This document shows, piece by piece, positions 1 to 50,094 of a stretch of DNA of 50,094 nucleotides. The position numbers were made by a program, and so were the translations under genes. Source of the DNA: Myxococcota bacterium (GTDB lineage Bacteria > Myxococcota_A > Polyangia > Polyangiales > Houyiibacteriaceae). Positions within the stretch are counted from its first letter, which is position 1. Every line of letters begins with the position of its first letter. The stretch is taken from contig JAHDCI010000015.1 of the NCBI GenBank assembly GCA_020629955.1, forward strand, positions 1,397 through 51,490. The letters are read 5' to 3'. A model generated the notes under the pieces. It made no database searches and was not told the origin of the DNA. It was given only the letters and a program-made list of their open reading frames with translations.

Positions 1-85
1 AGTCGAGAACGAACGAGTGGTCGAAGCACCACTCGGCTTGGTCGTAGAACGTCCGCGATCCCGCGTCGACGGTTGATCGCCTCAA
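1..85 (-). CDS. possible N-terminal fragment of an unidentified protein, cut by the window edge
   Basis: Read leftwards from a TTG at 83-85, one frame stays open to the window edge and gives a protein-like stretch including FYDQAEWCFDHSFVLD. It would lie downstream of, and in the same direction as, the LOG-family gene. There is no convincing ribosome site, the start is only a guess, and a second minus frame is also open here. I do not recognise a family. The rest of 1-211 shows nothing else. Confidence 0.2.
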   Translation of the reverse strand, partial: MRRSTVDAGSRTFYDQAEWCFDHSFVLD

Positions 86-211
86 ACGAGGGCCAACTCT
101 TCGGTCCTGCGGGACGCATCTTCAAGCGCGGGTGTCGCTGCTGGAGGTGAACGTCACGGCCGCGCTTCTTCGGGAAAGTGTCGTGTTTCGTAGGGTGCGT
201 GCCCCGCCACT

Positions 212-748
212 TCAGAAACCGAGCTGGCTCAGTGCGTCTTCGACGCGCTCTATCACGGCGAAGAGCCCACGATGCTGAGGCCGCACGAAACCGACTTTCG
301 CTGCATGCTCGACCCACTGCAGAAGCCCATCGTAGTAGCCGCCGAGGTTCAATATTCCGATCGGCTTGCTGTGATAGCCGATCTGTTTCCAGGTCAGAAC
401 CTCGGAGAGTTCTTCGAGCGTACCGAATCCGCCGGGTAGGGCGAGGTATGCGTCGGCGAGCGAGATCATCATCTGCTTTCTCGCGTGCATTCCGGTGACG
501 ACAAAGAGCTCCGTGCATCCCGGATGAGCAACTTCTCGGGCGGCGAGTTTCTCCGGGATCACCCCGACCACCCGGCCGCCTGCCTCGAGACAGGCGTCAG
601 CGCACGCACCCATCAGGCCAACTTTGCCGCCACCATACACAAGCTCGATTCCACGTTCCGCCATTGCGGAACCCAGCGTTCGCGCCATCGCGTAGTAGCT
701 CTCCGGCGCGTCGTCACTCGACCCGCAGTAGACCGCGAGCCGCTTCAT
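212..748 (-). CDS. LOG-family protein (nucleoside 5'-monophosphate phosphoribohydrolase-like)
   Basis: 178 residues, the usual length for the LOG/TIGR00730 family. The N-terminus MKRLAVYCGSSD, the YGGGKVGLMG loop and the signature LPGGFGTLEEL followed by TWKQIGYH are all present; the PGGxGTxxE motif forms the nucleotide-binding active site. Characterised members hydrolyse cytokinin riboside or purine monophosphates to base plus ribose 5-phosphate; older annotation calls them lysine decarboxylases, which is wrong for this group. Cytoplasmic. The ATG overlaps the stop of the upstream kinase gene by 4 bp (ATGA), so the two are probably translated together. The physiological substrate here is unknown; purine nucleotide turnover is the default guess. 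Confidence 0.9.
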   Translation of the reverse strand: MKRLAVYCGSSDDAPESYYAMARTLGSAMAERGIELVYGGGKVGLMGACADACLEAGGRVVGVIPEKLAAREVAHPGCTELFVVTGMHARKQMMISLADAYLALPGGFGTLEELSEVLTWKQIGYHSKPIGILNLGGYYDGLLQWVEHAAKVGFVRPQHRGLFAVIERVEDALSQLGF

Positions 749-3249
749 TCCGCTGCCGGCTCCTCGATCGAGTTCTCCGCGGAGGCCGTTTCGCGAGGCG
801 AGGCTGGAGCACTGGCCGCTCGAAGCTGTTCGAGTGCGCGCTCGGCCGCGCGACGGGATCGCGCCATTTCGCCGATCTGATCTTCGAGCGAATCCGCTCG
901 AGCTTCGGCGGCGACATTTTCTGCTCGAAGCGAGCTCATCTCGGCTTCAAGCGCCCCCAATTCTTCCCGAAGCGCGTCCTGGGCGGCGCGTTCAGCCTGA
1001 AGTTCGGCGTGAACGCGATCGCGCTCTTCCGCGTTCGTTTGCGCTTGCGTCTCCATTCGATCGCGCGAGGCCCGCATCTGTTGAAGTTCGGTTTGGACGC
1101 GCTCGAGACGCTCGCCCGTCTGCGCCAGCTCCTGGACTGCGACCTGTCTTTCTTCGCGGGTCCGCTCGAGCTGTCGCGTTGTACGCTCGCCTTGATGACG
1201 CGCGTCTGTGAGGTTCGCCAGCGTCATGGCCAGTCGGCCTTCGACTTCGGAGCGGTCGAGTCGCTCGGATTCAAGGGAGGAGCGGATTCGTTCGGCGTCT
1301 GCTTCAATTCGAGCGCGTGCCAGAGCCGATTGGTGCACCGTTTGCTGCGCGAACGCGACCTCCGCGGCGGCTTCTTCTCGAACCTGCGTCTCGCGGGTCT
1401 GAAAGTGTTCAAACGCGAGGACCATGACGCCCGCGAGCACGAGCGCGCTGAAGAAGAGTATTCGCCGGACCTTCTTCCTTCGCGCGCGAGTTTCTTCCGG
1501 CTCCGTGAGAATCGAGAGCTCCTCAGCAAACTCCAGCGCGCTCGGTCGCTCGCTCGGATCGGGCGAGAGCCAACGTTCAAAGGAAGAGCCGAGATAGCGA
1601 AGGCCTCGGCCGCCAGGGCCCTCAAGCGGAGCGCTCGCTCGCTCTTCGATGAACGCCTCGGTCGCGCCCGCCGGGATATCTGCCTCAAGGCTCGGATCGA
1701 GCGAATTGCGAAGCGCCAGCGCGAGCGAAAAGACGTCCGCTGCCTTACCGATCGGAGCCGTTTCGATCTGTGCCTGGATTCGCTCAAGCGTCGTCGAGCG
1801 CTCGCTGCGTGAGGTCCCGTCTTCTGTTTTTGCAAACGTGTACTTCCCGTAAGCAAACTGCGCTGCGACCTCCGGCGCGAAATAGGTCGGCGTTCCGGCG
1901 ACGAGCATTTCGGCCTCCGTCGCCGCCACCCCAAAATCGATGAGCACTGGAAGCTCATCGTCGATGCCGACGCCCGGCATACGCGCCAAGATGACGTTCT
2001 CGGGTTTGATATCCTGATGCCGTAGACCGGCCGCGTGAATCGCGACGACTGCTCGAGCGAGAGGTTCAAAAATCCTTCGGGCTTCTGCGCGCGTGAGCGG
2101 CTCTCGTTCGATACGTTCCTGGAGAGTCTCCCCTTCGTACCACGGCATGACGAACCACAGCCGCCCCTCGTACCAACCATGGTCCTTCAAGTGCACGACC
2201 GAAGGATGTGTGACCGCTGCGAGGTGACGCAGTTCTCGAAGCACGGCAGAGCGTGCGTCTTCTCCATACGCAGGTTGATGAAGCAACTTTAGCGCGACCA
2301 CATGGCCTGGAACGTCGCTGTCCTCCGCGCGATAGACGTCGCCGAAGGAACCGGTCCCGACCCGTTCCCGGAGAATATAGCGTTGCGCAATCGTACGTCC
2401 GCTGAGCTCCTCGTTTTCGCCTTCCGGGAGGACGGGTGTCTTTGCGCCTTCAAGCGCGAAAACCTCGACAAGGACATCACGGAGAGATCGTTCTGTATCG
2501 AGCGCTTTTTTGACGTACCTCGATGCACCATCGAGAACCTCGATAACATCCTCGATCGGACGTCCGACCACGTGCGCGATCTCCACCGGCCGAAGTTCTC
2601 GGGCATATCGAAGCTCGAGCATCTCGGACTCGTCGGTCTCCAGTTTCGCGCGAAGCGAAGCGTACTCTTGGGCGCGCGAACTTCCGCTGGAACGGAAGAC
2701 GAGCTCACCTTCTTCGACGGGCGCGCCAAAGGCGATATCGCGTGCGAAACGATAGAGGCGTGCTCGGACACCTGGCGCGGCGGCGAGCTGCTCGGAGTTC
2801 GTAGCTGCAATGAAGGCACGAAGCCGATCCATGAGTCCATGCGCTGCATCCGCGTTGTTCAGACGAATGGCGAGATATTGTCTCAGACCCTCTCCATACA
2901 GGCGAAGCGCGCGGTGATGCAGAACATCGACCACCGTGTGGCGCGGACCCATGGTCTTCGCGACGTCGTGCGCCGCTCGAACCAGTAGCGGAATGGGCTC
3001 GGCGGTCTCTTCGCACGACCAGATCGCGGATGGTCGCGAAGGGGGAATGTCGACATCGATTGGAATCTCGAGTTCACCCTCCGCTTTCAGTTCCTTCGGA
3101 GGCTCCGACTCTCGGCGTTGCCGACGAGGTCCTTCGTTGTGAAACGCGTCGTACGCGACGGTGCCGCTCGGCGTGCCGAGCATATCGGCAGGCATCTGCG
3201 GAGCGCGAATTTGGCCGGAAGAGGAGGGATCGGTCGAGATAGGGTCCAC
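745..3249 (-). CDS. membrane Ser/Thr protein kinase with a sigma-factor-like N-terminal domain and a C-terminal coiled coil
   Basis: 834 residues, GTG start. Residues ~85-255 resemble an ECF-type sigma factor: a region-2-like helical block (~112-175) and a region-4-like helix-turn-helix (~205-250, containing ELRYARELRPVEIAHVVGR). The kinase domain spans ~291-580: glycine loop GTGSFG, Lys321, HQDIKPEN at 411-418, DFG at 438-440 and APE at 458-460. The catalytic loop is HQD rather than HRD, so it is a non-RD kinase. A single membrane helix lies at ~596-615, followed by ~200 residues of charged coiled coil predicted outside the membrane. Known: Hanks-type kinases phosphorylate Ser/Thr in signalling. 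Inferred: the coiled coil senses or anchors, and the sigma-like part binds RNA polymerase, DNA or an anti-sigma-like partner. It overlaps the LOG gene by 4 bp. The kinase call is firm; the sigma-like call rests on pattern only. Confidence 0.88.
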   Translation of the reverse strand: MDPISTDPSSSGQIRAPQMPADMLGTPSGTVAYDAFHNEGPRRQRRESEPPKELKAEGELEIPIDVDIPPSRPSAIWSCEETAEPIPLLVRAAHDVAKTMGPRHTVVDVLHHRALRLYGEGLRQYLAIRLNNADAAHGLMDRLRAFIAATNSEQLAAAPGVRARLYRFARDIAFGAPVEEGELVFRSSGSSRAQEYASLRAKLETDESEMLELRYARELRPVEIAHVVGRPIEDVIEVLDGASRYVKKALDTERSLRDVLVEVFALEGAKTPVLPEGENEELSGRTIAQRYILRERVGTGSFGDVYRAEDSDVPGHVVALKLLHQPAYGEDARSAVLRELRHLAAVTHPSVVHLKDHGWYEGRLWFVMPWYEGETLQERIEREPLTRAEARRIFEPLARAVVAIHAAGLRHQDIKPENVILARMPGVGIDDELPVLIDFGVAATEAEMLVAGTPTYFAPEVAAQFAYGKYTFAKTEDGTSRSERSTTLERIQAQIETAPIGKAADVFSLALALRNSLDPSLEADIPAGATEAFIEERASAPLEGPGGRGLRYLGSSFERWLSPDPSERPSALEFAEELSILTEPEETRARRKKVRRILFFSALVLAGVMVLAFEHFQTRETQVREEAAAEVAFAQQTVHQSALARARIEADAERIRSSLESERLDRSEVEGRLAMTLANLTDARHQGERTTRQLERTREERQVAVQELAQTGERLERVQTELQQMRASRDRMETQAQTNAEERDRVHAELQAERAAQDALREELGALEAEMSSLRAENVAAEARADSLEDQIGEMARSRRAAERALEQLRAASAPASPRETASAENSIEEPAAE

Positions 3250-3307
3250 CTCGCGAGCCTGCCATTCACGGATCCGCGCGACAAAAAAGCGGCGATTCCT
3301 GGATAGC

Positions 3308-3332
3308 GCCTCGGAAAAAACGAGGCTTTTTT
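3308..3332. terminator. stem-loop with T-tract between the methyltransferase and kinase genes
   Basis: GCCTCG / CGAGGC arms enclose an A-rich loop, followed on the plus strand by six T. The T-tract is on the plus side although both flanking genes run on the minus strand; on the minus strand an alternative pairing of the A and T runs is possible. Function as a minus-strand terminator is therefore uncertain. Confidence 0.3.
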
Positions 3333-3354
3333 CGGAAACGACTCTTCGTGCTCT

Positions 3355-4161
3355 CTATTGAAAGCGAACGTTTTGCAGAACAAAGATCGCCATATCGAGC
3401 CAAATGACAGGGCGCTTGGCGGGGCCTCGGCACAGGTATGGAGCGCGGGAGACCGACTGGGTTTCGAGTCCGAGCCCTGCGAACACCGTCTCGGAGAGGA
3501 TCTCGGCTTGATCCCCGAAGTTCTTTCCCTTCGGGAGAAGTTCGTCGGGGTCCACCGTGTAGGCGCCGACGTGTACATGCGGTTTCAGCGGAAGCGGCGC
3601 GGAAACCACAAGTTTGCCACCCTCGTTCAGCAGGTCGCGGGCCCGCTCAAGAAGGCTAAGCGGCTTCGCCGTCCGATCGATCACATTTAAGAGAGAGACG
3701 ACGTCGAAGCGTTTCTCGATACTGAGTTCCTCGGCTTCTTTCCCGGACAAGCAGCGATATCCTCGCTTGCGGAGCTGGGCAGCCATCTTGCTTGAGGTCT
3801 CGGTCGTTTGGACCTCTCCAAAGAGTGGGGCCAGCGTGTCGGTGACCTGACCATCTCCGGCTCCGATATCGAGGAGGCTGGCCCGCTCCGTTTGCGGGCC
3901 GAGGAGCATCTGCCACTGCGCCGTCGAGGCCACCCACATATCGTGGGTACCCGCGAGCGCGTTGGCGTCGTAATCGCTCATCACCGCCCGCGCGAGGGAG
4001 CGGACGATCATCGAGCCCGCGGAGTTCGGCTTTGCGTAACAGCTATCGACGAACGCCCGCGAATCCTCGTCGAGAGAGAGCTCGATGAAGCGGTCTTCGA
4101 GGTGACCAAGACTGCCTTCTCTCGTTCGGTAGCGTAGCTTCAAGCCGCGGTAGGTATTCAT
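3355..4161 (-). CDS. METTL9/DREV-like SAM-dependent methyltransferase
   Basis: 268 residues. The Rossmann core starts with LLDIGAGDGQVT (96-107, SAM-binding motif I); an acidic ET pair follows at 120-121, then SKMAAQLRKRGYRCL, FDVVSLLNVIDR (152-163) and PLSLLERARDLL. The order and wording match the DREV/METTL9 family, whose animal members methylate protein histidine (N-pi position) in HxH motifs, rather than ordinary small-molecule methyltransferases. The N-terminal ~90 residues are helical, also as in that family. It overlaps the 3' end of the exported glycosidase gene by 4 bp (ATGA), suggesting coupled translation. Substrate unknown; the protein itself carries an HVH at ~195-197. The methyltransferase fold is secure; the family assignment is fairly confident; histidine specificity is inference. 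Confidence 0.8.
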   Translation of the reverse strand: MNTYRGLKLRYRTREGSLGHLEDRFIELSLDEDSRAFVDSCYAKPNSAGSMIVRSLARAVMSDYDANALAGTHDMWVASTAQWQMLLGPQTERASLLDIGAGDGQVTDTLAPLFGEVQTTETSSKMAAQLRKRGYRCLSGKEAEELSIEKRFDVVSLLNVIDRTAKPLSLLERARDLLNEGGKLVVSAPLPLKPHVHVGAYTVDPDELLPKGKNFGDQAEILSETVFAGLGLETQSVSRAPYLCRGPAKRPVIWLDMAIFVLQNVRFQ

Positions 4162-5606
4162 TCGGGAGCGGCCTCGCTCTCGGTGCTGTCCGCGAGAGCA
4201 CCTTCTTCTTCGCCATTTTCGTTTCCGGGGCTTTCAGATGCGAGACCTTCCGGAGGAATTGTGGCGCTCGGCACTGGTATCGGTTCCTCAAAAAACGCGT
4301 GCACCGGTGCTCGATTCCATCGCAGCGGGGGATTCACGCTGAGGACATCCGGGGGCAGCCAACTTGGGCGCTCGAGATCGCGAGGCCATGGGTCTCGGAT
4401 ACGCGCCCGGAGCGCTTCTTCGGCGAGCTTGCCTTGCGTCGAGAAACCCCAGCGCGCTTCCTGGGAGATATCGTAGAGGTCGGCGTAATAACGCCAGAGA
4501 AAGAACCCCGCGAACCATTCTTGAGGGATGAAGGCATCGAGGCTCGCCGAGAGTGCTCGTGCTTGTTCGTGCTCGTCGAGCACCACGTTCTGCATATTGT
4601 CGGGCCATAGCCACGGCTCAACCGCCGCGTCCTGCCGGGTCGTGTATCCGACCTCGACAAAGAGGAGCGGCTTTTGATGAATCCTCGGAAGGTCAGCGAC
4701 CTGCTCCGCAATCCTTTGCGCTCCCGCCTGATACTCCGCATCGCTCGCGCCGTTGTGATCGGCCAGCGGGTAAAAGGCGTTGACGCCGATCGCGTCGAGA
4801 AGATCCCAGAAGAGGACGTTTTCCGCTTCATCCCAGTTTGCGCTGTAGGTCAGCGCCCCGGAATACGTCTCACGAACATCCTGAATCATCGACTCCCACA
4901 CCGGCCCAAAGCGCCCCGACCAACTCTTGCATTCGACTCCGATAGAAAGCATGTCCACCCCGGCCGCTTCGGCGTCGCGAGCCCAGCCGAGGAGGAATGC
5001 GCGATAGCTCTCCTGGTAGTCGGCCCACCCTTCCTCGCTTCCGGGGTCGATCTCGCCGCGCCAGCCTTCCGTTTCCACCCAGAGATGCGGCACAAGGAGC
5101 ACGCGCATATTCCGCGCGTGAGCTTGTTCCGTAATCGCTGCGATGGCCCGTCGGTTGTCTTCGTAAGGAGCCTCGAAGTCCATGACGATCTCGGTCGATG
5201 AAAGAGACCAAATGCGACCAAAGGGCGTAATCGAAATCCAGTTGACGCCCAGGGACGAGAGATAGTCGAGCGTTCTTGCGCTAGCTTCGGTGCCATAACC
5301 CACGCCGGGGTGCTGACTGGATTCGATCGGACCGATCGTTGCACCGCGAACTCCGCGTAGGTGCGCGTCATGTGGCCCGGGCAGGAGGTCGACAGGAGCC
5401 GGAGGCGGCGCCTCGTTTGTCGCCGTTTCGACCTCAGCCTGACCGTCGTTGGTCTCTTCTTCGCTTGTCTCTTCCAATGCGTTTTGGTCTTCGGTTTCAG
5501 CCGACGTCGGGCGCTCTTCTTCCTGACCACGCGTAGTCATCGTTGTGCCGCAAAGGACAATCGCGAAGAGAGCGGAGAGAAAACGTCGCCGAGCGCAACC
5601 GGTCAT
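4158..5606 (-). CDS. exported glycoside hydrolase, GH113-like TIM barrel
   Basis: 482 residues. Residues 1-27 form a signal peptide (arginines, then a hydrophobic core); the Cys in it is not in a good lipobox. Residues ~28-75 are a Glu/Thr/Pro-rich linker. The barrel (~80-400) begins with RGVRGATIGPI and LGVNWISITPFGR, has MLSIGVE with a Glu at the end of strand 4 (likely acid/base) and LLFVEVGY with a Glu near strand 7 (likely nucleophile), then a WFAGFFLWRYYAD segment. Spacing and motifs resemble GH113 beta-mannanase-like enzymes. The C-terminal ~40 residues are low-complexity acidic. It likely acts in the periplasm or outside the cell on a beta-mannan or related glycan; the exact substrate cannot be read. 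First gene of a two-gene unit with the METTL9-like gene. Confidence 0.78.
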   Translation of the reverse strand: MTGCARRRFLSALFAIVLCGTTMTTRGQEEERPTSAETEDQNALEETSEEETNDGQAEVETATNEAPPPAPVDLLPGPHDAHLRGVRGATIGPIESSQHPGVGYGTEASARTLDYLSSLGVNWISITPFGRIWSLSSTEIVMDFEAPYEDNRRAIAAITEQAHARNMRVLLVPHLWVETEGWRGEIDPGSEEGWADYQESYRAFLLGWARDAEAAGVDMLSIGVECKSWSGRFGPVWESMIQDVRETYSGALTYSANWDEAENVLFWDLLDAIGVNAFYPLADHNGASDAEYQAGAQRIAEQVADLPRIHQKPLLFVEVGYTTRQDAAVEPWLWPDNMQNVVLDEHEQARALSASLDAFIPQEWFAGFFLWRYYADLYDISQEARWGFSTQGKLAEEALRARIRDPWPRDLERPSWLPPDVLSVNPPLRWNRAPVHAFFEEPIPVPSATIPPEGLASESPGNENGEEEGALADSTESEAAPE

Positions 5607-5680
5607 GGGCCAGGAGTGAACGGAAAACGAACGCGCGTCGAGCCGAGCTCTTCAAAGGAAGCTCGGGTATCCCGGCTCAA

Positions 5681-5731
5681 GAACGATTAGGGAGAGGCGG
5701 ACCACAGAACGATTAGGGAGAGGCGGACCAC
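5681..5731. repeat. 26-bp tandem duplication across a stop codon
   Basis: Two adjacent copies (5681-5706 and 5707-5731, the second one base shorter before diverging) of a unit beginning GAACGATTAGGGAGAGGCGG. The copy at 5707-5731 holds the last five codons and stop of the minus-strand lipoprotein gene; the other copy repeats those codons and the stop just downstream. Confidence 0.95.
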
Positions 5732-7992
5732 GTGGGATCGTCGGAGCCCGAGCCGGCGTTTGCGCCGAGCGTTCCTTCTAGCGCACCGACGAGGTTTCGG
5801 ACGCTCTGACCGGCGCCGTCGTCAAGGGGCCACCAACCTTCGAGTCCCGTGGCGCCGAGGCCCGGATCGCTGCCGGATGCATAGCTGCTGATTTGACCGG
5901 ACGAGAGCGCCCGCGACCAAAGGCGAACGTCTCGAATAAAGCCGGGGAATGTGGCGCCTGAGCCAAAGCAGTGTCGCTCGCCGCCAATTACAAGATCGCT
6001 ATTCGTCACATCGAAACCGGGGGTGGACGATTCCGCGGTTCCCCCGAGGTAGCGCTGGAAATTCCCGCCGTTGCGAATGAGCGCGAAATGAACCCACCGG
6101 CCGGTGACGCCGGGGCGGTCGCTGCCTCCGATGCCGATGCACGAGCCGTTTCGCTGGTCGGTAAAGTACTCGATCTGTCCGGAGGATGACCGCCGGCCGA
6201 CGCCTGCGCTCACCGCGCTCGTGCTTCCGACTTCGACGACGCTCGAGTGTTGGCTAAGTCCGGGATCGATCCAGATCCACGCTTCGAGGCTCCAGTTGGA
6301 GCTGGAAAACTGGAAGGCGCCAGGGACGGTCACGAGGTCTCCGCTGCCATCGAATTCGAGAGCGGTGCAGGTGGGCACAGATTCGCACGAACCCGCGCCA
6401 TCGCACTCGAGCGCGGAGCACGACGAGGGCGCGCCGCAGGTCGTTCCCATGCTCGCGAACGTGTTGCCTGGGCAGTTTGCGCCGCTACCGGAACAGGTCT
6501 CGGCGACGTCGCAAACGCCTGCGCTCGCCCTGCACTCGAAGGTCGCCGCGCGAAAGCGGTCGGTCGGACAAGCCGCGCTCGAACCCGAGCAAGTCTCTGC
6601 CCGATCGCAAACGCCCGCGCTCGCGCGACATTCAAACGTTCCCGGATGAAACTGGTCGGTCGGACAGGCAGCGCTCGAACCCGAGCAAGTCTCTGCCCGA
6701 TCGCAAACGCCCGCGCTCGCGCGACATTCAAACGTTCCTGGACGAAATTGGTCGGTTGGGCATGCGCTGCGAGTGCCATCGCATTGTTCAGCGAGATCGC
6801 ACGGGCCGGCGCTCGCCCGGCACTCAAAACCGATCGGTCTCGGCTGGTCCGCGGGACATTCTCCGCTCACGCCATCGCATACTTCGGCGAGGTCACAGGG
6901 ACCCGCAGCAGCGCGGCAAAGGGTCCCCGCACTTGCGGGCGTGACGAGCTCGCATGTCGGCGCGCCGCCGGTGCACTGGATCTCACCGGTGCCGCAATCG
7001 AGCGCGCAGGATTCTCCCGGGGTGCAGCTCGCGTCGCACGTTCCTCGGCCGTCGCAGAAGCCGTCGCCACATGCCTGGCCAAGGGCGACAAAGGCATCTC
7101 CGGGGCAGTCAAGGGAGACTCCGTCGCACGTTTCTTCTTGGTCACAGTCGCCGCTCGCAGGACGGCAGAGGGTTCCATCCGGAAGCGGACCGCTTTCCTC
7201 GCAGAAGGGCGTATCTCCCTCGCAGTTCAAAATCCCCGCGCGGCATTGCTCGAGGGCACACGGCTCGCCACAGCCTTCCGGGAGAGCGTCGGGTCCCACA
7301 TCGGGTAGGTCCGCATCACCGGCGTCCATCCCGCCGTCTTCGGAGACCATCGTGCCACCTGCCGATTCGCATCCGCGCTCCGGGTTGCAGTATTGACCGA
7401 TGCCGCACGCCACATCATCGCCGACGGAGAAGCAAACACCGGCGCTGCAGATCGGGATCGCGCACTCAGCGATGGAGGGACAATCACTCGGCCCTTGGCA
7501 TTCGGGATCGGGGCAGACCTCTTCGAATCCGGTGACGCACTCCGGATCCACGCACCGGCCGCCGAGGCACGAGATATCCCCGGGGCTGCCGTCGCCCGGG
7601 CACATCGCCTCGGAGCAGTCTCGTGAGATGACGATTGCGATCGCGAGGGATTGGGTCAGCTCCACCGCGACCTCGCGCTCGATGAGGAGAGAGTTGTCCG
7701 CTCGCAAGAGCTCCGCCTGAACGCGGTAGCGACCCGGCTCGAGGCCTTCGAGATCCGAGATCCGCTGTCCCGCTGCAAAATCGCTCCCGAATGAAAACTC
7801 GCCTCGCTCAAAATAGACGCGCGTCACCTGCTCCCCGTCGAGATTCAGTCGCACGCTATTGAACTCGATGCCGGCGACGAAGTCTGTCTTGACGTCCACG
7901 CTGAGCTCCAGGCCGCTATCGCAGGCGAAGAGGCCAACGCTCGCGAGCGCGAGAAGCGTTCTGGATAGCTGTTGAAAAGAATGGAGGCGCAT
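5713..7992 (-). CDS. Cys-rich lipoprotein with disintegrin-like repeats and a C-terminal LamG-like domain
   Basis: 759 residues from the ATG at 7992; an in-frame GTG at 8028 is possible, but this ATG gives the cleaner signal peptide ending in a lipobox (LFAC). After a ~100-residue beta-rich segment come Cys-rich modules, an Asp/Gly linker, and six units of the form CR-x5-CD-x2-E-x-C-x-G-x4-CP, the pattern of eukaryotic disintegrin loops. The last ~200 residues form a LamG/concanavalin-like sandwich: FDGSGDLVTVPG at its start, SLEAWIWIDP, GRWVHFALIRNGG, FIRDVRLWSRALS, GLEGWWPLDDG. Probably anchored in the outer membrane with the LamG domain exposed to bind carbohydrate or matrix. The 3' end is tandemly duplicated. 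It shares its repeat type with the 1918-residue protein at 30.7 kb. Ligand unknown. Confidence 0.85.
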   Translation of the reverse strand: MRLHSFQQLSRTLLALASVGLFACDSGLELSVDVKTDFVAGIEFNSVRLNLDGEQVTRVYFERGEFSFGSDFAAGQRISDLEGLEPGRYRVQAELLRADNSLLIEREVAVELTQSLAIAIVISRDCSEAMCPGDGSPGDISCLGGRCVDPECVTGFEEVCPDPECQGPSDCPSIAECAIPICSAGVCFSVGDDVACGIGQYCNPERGCESAGGTMVSEDGGMDAGDADLPDVGPDALPEGCGEPCALEQCRAGILNCEGDTPFCEESGPLPDGTLCRPASGDCDQEETCDGVSLDCPGDAFVALGQACGDGFCDGRGTCDASCTPGESCALDCGTGEIQCTGGAPTCELVTPASAGTLCRAAAGPCDLAEVCDGVSGECPADQPRPIGFECRASAGPCDLAEQCDGTRSACPTDQFRPGTFECRASAGVCDRAETCSGSSAACPTDQFHPGTFECRASAGVCDRAETCSGSSAACPTDRFRAATFECRASAGVCDVAETCSGSGANCPGNTFASMGTTCGAPSSCSALECDGAGSCESVPTCTALEFDGSGDLVTVPGAFQFSSSNWSLEAWIWIDPGLSQHSSVVEVGSTSAVSAGVGRRSSSGQIEYFTDQRNGSCIGIGGSDRPGVTGRWVHFALIRNGGNFQRYLGGTAESSTPGFDVTNSDLVIGGERHCFGSGATFPGFIRDVRLWSRALSSGQISSYASGSDPGLGATGLEGWWPLDDGAGQSVRNLVGALEGTLGANAGSGSDDPTWSASP

Positions 7993-8304
7993 AGGACGGG
8001 CGGCAGGTTCTATGTACGAAACCTGCACCTTCTCAGACTACGCACTTTATCGGTCGCGCGCCCGAATTGCTCGTTTCTGACGATTTGAGGGCTTTCTCCC
8101 ATCCGGCGGCCGTCCGAACCCGGCCTCTTGGCGCAAAGGAATTTCGGGCGCTCGTGACGCGGAATGCGTTTGTGGGGTTTTTGCGTTCTTGCTCGCAGGT
8201 GCTCTATGCCTTTGCTGGGCTCTCCCCGGAATGGGGCCTTCGTGAACAGCCGATTTCTTATGAATCCGAATCCTTCTGAAAAACTCTTCCGCTCGCAGCA
8301 CGAG
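7993..8304. other. divergent intergenic region between two lipoprotein genes
   Basis: 312 bp between divergently transcribed genes; it must hold promoters for both, but I see no convincing paired -35/-10 boxes or operators. In-frame starts further upstream exist for both genes but lack ribosome sites. Nothing else is seen. Confidence 0.5.
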
Positions 8305-11300
8305 ATGAAACCCGCGAAGGCGATTTCATTGGCCATTGGGTGCTTCTTGATGAGCGCCTGCGGTCCGACGCGTAGCGAACCTTCGGCGCCGCCATCGAGC
8401 GTCTCCGAAGAGCAGGCGACAACCTCGCGGGAGCAGCGGCCGGCGAGCTGCCCCGAACAAGCGGCCGCGCCCCAACTTCTACCGAACGTATCCGACGCGC
8501 ATTTCGAGCTCGCATACTGGCTCGAGCAGCAATCCGAGTACGGGGATATCGATGCACCACTCTTGAGTGTGGATGAAATCGCGGCGCAGAACCGGGCGCT
8601 TGGAGAAGGGCTCGATCCGATCCGGCAGCCTCCACTACGCGATGCGCTTCCGGAAGGTTGGCTCGCTCGGCAGCTTCGCGAACGTCTCGGTTTTGTCCGA
8701 GAACGTTTGCTCTCGGGCACCTACCTGAAGCCGGATGGGGAGCGTTTCGTTGAATCGGAACTTGGGGCCTTTTCAGAGGATGCGTTTGATGCGACGACGC
8801 CCGAACTTCGCATCGCGCTCGGAAACATCCCGGTTCGCTGCGCCCCACTCTCCGGGAGCTATGTTTCCGAGAGCCTCGACCTGGATTTTGACCGGAACAA
8901 TTGCAGCACGATTTTGCCGCAGGAGCCGCTTGAGATTTTGGGTGAAACGGCCGGCCTTCGATTGGTTCGAACTCGCTATACGCTCGGGTGGATTCGCGAG
9001 GATGCAAGCCTCAGTCGTGCATTGACTCCGGAAGAACGAACGACCTATTTCGAGGCGGAGCGAGGCCGGATTGCCGATGTTGTCGAGGTTCGAGATCTTG
9101 TGCTGAGTCCACGCGTGCCCTTACCGGTGCGCGATGGTCGAGCGCTGCTCTGGGATACCGCCGGACAACGAGAAGAGTCGCTCGCGCTCGCTCCTGCATC
9201 ACGTCCGATCACGCGCCGAGCGGTACTTGAGGAAGCCTTCCGTTACCTAGGCCATCCCTATGGTTGGGGAGGGCGAGCCGGCGAACAGGACTGCTCTCGC
9301 TTCGTCCTCGATATTCTCGGCTCGTTTAACCTTCATGTGCCGCGGCATAGCGCCCGACAGGCGCAAGCGGGGACCTTTGTTCTCGACGTGCAGGAGATGG
9401 GCCGAGACGAAAAAGTATTGGCCATGGAGAGCGCGCTAGAGCGGGGGATCGTGCTCCTTCAGTTCCCCGGACACATCATGCTCTACCTCGGAAAAGACGC
9501 TTCCGGAATCCCGATGGCGGCGCACTCTTTCAGCGAGTACCTCGTGCCTTGCGAAGGCACGGAGCTCGAGACAACTCGGCGTGCAGACCGCGTCACCATC
9601 AGTGATCTGAGCCTCGGCGAAGGGAGCTCCCGGACCGACTTTTTGAGCCGCCTGACGAAGATTGTCGTCTTCGGCAGCACGCCCGGCATTGGACTGCAGG
9701 GCGCTGCGCAGGTTCGTCCTGTTGGTGATATTTCGTATCCCGGGGAAGAAGCCGCGTGCGAAGACTCGACGGAGGTTGCGATTTTTCGAACCCCTTTTCG
9801 CCCCAATCCCCAATCGCCGATGCGTGTGATCGTGACGGCCAGCGAGGACCCGGGACCGGTTGAACTCGCGCTCTTCAATCCCGAAGGGACGCGCGTGGAT
9901 GCCGAGGTTCATCGCCTCGGCGGGCCTCCCTACTCGTACTGGGCGGAGATCGCCGAACCGACTCCGGGGAGATGGACTGCGGTGCTCGGAGATGGTCCGC
10001 GACAAGTGGCATGCGAACGCTTTGGTGTTGCTCGGCATCCTCCAGCGCATCCGCCCCGGCTCGCGGAGACGCCGGCGTGGGTACCTGTATGGTCGTGGGA
10101 AGCGGATACCGAGAATCTCTATTCCGCGTTCATTGAGCAGCTCTTTCGCGAACGGGAAGACGGGGAGCAGACGTGGAGCAACTTGCAAGAGCTCCTTTCC
10201 GATCGCTCTCGAAACCTTCTCTACAATCACCGCCTGATGGGCGAAGATGAGGCTCTCGCGCTGCGTCCCGATTGTGCGGACCTGCCGTATTTTCTGAGAG
10301 CTTATTTTGCCTGGAAGGCGCGTCTTCCCTTCGCCTGGCGACGCTGTCGACGAGGGCGCGAAGGCGTCGCTCCTGCGTGCGATGCGCGCTTTGAAAGCAA
10401 CCTGATGCCGGTCACCGCCAACAGCGATGTCGCCGCGTTTCAGCAGGTCATTCGCTCGGTGAAGCGGGCCGTTCATTCTTCCACCCAGCGAACGCCGCCC
10501 GATCAAGAATCGACCGACGTCTATCCAATCGCACTGACACGGGAGACGCTCCGGCCCGGGACGGTATTTGCAGATCCTTACGGTCATATTCTGATGATCG
10601 CCGGATATCGTGATCAGACTTTCGAAGACTACGGCGTTCTGATTGGCGCGGATGCGCAGCCCGACAACACCGTCGGACGTCGACGTTTCTGGCGCGGGTC
10701 GTTTCTATTCACTCCCGAGACCCAGGAAGCAGGCGCTGGCTTTAAGGCTTGGCGCCCGGTTTCCTACGATCGCGTCGAACAAGAGCTGGTGCTCCTCGAC
10801 AACGCGGCTCTGCGGCAGACGAATGACTTTGCTCGGTTCGACCGGCAACAATACGAAGGCACCCGCGATGACTTCTACGACGCGATGGATGCCGTCATCA
10901 ATCCCCGTCCGCTCGATCCATCCATCGTGATGCGCTCGCTCGTTTCGGCCTTCGCAGAGTCAGTGCGTCGCCGAGTGAACAGTGTCGACAATGGCGAGGG
11001 CTATATGGCCGAACATGGGTATGCGACGGTGACGATGCCCGAGGGCGCATCGATTTTTCAAACCGAGGGGGCCTGGGAGAACTTTTCGACGCCAAGCCGG
11101 GATATGCGCCTTCTGATTTCCGCGGATGCGGTCGTAGGCTTTCCTCAGCGGGTCGCTCGCAATCCCGGGCGATTCGGAGTCGATGAGAGTGCCGCAAGCG
11201 AGCGAGTTCAGCGACTTCAGGATCAGCTCAACGAGGCTCTTCGAGGGGAGACGTTTACGTACCGACGAAGCGACGGGAGCGAGGTGGAGCTGACCCTCGA

Positions 11301-11490
11301 GACTCTCGTGGGCCGACTCGACGCGATGGAGATGGCGTACAATCCCAACGATTGCCCGGAGATACGGTGGGGCGCGGATCCGGCGAGCGACGAAGGGCGA
11401 ACCTGCCGCCGTCAGGCACCGAGGGAGCAGCGAGCGCGGATGCAGTCGCTCCGGGGTTGGTTCCACACGCGTCAACGTCCCGCGCGATAG
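8305..11490 (+). CDS. lipoprotein with an SH3-like domain and two papain-like (NlpC/P60-type) centres
   Basis: 1061 residues from the ATG at 8305, chosen because it directly precedes a signal peptide with lipobox MSAC; the frame is open further upstream. A bacterial SH3-like segment (~175-235) precedes a clear NlpC/P60 peptidase (~300-420): GHPYGWGG, DCSRF with Cys330, GHIMLYLG with His390, and a later AAHSF His. A ~150-residue beta-rich segment follows. The second half has another DC motif (DCADLPYFLRAYFAW, Cys657), then TLRPGTVFADPYGHILMIAGY (His761), matching the Cys/His arrangement of the same fold. Known: NlpC/P60 enzymes cleave peptidoglycan stem peptides. Inferred: a cell-wall hydrolase anchored to a membrane; the second centre may have another substrate or be only structural. 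Stands alone, followed by a palindromic element. Confidence 0.82.
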   Translation: MKPAKAISLAIGCFLMSACGPTRSEPSAPPSSVSEEQATTSREQRPASCPEQAAAPQLLPNVSDAHFELAYWLEQQSEYGDIDAPLLSVDEIAAQNRALGEGLDPIRQPPLRDALPEGWLARQLRERLGFVRERLLSGTYLKPDGERFVESELGAFSEDAFDATTPELRIALGNIPVRCAPLSGSYVSESLDLDFDRNNCSTILPQEPLEILGETAGLRLVRTRYTLGWIREDASLSRALTPEERTTYFEAERGRIADVVEVRDLVLSPRVPLPVRDGRALLWDTAGQREESLALAPASRPITRRAVLEEAFRYLGHPYGWGGRAGEQDCSRFVLDILGSFNLHVPRHSARQAQAGTFVLDVQEMGRDEKVLAMESALERGIVLLQFPGHIMLYLGKDASGIPMAAHSFSEYLVPCEGTELETTRRADRVTISDLSLGEGSSRTDFLSRLTKIVVFGSTPGIGLQGAAQVRPVGDISYPGEEAACEDSTEVAIFRTPFRPNPQSPMRVIVTASEDPGPVELALFNPEGTRVDAEVHRLGGPPYSYWAEIAEPTPGRWTAVLGDGPRQVACERFGVARHPPAHPPRLAETPAWVPVWSWEADTENLYSAFIEQLFREREDGEQTWSNLQELLSDRSRNLLYNHRLMGEDEALALRPDCADLPYFLRAYFAWKARLPFAWRRCRRGREGVAPACDARFESNLMPVTANSDVAAFQQVIRSVKRAVHSSTQRTPPDQESTDVYPIALTRETLRPGTVFADPYGHILMIAGYRDQTFEDYGVLIGADAQPDNTVGRRRFWRGSFLFTPETQEAGAGFKAWRPVSYDRVEQELVLLDNAALRQTNDFARFDRQQYEGTRDDFYDAMDAVINPRPLDPSIVMRSLVSAFAESVRRRVNSVDNGEGYMAEHGYATVTMPEGASIFQTEGAWENFSTPSRDMRLLISADAVVGFPQRVARNPGRFGVDESAASERVQRLQDQLNEALRGETFTYRRSDGSEVELTLETLVGRLDAMEMAYNPNDCPEIRWGADPASDEGRTCRRQAPREQRARMQSLRGWFHTRQRPAR

Positions 11491-11606
11491 CGGTATTCAA
11501 CAGTGAAATCATGTGCTTACGCGCATGTGGCAAGTCGGATTGCGCGTGCGCTGACCTCGCGCCACCGGCCGAGGCTGGCAACTCCTGGATTCTTTCACGT
11601 TTCTGG

Positions 11607-11766
11607 GTCGTGGTTCAAATCGCGAGAAGGGCCCTCTTCCACCAGGAACGCCGATCCGAGCCTCGGAGAGCCGACGACATGCCGAGTATATCGGAGGAAG
11701 ACCGAAGCTCGGATCGGCGTTCGTGGCGGAAGAGGGCCCGTCTCGCGATCGGATCCCCGCACTCGA
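11607..11766. repeat. palindromic intergenic element, copy 1
   Basis: Long imperfect palindrome. The inner arms at 11620-11661 and 11707-11748 are 42 nt each with only 3 mismatches; the outer tips are CGTGGTTCAAATCG on the left and, inverted, CGAGTGCGGGGATC on the right. The loop contains ATGCCGAGTATATCGGAGG, shared with the copies at 22.3 and 45.8 kb. The gap 11491-11885 holds this and nothing else recognisable. No transposase gene inside; non-autonomous mobile element, REP-like sequence or terminator are all possible. Confidence 0.85.
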
Positions 11767-11885
11767 AAAAAGGCGGAGTCTCGGGCCCTCGCCACAAGGT
11801 TGACATCAGCGGACACTGCGACTAACGAAAGCACTTGATTCTAAGGCCTTCGCGGTTGAAGGCGGATCAAAGGAGAACCCGGCAC

Positions 11886-12776
11886 ATGGCACGAGCGAGA
11901 GCGAAAAAGGCGGCGACGCCGAAGGCCGCGCCCATTGTCGAAGAAGATTATTTCCGCAGCGATGCGGCATATCTCTGCATGATTATGAACCGGCGAACCC
12001 AGTTCGTTCGGGTGATCGATTTCCGCGCCGGACCTCTTCCTGCGAAGCGACTCTATATTCAAACCACGTGCAAAGAGCGGGGAATGAAGAAGGTCATCAC
12101 GCTCGTTGAGAAGGATGAAGTTTCGAGCTGGACGAAGCTCGGTTTTGTCCGCGAAGGGACTGTGCCAGGCTTCTACAAGCGAAGCGACGGTCACCTCTGC
12201 GGATGCGTGATCGGCGACAGTGCAGCGTCCGTGGAAGTCTCCTCCAAGGACGTGAAGGCGGCAGACCGACTCATCAACAAGGCGAAGAAACTCGCTTCGG
12301 ATGTGCCGAATGAAGTGAACGCCTCGATCTACGAACTGAACGAAGATGATGCGTTGAATATTCGCGACGAAGCGTGGGAGGCGGGCGAAGGTCTTCACGG
12401 TTTCGATCCCTTCGGACGCGATGCGGCTCGTCGCTACTACGAATCGCAATACGAAGATCATCGCCCGAATTTCATTGCGTGCGATTTTCAGGATTGCTTC
12501 GGCCATTCGATGATCGAAGTGCTCTATAGCCCGCAGAACTTCGAAGAAATTTGCTGTTTGGTCGCGGGGCTCCGTGCTGCCGGCGATGAACTGACAGAGC
12601 GCGGCATTGTCGCGGCGTTCGCATTTGGCCCGGCGGATGATCTTGAGCTCAGCGCCGCGTTCTGGGCGGCTGGCTACCGCAAGACCGGCCTCTTGGCACA
12701 GGCGATCCCGGTGAATGGCGAGCATAAGAACGCCATTCTGTGGACCCGTAAGCTCGCCAATCCTACGGATAACTAG
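11886..12776 (+). CDS. GNAT-like protein of unknown substrate
   Basis: 296 residues. The start is ATG 11886, with AAAGGAGA about 8 nt upstream; an open frame extends further 5' but has no ribosome site. Residues 1-16 are basic (Arg/Lys/Ala-rich). Residues ~55-105 carry the feature that suggests an acetyltransferase of the AblB type: KLYIQ-like strand, VEKDEVSSWTKLGFVREG and TVPGFYKRSDG, the KxGFxxEGxxPGFY pattern. A second half (~150-296) has helices and LSAAFWAAGYRKTGLL, reminiscent of a second, degenerate GNAT fold. The catalytic base is not obvious. It ends at a strong terminator, so it is probably a single-gene unit. The family call is tentative; the gene itself is secure. Confidence 0.55.
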   Translation: MARARAKKAATPKAAPIVEEDYFRSDAAYLCMIMNRRTQFVRVIDFRAGPLPAKRLYIQTTCKERGMKKVITLVEKDEVSSWTKLGFVREGTVPGFYKRSDGHLCGCVIGDSAASVEVSSKDVKAADRLINKAKKLASDVPNEVNASIYELNEDDALNIRDEAWEAGEGLHGFDPFGRDAARRYYESQYEDHRPNFIACDFQDCFGHSMIEVLYSPQNFEEICCLVAGLRAAGDELTERGIVAAFAFGPADDLELSAAFWAAGYRKTGLLAQAIPVNGEHKNAILWTRKLANPTDN

Positions 12777-12794
12777 GGGACGTTTTTCCGCTCG

Positions 12795-12824
12795 AAACGC
12801 CCAGATTATGTCTGGGCGTTTTCA
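12795..12824 (+). terminator. Rho-independent terminator of the GNAT-like gene
   Basis: Perfect 11-bp stem AAACGCCCAGA / TCTGGGCGTTT with a 5-nt loop, ending in a T-rich tail, 19 bp after the stop codon. Confidence 0.92.
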
Positions 12825-12875
12825 TTTCCGTCCCGCTTGCTTGAGGTTTCGAGTTCTTTGCATCAGAGGAAGGCC

Positions 12876-13571
12876 ATGGGCGCGGCGCTTTGGGTATTTG
12901 CGACAGGAACCGGCACGGATGTTGGGAAGACCTTTGTGTCGGAACGAATCGTCCGAGAGCTCGCGAAGACGCACCGGGTGGCAGCGATCAAACCCTTTGA
13001 AACGGACGTAAACGCTCTACCGAAAGACGCCACGCGACTCGCGCAGGCTTGCAAGCGCCCCGAGCTCGCGACGGGCTTCTATCGCGTCGAACCTGCGCTA
13101 GGCCCCTATGCCGCCACCCTCGCGGGAGAGCGTCCGCCAAATCTTGAGGCGCTGGCAGACGAGATGATCGAGCGCACGACGGCTGCCGAAGTCGTCTGGG
13201 TGGAGGGAGCCGGCGGTCCGCTGGTTCCGCTGAACGCAGATACCACAATCGCCGATTTCGTCGCATCGCTCCGAGTTCGTCTCGCCGGCCGTGCAGTCTT
13301 CTCTACCTTGTTGGTCGCCCGAAACGAGCTCGGGGTTCAGTCGCACACCCTCGCAGCGGTTGAAGCGCTGGCGGGTCGGGAGCTTGGGGTAGAAGTCCTC
13401 GTCTTGAATGCACCGATGGCTTGCTCGCCACCAGACCAAAGCCTTGCCACCAACCGAGTCGTCCTCGAACACGTGCTCCAGCGCGAGGTGGTCGAGCTCA
13501 GCTTCGAGCCCCCGGTCGAAGCCCTTTCCCCGGTCGTAGAGCAGCTTCGAAAACGTATTCGACAATCCTGA
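12876..13571 (+). CDS. bioD: dethiobiotin synthetase
   Basis: 231 residues, typical for BioD. The ATG at 12876 follows AGAGGAAG by 4 nt; a longer frame from 12837 is open but would add residues before the family's normal N-terminus. Motifs: P-loop GTGTDVGKT (11-19) with Lys18 and Thr19, IKPFETD (the Lys that helps bind the substrate carbamate; commonly KPVxTG, so slightly divergent), the conserved acidic-glycine loop VEGAGGPLVPL and a C-terminal APMACSPPDQSLATNR region in place of the usual nucleotide-binding segment. It makes the ureido ring of dethiobiotin from 7,8-diaminopelargonate, CO2 and ATP in the cytoplasm, the penultimate biotin step. No other bio gene lies in the window, so the pathway is dispersed. 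Divergence in the C-terminal third is moderate; function is still likely. Confidence 0.88.
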   Translation: MGAALWVFATGTGTDVGKTFVSERIVRELAKTHRVAAIKPFETDVNALPKDATRLAQACKRPELATGFYRVEPALGPYAATLAGERPPNLEALADEMIERTTAAEVVWVEGAGGPLVPLNADTTIADFVASLRVRLAGRAVFSTLLVARNELGVQSHTLAAVEALAGRELGVEVLVLNAPMACSPPDQSLATNRVVLEHVLQREVVELSFEPPVEALSPVVEQLRKRIRQS

Positions 13572-13877
13572 GTCACTTTTTTTCGAAAAATCGTACGGTG
13601 TCTGAACGGCGTTCGAATCGACGGCAACAAGTTTATCGGATTGAGAAGGATTGTTCGCAGCGAGGTTGAGCTGCTTTCGAAAATACCGGCTTCGGAATCA
13701 CCGTAGTCGACGGCGCAGGCTGGATTCGATTGCTTGAGGATCTGAGCTCAACGCTGGGGAACGGGGGGATCATGCACCGACAGTCGCAAGACTGACGAAA
13801 CGCGTGAGCGGCACCAGTGCGCCTTGCGAAAGAAGCGCATGCCTCGCTCGAAGTAAAGCCCTTCGAGGAGAATAGAT
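13572..13877 (+). other. intergenic region upstream of the 12-repeat lipoprotein
   Basis: 306 bp. A small hairpin, CAGTC-GCAA-GACTG, lies at 13781-13794. No gene, terminator with a good stem or palindromic element is seen. GAGGAG at 13867-13872 is the ribosome site of the next gene. Confidence 0.45.
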
Positions 13878-16589
13878 ATGTATCGAGTAGTGTATCGGGC
13901 GATGGTCCTGATGCCTTTCCTCGCGATGGCGGGGTGCGTCTCGGAGACAGGTTCTGGCCAGTCTTTGATCGCGTGTGATGAAGGCGTTTTTGAAGGGGAG
14001 CGATGTCTTGATGAGTCGCGTGAGTGTCGCGCGGCCGATGAACGTTGTGATTGCGACGATGGACGTTGGACCTGTGCCTCGTTGGCGATCGCCGTGGAGC
14101 CTTCTTGCGAGCTCGGCGAACGCGAGCAGTTAGAGTTCTGCGAGCGACATTTGCGGGCTTGCAACGACGCTGATTTCGATGGGTGCGAGGCGGCCTATGA
14201 GCACTGTGCCACCCATTGCGAGAGCGAACCGAATCCGTGCGAAGGTGTCGTCTGTGAGGGGGACCTGGTCTGCGTCGAAGGACGTTGCGTTGAGGAAGAA
14301 CGTTGCGGACGCGTCGTTTGTCGCGAAGGTGAAATTTGCGACGATGGTGTTTGTCATCCGTTTGACCGTTGTGCCGATGTGACATGTCGTGAAGGCGAGT
14401 ACTGTTCCGAAGGGGAGTGCATTCGTCGCGATCCTTGTCGCGGGGTGACATGCCTGCGAGGCGAGATCTGCGTGGAGGGAAGCTGCGTTGGCCCGGATGC
14501 CTGCTCAGAGATCGTTTGTCCTGACGATGAATACTGCCGTGACGGTGAATGCCTGCGCCGGGACGCGTGCGAGGACGTCATCTGCGAAGATGGTGCGTAT
14601 TGCGTTGACGGTGAGTGCGTGCATCGCAGCGCTTGCGAGGATATTGTCTGTGGTCCGCGTGAGTACTGCCGCGAAGGAGAGTGTCTCCCCATCGACCTGT
14701 GCGCGGATGTGGTGTGTGCGCCCGGCGAATATTGCGCGGAAGGCGAATGCCTCCGTCGCGACATTTGCGACGATACGACCTGTCCTGATGGTCATCGTTG
14801 CGTCGACGGTGAGTGTGTCGGACCGAACCTCTGCGAAGGGGTGGTATGCGGAGATGGCGAGTACTGCTCCCTCGGCGAGTGCCTGGTGCTCGACCACTGC
14901 GCGGACGTGGTCTGTGCGGACGGAGAAGTTTGCGAAGAAGGTCGCTGCATTCGAAACCTCTGCGGTGACGAAGTCTGCGCCGAAGGGGAGACCTGCGTCG
15001 ATGATATCTGCGTCGCGCCTGCGACCTGCAGCTCTTGCCAGGTGGCTGCTCTTGAGTGTCGCCGCGCGTGTGACCGGAACGACCGCGCGCATGCGCCGAT
15101 GGTCGGAGACTATCCGCTTTCCGAATGCGGGGAGGGTGTTCTCAACGGTCAGGCCTGCGCCGCCGGCACGCCGCGATGTAAGAAGGGCGAAATCGAATAT
15201 TGCGACTGTCACGAGGGCACGTACGAGTGCAATCCGACCTACGCGTTCGAGGTCGACGCGTGCGAGCCCGACCGACTCTCGCAGTGCTACGACTTCTTCG
15301 TAGATATCTACGGCTTTGAAGAAGGACGGGAGATCGCGAGTAGCGTGTGCATCTTCTCGCCCGGCGAATGCGAAGAACGGGCGGAGTGCTTCGAGTCCTG
15401 CGAGACCGTCCGCGAAGAATGCTCCTCTTCGTGCACCGCGGCAGACGGCTGCGAAGCCACAATCGGAGCGAGCTGCGATTACGTCATCTCCGAAGGGCTA
15501 ACCCTCTTCGAAGGTGAGCGAGTGGTGAGCGACGACGGTCTTACCGTTGTTGTCGGAAGCCCGAATCTGCCAAGCCCTCGGTTCGATGTCGAAAACGCCG
15601 GCATGCTGACGATCCTTCAGCGGCGCTCGGTCGATGAACCCTGGACCCGCCGCGGAATGGGGTCGCCAACGCCGACGGAGGGCGGCGCCTACGCGCAATC
15701 GGTCGCCATCTCCCCGAACGGTCATCTGGTCGCTGTTACTGCGGCGGAAGATCGCGTCGTCGAGATTTGGAGGACGGGCGCGAGCATCGGTGATTGGACG
15801 CGGGTTGCTGCGGTCAGTGCTCCCGAAGCGCGCTACTACCGGGCCCTCGCATACCATGATGGTGGTTTCCTCGCGCTCTATCGCAATACGATTCACCAGT
15901 TTAAGGAAGAGGCAGATGTGTGGACGCGCGAAGTGCACGAACTCGCGGAAGTTCCCGATCAGACGATCGCAATGGGCGTCGGTTCGAACCGCGTATACGT
16001 GTCGGCCGGTAGCTCGGTGCGCGACGAAAGCACCGGGATCTGGCGCCAGAATCGCGTTGTTTACGGCTACCTCATTACCGGACCTGGAGACTTCGTGCTT
16101 CGCGACATCTTTGCGGCTCCCGAACCTCTTGAAGCAGGTCGCTTTGGCGATTCGATTTCGGTCACGCGAGTGCCAGGCCGAATCCTCATCGCGGTCGGCG
16201 CTCCGGAAGATGACCGTTTCGGAACGGAGGCCGGCGCGGTTTACCTCTTCGACAACGAATCCGCGAACGCGTCGGGTTGGGCGAACTTGATCCAGACCAT
16301 CGGCTCGCCATCACCAAGACTCGAGGGACACTTCGGGGCTTCGGTTGCCCTCGATGGCGCTGCCACTCGTTTGGTCGCCATGGAAGAAGCGAGCGCTCCA
16401 GCGGATTGGACCGGAGACTACGCGGTTGTGCAGGCTTACGCTGTGGGAGCTTCGCAGCTCGAGCATGTGCATACCTTCCACCCGGAAGTCAGTGGTTCAC
16501 ATCGGTCGACTCGGAACTTGAACGTTGCGATGAGTGGAGATGGCTCGCTGATCTTCATGGAGGGATACGCGACGCTGCATCATCGTTAA
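13878..16589 (+). CDS. Cys-rich repeat lipoprotein with an FG-GAP/integrin-alpha-like C-terminal region
   Basis: 903 residues; ATG with GAGGAG upstream. The signal peptide ends in lipobox MAGC (Cys20). A Cys-rich region (~20-115) leads into twelve units of 21-22 residues (120-381), each with the spacing C-x4-C-x5-C-x4-C, for example RCADVTCREGEYCSEGEC. A second Cys-rich block (~385-540) follows. The C-terminal ~360 residues look like a beta-propeller of FG-GAP type: SDDGLTVVVGSPNL, ISPNGHLVAV, VAVGAPEDD-like RILIAVGAPEDDRFGT and GAVYLFDNE. Known: FG-GAP propellers bind ligands or calcium in adhesion proteins. Inferred: a rigid Cys-knotted stalk holding the propeller away from the outer membrane. 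No catalytic motif. A strong bidirectional hairpin follows. Confidence 0.82.
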   Translation: MYRVVYRAMVLMPFLAMAGCVSETGSGQSLIACDEGVFEGERCLDESRECRAADERCDCDDGRWTCASLAIAVEPSCELGEREQLEFCERHLRACNDADFDGCEAAYEHCATHCESEPNPCEGVVCEGDLVCVEGRCVEEERCGRVVCREGEICDDGVCHPFDRCADVTCREGEYCSEGECIRRDPCRGVTCLRGEICVEGSCVGPDACSEIVCPDDEYCRDGECLRRDACEDVICEDGAYCVDGECVHRSACEDIVCGPREYCREGECLPIDLCADVVCAPGEYCAEGECLRRDICDDTTCPDGHRCVDGECVGPNLCEGVVCGDGEYCSLGECLVLDHCADVVCADGEVCEEGRCIRNLCGDEVCAEGETCVDDICVAPATCSSCQVAALECRRACDRNDRAHAPMVGDYPLSECGEGVLNGQACAAGTPRCKKGEIEYCDCHEGTYECNPTYAFEVDACEPDRLSQCYDFFVDIYGFEEGREIASSVCIFSPGECEERAECFESCETVREECSSSCTAADGCEATIGASCDYVISEGLTLFEGERVVSDDGLTVVVGSPNLPSPRFDVENAGMLTILQRRSVDEPWTRRGMGSPTPTEGGAYAQSVAISPNGHLVAVTAAEDRVVEIWRTGASIGDWTRVAAVSAPEARYYRALAYHDGGFLALYRNTIHQFKEEADVWTREVHELAEVPDQTIAMGVGSNRVYVSAGSSVRDESTGIWRQNRVVYGYLITGPGDFVLRDIFAAPEPLEAGRFGDSISVTRVPGRILIAVGAPEDDRFGTEAGAVYLFDNESANASGWANLIQTIGSPSPRLEGHFGASVALDGAATRLVAMEEASAPADWTGDYAVVQAYAVGASQLEHVHTFHPEVSGSHRSTRNLNVAMSGDGSLIFMEGYATLHHR
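14235..15020 (+). repeat. in-frame 66-bp Cys-repeat array (12 units)
   Basis: Ten units of 66 bp followed by two of 63 bp, all inside the lipoprotein gene, each encoding four cysteines in C-x4-C-x5-C-x4-C spacing. Units are diverged at DNA level but constant in length. Confidence 0.88.
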
Positions 16590-16610
16590 GAGACCGCTCG
16601 GTTGAAGACA

Positions 16611-16640
16611 AAAGGCCTGCTCGCGATCGAGCAGGCCTTT
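16611..16640. terminator. bidirectional Rho-independent terminator between convergent genes
   Basis: Perfect 13-bp stem AAAGGCCTGCTCG / CGAGCAGGCCTTT with a CGAT loop; A-run on the left and T-run on the right serve both the lipoprotein gene and the convergent RND transporter gene. Confidence 0.93.
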
Positions 16641-16672
16641 CTGTTTTCCTTTTCCCGGCTTGAGCGCGCCGG

Positions 16673-19600
16673 TTATTCCGCCGGAACGCCGAGGCTCTGG
16701 ACATCCTTTTTGCCAAGAAGGCGTCGCTGGAAACGCATCTTGATATCGGCACCGATGCTGTAGAGCGTCGGCACCATCACCAAGGTCAGCACGGTGGCGA
16801 CGGCGAGTCCGAAGATCACCGCGACGGCCATGGGTCCCCACCAGGCGGCGGATTGGCTACCGATCAATGGCTTCATCTCGCGGAAATCGAAGCCGATTCC
16901 AGCGGCCATCGGAACCAGTCCAAGCACGGTGGTCACTGCGGTCAGCATGACCGGACGGAAGCGAGTCAGCCCCGCGCGGATCAATGCCTCGAACACGGTC
17001 TCGCCAGATTCGCGCAGCTGTTCGACATAGTCGAGCAATACGATCGCATTGTTCACGACAATGCCGGCGAGCGAGATCACCCCCAATCCCGTCATGATCC
17101 CGCCAAAGGGCATCTTCATGATGAGCAGCCCCCAGAGCACACCCACAAGCGAGAGTAGGACCGAGGCGAGGACGATCAGTGGGTTGCCGAAACCGTTAAA
17201 TTGATAGACCAGCACGCAGAGGATCAGCGCGATTGCGATTAAGAAGGCAAGCTGCAGGAACGCTTCCGATTCGCGCTGCTCGTCGTTGCTGCCCCCGAGC
17301 GAAAGTGAATAGCCATCCGGCATCGATTCATTGCGCTCCGCGATATATTCGAGCACGGCCGTCTGCACCGCCACCTGATTCGCCCCTTCGGCAACTTCTC
17401 CGGTGACGCTGACAACAAGGTCCTGGTCGATATGTCGGATCGCGCCGGTGCCGCCAGCGAGTTCGTAGGTCGCGACGGCAGAGAGTGGAACCGGGAAGGT
17501 GCTGGGGCTCGTATCTTCGCGGCCGTCGATGCGGAGGTTCATGATCGCCTGTAGGTCGGAGCGATGCTCCGGAGCGATCTGCACAACGATATCGTACTCG
17601 TCTTCGCCGTCACGGAGAGAACTGGCGCGTTGCCCGGCCACTGCGGTTCGAACCGCTCCAGCAACGGCTTGCGTTGAAGCGCCGACGCGTTTGGCGGCGG
17701 CTCGATCGACCCGAAGGCGCATCTCTGGACGCCCGACACGGTAATCGTCCGTGAGGTCGGTCGCGTTCTCGATGCGCTCCGCCAGTTCGCGTCGAACCTC
17801 TGCGGCGAGCGCGCCAAGACGGTGGAAATCATCTCCGGCGATCCGGACATCGATCGGCTTTCCGACCGGCGGTCCCATCGCCTCCTTCTCGATGCGAATC
17901 TCGGCGCCGGGGATCTCCGCGACCAAGTCGCGGAGGCGGTCGATCGTGTGGGTGGGTGGCTCAACACGGATCGATTGCCCCTCCCGGGCCGTGTTGGCGT
18001 CCGGAAGAAAGTCGATGGTGATCCGCGCCGAGTTCGCCGCGGCCTGGGAGCCGGCGGTTGGATCTTGGCCGCCGGAGATGCCGACCTCCGAGACGTACAC
18101 ATCGACGTTCTCTTCGGCTTCGAGGAGAGCCTCCACGCGTTGCACGATTCGGTCGGTGGTATCGAGCTCGGTTCCGAGCGGCGCGCGTACCGAGACGAAC
18201 GCTCGGTTCGGCTCGGTCTCGGGCATGAACTCTTGGCCGTAGTTGTATTCGCCGTAGAACGCGAAGGTTCCGAAGAGGATGAGAACTCCGACGCCGGCGG
18301 CGATGTAGCGATGCCGAATGCACCAGGAGAGGAGGGCGCGATAACCGCGCATGATGGGGCCAAGCTCTTCCTCTTCCGCGGCCTCGCCTTTCGAGCGGCG
18401 CATGAGCTTCGATGTGAAGACTGGAAGTACACCGATCGCGACCACCAGCGAGCAGAGCAGGACGATGACGATCGTCTTGGGCAGGTAGCCCATGAACTGA
18501 CCCATGATGCCGCCCCAAAAGAGCAGCGGGGCGAAGGCGGCGACCGTGGTCGCCGTGGATGCCGCGACAGCGCCGGCGACCTCTTTGGTGCCGATGATCG
18601 AGGCCTCAGTCAGTGACTTCCCCTCCTCGACGTGGCGATAGATATTCTCGACGATCACGATCGCGTTATCGACCAACATCCCCAGCGCCATGATGAGCGC
18701 GAAGAGCACCATCATGTTGAGGGTCATGCCGAGCAGGCTCACAACGACAAAGGCGAGCAACATCGAGAAGGGAATCGCGAGGGCGACAAAGAGGCTATTG
18801 CGTACGCCCATGAAGAAGAGCAGAACGCCGATCACGAGAAGCAGGCCGATAATGATGCCGCTCTCAAGCTCGCCGACCATATCGTAGACAATCTTCGACT
18901 GATCTCCGAGCACGCGGTACTCGACACCATCCGGCCAGCGCTCCGCACGCTCCGCGACGAGCTCTTTGATGGTTTCGGAGATTTCGACGATATTCGCGCC
19001 CGAGCGCTTCGACACGGCGATGCTCACCGCAGGAGAGCCGTTCATGCGCGCATAGGTTGTGCGCGTGGCGAAGCCGTCGACCACTCGTCCGATATCCCGC
19101 ACGAATACGGGGCGATCGCCGACTCGCTTCACGGCGATATTTTCGATCTCCGACGGGTCTTCGATTTCTCCGGGCACGCGGAGGAGAACAGAGGAAGAAC
19201 CTGCCGCCACATCGCCGCCTGGGATGTTTACGTTTTCGGTCGCGATGGCGCCGATGACATCGTTGACGGACAACCCGTAGTGGGCGAGCCGGTACGGATC
19301 GACATCGATTTGAATCTCGCGCTCGCGCCCTCCTGTTAGGTTTGCTTCGAGCACGCCGGGGACTCGGCTGATCTCACTCTCAAGCGCTTCTCCGAGGCTT
19401 TTGAGCTCCGTCTCGTCGATATCGCCACCGAGGGTGATCAACATGATCGGGAATTCACCGAAGTTGATTTCGCGGATATCCGTTTCTTCGGCATCCTCTG
19501 GGAGCTCGGTCCGCGCGCGGGAGACGCGATCGCGGACGCGTTGCAGCGCATCCCGGATGACCACCTCCGGTTCGAACTCAAGCATCACCATGCTGACCCC

Positions 19601-19852
19601 CTCGTACGAGGTGCTGGTCATTCGCTTGAGGTTTTTCACGCTCGAGAGTTCGTCTTCGAGGGGACGCGTTACGAGGCTCTCAATATCCTCCGGGGAGACA
19701 CCAATATACGGGGTCGTGACGACCACGAAGGGGATCTGAACGTCCGGGTTCGCTTCGCGGGGAAGGGCGTTGTAGCTCCGCCAGCCGAAGACGAGGATGA
19801 AGAATACGACCAGAAGAACGACAGCCTTCCGGTTGACGAGTGCTTCGATCAT
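16673..19852 (-). CDS. RND-family efflux transporter (AcrB/HAE-like inner-membrane permease)
   Basis: 1059 residues, full length for the family. The N-terminal helix is followed by NALPREANPDVQIPFVVVTTPYIGVSPEDIE, a large periplasmic loop, then a block of six helices (~330-540), a second periplasmic loop and a second block (~870-1045) ending LVMVPTLYS. Helix 4 has GMLVDNAIVIVEN: the first proton-relay Asp (395) is kept and the second position is Asn, which is common in this branch. Known: these trimeric proton antiporters expel drugs, solvents or lipids via a periplasmic adaptor and an outer-membrane channel. The start overlaps the adaptor gene by 4 bp (ATGA), so the pair is an operon with the adaptor first. 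No TolC-like gene in the window. Substrate not predictable. Confidence 0.95.
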   Translation of the reverse strand: MIEALVNRKAVVLLVVFFILVFGWRSYNALPREANPDVQIPFVVVTTPYIGVSPEDIESLVTRPLEDELSSVKNLKRMTSTSYEGVSMVMLEFEPEVVIRDALQRVRDRVSRARTELPEDAEETDIREINFGEFPIMLITLGGDIDETELKSLGEALESEISRVPGVLEANLTGGREREIQIDVDPYRLAHYGLSVNDVIGAIATENVNIPGGDVAAGSSSVLLRVPGEIEDPSEIENIAVKRVGDRPVFVRDIGRVVDGFATRTTYARMNGSPAVSIAVSKRSGANIVEISETIKELVAERAERWPDGVEYRVLGDQSKIVYDMVGELESGIIIGLLLVIGVLLFFMGVRNSLFVALAIPFSMLLAFVVVSLLGMTLNMMVLFALIMALGMLVDNAIVIVENIYRHVEEGKSLTEASIIGTKEVAGAVAASTATTVAAFAPLLFWGGIMGQFMGYLPKTIVIVLLCSLVVAIGVLPVFTSKLMRRSKGEAAEEEELGPIMRGYRALLSWCIRHRYIAAGVGVLILFGTFAFYGEYNYGQEFMPETEPNRAFVSVRAPLGTELDTTDRIVQRVEALLEAEENVDVYVSEVGISGGQDPTAGSQAAANSARITIDFLPDANTAREGQSIRVEPPTHTIDRLRDLVAEIPGAEIRIEKEAMGPPVGKPIDVRIAGDDFHRLGALAAEVRRELAERIENATDLTDDYRVGRPEMRLRVDRAAAKRVGASTQAVAGAVRTAVAGQRASSLRDGEDEYDIVVQIAPEHRSDLQAIMNLRIDGREDTSPSTFPVPLSAVATYELAGGTGAIRHIDQDLVVSVTGEVAEGANQVAVQTAVLEYIAERNESMPDGYSLSLGGSNDEQRESEAFLQLAFLIAIALILCVLVYQFNGFGNPLIVLASVLLSLVGVLWGLLIMKMPFGGIMTGLGVISLAGIVVNNAIVLLDYVEQLRESGETVFEALIRAGLTRFRPVMLTAVTTVLGLVPMAAGIGFDFREMKPLIGSQSAAWWGPMAVAVIFGLAVATVLTLVMVPTLYSIGADIKMRFQRRLLGKKDVQSLGVPAE

Positions 19853-21033
19853 GACGCCTCGCCCGTGCCCTCCATCGAGCTTTCAGACGGGGCTGCAGTG
19901 CGGGTTTCGTTTCCGCCGAAGGTGATGCGTCCCTCCGTGCAACAGTTGCCGGCTCGCGAACGGACGATCGCGTCGCCGTCCGCGAGTTCTCGATGGCCGG
20001 TGACGATCAATTCGTCTCCAGCGCGAATGCCCGAGGTGATCACGATCTGGTCTCGCATGACGGTGCCGGTCTCGACCGAGCGCCAGTGGGCGGTGTCGCC
20101 CTCCGCCACAAATACACCGTTGCCACTCAGTCTCGTCACCAACACGTCTTGCGGAATCACGAGCTGCGCACCGGCGCTCGCGCGTTCGATTTCGACCTGA
20201 GCGATCATACCCGGAAGAAGGCCTTCCGCGCCTTCGACCTCGATCTCGACATCGAAGGCGCGCGTCTGAAGGTTTGCCGCCGGGCTAATGAAGCGGATGG
20301 TGCCGTCAAAGACGTTTCCGTTGGCGCCCGCTCGTACGCGTGCACCCATGCCTTGCCGGAGCGCGACGACGTCACGATCGGGCACCGCGAGCGTGACGTG
20401 CACCGGGTCAAGTTTCACCAGGCGGATCAGCGGCTGTCCGGGCGGCGCAACCTCGCCCTGTTCGACGTTCATCGACGCGATGGTTCCAGCGAAAGGGGCG
20501 CGAATGACGGTTCGGCTACTCATCACACGCGCACTGCGTAGCGCGGCGCGTGCCGCAGCCAGCGCCGAAGAAGCTTGGTCTCGCTGCTGGGCCGGGATCG
20601 CGTCACCCAAACGCTCCGCTCTGGCAGCTTCTCGCTCCGCGGTCTCAAGCTGCACGCGCGCTTGCGCGAGCTGGGCTCCGTGGGTCGCGGTATCGACACG
20701 AACCAAGACTTGGTTGCGACGAACCTCTTCCCCTTCGCTCACCAGGACGCGCTCGACATATCCGCCGAGTGGCGCCGCAAGCATCGCGTCCCGGGAACCC
20801 TTGACCTCGCCCGGAAGGCGAATGGAGAGGCTCGCTTCGCTCGGTGCGATCCGTGCGGTCTCGACTCTGGTCCCAACGGCAGCCTCGATGGCGGTTGCGT
20901 TCGAAGTGGTCGCGTTCGCCGTCTCTTCGGGCTCCGCCGGGCCGCACGCCGAAGACGAAAGAAGAGAGGCAAGAAACAGTACTGAGAAGATGTTCTCGGT
21001 AACCGGGTTTTTTCGGGGGTGCAGAGAGAGCAT
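19849..21033 (-). CDS. RND periplasmic adaptor (membrane fusion) lipoprotein
   Basis: 394 residues from the ATG at 21033, which places a signal peptide with lipobox SSAC (Cys30) at the N-terminus; upstream in-frame starts up to 21135 exist and no ribosome site decides between them. Barrel-sandwich halves are clear: AAPLGGYVERVLVSEGEEVRRNQVLVRVD, then a helical hairpin, then TVIRAPFAGTIASMNVEQGEVAPPGQPL, a beta-barrel (DPVHVTLAVPDRD) and a membrane-proximal domain. It links the RND permease to an outer-membrane channel. The C-terminal ~40 residues, with adjacent cysteines (NCCTEG), are not typical for the family and look disordered. First gene of the pump operon. Confidence 0.92.
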   Translation of the reverse strand: MLSLHPRKNPVTENIFSVLFLASLLSSSACGPAEPEETANATTSNATAIEAAVGTRVETARIAPSEASLSIRLPGEVKGSRDAMLAAPLGGYVERVLVSEGEEVRRNQVLVRVDTATHGAQLAQARVQLETAEREAARAERLGDAIPAQQRDQASSALAAARAALRSARVMSSRTVIRAPFAGTIASMNVEQGEVAPPGQPLIRLVKLDPVHVTLAVPDRDVVALRQGMGARVRAGANGNVFDGTIRFISPAANLQTRAFDVEIEVEGAEGLLPGMIAQVEIERASAGAQLVIPQDVLVTRLSGNGVFVAEGDTAHWRSVETGTVMRDQIVITSGIRAGDELIVTGHRELADGDAIVRSRAGNCCTEGRITFGGNETRTAAPSESSMEGTGEAS

Positions 21034-21245
21034 TTTGCCGAGGTGGCTATGGGCGTTTCGATGGCGCATTGCAAGTGTTATTCGGGTGACCAGGTCGTCG
21101 CGTTTGAACGGGGTTTCAGACGAAGTTTGGCGCAAATTGCGATAGCGCCTTCAACGACAGGATTTGGCCATCGCGAATCTATTTCGCACTCGAGGACGTG
21201 GGCACTTGCTTGCTTTGCGTCAAAAGCTTCGGCACATTCCGGTCT

Positions 21246-22250
21246 ATGAAGCTCTCCTCTCTTACATTTCTTGCAGCGTTGTTGATGCTCGGCTGTGGCG
21301 ATGATGACCGCCCCATCGATCGCGATTCCGGCGCGGGCCCCTTCGATGCGAACACCTTGGATGTATCGCGTCCGGATGTACTTGGCTTCGACGCGCCGGA
21401 CCCGGGCAACGAATCCTGCGACAAGATGGACATCCTCTTTATCGTGGATGACTCCGGCTCGATGGGGGAAGAGCAAGCGAACTTGGCGTCCAACTTCCCA
21501 CGTTTTGTTCAGGTTTTGGACGATTTCCGGAACTCCGCAGGTCGGGAGATTGACTATCGCTTGGGCGTGACGACAACGGGCGCCGACCACGTCACGATCA
21601 TTGACTTTTCCGGCTTCGGCATTCCGCCGATGACCATCGAAGAAGAGGGACCCGCGGGAGAGCTCCAGCAAGGCTGTGGCATGACACGTAAGTGGATCGA
21701 GCGGTCGGATCCCGACGTTTCCTCCACGTTCTCGTGTGTTGCCGAAGTGGGCACCGGCGGCTCCTCGACCGAAATGCCGCTTGGCATGCTCGAACTCGCG
21801 CTCACCGAGCGAATGGCGGACGGTTCGAATGTTGGTTTCCTTCGGGATGATGCATTGCTCGCGGTGGTCATCCTCACCGACGAAGATGACTGCTCGAAGG
21901 ACGAGCGCGAGACCCGACTCACTCTCGACCCCTTTGCGCCCGGAGGCCCGGGGGGCGCTGCGGACGAATGCTCTGGAGATAGCTTGATTCCGATTTCGCG
22001 CGTGTTGGCCACCGTCGACGCTGCGAAGATGGAACGGGGGCGATGGGCCGCGGCGGTCATCGCGGGACCGACGGACTGCGAGAGCGCGTTTGGCTCGGCG
22101 GCGAGCGCCGACCGATTGCAGGACTTCGTTTCCCAGGTTGGGGATAACGCGACGTTCAGTTCCATTTGTGAAGGTGACTTGAGCTCCGCGTTGATGGATG
22201 CACTCAACACGTTTGAAGTCGCCTGTCAGAGCTTCCCGCCCCTCATCTGA
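21246..22250 (+). CDS. von Willebrand factor A domain lipoprotein
   Basis: 334 residues from the ATG at 21246, which gives a signal peptide and lipobox MLGC (Cys17). A short Asp-rich linker (~18-55) precedes a vWA domain (~60-320) opening with MDILFIVDDSGSMGEE; D68-x-S70-x-S72 is the metal-binding (MIDAS) motif. LLAVVILTDEDDCSKDE is the later acidic MIDAS segment. Paired cysteines through the domain suggest disulfides, consistent with the periplasm or cell surface. Known: vWA domains bind protein ligands through a metal ion; in Myxococcota such lipoproteins are numerous and mostly uncharacterised. Divergent from the RND pump operon. Followed by palindromic element copy 2 and a terminator. Confidence 0.88.
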   Translation: MKLSSLTFLAALLMLGCGDDDRPIDRDSGAGPFDANTLDVSRPDVLGFDAPDPGNESCDKMDILFIVDDSGSMGEEQANLASNFPRFVQVLDDFRNSAGREIDYRLGVTTTGADHVTIIDFSGFGIPPMTIEEEGPAGELQQGCGMTRKWIERSDPDVSSTFSCVAEVGTGGSSTEMPLGMLELALTERMADGSNVGFLRDDALLAVVILTDEDDCSKDERETRLTLDPFAPGGPGGAADECSGDSLIPISRVLATVDAAKMERGRWAAAVIAGPTDCESAFGSAASADRLQDFVSQVGDNATFSSICEGDLSSALMDALNTFEVACQSFPPLI

Positions 22251-22268
22251 ATGGGTAGAGGTGCTGCC

Positions 22269-22454
22269 TTCGAGTGCGGGGATCAAATCGATAGAAGGGA
22301 TGATCTTTCGTCAGGGGCGGCGAGGCGAGTTTCGGAGGGCGGACGCCATGCCGAGTATATCGAAGGAAGAGCGAAGCTCGGATCGGCCCTCCTGACGGAC
22401 GAGGGCCCATCTACCGATTTGAATCACGCACTAGCGATTTGAACCACGCACTAG
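22269..22454. repeat. palindromic intergenic element, copy 2
   Basis: Left tip AGTGCGGGGATCAAATCG; right tip, inverted, AGTGCGTGGTTCAAATCG. The loop ATGCCGAGTATATCGAAGG and the following GCTCGGATCGGC match copies 1 and 3. Inner arms are less perfect than in copy 1. The right tip is doubled in tandem (20-bp units at 22415-22434 and 22435-22454, one mismatch). Lies between convergent genes. Confidence 0.83.
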
Positions 22455-22482
22455 GCTCTCCTTCGGGGGAGCCCTTTTCTTT
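22454..22482 (+). terminator. Rho-independent terminator after the vWA gene
   Basis: 8-bp stem GGCTCTCC / GGGGAGCC (one G-T pair region) with a TTCG tetraloop, then CTTTTCTTT. It sits directly after palindromic element copy 2. Confidence 0.82.
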
Positions 22483-22540
22483 GGTCTCCGGCTTGTCGAA
22501 ACGGTTGAAGCCGCTTTGGGCAGCTCTGTGCAACGGCAAT

Positions 22541-22573
22541 ACACAAAAAGCGCCTCGGAACTCGAGGCGCTTT
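22541..22573 (-). terminator. Rho-independent terminator of the minus-strand orphan gene
   Basis: Perfect 11-bp stem AAAGCGCCTCG / CGAGGCGCTTT with a 5-nt loop; read on the minus strand it ends in a TTTTTGTGT tail, 45 bp after the stop codon. Confidence 0.9.
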
Positions 22574-22617
22574 GATAGGAAAAGAAGGACGTCGCTGAAT
22601 CGCCACTCGAGCGACGG

Positions 22618-23169
22618 CTAGGCTTCGCCCTCGCTCGGCTTGTTCACCCAGTACGGGCTTCCCATCAACTCGCTGCGAACCTGCACCTTATGCATCTCGC
22701 TGAGCTCGGCGGTTTGTGGCTGCCCCGTGTTCGGGTTGATTTGCGTCAAAAACCAGCGCTGATCTGTTAAATGCTCATGGATCATGATGCCGCGCGGATC
22801 GTCGTAGATCACCTGCAGATCTTCTGGAGTGACCGGTCCAGGGGTTGGGGCCTGCGGCTCTTCCGCAGGTTCGGGTTCTGGCTCAGGTTCCGGTGCAGGT
22901 GGAGCAACGGGCTCGGGTGCCTCTGGTGCTGTCGATTCGAGAACCTCGTCGAGCGTCCATTGAAAATCAAGACGCTCTTTTCGCGCTGCTTCCGTCAGAA
23001 GTTCGCGGGAAATAGAGGAAAGATCACCCGTGAGAAGGGTTGTGAGAGCGGTCGTCAGCGCGGGCCAGTGGGCCTCATCGTGCCTCGCGGCGCGCAGTAG
23101 GCTCGCGATATAGTCTTTGACCTCGCCCTCGTTGGTTGGGGCGGCGATCGCATTGATTTCCGTAGTCAT
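22618..23169 (-). CDS. hypothetical protein with a Pro/Glu-rich linker
   Basis: 183 residues from the ATG at 23169, preceded by CAGGA at about 5 nt; a longer open frame to 23250 lacks support. I do not recognise the family. Residues ~1-80 are helical and acidic (VKDYIASLLRAARHDEAHW, LTTALTTLLTGDL). Residues ~90-120 alternate Pro and Glu, an extended spacer. Residues ~125-183 form a small beta-rich unit: IYDDPRGIMIHEHLTDQRW, INPNTGQPQTAELSEMH and LMGSPYWVNK. No signal peptide or membrane segment, so it is cytoplasmic. Single-gene unit with its own terminator. Confidence 0.8.
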   Translation of the reverse strand: MTTEINAIAAPTNEGEVKDYIASLLRAARHDEAHWPALTTALTTLLTGDLSSISRELLTEAARKERLDFQWTLDEVLESTAPEAPEPVAPPAPEPEPEPEPAEEPQAPTPGPVTPEDLQVIYDDPRGIMIHEHLTDQRWFLTQINPNTGQPQTAELSEMHKVQVRSELMGSPYWVNKPSEGEA

Positions 23170-23421
23170 GGGTGTCCTGATACGTCGTCGCTCCGGCCTC
23201 GGCAAGTATTGGATGGAGGTGGATGCGTTGTGGTGATTGGGGATTTCCAAGTGGAATGATTCGATCTGATGGGATCTCCCTACACTGGTCTAGTTTTCCC
23301 CACGGATCCGAAAGGCGGATCACGAGGAAATTTAATTACCAGGGTTGGCACGAATCGCGCTATACGCCTTACCAAGTCTACGTCGCCGTGGAGCGACCTG
23401 AACTAAGGAGCTATCGAGGAT

Positions 23422-25476
23422 ATGACTCGAATTTTCACTTTTCTTTGCTGCGCGCTTGCTCTCGGGCTCGGCGTCAGCACGGCGAGCGCTCAGGATGCGT
23501 TCCCATGCGACGGTACGCGCTACCTCTCGTCTTCGGCCGGATCGACGACGCTTTCGACCATGGAAGGTGCCGCCGGCGGTGGCCTGACCTTCTCGACCGT
23601 CGGAACGGGCATGCCCTACGACGCGATCGGCTTTAACGCCCAGGATGGTTTCATCTACGGCATCGAAGCCAATGGTCAGATGGTTCGCATCGGCGACGAC
23701 GGGATTCCGAACGACTACGGAACCCCCCTCTCCCTTTCTGGTGCGACCCCGGCTGCGGGCGACGTTGACACCAGCGGTGACTACTGGTTTATCGACCGCC
23801 AGACGAGCGGCGCGGGTGACTTGGTTCAGGTGGATATCTCGGGTGCGAGCCCGGTCGAGCTTAACCGCTACTCCATCCCCGGACCGAGTTCCTTCAACAT
23901 TCTCGACATCGTTTACCACCCGGTCGAAGACCGTATCTACGGTTACGATGGCGGCAGCCGCCGGCTCTTCTTCTTCGAAATTGCAGGTCCGAACGCGACT
24001 CGCGTTCTCCGCGCGTTCGACAACCGTGACGTCGTTCAGTCGATCGACTCGCTCGTTTTCGTTTCGGACGACACCGTGCTCGCCTACGGCGGAACGCCGA
24101 CGGACCCCGACGTTGCCTTTTTCGGCAACTTCACCACTGGTGAGTTCGAGCTCTCCACATCTGGACCGGAGTCCGGAAACGGTGACGGCGCGGCGTGTGC
24201 GGCGACGTTGACCTTCACGAAGGAAATCTCGAACCCGCGGCCCGTCCCCGGCGAAACGGTCACCTTCACGTTTAACATCGGCAATGCGACGGGTGCGGCT
24301 CTTTCGGGCCTCAACTTCGTGGACATGCCGATGGGCGCGGGGAGCTTCGTTGCCGACTCTCTCGATGGCATGCTTGGTGGCGGAACGGCCAACGCGTACG
24401 CGGGAACCAACAACCTACAGATCTCAGGCATCAGCCTCGCGGATGGCGCTTCCATCGAGTTCGAAGTCGACTTCACCCTCGGCGTCGACGTCACGACCGG
24501 CGCGCCGTTCTCGAACCAAGCAATTCTGAACAACGTTCCCGAGCAGTTTGCGGGCGCCTCCATGTCTCGCCCCTCGGATGACCCGTCGACGGCTGGCTTT
24601 GGCGACGCGACGACGGTTCCGGTCGTTCAGTGCCGACCGGACAACGTCACGGCCTGCCTCACGGGTATGTGCAACGCGGACGGAACGTGTGTCCCGCTCG
24701 GTGATATGGACCAGGACGGTGACGGCCTCTTCGACTCGTTCGAGTGCCCCTCCGTACCCTGCCGTGACAGTGATGACGACACCATCCCGGACTACCTTGA
24801 CGACGACGACGACGGTGACGGCATCCCGACCGAAGACGAAATCGTCTCCATGGACGATCTTCCCAACAACGACACGGACGCGCTCCCGGATTACCTCGAC
24901 GATGACGACGATGGTGACGGCATCCTTACCGCGACCGAAATTGCCGACAGCACCACGCTCGGCAACAACAACGTTGACGGTGAAGGCGGCGTGAACTGGC
25001 TCGATTCCGACGCCGATGGCGACGGAACGCTCGACGGAGACGAGTCTGGTGACGAGAATGGCAATGGCGTTCCGGACTATCTTGAAGAGCCGCCCGTTGT
25101 TGAGCCCGACGCGGGTATGGACGCCGGCATGGACGCCGAGATGGACGCTGAGGTGGACGCCGAAGTGGACGCCGAAGTGGACGCCGAAGTCGATGCGGGC
25201 GAAATGGACGCTGGCATGGACGCCGAGGTAGACGCCGGTGAGGAAGACTCGGGCGTTGAAGAGGACGCAGGCGTTGAAGAAGACGCGGGCGTTGAAGAAG
25301 ACGCAGGCGTTGAAGAGGACGCAGGCGTTGAAGAAGACGCTGGCACCGAAGACGCGGGCGAAGTCCTCCCGGGTGTCGCGGGCGGCGCCTGCAGCACCGG
25401 TGGCAGCACTTCGGGCGGACTTCTCTTCTCGCTCCTCGCGCTGGTTGGTTTGGGACGACGTCGCCGACGCGACTAA
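23422..25476 (+). CDS. secreted surface protein with DUF11-like domain, TSP3-type calcium repeats and a MYXO-CTERM-like tail
   Basis: 684 residues; ATG preceded by AAGGAG at 23405-23410. Signal peptide cleaves near ASA-QD (~23). Residues ~25-250 look like a beta-propeller of the DUF6923 kind (GFNAQDGFIYGIEANGQM, HPVEDRIYGYDGG). Residues ~260-400 resemble a DUF11/Ig-like domain (NPRPVPGETVTFTFNIGNA). Asp-rich calcium-binding segments (DQDGDGLFDSFEC, DDDDDGDGIPTEDE) occupy ~430-545. Residues 563-640 are tandem DAEV- and VEEDAG-type repeats. The C-terminus has a small Cys-containing Gly/Ser segment, a hydrophobic helix and RRRRR, the layout of the MYXO-CTERM sorting signal processed by myxosortases. 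Expected to be displayed on the outer surface. Partners unknown. A strong terminator follows. Confidence 0.87.
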   Translation: MTRIFTFLCCALALGLGVSTASAQDAFPCDGTRYLSSSAGSTTLSTMEGAAGGGLTFSTVGTGMPYDAIGFNAQDGFIYGIEANGQMVRIGDDGIPNDYGTPLSLSGATPAAGDVDTSGDYWFIDRQTSGAGDLVQVDISGASPVELNRYSIPGPSSFNILDIVYHPVEDRIYGYDGGSRRLFFFEIAGPNATRVLRAFDNRDVVQSIDSLVFVSDDTVLAYGGTPTDPDVAFFGNFTTGEFELSTSGPESGNGDGAACAATLTFTKEISNPRPVPGETVTFTFNIGNATGAALSGLNFVDMPMGAGSFVADSLDGMLGGGTANAYAGTNNLQISGISLADGASIEFEVDFTLGVDVTTGAPFSNQAILNNVPEQFAGASMSRPSDDPSTAGFGDATTVPVVQCRPDNVTACLTGMCNADGTCVPLGDMDQDGDGLFDSFECPSVPCRDSDDDTIPDYLDDDDDGDGIPTEDEIVSMDDLPNNDTDALPDYLDDDDDGDGILTATEIADSTTLGNNNVDGEGGVNWLDSDADGDGTLDGDESGDENGNGVPDYLEEPPVVEPDAGMDAGMDAEMDAEVDAEVDAEVDAEVDAGEMDAGMDAEVDAGEEDSGVEEDAGVEEDAGVEEDAGVEEDAGVEEDAGTEDAGEVLPGVAGGACSTGGSTSGGLLFSLLALVGLGRRRRRD
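25108..25341 (+). repeat. coding tandem repeats (12-bp and 18-bp units)
   Basis: About 25108-25240 repeats a 12-bp unit encoding DAEV or DAGM. At 25252-25341 there are five exact-length 18-bp units encoding GVEEDA, differing only at single bases. They form an acidic flexible stalk before the C-terminal sorting signal and are prone to slip in length. Confidence 0.93.
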
Positions 25477-25497
25477 TACCCGACCATTCTGAGAAAG

Positions 25498-25524
25498 AGG
25501 GCGCCTTCGGGCGCCCTTTTTTTA
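25498..25524 (+). terminator. Rho-independent terminator of the MYXO-CTERM gene
   Basis: 8-bp stem AGGGCGCC / GGCGCCCT with a TTCG tetraloop and a run of seven or more T, about 20 bp past the stop. Confidence 0.93.
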
Positions 25525-25592
25525 TTGCTTCGGACCAGGTTTGTCCTCGGCTTCGCTTTGAGGTCTTTGTCTCTTCCTCCTATGACGGATGG

Positions 25593-27320
25593 GTGAACGC
25601 CGAACCCAAAGAAGTAGCGAAAGAAGCGGAGATCCCTGACCGGGGTTTGATATCTCGCTCGGAGTCATTGCGAGCGGACGTGGCGTTGGTTGTCGTTGCC
25701 GTGATTGCGTTCGCGCGCGCGCTTTCATACGGCCTGGTCGAGAGCTGGGACGATAAGCGCTTCCTTGTCGAGTTCGAGCCCGTTCAAAGCGTCTCGCTCG
25801 AGAACCTCGTGACCATATTCTCGGGCACGCACTTCGAGGCGTACCACCCCCTTCATCTTCTTAGCTACTGGATCGACGTTCCATGGTTCGGGACCGGCGC
25901 TGTGCATGCGACGTCGCTCGTTCTCTGGGTTGGAGCGCTGCTCCTGCTCAGGCGAGTATTCACCGCGTGGGGGCTCTCGCTTCTTTTCGCCGCGCTCGCA
26001 GCGGCTTTTGTCGGAGTACACCCGGTTCAGGTCGAAGCCGTCGTCTGGGCAACTGGACGAAAGGAAATCCTGGCGCTTCTTTTCGTCAGCCTTGCGGCGC
26101 TTTCCCACGATCGCTCCGAAGGACTGAACGACAAAGACGCGTGGCTCTCGCGACTCTTCTTTGTGCTTGGCGCCCTCTCGAAGACCACGGTTTTGCCGCT
26201 CCCACTTGTCCTCCTCTTGGTCGACTGGAAGCTGAAGGAGCGCACGTTGAAAGATGCGTTTGCTCGGCAGCTTCCGATGCTTGGGGTCGCGCTCGGTCTT
26301 GGAGTCGTGGTGGTTCGGGTATGGACCGAAAACGAAATGATTCGTCCCCCGCTTGAAGGGACTGGCCCAATTCAGTTGGTCGCTGCAACACTCACCCACT
26401 ACGTTGGCACTGCGATCGCGCCCATCGGGACGAGCCCGATGTACCCGATTCATCGAGTGGCGGAGGATTTTTCGCATGCCGATTGGCTTGGGCCCGGGCT
26501 GCTCGCCGGAGCGCTCTTTCTCCGCAACCGAATACTCACTTTTGTCGCGCTCGGGTTCCTGGCGCTCATCGCCCCCGTCAGCAATCTGCAGCCGGTCTAT
26601 TACGATGTCTTTGACCGCTATCTTTCGCTTCCGCTGATTCCGCTCGCGTTTGGTCTCGCCTACGCGCTGTCGAATTGGAAACCCGCGGGGACGATCGCGG
26701 GCGCCGGCGTTGTGATCGTGCTCGCCGGACTCAGCTTTCAATACACTGGCGTCTGGCAGAGCGATCTTCAACTCTGGACGCACGCCACCGAGCAAGAGCC
26801 CGAGGCTTTCTACGCCTGGTTAAAGCTAGGTGAGGCGGAGCGAGAGCTCGGTCATATGGATGCATCGTTGGCGGCGTACGAGACCGCGCTCCACACAGAG
26901 CCACAGCTGCAGCTCGCCTCGACTGCCTATTTTCACGCGCTGCTTCGTTTCGATGAGGAGAGATATGGGCTCCCTCCTCGTGCAGAGGAGCACGCGCGCG
27001 CGTTTCAACTCGGTTCACGTGATGTCGACGGGCTTCGCGAGCTTGGTCATACCTTGCTCACACAAGGTTATCGACGCTCGGTGATCGCGCCGCTTGAGCT
27101 CTCGTTGCAACTGGCGTCCGTGGATAGCGACCGGCTTGAACGAGCCGCACGAGTTCAACTCGAACAAGGGCATCTGTGGCTCACGCGTTTTTACTTGAGC
27201 AAGATGCGCCGCGAGCCGGTTGATGAGACCCTCAGCGGCTTTATTCGCTGGCTCCAGGCCAACCCGGATACGGATCTCTTCGACCTTGATCCGGAGGCGA
27301 TCCGCAACGCAGGCGAATAG
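25593..27320 (+). CDS. TMTC-like membrane protein (GT-C glycosyltransferase fold plus C-terminal TPRs)
   Basis: 575 residues, GTG start. About nine to eleven hydrophobic helices lie between ~28 and 390. An early luminal acidic motif (ESWDDKRFLV) matches the catalytic Asp region of GT-C enzymes. HPVQVEAVVWATGRKEIL is the signature shared with animal TMTC O-mannosyltransferases and related bacterial TPR membrane proteins. YYDVFDRYLSLPL also recurs in the family. Residues ~395-545 are TPR-like helices (YAWLKLGEAERELGHMDASLAAYETAL). Inferred: it transfers a sugar from a polyprenyl carrier onto exported proteins or glycans at the periplasmic face of the inner membrane. Acceptor unknown. Stands in tandem with a patatin gene, 147 bp apart, probably separate. 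Confidence 0.8.
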   Translation: MNAEPKEVAKEAEIPDRGLISRSESLRADVALVVVAVIAFARALSYGLVESWDDKRFLVEFEPVQSVSLENLVTIFSGTHFEAYHPLHLLSYWIDVPWFGTGAVHATSLVLWVGALLLLRRVFTAWGLSLLFAALAAAFVGVHPVQVEAVVWATGRKEILALLFVSLAALSHDRSEGLNDKDAWLSRLFFVLGALSKTTVLPLPLVLLLVDWKLKERTLKDAFARQLPMLGVALGLGVVVVRVWTENEMIRPPLEGTGPIQLVAATLTHYVGTAIAPIGTSPMYPIHRVAEDFSHADWLGPGLLAGALFLRNRILTFVALGFLALIAPVSNLQPVYYDVFDRYLSLPLIPLAFGLAYALSNWKPAGTIAGAGVVIVLAGLSFQYTGVWQSDLQLWTHATEQEPEAFYAWLKLGEAERELGHMDASLAAYETALHTEPQLQLASTAYFHALLRFDEERYGLPPRAEEHARAFQLGSRDVDGLRELGHTLLTQGYRRSVIAPLELSLQLASVDSDRLERAARVQLEQGHLWLTRFYLSKMRREPVDETLSGFIRWLQANPDTDLFDLDPEAIRNAGE

Positions 27321-27467
27321 CAACATCGGGCTTTCAACCCTGTTTTCTCCCAAACCAGGACGCCGAAACGTCGCGAAAGTGCCGGTTGTGTCACAATCGT
27401 ACAGTAGTGCGCGAAAATGGTGGTTCCCGCTCGCGAACGCCGTTCGGCTATGACAAACTGAGAATCA

Positions 27468-28415
27468 GTGGGGAAAGATACTCCAAAAAGAGCGCTCGTA
27501 CTCAGTGGTGGTGGGAGCCGAGGTCAATACCATATTGGCGCGCTTCGGTACCTGTTGGGCGATTGTTCATACGAATATGATGTGATCGCCGGCGTTAGCG
27601 TTGGGGCCCTCGTCGCGTCCGTGCTCGCGATGTATCCACACAGCGAAGTGCAAGATGCACTCGCACATCTCGAGAGGCTCTTCAGTGATGTGAAGAACCG
27701 GGACGTGTGGAAAAGATGGCCTCTCGGCTGGTTTTCTGCGCTCTGGAAACCTTCTCTTTACAACTCGAAGCCGTTAGAAGAGTGGGTATTGAGAGAGCTT
27801 GATGTCGACAAAGTACGGCGTTCAGGGAAAGAATTGCGCGTTGGTGCTGTCTCGTTGACCACGGGAAAATACAAGATTTTCGACCAACAATATCCCCAAC
27901 TGACGCGGGCGGTTGTCGCGAGTGCATCGTTCCCTGGAGCATTTCTTCCGGTGGAGCTCGACGGTGAGCTTTGGACCGATGGTGGTGCTCGGAACGTGAC
28001 TCCTCTCGGAGCTGCGATTGCCGCTGGCTGCGACGAGGTCGATGTTGTGATCTGCGAGCCTGCGGAGATTCCGCCGAAGGTTTTTGGCTCAGTCACCGCT
28101 CCCAAAGTGCTCGCGCGGACCGTTCGGATCATGATCAACGAAGCGCAGAATGACGATCTCCGGTTTTGTCAGTTGCACAACGAAATGTCTGCGACGGGCT
28201 GCTCGGACCGTCGTCATGTGGACGTGCGGGTAATCCGTCCGTTGGACGAGCTGAACGACAACCCGCTCAACTTCTCTCCCGAAGAGGCAGTTCGGATCCG
28301 CGCCATTGGATACTCGGATGCTCGCCGAATCGCAGCGCCTCCGGCGAAATCCGGCGTGCACGCTGCTCGAACGCGTTCTTCCATGCCGCCGGAAAAGAAG
28401 ACGAGCGAGGGCTGA
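27468..28415 (+). CDS. patatin-like phospholipase
   Basis: 315 residues, GTG start with GGGAAAG just inside; no strong upstream ribosome site. Oxyanion loop SGGGSRGQYHIGAL (13-26), nucleophile elbow GVSVG with Ser44, and DGG at 171-173 giving the catalytic Asp171 of the Ser-Asp dyad. SFPGAFLPVELDG before the DGG also fits bacterial patatins. No signal peptide, so cytoplasmic unless exported by another route. Known: patatins hydrolyse acyl esters of phospholipids or lysophospholipids. The last ~40 residues are basic and Pro/Ser-rich and look disordered. Convergent with the S37-like peptidase gene. Confidence 0.92.
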   Translation: MGKDTPKRALVLSGGGSRGQYHIGALRYLLGDCSYEYDVIAGVSVGALVASVLAMYPHSEVQDALAHLERLFSDVKNRDVWKRWPLGWFSALWKPSLYNSKPLEEWVLRELDVDKVRRSGKELRVGAVSLTTGKYKIFDQQYPQLTRAVVASASFPGAFLPVELDGELWTDGGARNVTPLGAAIAAGCDEVDVVICEPAEIPPKVFGSVTAPKVLARTVRIMINEAQNDDLRFCQLHNEMSATGCSDRRHVDVRVIRPLDELNDNPLNFSPEEAVRIRAIGYSDARRIAAPPAKSGVHAARTRSSMPPEKKTSEG

Positions 28416-28466
28416 ACTTCGCGCTCCGTGAGGCCGGAGAAGAGGTCCCTACGAAGCCATGGATGT

Positions 28467-28494
28467 CGCTTCGTTCGCGAAAACGAATGAAGCG
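28467..28494. terminator. possible stem-loop between convergent genes
   Basis: 11-bp stem CGCTTCGTTCG / CGAATGAAGCG with one G-T pair and a CGAAAA loop, 51 bp after the patatin stop. No good T-tract, so termination is unsure. The rest of 28416-28664 shows nothing. Confidence 0.4.
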
Positions 28495-28664
28495 GATTCT
28501 TGTCCTATCAATGGGCCAATCGGGCCGTTGAGCTGCTTCCCATTCTGAGTTGCGGGAGTGTTGGCTGCGCAGGTACGTCCGATTTGAAGTTGATCCTATC
28601 TATCGAGGAAGAACTGGGTGCTGTTTCAGTGGGTGAACATGCCGCGCAGTGGCTCAACGGGCTG

Positions 28665-30548
28665 CTAGGGGAGCGCGTGTCCCATTCTCGCGTGCGCGAA
28701 GTGTGGAGGTCGCGCGACGTGGTGCGAAATGCCGAATCCGAAGTTCGGTCGCGCTCCGATTGCATCCTCGATGATCGCGCTTGCCTCCGAACGAACGCTC
28801 GGTGGCAGCTGCGCGAGGAACGCGCCGTGGTTGGCGTCAGGGACCGTCACGCGGGTCACCCGCTCACCGCCCTCTGGCATTGCGTAAGCCCCGCCGGTCC
28901 ACGGATCGAACTCGCCGTACACGAAGAGCATGGGAACCTCATCCGCGAGCACCCATTCTTGGATCTCTTCGAGGGGTAGGGGATCGAATGCGGGGGCTTC
29001 GACGGGCGTCCGGAACTCAGTCCCCGGATCCTCGAGTAGCGGGTCAAGGTGCGCGACTGGGATCCCCTGGTAGCCGAGCTGAGTCACTGCTTGGTATTCG
29101 TAGGCGCCGGGTTGGTAGAAGGACGGCGGCGTCGGAAATCCGATATTCTCTTCGTAGAAGCGCGCCCAGTTCTCGGGCTCGACTTCGTCGACAAAAGAAC
29201 GATCGAGGCCACCACAATACGCGGCGCCCTGCGACTGCCAGAAACCCCACTCGAACGACTCGATGGTATCTTCGGTGAGAGCGCGGACCTGAGCATCGCT
29301 TTCGTAGCGAAAGCCGTATTCTCGCCCTCGTTCGCGGAGGTAAGGCACGGCTTCGTCGAGTCGCTCGAGGAGCGCACGCTGAATATCGCGAATCGCCGCG
29401 CGGCATCGCTCCGGCCCGATGTTGTTCACGAAGTCGTGGTAGCGCGGATCGGCGGGCGCGTGGCTGTATGGGCTCACGTAAGGAACCGTGAGATCGACAT
29501 CTTCCGGGAAGAAGTAGCGATGGTAGATCGCGGTCATCCCTCCTTTGGAGTGTCCGGTGCCGACCCAGCGGCTCGCGTAGTAGGGGCGCAGCGCTTCCAC
29601 GAGGGTGTGCATATCGTGTGCGGCCTGCTCAACTGTGACGGATTCCCAGTGTTCAGGAAGAAGCGGCTCCGGCTGCGAGTAACCAAAGAAGCGGTGCTCA
29701 ATTTCGACCTGGTTTGCCCCCAGCGCCATGCCGAGCTCCGAATAGTAGGCCTCGAACATGTGATAGCCCGAGGTGTAGAAGACCATCGGGGCTTCCCGGT
29801 CGAGATGATGCAACCTACCGATCTGCGTGAAGGTCGGAGATTCGGGATCTGCGTGGTCGAGCGGTTGCGTGAGAAAGAGACGGAACTCGCGGAGACCCGG
29901 GACGGACGTTCGGACCTCAAGATAGTCGAGGCCCTGAATGCCATCCATATACTCGGTGATCTCCTCGGGGATACGAACCGCGGTGGGCTGCACTGGGACG
30001 AGTGGCACCGTCGCCGAAGGCCGCGCCATCCAAGACGCACGAACGTGAAGCTCGACGTTCGGACAATCGACACTCTCCACGTTCACCGCCATCTGCTCTC
30101 CGGCGTTTAGGCGGATCGCCAGTGGCGCGATGGGGAGGAGTCGGCCTTCATGAACAAGAGTGATCGTGTCGGTCTGGCTTGGCTCTGCTAGCCCAGATTC
30201 GGTCGGAGAGACATCTATCTGGCTCGTGTCAGTCCGTGCCGAATGCAGGACGGCGATTGGGGTCTCCTGTCGCTCAGCGGTGCACCCATCGTTAAAAAGC
30301 GCACACGTATCCTCCGCGTGGATGTCGAAGGCAATCAGGCCATCGCAGCCGCTTGGCGAATCGCATTCAAGGACCCAGCGGTTTGGTGAAGCGAATGCTT
30401 CAAGTGTCACGATTTGCGGGGCATCGTTCGGCTGAAGGTTTCGAAGAGACATCTCGACCGTGCCCGGATCGGCGGCGGCGCAGCCAAAGAATGCGGCGGA
30501 TGCCAGGAGAGAAAGCGAAAGTATGAGTTTGCGTAGAGAGCGAGCCAT
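28665..30548 (-). CDS. S37-like (PS-10) serine peptidase, predicted lipoprotein
   Basis: 627 residues from the ATG at 30548; an in-frame start at 30572 is less suited to the signal peptide. The N-terminus is basic-hydrophobic and ends in AFFGC (Cys23), an acceptable lipobox. A ~170-residue N-terminal beta domain precedes an alpha/beta-hydrolase: FRLFLTQPLDHADP, VFYTSGYH, EHRFFGYSQP, then the nucleophile elbow GTGHSKGGMTA (Ser334), GEFDPWTGG (Asp near 548) and DANHGAF (His near 574), a complete triad. The order fits peptidase family S37, whose known members are Streptomyces aminopeptidases releasing tri/tetrapeptides after proline; the related S28 family is an alternative. Probably acts in the periplasm or at the surface on peptides. 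Divergent from the giant Cys-rich gene. Confidence 0.82.
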   Translation of the reverse strand: MARSLRKLILSLSLLASAAFFGCAAADPGTVEMSLRNLQPNDAPQIVTLEAFASPNRWVLECDSPSGCDGLIAFDIHAEDTCALFNDGCTAERQETPIAVLHSARTDTSQIDVSPTESGLAEPSQTDTITLVHEGRLLPIAPLAIRLNAGEQMAVNVESVDCPNVELHVRASWMARPSATVPLVPVQPTAVRIPEEITEYMDGIQGLDYLEVRTSVPGLREFRLFLTQPLDHADPESPTFTQIGRLHHLDREAPMVFYTSGYHMFEAYYSELGMALGANQVEIEHRFFGYSQPEPLLPEHWESVTVEQAAHDMHTLVEALRPYYASRWVGTGHSKGGMTAIYHRYFFPEDVDLTVPYVSPYSHAPADPRYHDFVNNIGPERCRAAIRDIQRALLERLDEAVPYLRERGREYGFRYESDAQVRALTEDTIESFEWGFWQSQGAAYCGGLDRSFVDEVEPENWARFYEENIGFPTPPSFYQPGAYEYQAVTQLGYQGIPVAHLDPLLEDPGTEFRTPVEAPAFDPLPLEEIQEWVLADEVPMLFVYGEFDPWTGGAYAMPEGGERVTRVTVPDANHGAFLAQLPPSVRSEASAIIEDAIGARPNFGFGISHHVARPPHFAHARMGHALP

Positions 30549-30730
30549 GCCTCGGTACTCTGCAAAGACCACTCCACAATCGGCGCTATCTCGTGAGAAA
30601 GATTCACTTTGGAACGTACGCTTCTTTCCAGGCGAGCTCGATCGGCGAGCGCGTGCGCAGAATCGTCCCGTCGTACGATTTGTGAATTGTATTCAAAAAC
30701 CGAGGAACACTGTACGATGAACGCTTGGTC

Positions 30731-33700
30731 ATGCGGCTTTCTCTCCCTTCACTACTCGCGATGGTGGCGCTTTGCGCTTGCTCTTCGCGTTCTGTTCTTC
30801 TCGACCCCGGCGAAACGGATGCTTCGGTGGATGGCACCACGGATGTGGGTCCGCCCGAGCCACCGTCACTCTGTGGCGTCTGCGAAGGACCTCTCGACTG
30901 CGAGGCCGACGAGGCCTGCGTCGCGTTATCCGCCGAAGCCAGCGTCTGTCTCTTGACCTGCGAGAGCGGGGAATGCCCGAATGGCTTCTCGTGCGAAATG
31001 CAGGCGGAAGGACAGGTTTGTGTTCCTCTGCTTGCCTGTTGCGTCGACGCAGACGGTGATGGATTCGGGGTGGGCGATTGCGAACAGCTCGACTGCGATG
31101 ACGCCGACCCCTTGGTGAATCCGAACGCGCGTGAGCTCTGCAACGGCTACGACGACAACTGCAACGTCGTCGTGGATGAGCCGCCGACGGGATGCGATAC
31201 GGGCGTCTGTGCTCCGGTTGGAGACGGAACCTATAGCGCCTACCGCGCCGGACGTTGCGGCGATGGTACTTGCGTCGACGGCGACGAGACCCTCTGTGGA
31301 GATTTCAGTTGTGACCAGTCGGGCATCCTTTGCGCGACAACCTGTGCGCCGGACGGCGCCGACGATGATCGTTTCTGCCGCGATGGACTTGTCTGCGAAG
31401 CGGGCGAGTGCGTCGAGCCTTTGCCGAATGGAAGCCCCTGCGACGAAGCGAGCGATTGCGCGGGCGGCACATGCGATGAAGGGGTGTGCTGCGCCGGAAC
31501 AGAATGCTGCTCGGATGTAAGTGAATGCCCCGGCGGAGGCGCGCCCACGGCGGTCTGTGTCGATGCAGCCACCTGCCAAGGAGAACGTGGAATGACGGCG
31601 TGCGTCGACTTCGCGTGCGAGGTGACGGCCGGCATCGAAGATGACTCGGCCTGTGATGATACGGTCGTCGCGCGCGACTGCGGGGTTGCGGGAGAGGTCC
31701 GATGTGACGGTACGATGGATCAGACCGCGCCGGAATGTCCGTCTGGATGTGTCGAGGGCTCTCCCTGCGATACTGGAAATCCTTGCGAGCTTGGCCGAAC
31801 GGATTGTTCCACCGGTAGCGCAGTCTGCATGGCGATGGGCGCCGCGCCCGCCGGCACCGTCTGCCGAGCTGCCGCGGATACGTGTGACGTCGCGGAGGTC
31901 TGCGATGGTGCATCCACCGTCTGCCCCGACGACACCGTCGCTGCGGGAGGGACGGTCTGCCGAATGAGCGCCGGCGGTTGCGACTTGACCGAGCTCTGTG
32001 ATGGCACGTCTGCCATATGCCCGGACGATATGCGTCAGCCCGCCGGATTCCAGTGTCGTGCTTCGGCAGGCGCGTGCGATGTTGCGGAAGCGTGCGACGG
32101 AGCCATGCCGACGTGTCCCGCGGATGATTTCGCTCCCGTAGGCGGCGCGTGCCCTGGCGGGTTCTGCGACGGCCTCGGCATGTGTATGGCCGGCTGTACC
32201 CCTGGAGCGCCATGCGCGACCGGAAACGCGTGCGAGCTTGGCGTTCTGGACTGCAGTGGCGGCGCCCCGGTCTGCAACGCTACGGGGCCTGCGCCTGCCG
32301 GCACCGAATGCCGCGCGTCGGCTGGCGGCTGCGACAGTGCCGAGGTCTGCGATGGAGCGGGGATTGATTGTCCGGCCGATTCGTTCACCGGAGCGGGGAC
32401 CGTTTGCCGGGCCTCCGCGGGCGCGTGCGATACGCCGGAACAATGCGATGGCGCGAGCCCCGCATGTCCCGCCGATAGCTTCGCCCCTGGGGGCTCGACC
32501 TGCCGAGCTTCGGCGGGCGCCTGCGATCAGGCGGAGACTTGCACGGGCGGAAGCGCGACATGTCCCTCGGATACGTTCCTTGTCGGAACCTCGTGCCGCG
32601 CCTCGACCGGCGAATGCGACACGGCGGAGACCTGCTCTGGGACCGGCGCTTCTTGTCCGGCCGATGGTTTTGTCGCCGCTGGCGTACCCTGTGCGACCGG
32701 GACTTGCGATGGCGCCGGAATGTGCAGCGATACGTGCACCCCGGGTGCTTCGTGCAGTACCGGCAACCCTTGTGAGATCGGCGAGATCCAATGCGTCGGA
32801 GGCGTTCCTTCGTGTGTCGCGACCGGACCGTCGGCCGCCGGTATTGTCTGCCGCGCTTCTGCCGGTTCCTGCGACCTTCAAGAGGTCTGCGACGGAGCCT
32901 CCACCGCGTGTCCCCCGGATGATCTCGTCACCGCCGGCACAACCTGCCGCGCGTCCGTCGGCGGATGCGACGTGGCCGAGACCTGTGATGGGGCGAGCGC
33001 TGCTTGCCCGGCGAACGCCTTCGCTGCCGGCGGCACGATTTGCCGCGCGGACACCGGAGTTTGTGACGTCGCAGAGACCTGTTCGGGAGCGAGCGCGTTC
33101 TGCCCCGGTGACGGGTTCGAACCGGCGGGTACGGTTTGCCCCGCAGGTTCTTGTGATGGCGCCGGATCATGTACGTCATCGTGCATTCCCGGTACGCCCT
33201 GCAGCACTGGGAACCCCTGTGAGCTAGGTGAGATTTCGTGCGCCGGCGGCGTGCCCGCTTGCGTCGCCACCGGCCCGGGCAACGCTGGTGCGGAGTGCCG
33301 CGCGAGCGCTGGCGCTTGCGACCCGGCAGAAGTTTGCACCGGCGCGTCAACCGCCTGCCCAGCCGATAGCCTCGATGGCGCGGGAACTGTATGCCGTGCA
33401 TCGGCAGGCTCATGCGATGCCGTCGAGACCTGCGATGGTGCGAGCGCCGCTTGTCCCGCGGACGGATTCCAGGGCGGCGGCGTCGTTTGTCGGTCCGCCT
33501 CCGGCGCTTGCGACGTCGCAGAGACGTGCACCGGAGGCAGCGCTGCCTGCCCGGCGGATGGTTTCCTCGGCGGCGGCACGGTTTGCCGCGCGGACGCCGG
33601 CGAATGTGATATCGCGGAAACGTGCACCGGCTCGAGCGCCGCATGTCCTGGCAACGGCTTTGAGCCTGACGGAACCGCGTGTTCAGTAGGCGTATGCTCC

Positions 33701-36487
33701 GGCGGAACGTGCGGCGATACCTGCGTTCAAACGCCCGGAACGACCTGTGCGCCTCCGTCTGGTTGTGAGGTCTTTAACTGGCAATGCGTGGCGGGCGTCG
33801 ACACCTGCGTTGGCGAGCCGGCCGCCGCGGGAACCACCTGCCGCGTGCAGGCGGGCACCTGCGATGTCCCCGAGACTTGCGACGGCGCGAGCACAGTCTG
33901 CCCAGCCGATGCGTTTGTTGGTGGCGGAACCGTGTGCCGTACGAGCGCGGGCCCATGCGATACCCCGGAGTCGTGCACCGGCGGGAGCCCAAGCTGTCCC
34001 GGAGATAGCTTCGCGGCTGCTGGCACCTCATGCCGAGCCGTCGCCGGTTCGTGCGACGTCGAGGAGACCTGCGATGGTGCGAGCGCGAGCTGCCCAGCGG
34101 ATGCGTTTGAGCCCGGCGGCACGGTTTGCCGCGCGGACGCCGGCGAGTGCGATGTCGAGGAAACATGCTCGGGCGGTAGCGCGAGCTGTCCTGCCAATGG
34201 GTTCGAGCCGGATGGCACCGTATGTTCGGTCGGAACTTGCTCCGGCGGGACCTGCGGCGATAGCTGCGTGCAGACTCCGGGAACGACCTGTGCGCCGCCT
34301 TCCGGGTGCGAGGTCTTTAACTGGCAATGCGTCGCGGGCGTTGATACCTGCGTCGGAGAACCTGCGCCGGTAGGAACCAGCTGCCGGCCGAGCGCCGGCT
34401 CGTGCGACGTCGCGGAATCCTGCGATGGAGCGAGCACTGTTTGTCCAGCGGATACGTTTGTCACGGGAGGAACGCCGTGCCGAGCGAGCGCCGGATCTTG
34501 CGATGTGCCGGAAGCCTGCACGGGCTCGAGCGCGACCTGCCCAGCGGATGGGTTTGTCGCCGGAGGCACGGAGTGCCGGGCGAGCGCGGGCATCTGCGAC
34601 GTTCCAGAATCTTGTACGGGATCGAGCGCAGCTTGCCCGGGCGATAGCTTCGTGGCGGGCGGCACGGAGTGCCGGGCCGACGCGGGGGAGTGTGACGTTC
34701 CGGAATCGTGCACCGGGTCCAGCGCGAGCTGCCCCGCGGACGGCTTCGAAAGCGATGGGACGGCATGCTCTGGCGGCACCTGTTCGGGCGGCACCTGCGG
34801 CAGTTCCTGCGTCGAGACTCCTGGCACCACCTGCGCGCCGAGCAGCGGATGCTCAGTCTTCAACTGGCGCTGCATCGCCGATAGCGATGTCTGCACTGCG
34901 GAGCCGGCCCCGAACGGAACGATGTGCCGTGACGTGGCTGGGATCTGCGATGAGGCGGAGACCTGCGATGGCGCGTCAACGGTGTGTCCCGCGGATGGCT
35001 TCCTCTCGGGAACGACGTGCCGAACCGCCTCGGGGACGTGCGATACCCCAGAGACTTGCGATGGAACGAGCGCGGCCTGTCCCGCGGATGCTGTCGATGA
35101 CGCGGGAACCCTGTGCCGGCCCGGGATGGATTCGTGCGATGTGCCCGAGACCTGCGACGGAGTCTCGCCCGCGTGTCCCGCCAATGGCTTTGAGCCCGAC
35201 GGAACCTCGTGTTCGCCGCCGGTCGGCGGCATGTGCTCGGGCGGCGTTTGCACCAGCGGCTGCGTCGAGACGGTCGGCACGACCTGCATGGCTTCGACCT
35301 CCTGCGCCGACTTTAACTGGCAGTGCATCGCCGGCGTTGATACCTGCGTGGCCGAGCCCTTCGCTGGCGGAACCTTGTGCCGCTCCGCGAGCGGCGTCTG
35401 CGATCAGGCGGAGCAGTGCGATGGTTCAAGCACGGCTTGTCCTGCCGATACGTTCCTCTCGGGGGACGTGTGTCGCGCGGACGCCGGGGAATGCGACGTG
35501 CAGGAGAGCTGCTCTGGAAGCAGCCCTGACTGCCCCGCGGATTTGTTCGAACCGAACGGGACTAGCTGTTCCGGTGGTGTTTGCACCGATGGCACCTGTG
35601 GCAGCAGTTGCGTTGAGGTGGAGGGCAGCAGCTGCGGGGGCGGCGTCAACGCAGCCGCTTGCTCGCAAGAAGTCTGGCGCTGCGTTGGCGGAGTCGATGT
35701 CTGCCAGACCGAGCCCGCCCCAGGCGGCACGGTGTGCCGCGCGGGCGATTTTGCTTCCTGTGACGCGGAAGAGGTCTGCTCCGGTACGGGAACTGGGTGC
35801 CCGGCGGATGGGGCCGAACCTGACTTCACCCCATGTGGCCCCGGAGCCGCGCAGCAGTGTTGCTCGGGTACCTGTGCGCTCAACTTTGGCTGCAGCGGCG
35901 AAGGGGACCCTTGCGAAAACTACGTTCCGGTTTGCTCCGGTGGATCCTTTAGCTGCGTCCTAGATTCGGTGGATCCCGACGGAACCGCTTGCTCGCCACC
36001 GGTTGGCGGTATGTGTTCGGGAGGTACGTGCGTTTCCGGTTGTATGGAGACCGAAGGAACGGCGTGCGGCATGCGGAGTGGCTGTATCGCACGGCGCTGG
36101 CGCTGTATCGGTGGGGTCGATACGTGCGTCGACGAACCGGCGAATGCCGGCACGATTTGCCGGCCTTCCGCCGGAGATTGCGACCTCACCGAAACGTGCG
36201 ACGGCACTTCGACAACGTGCCCGGCGGATGTTTTCCGTGCAGCGGGCGTTTCGTGTCGAGCGCCTTCCAACGATTGCGATGCGGAAGAGTTCTGCACGGG
36301 GTCGAGTGCGATGTGTCCGTTCGATCAAGACCTTCCGGACGGCTCTGCCTGTGCGAGTGCTGGATGCGGTGCTCCCGTGCTTAACGGATGCTGGGGCGGT
36401 ACTTGTGTTCGCTGCGGTTCCAATAGCGAATGTGGGAGCACCGGTGGCGATTGTGTAGGAGGGGACGCATGCACCGCTTGCTTCTAA
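30731..36487 (+). CDS. giant lipoprotein with 30 disintegrin-like units and a MopE-type motif
   Basis: 1918 residues from ATG 30731; an in-frame TTG at 30725 is possible. Signal peptide with lipobox LCAC. Residues 105-150 hold a MopE-like metal-binding motif (DADGDGFG, DCDDADP, ELCNGYDDNC). After a mixed Cys-rich region, thirty ~30-residue units follow, each CR-x5-CD-x2-E-x-C-x-G-x-S-x2-CP-x-D, the pattern of ADAM/snake-venom disintegrin loops including the following F-x3-G-x2-C. Units are grouped in blocks of two to four, split by spacer modules containing TPGxxCxTGNxCE or FNWQCVAGVDTC. No catalytic domain. The size, disulfide density and lipid anchor suggest a long rigid surface fibre for adhesion or metal binding. 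Followed 11 bp later by an OmpA gene, so likely an operon. Confidence 0.85.
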   Translation: MRLSLPSLLAMVALCACSSRSVLLDPGETDASVDGTTDVGPPEPPSLCGVCEGPLDCEADEACVALSAEASVCLLTCESGECPNGFSCEMQAEGQVCVPLLACCVDADGDGFGVGDCEQLDCDDADPLVNPNARELCNGYDDNCNVVVDEPPTGCDTGVCAPVGDGTYSAYRAGRCGDGTCVDGDETLCGDFSCDQSGILCATTCAPDGADDDRFCRDGLVCEAGECVEPLPNGSPCDEASDCAGGTCDEGVCCAGTECCSDVSECPGGGAPTAVCVDAATCQGERGMTACVDFACEVTAGIEDDSACDDTVVARDCGVAGEVRCDGTMDQTAPECPSGCVEGSPCDTGNPCELGRTDCSTGSAVCMAMGAAPAGTVCRAAADTCDVAEVCDGASTVCPDDTVAAGGTVCRMSAGGCDLTELCDGTSAICPDDMRQPAGFQCRASAGACDVAEACDGAMPTCPADDFAPVGGACPGGFCDGLGMCMAGCTPGAPCATGNACELGVLDCSGGAPVCNATGPAPAGTECRASAGGCDSAEVCDGAGIDCPADSFTGAGTVCRASAGACDTPEQCDGASPACPADSFAPGGSTCRASAGACDQAETCTGGSATCPSDTFLVGTSCRASTGECDTAETCSGTGASCPADGFVAAGVPCATGTCDGAGMCSDTCTPGASCSTGNPCEIGEIQCVGGVPSCVATGPSAAGIVCRASAGSCDLQEVCDGASTACPPDDLVTAGTTCRASVGGCDVAETCDGASAACPANAFAAGGTICRADTGVCDVAETCSGASAFCPGDGFEPAGTVCPAGSCDGAGSCTSSCIPGTPCSTGNPCELGEISCAGGVPACVATGPGNAGAECRASAGACDPAEVCTGASTACPADSLDGAGTVCRASAGSCDAVETCDGASAACPADGFQGGGVVCRSASGACDVAETCTGGSAACPADGFLGGGTVCRADAGECDIAETCTGSSAACPGNGFEPDGTACSVGVCSGGTCGDTCVQTPGTTCAPPSGCEVFNWQCVAGVDTCVGEPAAAGTTCRVQAGTCDVPETCDGASTVCPADAFVGGGTVCRTSAGPCDTPESCTGGSPSCPGDSFAAAGTSCRAVAGSCDVEETCDGASASCPADAFEPGGTVCRADAGECDVEETCSGGSASCPANGFEPDGTVCSVGTCSGGTCGDSCVQTPGTTCAPPSGCEVFNWQCVAGVDTCVGEPAPVGTSCRPSAGSCDVAESCDGASTVCPADTFVTGGTPCRASAGSCDVPEACTGSSATCPADGFVAGGTECRASAGICDVPESCTGSSAACPGDSFVAGGTECRADAGECDVPESCTGSSASCPADGFESDGTACSGGTCSGGTCGSSCVETPGTTCAPSSGCSVFNWRCIADSDVCTAEPAPNGTMCRDVAGICDEAETCDGASTVCPADGFLSGTTCRTASGTCDTPETCDGTSAACPADAVDDAGTLCRPGMDSCDVPETCDGVSPACPANGFEPDGTSCSPPVGGMCSGGVCTSGCVETVGTTCMASTSCADFNWQCIAGVDTCVAEPFAGGTLCRSASGVCDQAEQCDGSSTACPADTFLSGDVCRADAGECDVQESCSGSSPDCPADLFEPNGTSCSGGVCTDGTCGSSCVEVEGSSCGGGVNAAACSQEVWRCVGGVDVCQTEPAPGGTVCRAGDFASCDAEEVCSGTGTGCPADGAEPDFTPCGPGAAQQCCSGTCALNFGCSGEGDPCENYVPVCSGGSFSCVLDSVDPDGTACSPPVGGMCSGGTCVSGCMETEGTACGMRSGCIARRWRCIGGVDTCVDEPANAGTICRPSAGDCDLTETCDGTSTTCPADVFRAAGVSCRAPSNDCDAEEFCTGSSAMCPFDQDLPDGSACASAGCGAPVLNGCWGGTCVRCGSNSECGSTGGDCVGGDACTACF
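33770..35308 (+). repeat. higher-order coding repeat of 543 bp
   Basis: The spacer segment TCTTTAACTGGC recurs with anchors at 33770, 34313, 34856 (CTTCAACTGG) and 35309. The first two intervals are exactly 543 bp (181 codons, four disintegrin-like units); the third is 453 bp, shorter by exactly one 30-codon unit. The last unit in each block is the CRADAGECD type where four units are present. Confidence 0.88.
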
Positions 36488-36498
36488 AGAGCTACCCA

Positions 36499-37634
36499 AT
36501 GAAATCGCTTCTCCGGTTGACGATTACGGCGTCCCTCTTAGCGGCTTTGGCGGCGCCATCCGCTGTCGAGGCTCAACCCGGCGCCGACCTGCTCGAGCTT
36601 CGGCTCGAAGGTGGCGCGGGGTATTTGCTCGCCAGCGACCAACGCGAGGTGATCGATGCGGGCTTCACGCTTTACGGTGGTGCGCGAATCGGTCTTCGCA
36701 TCGCGCGTTTCGACTTCGCCGATGCCGCCCTTCGGTTCTCGCTCGGGTACGAGACCTACTTTCTGCCCTCGCCGATTCGCTCCGCGCAGCAGCACAGCAT
36801 CCTCGGGGGGCTGGCGTTCTCGCCGGCGCTGAGCGACTCGCTGCGCTTGCCGATCGATGTGCACGCGGGGCTTGGGATCTCGGGGGGGAAATCCCGCTTC
36901 GCGATGAGCGCTGGCATCGGCCTTGACCTCACGATCTGGCGCGCCGTGGTGCCGGGGCTCTTCGTTCGTTACGGACGCATCTTCGCAAACTCCGCCGACC
37001 ACCCAAGCGATGCTCAGTATCTCGTTGGCGGGATTTCGCTCTCCTTTGGCTGGTGGCGTGAAGATTCACTTCGCGACTATCCGGACGCGGACGGTGACAA
37101 TGTCCCTGACGCTTTCGACCCCTGTCCCGATTCTGCACCGAGCGGCGGCAACGAAGACCCAGAGCGCCCTGGCTGCACCATCGACGAACGTCCCGACCCC
37201 GTTGGGGTAAGCGCCAGCGGCACCATGCAGTGTCCCGATGCGGCCGGCCCTGCAGCTGTGACGACCGTCTCGACGGAGTGCACCGTGCCAGATCCCTTCA
37301 TCATTCGTCCCATCTACTTCCGGGTGAATGACGACCGGCTCGACGACACCGCGGCGCCGGTTCTTCAAGTTGTTGTCGACCTGCTCCGCAGCGAACCGCG
37401 CATTCGTATTGTCGTCGTTGGGCACGCCGATGAGACGGGTCCAGCGGAGTACAATCGGCAGCTTGCGCTTCGGCGTGCCAACGCCGCGGCCGACTGGATT
37501 CGCGCCGCAGGCATCGCTTCGGACCGAATCGAGATCGAGGCCCGCGGCGAAGAGATGCCGGCGATCGCTCGCAACACTCCGGACGCGCGCGCCGCGAATC
37601 GCCGGGTTGAGTTCGAAGTGGTATCTGGAGAGCG

Positions 37635-37638
<4 letters not shown>
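36499..37638 (+). CDS. OmpA-family outer-membrane protein with TSP3-like linker
   Basis: 379 residues from ATG 36499, preceded by AAAGAG; the frame opens earlier but inside the previous gene. Signal peptide cleaves near VEA-QP (25). Residues ~30-190 are alternating amphipathic beta strands (GGAGYLLA, GARIGLRIARFD, GISLSFGWW), consistent with an 8-strand barrel. A short Asp-rich linker (DADGDNVPDAFDPCPD) follows. The C-terminal ~110 residues are an OmpA/MotB peptidoglycan-binding domain: IYFRVNDDRL, VVVGHADETGPAEYN, RQLALRRANAAADWI and NRRVEFEV, keeping the Asp and Arg that bind diaminopimelate. It tethers the outer membrane to the wall, and may help display the giant lipoprotein encoded just upstream. 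Its stop overlaps the next start by 4 bp. Confidence 0.92.
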
Positions 37639-39545
<1,907 letters not shown>

Positions 39546-39546
<1 letters not shown>

Positions 39547-40841
39547 TGCATAAATCCGTACTCATCGCGAGTCGCGGCGAAGCCGTGATCCGCGTCGCCC
39601 GAACCGCGCGCCGTCTTGGGGTCGAGACCGTAGGCCTTCGTTGTGACGCCGGCGGGCTCTACCAAGAAGCGTGTGATCGTTTCGTCGATGTCTCGAGCGG
39701 TGAACTCGCCGCAGAGGAACTCGCGGCGGTCGCCAAAGCCGCCGAAGTTGACGCTGTCTTTCCAGGATATATCACCGATAGTCAGCACCGAGCGCTGGCG
39801 CGCGCGCTTGAAAAAGAAGGCATCGTCGCGATCGGCGTTGACCCAGACGTCGCGGAGACGCTCTCAGATCGCGGCGCTCTTGCCAAGCTTGCCGACGTGG
39901 CGGGGATCCCAAGCCTCGTTCTCGGAGTTCCAAGCTCGATCGACGAAGCGCGAGAGTTTGCCGAGGGGCACTATCCGGTCCTCTTCAAGAGCGCAGATGC
40001 GCGAACGGGATGCGGCCGTTTTCACGCCGAGGATGAAGGTGGTTTGGCGGCTGCGTATGAGCGCGCACTTGGGGGAACACGTGGCGGCGCGGTGGTTCTC
40101 GAGCGCGACCTCAAGCGCTGCCGCGACCTCGAAGTGATGATGGCGATCGACGGTGAGGGGGCGGTGCTCCCGCTCGTCGATATCGAGACGAGTGTGCTTC
40201 AAGGCAGCCGCGGCATTCTCCGCGAATGCCCCTCGCCTTATCTGGCGTTCCGAGGCGATGGCGAGGCGATCCGCAATATGCTCTACGAGTATTCTCGAGG
40301 GCTGGCGTCCCAGCTTGCGATGATTGGTCTGGTATCGGCTCAGTTCTTGGTCGACGTACGCGGGAGGCTCTTTCTACGTGGCGCTCGGACGGGCCTCCCT
40401 GCGCTCCATGCACCGATGGAATTTGTGACTCAGCTCGACCTCGTCGAGCTCATGTTTCAGCTCTCTGTTGGGGGCTCTGTGCCGAGTGAAGTACGTGACC
40501 TACGGGTTTCAGGGCACTCCGTGGGGGCGCAGCTTTTGACCACTGCGGAGAACCGCTCTGTTCCGAAGATCGTTCGGCCGACGGTTCCTCAGCGGACGCA
40601 CCGCATCGAACTTTCCCTCGCGGAGGGCACGGAGATCGCTCCGGATGAATACCCGCGGGTTGGCAAACTCAGTACGCACGCACCGGTTCGCCACCAAGCG
40701 TGTCAGTTGCTCGATCGAACGCTCGCTTGGATGGACGTGGGCATCGAAACCAACCGCGAGGTTCTCCGAAGGGTTCTCGGGTTCGAGGCGTTCCGTGCCG
40801 GCCAGTACGACTGCACGCTCGTCGACCGAATCGAAGCATGA
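39546..40841 (+). CDS. degenerate biotin-carboxylase-like protein (probable pseudoenzyme)
   Basis: 431 residues, close to AccC length. The N-terminal domain is clear: KSVLIASRGEAVIRVARTARRLGVETV, and VDAVFPGYITDSQHRALARALE in place of the usual HPGYGFLSE. The ATP-grasp part follows but key elements are altered: the Gly-rich loop GGGGGRG reads ADARTGCGRF, the EMNTRxQVEH metal/catalytic motif reads LRGARTGLPALH, and the usual His and Lys of the ERDCSxQRRHQK segment are absent. The phosphate Lys in VLFKS remains. No biotin carrier or transcarboxylase gene is adjacent. Inferred: it no longer carboxylates biotin and may bind a nucleotide or protein as a regulator. Its stop overlaps the downstream kinase start by 4 bp (ATGA), tying it to signalling. 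Function unknown. Confidence 0.78.
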
Positions 40842-43735
40842 ACGAGGAAGACGCCCGCGCGCGGCTCGGAGAGACGGTCGCTGGCCGTTTTGAGTTGGTC
40901 CGGGTCGTGGGCGTCGGCGGTTTCGGAGCTGTCTATGAAGCGAAGACGAAAGACGGACAGTCCCTCGCGCTAAAACTGCTCCACGATCACCTCCGAGGCC
41001 ATCGGGAGATCCTCACGCGCTTTCGCCGAGAGGCGAGAGCCGCGGGCAGTATCGGGTCGGAACATATTGTTCGGCTCGTCGATTCCGGAACCGAGCCAGG
41101 GGCGGAGTGGATCGCGACGGAGCTTCTGCAGGGTGAAGATCTTCGCGAAGCCTACGAGCGAAGTGGTCCCTTTACGCTCGGCCGGACGGCACGCATCCTC
41201 TCTCAGGCGTGTGAAGCGCTCGAAGCCGCGCACGCAAAGGGCATCGTTCACCGAGACCTCAAGCCGGATAACCTCTTCTTGGAAGATCGCGACGGACAGG
41301 ATTTTGTAAAGGTCCTGGATTTCGGGGTTTCAAAGTTTCTCGAAGCGATCGATGGCGCGTCGCTGATGACCCGCACGGGCACCACGATTGGTACGCCCTT
41401 CTACATGCCGCCCGAACAGGCCAAAGGGGAAAAGGAGGTCGATCATCGGGCGGACCTGTACGCGCTCGGCGTGATCGCATTTCGGCTTCTGACCGGGCAG
41501 CATCCTTTTGAAGCGACGTCCTATCCTCTTCTCGTAGTGAAGATCTGCACGGAGCGCCCGCCACCGATCACCCGCTTCCGCGCCGATGTCCCGCTCGCGT
41601 TTGAACGGGTCCTCGACCGTGCGATGGAAAAGGTTCCAAGCGATCGCTTCGCTTCCGCACGTGAGTTCCGAGAGGCACTGTCGCCATTCTTGGAAGCAGA
41701 TGAAGCTGTCGAACTTCGCGCCGACGCACCGAAGCTCGTCTCTCAAGATGCCGCGCTCTTGCCGACCGCGCTGAGCCCGGCGAACTTCGGAGATACCGTC
41801 GATGCGAAGCGTCTCTCGATCGATCGGGTGACGGGTAAGCCGGTCGATCGCGGACTCTCCGAGGACGCCCGAGATACCGAAGAACGGATTCAAGGCGGAA
41901 GCTCTGTTGGGCTCTGGCTTGGTTTGGCCGTGTTGATCTGCCTTGCAGCGATGGCAGCGTATTTGATGGGAGCGAACTCCGGAGAGACCGCGGAACGGGT
42001 TGAGCCGCCACCGCCTGCAGAGCTCCCGATTCCGCGCCCTTCGATCGAACGTCCGTTCCGTGCAGCGGGCGATGCTCACCTCGGTTGGCGCTGGATGAAT
42101 CCACTTCCAAGAGCGATGCCTGCGTGGACGGCCGTTGCCGTTGGCGCGGGAAACAAGGTTGCGATGGTTGGGCCTCACGGCCGCGCGGCGACGCTGGAGG
42201 GAGGCAACTTATTGCGGCTCGACAGTCAGACCGAGTTCGACCTTCACGCGATCGAGTGGATTGGTCCCGCGCAGGCAATGGCGGTCGGCGATGCGGGGAG
42301 CGCGGTGCTCTTTCTGCAATCCGGCACGCGCGCGCTTCAGACGGGGACCTCAGAGAATCTTCGCGACCTTGCCGTATACGGACCGACCGAAGCGGTGGTT
42401 GTTGGTGACGCCGGAACATTGGTTCATTTTCGCGGACTCTCCCCTGAAGCGATCGAGACCGGCATTTCGGAACATCTCTTCGGCGTCGAGGTCCACGAAG
42501 AGACTGTGATCGCGGTTGGCCTCCGTGGAACCGTCCTGAGGGAAGAGAGAGGCGTTGTGGAAGTCGAGCGTCCGCCGAACGGGCCGCATTTGCGCTCGGC
42601 CGTTTGGTGCGATGGGGGCTTCTTTGCTGCAGGAGACCATGGTCTCGCCTTGCGGAGGGGCGATACGGGCTGGATCCCTATTCCCAGGCTCCCCAGCGAT
42701 GAGAACTTTCTCGACTTGAGCTGTCATGGCCGTTTGGTGCTCGCGAGTACCTCCGAAGGAAATCTCTACGCCTTCTCGGGATCTCGATTTGTTCGTATCG
42801 AGAGCGGGATGCGGCGCCGTCTGCTTGGAACGGATGCGCGCGATGACGACGCGTGGGTCGTTGGCGAAGCTGGCTTGCTCGCGCGTCTCGAGGAAGGCCG
42901 AATGGTCCTGCTCGCGAAAGGTTCGACAGAGACCCTTTTCGCTGCGGAGCAGCTCGGCGGGCTCGTGGTTGCGGTTGGGCAGCACGGAAGCGTTCTTCGT
43001 GAGGATGCGGCCAGTGGTGATTTTCTGACGGTCGATTCGCCAACGGAGGCGTCGCTTGCGGCCATCGCCCATCTCGAGAGCGATCGACTCGTGGCGGTCG
43101 GCGATGGGGGCACGTTGCTCGATATCCGCTTCGATTCGGTCGAGCTCATCGAATCTGCTGCCAGATTTCATTTGCGCGACGTCGTTGCGGCCGAGGAACG
43201 CTTGCTCGCGGTTGGGGCGCAGGGGCGGGCGCTCTTTGGAACGCCGGGGCTCCTTGTGCAACGAGAACTCGATAGGGAAGGGCGGACTCTTTTTGCTGTC
43301 GCAGGGGAGCCCGATGACGCGATTGTGGTCGGCGACCAAGGTGTCGTGATCGAGGCGCGTTCAGGTTCTGCGGTATCGACGAGGACGTGCGGCGTGCTTC
43401 GCTGGAACGATGTCTCCCGGGTTGCGGAAGGCCTCACGCTTGCAGTGGGCGCAGATGGTCAGATCGCAAACCTTGCGGGGGATGGGTGTGTGATCGAGCG
43501 TCCAGCGGATGCCGAAGGGCACACCGATCTTTTTGCGGTCGCATTGGGACCGAGCGGTCGTCCACTGGCCCTCGGCGAAGACGGTTTTGCGCTGGAACGA
43601 AATACCGACGGGGTTTGGGTCCAGGTCTCGCTAGGCGCCGAACTCGACCTCCGCGGAGGAACGATCGCCGGACGATACTTCAATATCGTCGGCCAGGGCG
43701 GAACGGTGCTTCGCCATCGCTTGGCTACCGAATGA
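40838..43735 (+). CDS. membrane Ser/Thr protein kinase with a periplasmic beta-propeller-like sensor
   Basis: 965 residues from ATG 40838, which overlaps the upstream stop by 4 bp; an earlier open frame lies inside that gene. Kinase domain ~16-285: GVGGFGAVYEAK, Lys46, IVHRDLKPDN with Asp140, DFG at 161-163, GTPFYMPPEQ; complete and of the RD type. A ~70-residue linker leads to one membrane helix (~357-377). The remaining ~580 residues repeat AVGDxGT-like segments (MAVGDAGSAVLF, VVVGDAGTLVHF, IAVGLRGTVL, VVGEAGLLARL, VAVGQHGSVL, VAVGDGGTLL), resembling Ycf48/BNR-type propeller blades on the outer face. Inferred: the propeller senses a ligand and the kinase signals inside. Substrates unknown; the TPR protein and receiver downstream are candidates by position. 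Confidence 0.92.
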   Translation: MNEEDARARLGETVAGRFELVRVVGVGGFGAVYEAKTKDGQSLALKLLHDHLRGHREILTRFRREARAAGSIGSEHIVRLVDSGTEPGAEWIATELLQGEDLREAYERSGPFTLGRTARILSQACEALEAAHAKGIVHRDLKPDNLFLEDRDGQDFVKVLDFGVSKFLEAIDGASLMTRTGTTIGTPFYMPPEQAKGEKEVDHRADLYALGVIAFRLLTGQHPFEATSYPLLVVKICTERPPPITRFRADVPLAFERVLDRAMEKVPSDRFASAREFREALSPFLEADEAVELRADAPKLVSQDAALLPTALSPANFGDTVDAKRLSIDRVTGKPVDRGLSEDARDTEERIQGGSSVGLWLGLAVLICLAAMAAYLMGANSGETAERVEPPPPAELPIPRPSIERPFRAAGDAHLGWRWMNPLPRAMPAWTAVAVGAGNKVAMVGPHGRAATLEGGNLLRLDSQTEFDLHAIEWIGPAQAMAVGDAGSAVLFLQSGTRALQTGTSENLRDLAVYGPTEAVVVGDAGTLVHFRGLSPEAIETGISEHLFGVEVHEETVIAVGLRGTVLREERGVVEVERPPNGPHLRSAVWCDGGFFAAGDHGLALRRGDTGWIPIPRLPSDENFLDLSCHGRLVLASTSEGNLYAFSGSRFVRIESGMRRRLLGTDARDDDAWVVGEAGLLARLEEGRMVLLAKGSTETLFAAEQLGGLVVAVGQHGSVLREDAASGDFLTVDSPTEASLAAIAHLESDRLVAVGDGGTLLDIRFDSVELIESAARFHLRDVVAAEERLLAVGAQGRALFGTPGLLVQRELDREGRTLFAVAGEPDDAIVVGDQGVVIEARSGSAVSTRTCGVLRWNDVSRVAEGLTLAVGADGQIANLAGDGCVIERPADAEGHTDLFAVALGPSGRPLALGEDGFALERNTDGVWVQVSLGAELDLRGGTIAGRYFNIVGQGGTVLRHRLATE

Positions 43736-43885
43736 TCGCGAAAAGGTGATTCGAACCGGGGAAACGGGTTATCGTATTGGCCTGTTGATCTGCTTGTCTT
43801 CCATCCTCCATCAAGCTTCGTCTCTTCACCGTTCTGCTCTGCCACGCATCGGTGCGTTCCGTGCACTGCTGCTCAACGAATCACG

Positions 43886-45322
43886 ATGAGTTTCGCTCCG
43901 CCGGTTGAAATCGCCCGTTTCCTCTTTTCTCGAGGATCTCGCTGGGAAGCTGCGCTCATCCTACGGGCAACGAGTAAGCGAAATCCGGAGGACGCGAGCG
44001 CGCGTGGCGTGCTTCAAACGATTGAACGAACCCACGAGTTTCCGCCTGGGGTCGCTTCGGAGCCATCGATTCCGTTGGTGGATCGCTGGATACGCGACGG
44101 GATGCTCGTTGAAGCTCTAGCTGTCCTCGGCGGCTTCGAGCTTGGTGGACCGGCGGAGGAATGGGCCTCTCTGCTCGGTGAGTTGCTCGCGCCCGTTCCG
44201 GCACACGCGGGGGAAGTCTTTGTCACGGCACACGCGGCCCTACTTGCGGGTGCTGCGCCGATCGCGCTGGCGACGCTGACCGATATCGAGTCCGCCCAGA
44301 GCCTCCCGACGTGGGCCCAGCGCCGCCTCGAACTGCTTCGGTGGATGTTGCTCGACAATGCCGAGGAAGCGCCCGAACTTGCGGTGGAAGCCTCCACGCA
44401 TTGGCTCGCGGCGGCGATGAAAGAGCCACTCGGTCAGCGAAGCATCGAAGGGGCGCTTCGGGAAGCTCGGGCATGTGCGAATCGAGCACCGGGCGATGCG
44501 GACGCGGTCGAGCTTGCCCGCCTTCTCGACGTCCTCGTTCGAGAGATGAACCATCACGTGGCTGATGTGCTCACGAGCATGAAGACAGTGCCCGTATATG
44601 GACGGCCCGCCGCCGCGATGCAGCTTCAGATGGCGAACTTCAAGGGCGCTCGCGAGATCTACGCTCAGCAGTTGAAGAACCGATCGGGAGATCGAGAGCT
44701 GCGCGAGCTGCTCGACGCGGTGAAAGGCGTGGAGAGGGTTCTCGAAGGAAGGGCGATCGTCGACAAACGTTTCGCGAAACCGATCGATCGACCTCCACCT
44801 CCTGTTTATCGGGCGCCTCCCGCGGTCTATCGAACGCCACCTTCTGTTCCTCCAGAGGGCGCAGACCTCAGCGAGACGTGGCAGGATGAAACCCGCGCTG
44901 CGAACTCAGGAGAGCTGCCGCTGCAGGCGTTTTCCGATGATGTCACCGCGTCGCATTCGATTCCGCGACCTGCTCCGAGCATGCCGACGGGGGATTTGCC
45001 CGTGGTGAAGGTTCGGGCTCCGGAGCCTTCTTTTTCGGATGTCACGCTCGCCTCAAGTCAATCCGCCAAGCTCGCTGACGAGGATTTGGGTTCCGTCTTC
45101 GAAGAGCTTCATCACGAAGCCGGCGTTGAATCGATGGATGACGTCACATCGGTTGGCGCGCCTCCTTCGGCGCCTGAACCCGAGCGGTCGGCATCCGAGA
45201 CGACCGATGTCGAAGTCGTGCTCCCCGGCGCGGACTCGCCGGAAGAGAGGGTTCAGCACGATGATAAAACCGACGTCGTTATTCTTCGAGCACAACTCAT
45301 AGGAGACGTTTCCGATGACTGA
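43886..45322 (+). CDS. helical-repeat protein with a long disordered C-terminus
   Basis: 478 residues; ATG 43886, no ribosome site. Residues 1-280 are helical and look TPR-like (EIARFLFSRGSRWEAALILRATSKRNPEDASA, LVDRWIRDGMLVEALAVL), with WAQRRLELLRWMLLDNAEEAPELAVEA in the middle. Residues ~290-478 are Pro-, Ser- and acid-rich, with PPPPVYRAPPAVYRTPP and SDDVTASHSI-type runs, so mostly disordered and plausible kinase targets. No signal peptide. It overlaps the receiver gene by 8 bp and lies 150 bp after the kinase gene. I do not recognise a named family; a signalling scaffold is an inference from context. Confidence 0.8.
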   Translation: MSFAPPVEIARFLFSRGSRWEAALILRATSKRNPEDASARGVLQTIERTHEFPPGVASEPSIPLVDRWIRDGMLVEALAVLGGFELGGPAEEWASLLGELLAPVPAHAGEVFVTAHAALLAGAAPIALATLTDIESAQSLPTWAQRRLELLRWMLLDNAEEAPELAVEASTHWLAAAMKEPLGQRSIEGALREARACANRAPGDADAVELARLLDVLVREMNHHVADVLTSMKTVPVYGRPAAAMQLQMANFKGAREIYAQQLKNRSGDRELRELLDAVKGVERVLEGRAIVDKRFAKPIDRPPPPVYRAPPAVYRTPPSVPPEGADLSETWQDETRAANSGELPLQAFSDDVTASHSIPRPAPSMPTGDLPVVKVRAPEPSFSDVTLASSQSAKLADEDLGSVFEELHHEAGVESMDDVTSVGAPPSAPEPERSASETTDVEVVLPGADSPEERVQHDDKTDVVILRAQLIGDVSDD

Positions 45323-45788
45323 GGCGAGTGGTCCTGGTTGGACATTTCCTCCCCGTCCGGATTCGGATGGCCGCGCGGTGGTTCTTTACGTCGACGTCGA
45401 TGATCAGAGCTGGGACGTTGCTAGTGAAGGCTTACGCCGAGGTTATCGCTTGCTGCGCGCACGAGGTGATCGCGAAGCGTGCGCGTTGATTCGCCAGTAC
45501 GCGGAAGATCTCGTTGCCGTCATGCTCGATGTCGATCTCCCCGGCTCCGTGCTCGATGGAATCTTGCTAACTCGGATCTTGCGCGGACGCGTACCGGCTC
45601 AGGCGATGCCTCCTTTTGCGAGGGACCTGCCCGCGATCGACGCCCCGATTCTACTCGTGACCGGATCGCCCGATGACTACTCCGAGAGCGAGGTGCTTCG
45701 CTATGGAGGGGACCGCCTTTTGCTGAAGCCTCTCCGCTTGGCGCGGGTGACGATGGCCGTCACCGATTGGCACCTCGCGCGAAGCTAG
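45315..45788 (+). CDS. single-domain response-regulator receiver protein
   Basis: 157 residues, all receiver domain with a ~20-residue N-terminal extension. The acidic pair Asp29-Asp30 (LYVDVDD), phosphoacceptor Asp72 in AVMLDVDLPG, Thr116 in LLVTGSP and Lys138 in LLLKPL complete the conserved site. An insertion near 90-105 (RGRVPAQAMPPFARDLPA) is longer than usual. No output domain, so it likely acts as a phosphate sink or binds a partner. The start lies 8 bp inside the upstream gene. The stop codon TAG is also the outermost three bases of palindromic element copy 3. Confidence 0.85.
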   Translation: MTEASGPGWTFPPRPDSDGRAVVLYVDVDDQSWDVASEGLRRGYRLLRARGDREACALIRQYAEDLVAVMLDVDLPGSVLDGILLTRILRGRVPAQAMPPFARDLPAIDAPILLVTGSPDDYSESEVLRYGGDRLLLKPLRLARVTMAVTDWHLARS

Positions 45789-45950
45789 CGCGTGGATCGT
45801 ATCGATGGGAGGGAAGTTCTTTCGCCAGGGGCGCCGAGGCGAGCTTCGAAAGGCGAACGAAATGCCGAGAATATTGAAAGAAGAGCGAAAAACTCGGATC
45901 GGCGTCCCTAGCGCGCCCTTCTAGCAGCAATCGATTTGAACCACGCGCTA
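45786..45950. repeat. palindromic intergenic element, copy 3
   Basis: 165 bp filling the whole gap between two convergent genes. Terminal inverted repeats of 21 bp (45786-45806 and 45930-45950) differ at three positions; the tip is TAGCGCGTGG. The loop AATGCCGAGAATATTGAAAG and a following ACTCGGATCGGCG match copies 1 and 2. Each tip's TAG is the stop codon of the gene on that side. Confidence 0.87.
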
Positions 45951-46595
45951 AGGAAGTGGCAGCCGGAGTGTTTCGTGAATCGGGCCGACAGGTTCGATGG
46001 ATCGCTCTTGGGTCGCGGCCAGGCCTACGCCTACGCCGGCGCCGACGACCACCACCGCGATGATCGTCCAGAACCACCATTTCGACGCGATGCCGGAATC
46101 CTCCTCGTTGACGGAATCGGCGGGCCGATTGCTTTCGCTCGCCTGGCCTCCGGCCGCTGCAACGCTCTCGGGGCGGACGTCCACTTGCCCGGATTCTGCC
46201 TGCCCGGATTCCGCTTCGGCGACGGAACGCTCCAGGATTTCAATTCTGCGTTCCGCGTCATTTCGGTTTGGCGCATCGGGCAGAGCCTCGAGGAAGGCAC
46301 GGTAGGCATTGAGAGCTTCTTGGTCGTTGCGAAGCCGGTCGTTCGCGACCCCGATATTAAAGAGCAACTCGGGTCTCCCGCTCAGCTCGTGAGAACGTGA
46401 GAAGTGGGTCAGCGCCTCCTCGTATCGGCCGTCGGATAAGGCCCGCTCACCGATCTGAAAATGCAGCCTCGCCTCCTCGTCGCGGGAGCCCTCCGCCGCT
46501 TCGGGAGAGCCCTCGGGAGCGTCCGCATTTTGCGCGAGGGCGCTGGAGCTCGTCGTCAAAAGTGCGAGGAATGATATCGAAAGGAAGGTCTTCAT
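45948..46595 (-). CDS. TPR protein with signal peptide and C-terminal membrane helix
   Basis: 215 residues. Signal peptide 1-21 (ALA-QN). TPR region ~40-115: ARLHFQIGERALSDGRYEEALTHFSRSHELS and ELLFNIGVANDRLRNDQEALNAYRAFLEALP, about two to three repeats. A polar linker with a GQAESGQ repeat follows, then a membrane helix at ~172-192 and a short tail ending at TAG, which belongs to palindromic element copy 3. Inferred: a periplasmic TPR scaffold anchored in the inner membrane, of a kind frequent in Myxococcota. The start overlaps the stop of the upstream GLUG lipoprotein gene by 4 bp (ATGA), so the two probably work together. Confidence 0.87.
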   Translation of the reverse strand: MKTFLSISFLALLTTSSSALAQNADAPEGSPEAAEGSRDEEARLHFQIGERALSDGRYEEALTHFSRSHELSGRPELLFNIGVANDRLRNDQEALNAYRAFLEALPDAPNRNDAERRIEILERSVAEAESGQAESGQVDVRPESVAAAGGQASESNRPADSVNEEDSGIASKWWFWTIIAVVVVGAGVGVGLAATQERSIEPVGPIHETLRLPLP

Positions 46596-49500
46596 GGTCC
46601 GGTCCAGGGTTCCAAGGATCTCAAAGTGAGCTGGCCGCTGTAGACGTGCCAGTTCGCATCAAAGGTTTCGTCTACGCAGACGTAGCGCTCCGGTGTGTGG
46701 ATCCCCTCGCTGGGCAAGGTGGCGAGAGACCCTCGAAGCGGCGCGCAGCCATTTGAGAAGAATGCGCGATTGTCCGGGTGATGTTCACGTTCTTCGAAGA
46801 GTGCCGCGAATTGGCCGACGCGACCTACGCTGCCTTCTTCGCATGTGTCCGAGCCGTCGGAGTCGGTACACGCCCCGACGCGTCCGTAAAAGAGTGCGTT
46901 CTGAAACGAGGGCGCTCGCACGGGCGAGCTCGGGTTCACGGAGTGAAAGCCTCCGGCACTGAAGCTCTCCGCGGAGGTGACGGTCGCTCGGACGAGGCAA
47001 TGTTCACAATGCCCGAACGATCCCATCACGCCCATGGCCCGTCCGATGTCGGCATTGCCGCTCGCGTGTATGCGCCCGTCGACCAAGATCTCGGAGAGCA
47101 ACCCGCCGTTGGGGTTGATGACGATTCCGGCGCTCGCGCGACCCGCGATGACGGACCCCGAGAAACGCAACCTCGAGAGACTCGCCCCGAGCGCTGAAGC
47201 GTAGACGATACCAGATGCGCCGAAGCCACCCTCCACGCGACCGCTCACAAAGATATTCCTCAGGCGCCCCTCCGCGACGACACGCTCCGCGACGGCGGCA
47301 ACGCGTGAATCCGGGTCGGAGTTCAAGACGCTCAGATCGTCGACTCGCACGTTCTCAATGGCGCCGGCGATGTCACGCGCCAGGCCGACGGTGACCGGCT
47401 CGTCCCCCGCGCAAGATCGGAGCCCGCGAATATGGAGGTTCGAGACCGTCGTTTCTTCGGGAATGGTTCCGAAGAGCCCGTTGGCTGAAAGATCTACTCC
47501 GAGCGTTACGTTCGAGACTTGATGTCCGTTCCCGTCGAAGTTTGTTGGCCACGGCCTCGTCTCCGTTCGCGACCCGACGCTCAAGTCGCAAGCAAGTCGG
47601 TAGAACGCGCCGGGCGTGCGAGTCGCCGCATCCAAATGATCTACGCTACAGATTCGATGAGGATCGATGCGTGTACCCCCTCTTGTGAACCCTTCGCGCG
47701 GATCGCAGTCGGGGTCGATCGGTCCAATACAACCGGGCTCTTCGGTATCGAACGCCAGGCAATCGCGCATGGGCGCGATTGGGTTTGGTGCCTGGCAGTT
47801 CGGAACAGCGGCGCAGTTTCGGTCCTCGCTGAGCAGCCGGAGAGCGCCACCGGGGGAGTGCATTGCGCTCCACGTCTCGCCGCCGAGATTCGGACCTTCA
47901 GGCGTCGCCGTGCAGATGCCAGCGGCGCCTTCCTCCCTTTCGGCGAGGCGGGTCGGAGTGCCGATCAGTTCGTCGGGATATTGGTCCGGAGAAGTGTCAC
48001 AGTAGTCTCGGTAGTAGAACTCGCTCGTCTCCCCGGCTGCGTTCTCTGTCGAAAAGCCCGGTTGTGCGGAAGAGCAAGCGTCGGAGGAACAACTCGTGGT
48101 CACCGGCCCGTCGATGATGAGGCGTTCACCGTGCGCCCGGCGTTCGTTCATTCCTGGCGAATGACCTGCAAATCCGCCCCCAAAGGCGACTTCGGAGGTA
48201 AGTTCGGCCAGCATTATGCAATCCTCCGCGTACACGGAGCTATTGAAGAGCCCGGCAGAGCGCACCCCAGTGCCGCGTCGCGCTTGCAACTCACCACGAA
48301 CCGCTCCTCGGCGAACTCGCGAATAGTTCGGGTTCCGGATGAGCCCGCTCGCGCTGACGCCAAGGACCTTGCCGGAGAACGAAACGTCCTCGAAGAGTGC
48401 CGTAGTCAGCGAGCCTCCTTCGGTTTCGGAATCGTCGAAGTTTGTGCCGGCGTCGCTGACCGTAAGAATCAACCCGGCAGCGTGCTCGAAGGCGCGAACA
48501 AAGGAATCTTCGAAGTGCACGTCCTGCAGTACGAAGAGGCTTTGGGATTCTGGCCGAAGCTCCGTACCAGTCGTCGTTCGGGCGAAGCCGGCTGCGTTGT
48601 CGATGCCGCTCCCGACGTAGGCGTTCCGCACCCGAATATGTCTTCCAAGGAACCCGGCTTCGACGCGCTGCGCGAGTCCGCCAGTGGCGACATCCGGGTT
48701 GCGCACATCGAGACCATTAAAAACAACATTCTCAATCGTGGAATCTTCGCCGATGTTTCCAAAGACTCCGTGTGTTGAGGCGAGATTGCGAATCTCATGA
48801 AAGTGTCCGTCGAAGTGGCCTTGAAAAGTGTTTGCGGAAGCGTTCGGTAGAGGCGCCCACCCGAGGTCCAAATCGCAGCCGAGCACAAAGTGGCGCGGCA
48901 GTCCCTCGGGCCCTTCGAGCATCTCTCGAAAGTGATCCGGGGAGCAGATGGGTACGATACCGTCTACGACGGTTAGGAAGTCCTCAGGAAGTCCGCGGCA
49001 GATTCCTTCGAGTGTGCCGGGGAGACATCCGCTCGAACCCGTGGGTACCCTCGCTGGCGGTTCTAACTCGACAGTCGTTCGATCGCGACCGCCCGGATGG
49101 CACGTCGTGAAGTAGCTGCAGGTTCCGCTCCCGCAATCCGTATTTGCTCGGCAGGTTGCGCGGAGCTCGCACGGGCCGCAGCTTCCGCCGCAATCCACGC
49201 CCGTTTCGTTCCCGTCGAGCGTGCCGTTTCCGCATTGGCTCGGTCGGCAAACGTCCGCTTGGCACGATCCGCTTACGCAGTCTTCATTGGCGTTGCACGA
49301 GCGCCGTTCGGGACAGAGGCCGCAACCGCTCTCCGCCCCACAATCGATATCGATTTCGCTCCCGTTCCTTACGCCATTGTCGCAACTTGGGAGACAATAT
49401 TTCTCCGTGGTTGGATGTCGCACGCCGCACACCGTTGAGAGACAGTCTTCGTCCGACGCGCATGTTGCCTCGTCGCACGCAAGGCAGCTGCCGCCGCAGT

Positions 49501-50035
49501 CGACATCTGTCTCATCGCCGTCTTGGGCGCCGCTCGTGCAATGTTCGGGAAGCGGTGGGTTGGTATCCTCCGCAGTATCCTCGGAGGCGTCGGTGCTCGT
49601 GTCTTCTTCCGCGTCGAACCCAGCATCCACGCTGGAATCGATCGATGCGTCACGGACGACCTGCAGATCCGAGCAATCAAGGCCCTCGGGGTTGATGTCG
49701 GTCGAGATGTCGAGCGGACCGCCCATGAGCGTTGTCAGATCGATCCTTGCGACGCCGACGACGCCGGGAAGATAGGTTCCAGCGTACGCCATCGTTCGAC
49801 CGCCGGAGGTTACGCTGAGACGGAAGCCTGGAGCGTCCGAAGTTTGCTGGAGCGTTAAGCAGCGGGAGCCTTGTAAGTCCACCGGCGTCATCGTTCCGGG
49901 CTCGGGTCCCGCTTCGACGACGAGGTCTCCAGGGCCTTCGAAGACCACGACAACTCCAGTCGGAGCCGCGCACCCCGAGAAGAGTAGGGTGAGCACGACG
50001 AGGTGCGCTGCGCTCGCGATGTGAACTGTTCTCAC
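46592..50035 (-). CDS. Cys-rich lipoprotein with two GLUG-type beta-helix regions
   Basis: 1147 residues from GTG 50035, supported by GGAG 6 nt upstream and by a 4-bp GTGA overlap with an upstream gene; a longer frame to the window edge belongs to that neighbour. Signal peptide with lipobox FSGC (Cys22). After a ~110-residue beta domain and an Asp/Thr linker come Cys-rich modules of the type NG-x-DG-x-ET-x-VDCGGSC (residues ~165-310). Two beta-helix regions of GLUG type follow, each with a lead-in ICSPDHF / ICSVDHL, a strand like FVLGCDLDL / FYRLACDLSV, FDGHFHEIRNL / FDGNGHQVSNV and GVFGNIGEDSTIENVVF / GLFGTIPEETTVSNLHI. Such helices are usually adhesins or carbohydrate binders. Ends SLEPWTGP, near-identical to the upstream paralogue's end. 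Confidence 0.87.
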   Translation of the reverse strand: MRTVHIASAAHLVVLTLLFSGCAAPTGVVVVFEGPGDLVVEAGPEPGTMTPVDLQGSRCLTLQQTSDAPGFRLSVTSGGRTMAYAGTYLPGVVGVARIDLTTLMGGPLDISTDINPEGLDCSDLQVVRDASIDSSVDAGFDAEEDTSTDASEDTAEDTNPPLPEHCTSGAQDGDETDVDCGGSCLACDEATCASDEDCLSTVCGVRHPTTEKYCLPSCDNGVRNGSEIDIDCGAESGCGLCPERRSCNANEDCVSGSCQADVCRPSQCGNGTLDGNETGVDCGGSCGPCELRATCRANTDCGSGTCSYFTTCHPGGRDRTTVELEPPARVPTGSSGCLPGTLEGICRGLPEDFLTVVDGIVPICSPDHFREMLEGPEGLPRHFVLGCDLDLGWAPLPNASANTFQGHFDGHFHEIRNLASTHGVFGNIGEDSTIENVVFNGLDVRNPDVATGGLAQRVEAGFLGRHIRVRNAYVGSGIDNAAGFARTTTGTELRPESQSLFVLQDVHFEDSFVRAFEHAAGLILTVSDAGTNFDDSETEGGSLTTALFEDVSFSGKVLGVSASGLIRNPNYSRVRRGAVRGELQARRGTGVRSAGLFNSSVYAEDCIMLAELTSEVAFGGGFAGHSPGMNERRAHGERLIIDGPVTTSCSSDACSSAQPGFSTENAAGETSEFYYRDYCDTSPDQYPDELIGTPTRLAEREEGAAGICTATPEGPNLGGETWSAMHSPGGALRLLSEDRNCAAVPNCQAPNPIAPMRDCLAFDTEEPGCIGPIDPDCDPREGFTRGGTRIDPHRICSVDHLDAATRTPGAFYRLACDLSVGSRTETRPWPTNFDGNGHQVSNVTLGVDLSANGLFGTIPEETTVSNLHIRGLRSCAGDEPVTVGLARDIAGAIENVRVDDLSVLNSDPDSRVAAVAERVVAEGRLRNIFVSGRVEGGFGASGIVYASALGASLSRLRFSGSVIAGRASAGIVINPNGGLLSEILVDGRIHASGNADIGRAMGVMGSFGHCEHCLVRATVTSAESFSAGGFHSVNPSSPVRAPSFQNALFYGRVGACTDSDGSDTCEEGSVGRVGQFAALFEEREHHPDNRAFFSNGCAPLRGSLATLPSEGIHTPERYVCVDETFDANWHVYSGQLTLRSLEPWTGP

Positions 50036-50094
50036 GGTCCGCTCCACGGCTCTAGGCTTCGAATGGTGATCGCGCCGCCCCACTCGTGCCATCG
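50032..50094 (-). CDS. 3' end of a paralogous lipoprotein gene (partial)
   Basis: The last 20 residues and stop of a gene running into the window from the right: WHEWGGAITIRSLEPWSGP then TGA. The downstream gene ends VYSGQLTLRSLEPWTGP, so the two are paralogues arranged in tandem. The stop overlaps the GTG start of the downstream gene by 4 bp (GTGA). Only this fragment is visible. Confidence 0.8.
   Translation of the reverse strand, partial: RWHEWGGAITIRSLEPWSGP

What the first reader, a model, noticed from the sequence alone, without database searches (positions are those of the whole stretch)
11607..11766. Family of palindromic intergenic elements with shared tips and loop (three copies)
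Three 160-186 bp palindromes (11607-11766, 22269-22454, 45786-45950) share tips near GTGCGTGGTTCAAATCG and an asymmetric loop with ATGCCGAG-TATAT-CG and CTCGGATCGGC. All are in gene gaps, two of them between convergent genes. They contain no gene; short open frames inside (reading MPSISKEERSSD or similar) come from the repeat. This looks like an undescribed REP/MITE-like family.
Basis: seen in the sequence. Interest (0 to 1): 0.78.

Follow-up and report, generated by a model that had tools for sequence, protein, structure and literature searches.

The report
Stop-codon-targeting mini-transposon with conserved hairpin core
A family of ~165-bp palindromic DNA repeats, with at least 128 copies in this myxobacterial genome and relatives in sister genera, sits outside genes and often exactly on TAG stop codons; it is likely a mini-transposon moved by an IS630-type transposase, and in the sister genera its centre is conserved where its arms are not.

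Summary
The three palindromes (11603-11765, 22271-22434, 45785-45951) belong to a 164-bp family with 128 distinct copies in the fetched 452 kb of the parent genome, 92 full length. Related families occur in other genera of the same taxonomic family. [quoted passage not shown] The element runs GTGC...GCAC, flanked by TA inside CTAG. Two of three aligned sites in a sister genome are empty and carry one CTAG, a native TAG stop codon. IS630-type insertion sequences in sister genomes have matching ends. Starting with G and ending with C, the element rebuilds CTAG on both sides, so a gene ending there keeps its stop; 30 of 92 full copies sit this way. Unusually for a MITE, an apical core of about 46 bp is conserved between genera while arms and tips change, and spreading copies favour G.T over A.C pairs on one strand, as if a single-stranded fold is selected. 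No IS630 transposase was found in the parent genome, and tips in two genera do not match the known IS ends.

The parts
11603..11765 (+). Copy 1 of the element (core strand = +), between tandem genes 8164-11490 (+) and 11886-12776 (+); feet CTGG / CTCG (both TA lost)
   Evidence: profile hit 132.9 bits, coordinates checked, fold z -11.0
11676..11704 (+). Loop core of copy 1 (GACATGCCGAGTATATCGGAGGAAGACCG)
   Evidence: core pattern, 2 mismatches
22271..22434 (+). Copy 2, between convergent genes 21198-22250 (+) and 22618-23250 (-); feet CGAG / CTAG
   Evidence: profile hit 170.1 bits, fold z -3.8
22345..22373 (+). Loop core of copy 2 (GCCATGCCGAGTATATCGAAGGAAGAGCG)
   Evidence: core pattern, 1 mismatch
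22435..22454 (+). Extra tandem copy of the 20-bp right tip (CGATTTGAACCACGCACTAG)
45785..45951 (+). Copy 3, between convergent genes 45315-45788 (+) and 45948-46595 (-); feet CTAG / CTAA
   Evidence: profile hit 133.3 bits, fold z -4.1
45859..45887 (+). Loop core of copy 3 (GAAATGCCGAGAATATTGAAAGAAGAGCG)
   Evidence: sequence
45786..45788 (+). TAG stop codon of the + gene, formed by the left foot of copy 3
45948..45950 (-). TAG stop codon of the - gene, formed by the right foot of copy 3

Best explanation
The three palindromes are likely copies of a non-autonomous mini-transposon (MITE) moved in trans by an IS630/Tc1-mariner-type transposase, which is inferred to insert it at the TA of CTAG sites and duplicate that TA. 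The element proper is GTGC...GCAC (about 160 bp). Its first G and last C, with the duplicated TA, rebuild CTAG at both ends, so a gene whose TAG stop is the target keeps its stop and its protein, from either strand. CTAG is rarer inside genes than between them here, and insertions inside genes would be purged, so copies collect at stop codons and in 3' gaps. Shown by calls: the copies, the CTAG feet, two sites in a sister genome with one CTAG that is a native stop, and IS630-type ISs with like ends in sister genomes. Inferred: movement in trans, and that the source transposase has been lost from, or is missing in the assembly of, the parent genome. Also inferred: the strand carrying the ATGCCGA core must fold as a single strand, most simply as RNA, for a copy to propagate; what reads this fold is unknown.
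For: 261 tip matches against 2 in the control; 128 copies, 92 full length. Two of three aligned G014 sites have a single CTAG where G008 has CTAG-element-CTAG, each a native TAG stop of an open frame of 302-541 codons. Where TA is intact, the base outside varies in 23 of 112 feet and the inner G/C in 8 of 112 (p 0.006). DDE_3 ISs of 1048-1076 bp in G014, G007 and G015 with ends CTAGAGCGTGATCCASGTCG or CTAGAGCACGATCCAGGAGCGGC; tips of 4 of 8 G015 copies match at 18-19 of 22 bases, 9 of 23 G008 copies at 17-18, both G014 copies at 15-17, four tested G000 copies at 12-17. 0 of 92 copies inside genes against 97 of 195 CTAG sites outside copies. G.T exceeds A.C between the arms, 33 to 6 over six lineages after my grouping and rounding; the core strand folds better in 134 of 137 copies.
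Against: No DDE_3 domain in the parent genome (82% complete), nor in G008, G003 and G005, though G008 and G003 have many near-identical, so recent, copies. Tips of G003 (5 copies) and G005 (2) match the known IS ends no better than shuffles; those of G007 (4) and G026 (1) only weakly. Empty sites were seen for G008, none for the window's own family. Only 27 of 92 G000 copies have TA at both feet. The excess at stops over other non-genic CTAG sites is modest (p 0.008 binomial, 0.058 Fisher). G.T against A.C is 3 to 3 in G026 and weak in G003. IS5-type transposases (PF01609), some of which are recalled to use similar targets, were not searched.
Confidence: 0.85

Rival explanations
1. REP/IS200-IS605-type element: a Y1 (HUH) enzyme moves the folded single strand; the left CTAG is the target tetranucleotide and the right CTAG is the element's own end.
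For: Strand-specific fold with G.T but few A.C pairs; CTAG at both feet; one CTAG at the two empty sites would fit as well.
Against: No Y1_Tnp in the parent genome (other genomes not searched). The base outside the right TA varies like the one outside the left TA (11 of 55 and 12 of 57), which fits a duplicated TA. IS630-type ISs with like ends exist.
Confidence: 0.07
2. Transcription terminators or mRNA 3'-end hairpins kept by the host: a long hairpin between convergent genes or at stop codons would end or protect transcripts.
For: Enrichment between convergent genes (30 of 76 against 53 of 234 gene pairs, p 0.004) and at stop codons (30 of 92); very stable hairpins.
Against: No bias of the better-folding strand relative to tandem genes (18 same, 24 opposite). 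No run of T after the hairpin in the consensus feet. Changes in G000 copies look nearly neutral for pairing (188 G.U to 144 A.C; 150 to 138 without two columns, dropped after seeing the data). Copies are near identical within G008 and G003 but placed at unrelated genes, as a mobile repeat would be.
Confidence: 0.05
3. Retro-element: RNA of the core strand is reverse-transcribed and inserted.
For: Selection for a fold of one strand in spreading copies; conserved structured core.
Against: No RVT_1 domain in G003 and G007, both copy-bearing and 94-96% complete; TA-type feet and IS630-like ends.
Confidence: 0.03

Closest known systems
RUP of Streptococcus pneumoniae (107 bp, proposed to be mobilised by IS630-Spn1)
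   Same: About a hundred copies, inverted ends like those of an IS630-family IS, TA at the target (PMC2229807 and PMC3049150, passages)
   Different: Here 164 bp and GC-rich; CTAG target that rebuilds stop codons; a core conserved between genera while ends vary; one-strand pairing bias
ERIC/IRU of enterobacteria and Correia/NEMIS of Neisseria
   Same: Palindromic, 107-155 bp, TA at termini with target duplication, folded transcripts (PMC2229807, passages)
   Different: No sequence relation was tested; host taxon, core and CTAG/stop-codon habit differ
IS630 and ISY100 (Tc1/mariner/IS630 family)
   Same: TA target duplicated (PMC2170065, passages); preference for TA in CTAG for IS630 (Tenzen and Ohtsubo 1991, seen only as a title in that reference list)
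   Different: Those are autonomous; this element has no gene
REP elements and RAYT enzymes
   Same: High-copy extragenic palindromes with a tetranucleotide foot (recalled)
   Different: Several times longer (recalled), no Y1 domain in the parent genome, TA duplication inferred

Membership tests
IS630-type MITE | Short, gene-free, many copies | tested here: met
   128 copies, mostly 142-170 bp, in 452 kb fetched
IS630-type MITE | Terminal inverted repeats | tested here: met
   arms of about 70 nt, 50 identical positions of 71 in the consensus arm alignment
IS630-type MITE | TA target-site duplication | tested here: met
   two of three aligned sites empty with one CTAG in G014, foot statistics; for G008 directly, for G000 only by feet
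IS630-type MITE | Ends shared with an IS630-family IS | tested here: met
   G015, G014 and G008 tips 15-19 of 22 in the better-matching copies, G000 12-17; not met for G003 and G005
IS630-type MITE | Matching transposase in the same genome | tested here: not met
   no DDE_3 in G000, G008, G003, G005; met in G015, G014, G007. A MITE can outlive its source, so this lowers certainty without excluding membership
IS630-type MITE | Moved by that transposase | not testable with these tools
   needs a movement assay
REP element (RAYT-mobilised) | Y1 transposase of the RAYT kind in the genome | tested here: not met
   no Y1_Tnp in the parent genome; relatives not searched
REP element (RAYT-mobilised) | No target duplication | tested here: inconclusive
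   feet favour a TA duplication (p 0.006); the two empty sites fit both models
ERIC / Correia-NEMIS | Sequence relation to the ERIC or Correia consensus | not tested
Known structured RNA (Rfam) | Match to an Rfam model at its threshold | tested here: not met
   7 loci; one sub-threshold match (PYLIS_2, 25.5 bits against 36) just before the L013 copy

The most novel reading that the evidence does not exclude
A MITE superfamily with inverted logic: its two ends drift in step with each other, while a structured core (a six-pair hairpin with paired changes, set in a conserved asymmetric loop, possibly descended from the ribosome-binding and start region of the IS630 transposase gene) is what spreading copies must keep, read as a single strand. 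It would be an RNA- or single-strand-licensed transposon that writes itself into TAG stop codons without changing any protein.
Probability: 0.3. Interest if true: 0.78.

Novelty: new variant of a known kind. Interest (0 to 1): 0.58.

Why it matters
It gives a concrete DNA rule for how a small transposon can insert on stop codons without changing a protein: target CTAG, duplicate TA, begin with G and end with C. It also offers a many-copy, multi-genus system in which selection for a single-stranded fold in a DNA mini-transposon can be measured, because G.T and A.C mismatches between the arms should arise equally without it. If the core is a functional RNA or single-strand signal, it bears on how bacterial MITEs multiply, which is poorly understood.

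Tried and rejected
Coding role of the internal ATG: rejected, the frame differs between G000 and G008 (sequences). Known RNA family: none at threshold. Autonomous copy inside the parent genome: not seen; the tool listed 100 of 261 tip hits, which with the 87 core hits form 125 clusters; of 13 odd tip sites inspected most are copies cut by a contig end or internally deleted, one (C77) is a lone tip with no partner in the 330 bases shown, and I saw no gene-bearing version. Five unpaired tips in G008 (L175, L176, L179-L181): no partner end of more than 15 of 24 in 6 kb. Reverse transcriptase: absent in two copy-bearing genomes. Viral contigs: 0 matches to the core. G000 loop in genome contigs: 0, but records of the window's own genome may be left out there. 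RNAalifold on a cross-genus alignment gave no useful consensus. IS inner ends against element middles: 2 of 60 comparisons passed my rule, about chance, neither being the left leader; the 13-bp exact match GTGAGGGGATGGC between the G007 IS leader and cores in G003, G026 and one G008 copy (BLAST) is therefore only a lead. Four short hits of the G000 consensus in G014, G007, G024 and G004 (E 3e-4 to 1e-3) were not counted as copies.

Rows dropped: 36 of 128 copies are partial or at contig ends and were left out of gene and pairing counts; two more of the 92 were left out of the flank listing (90 shown). 45 copies from other genomes were kept by a boundary rule; 9 of these lack a TA foot at either end because the tip was misplaced or missing and stay in the counts. 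Copies present only among the 161 unlisted tip hits were not fetched, so the copy number is a lower bound.

Full report
What is there. Three imperfect palindromes lie at 11603-11765, 22271-22434 and 45785-45951. Each folds better than dinucleotide shuffles. The parent genome (G000; 5.6 Mb, 355 contigs, 82% complete) is a myxobacterium near Polyangiales/Sandaracinaceae, judged only by names on protein hits of at most 51% identity. It holds 261 matches to the tip pattern against 2 for the reversed control, and 87 matches to the loop pattern against 0. A profile over 452 kb of fetched sequence finds 128 distinct copies, 92 full length. Full copies are 77-96% identical to the consensus (median 90%), mean pairwise 83%, so most are not recent.

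Anatomy. Consensus, core strand: CTA-GTGCGGGGATCA...GACATGCCGAGTATATCGAAGGAAGAG...TTGAACCACGCAC-TAG, with arms of about 70 nt. Feet are CTAG on the left in 41 of 92 and on the right in 40 of 92 full copies; TA is intact on both sides in 27 of 92. Internally deleted derivatives that keep both tips exist. Three copies, copy 2 of the window among them, carry an extra 20-bp tip beyond the right end.

Where copies sit. Neighbours are convergent in 30, tandem in 42 and divergent in 4 of the 76 copies with both neighbours called; adjacent gene pairs in the same sequence, those around copies included, are 53, 149 and 32 of 234 (p 0.004 for convergent, 0.03 for divergent). In 30 of 92 copies a neighbour's TAG stop codon is exactly the element's foot, in 3 on both sides; copy 3 of the window is one of the three. 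CTAG outside copies occurs 97 times in 345 kb of genes, 77 times in 86 kb between genes and 21 times as a stop codon. The avoidance of genes is overwhelming; the excess at stops over other non-genic CTAG sites is modest (p 0.008 binomial, 0.058 Fisher).

Relatives. The G000 element itself was not found in 56 relatives, four short marginal hits apart. A tip search in 183 genomes of the order showed paired ends 166 bp apart in G008, another genus of the same family. Its element shares the tip style and an ATGCCGA-GTAT core with G000, but not the arms. That element in turn finds matches in 8 of 33 family genomes: G008, G003, G005, G007, G014, G015, G026 and G000, the last by a 32-base tip only. 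G013 has three ends of a further kind and at least one palindrome between them. A 46-bp core (GTCCGCGAACCGAGGAAATGCCGAAGYATTTTCGAGCGTGAGGGGA) is about 96% identical between G008 and G003, whose arms are unrelated. Among one genome each for 84,980 species, a core pattern hits 68 stretches, all from three MAGs: JAEPMI (HCUG1432-5), JANQQS (IP29b_bin.34) and JALOQC (Prado145); shared 120-base words and contig lengths show these to be G008, G003 and, for 3 of 6 loci tested, G015. The pattern would miss the G000 type. Viral contigs: 0.

How it inserts. Three orthologous sites in G014 were aligned to G008 insertions. In two (L222/L255, L169/L260) G014 has one CTAG where G008 has CTAG-element-CTAG, and in both that CTAG is the native TAG stop of a long open frame (302-541 codons), with a conserved end (WKTVEV*/WKTVRV*) in the second. 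The third is uninformative. Where TA is intact in G000 feet, the base outside varies in 23 of 112 cases and the inner G or C in 8 of 112 (p 0.006). Copies in G008 and G015 also show ATA.., GTA.. and ..TAT feet. So TA is most likely duplicated and the element is GTGC...GCAC. Its terminal G and C rebuild CTAG on both sides, which is why stops survive; this last step follows from the sequence.

What moves it. A duplicated TA target is the habit of IS630-family transposases (PMC2170065, passages; a preference for CTAG is seen there only as the title of a cited paper). The parent genome has no DDE_3 domain; nor do G008, G003 and G005. G014, G007 and G015 do, at 8 places. Three of these ISs (1048, 1051 and 1076 bp) have left ends CTAGAGCGTGATCCACGTCGG, CTAGAGCGTGATCCAGGTCG and CTAGAGCACGATCCAGGAGCGGC, and two further loci in G007 carry the same right end; Pfam confirms DDE_3 in the three. 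One IS in G014 (L344) has other ends, and two hits there are fragments. Against these ends, element tips match over 22 bases as follows: G015, 4 of 8 copies at 18-19; G014, both at 15-17; G008, 9 of 23 at 17-18, 2 at about 16, 8 at 13-15, 4 lower, three of these with misplaced tips; G000, four tested, 12-17; G007 and G026 weak; G003 and G005 at the null. I infer movement in trans by such a transposase, with tip subfamilies following different transposases; for the window's own genus the partner is lost or unassembled.

What is odd. An ordinary MITE keeps its ends and lets its middle drift. Here the middle is kept between genera. The apical hairpin changes in a paired way (AAATGC/GCATTT, AGATGC/GCATCT, AAATAC/GTATTT, AATAGC/GCTATT); 37 of 45 copies from other genomes have at least five pairs there by my rule and 8 do not. 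Aligning the two arms with a symmetric score, G.T exceeds A.C on the core strand: 7 to 0 in the G000 consensus; means 7.8 to 0.3 in G008, 9.5 to 0.4 in G015, 7 to 1.5 in G014, 7 to 0.5 in G005, 4.8 to 2.0 in G007, 3.0 to 1.6 in G003, and 3 to 3 in G026. Taking G008, G014 and G015 as one lineage and rounding, this is 33 to 6 over six groups, p 1.4e-5; grouping and rounding are mine. The core strand folds better than its complement in 134 of 137 copies. One-sided changes within G000 copies are 188 to 144 (p 0.018), or 150 to 138 without two columns, an exclusion made after seeing the data. So the bias is mainly in what the spreading copies share, little in drift afterwards. The element strand shows no bias relative to tandem genes (18 same, 24 opposite). 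This points to a single-stranded fold needed during propagation rather than a host use of the transcript. RNA is the simplest candidate; folded single-stranded DNA is not excluded.

Judgement. As a kind this is an IS630-type MITE, comparable to RUP (PMC2229807, PMC3049150, passages). The conserved structured core, the one-strand pairing bias and the stop-rebuilding ends make it an unusual variant. The listings of the paper searches showed no description of it.

Noticed in passing
L003:~90, L041 (C193), L118 (C141), L123 (C178), L124 (C184), L106 (C104), L143 (C264), L147 (C302) in the parent genome: A second repeat whose ends read TTTTTCACCAGCCTG (10 matches in 452 kb); in C141 it is inserted within a copy of the element, and in C193, C178 and C184 the element lies right beside its end.
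   Followed up: partly
L234 and L235 (G008): Two G008 copies carry nearly the same insert of about 80 bp, itself hairpin-like by eye, within the conserved core at the same place, so an element with a longer apex seems to have spread.
   Followed up: no
L184-L186 (G013): A further palindrome family with ends TAGAGCGTGAGGCACATTG / AAAGTGCCTCATGCTCTA and a different loop, probably another branch of the superfamily.
   Followed up: no
window 22435-22454; also C110 and C264 in the parent genome: Extra tandem copies of the 20-bp tip directly beyond the right end of three copies; slippage or remains of a nested insertion.
   Followed up: no
L342, L341, L340: The IS630-type transposase genes appear to be read in two overlapping frames, a helix-turn-helix part and a DDE part, as in frameshifting IS630 members (by eye; the type is recalled).
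   Followed up: no
window 8164-11490; 45315-45788; 45948-46595: Genes beside the copies: a protein with an NlpC/P60 domain, a weak response-regulator receiver match (below the family cut-off) and a TPR protein; three further neighbours have no Pfam match.
   Followed up: no
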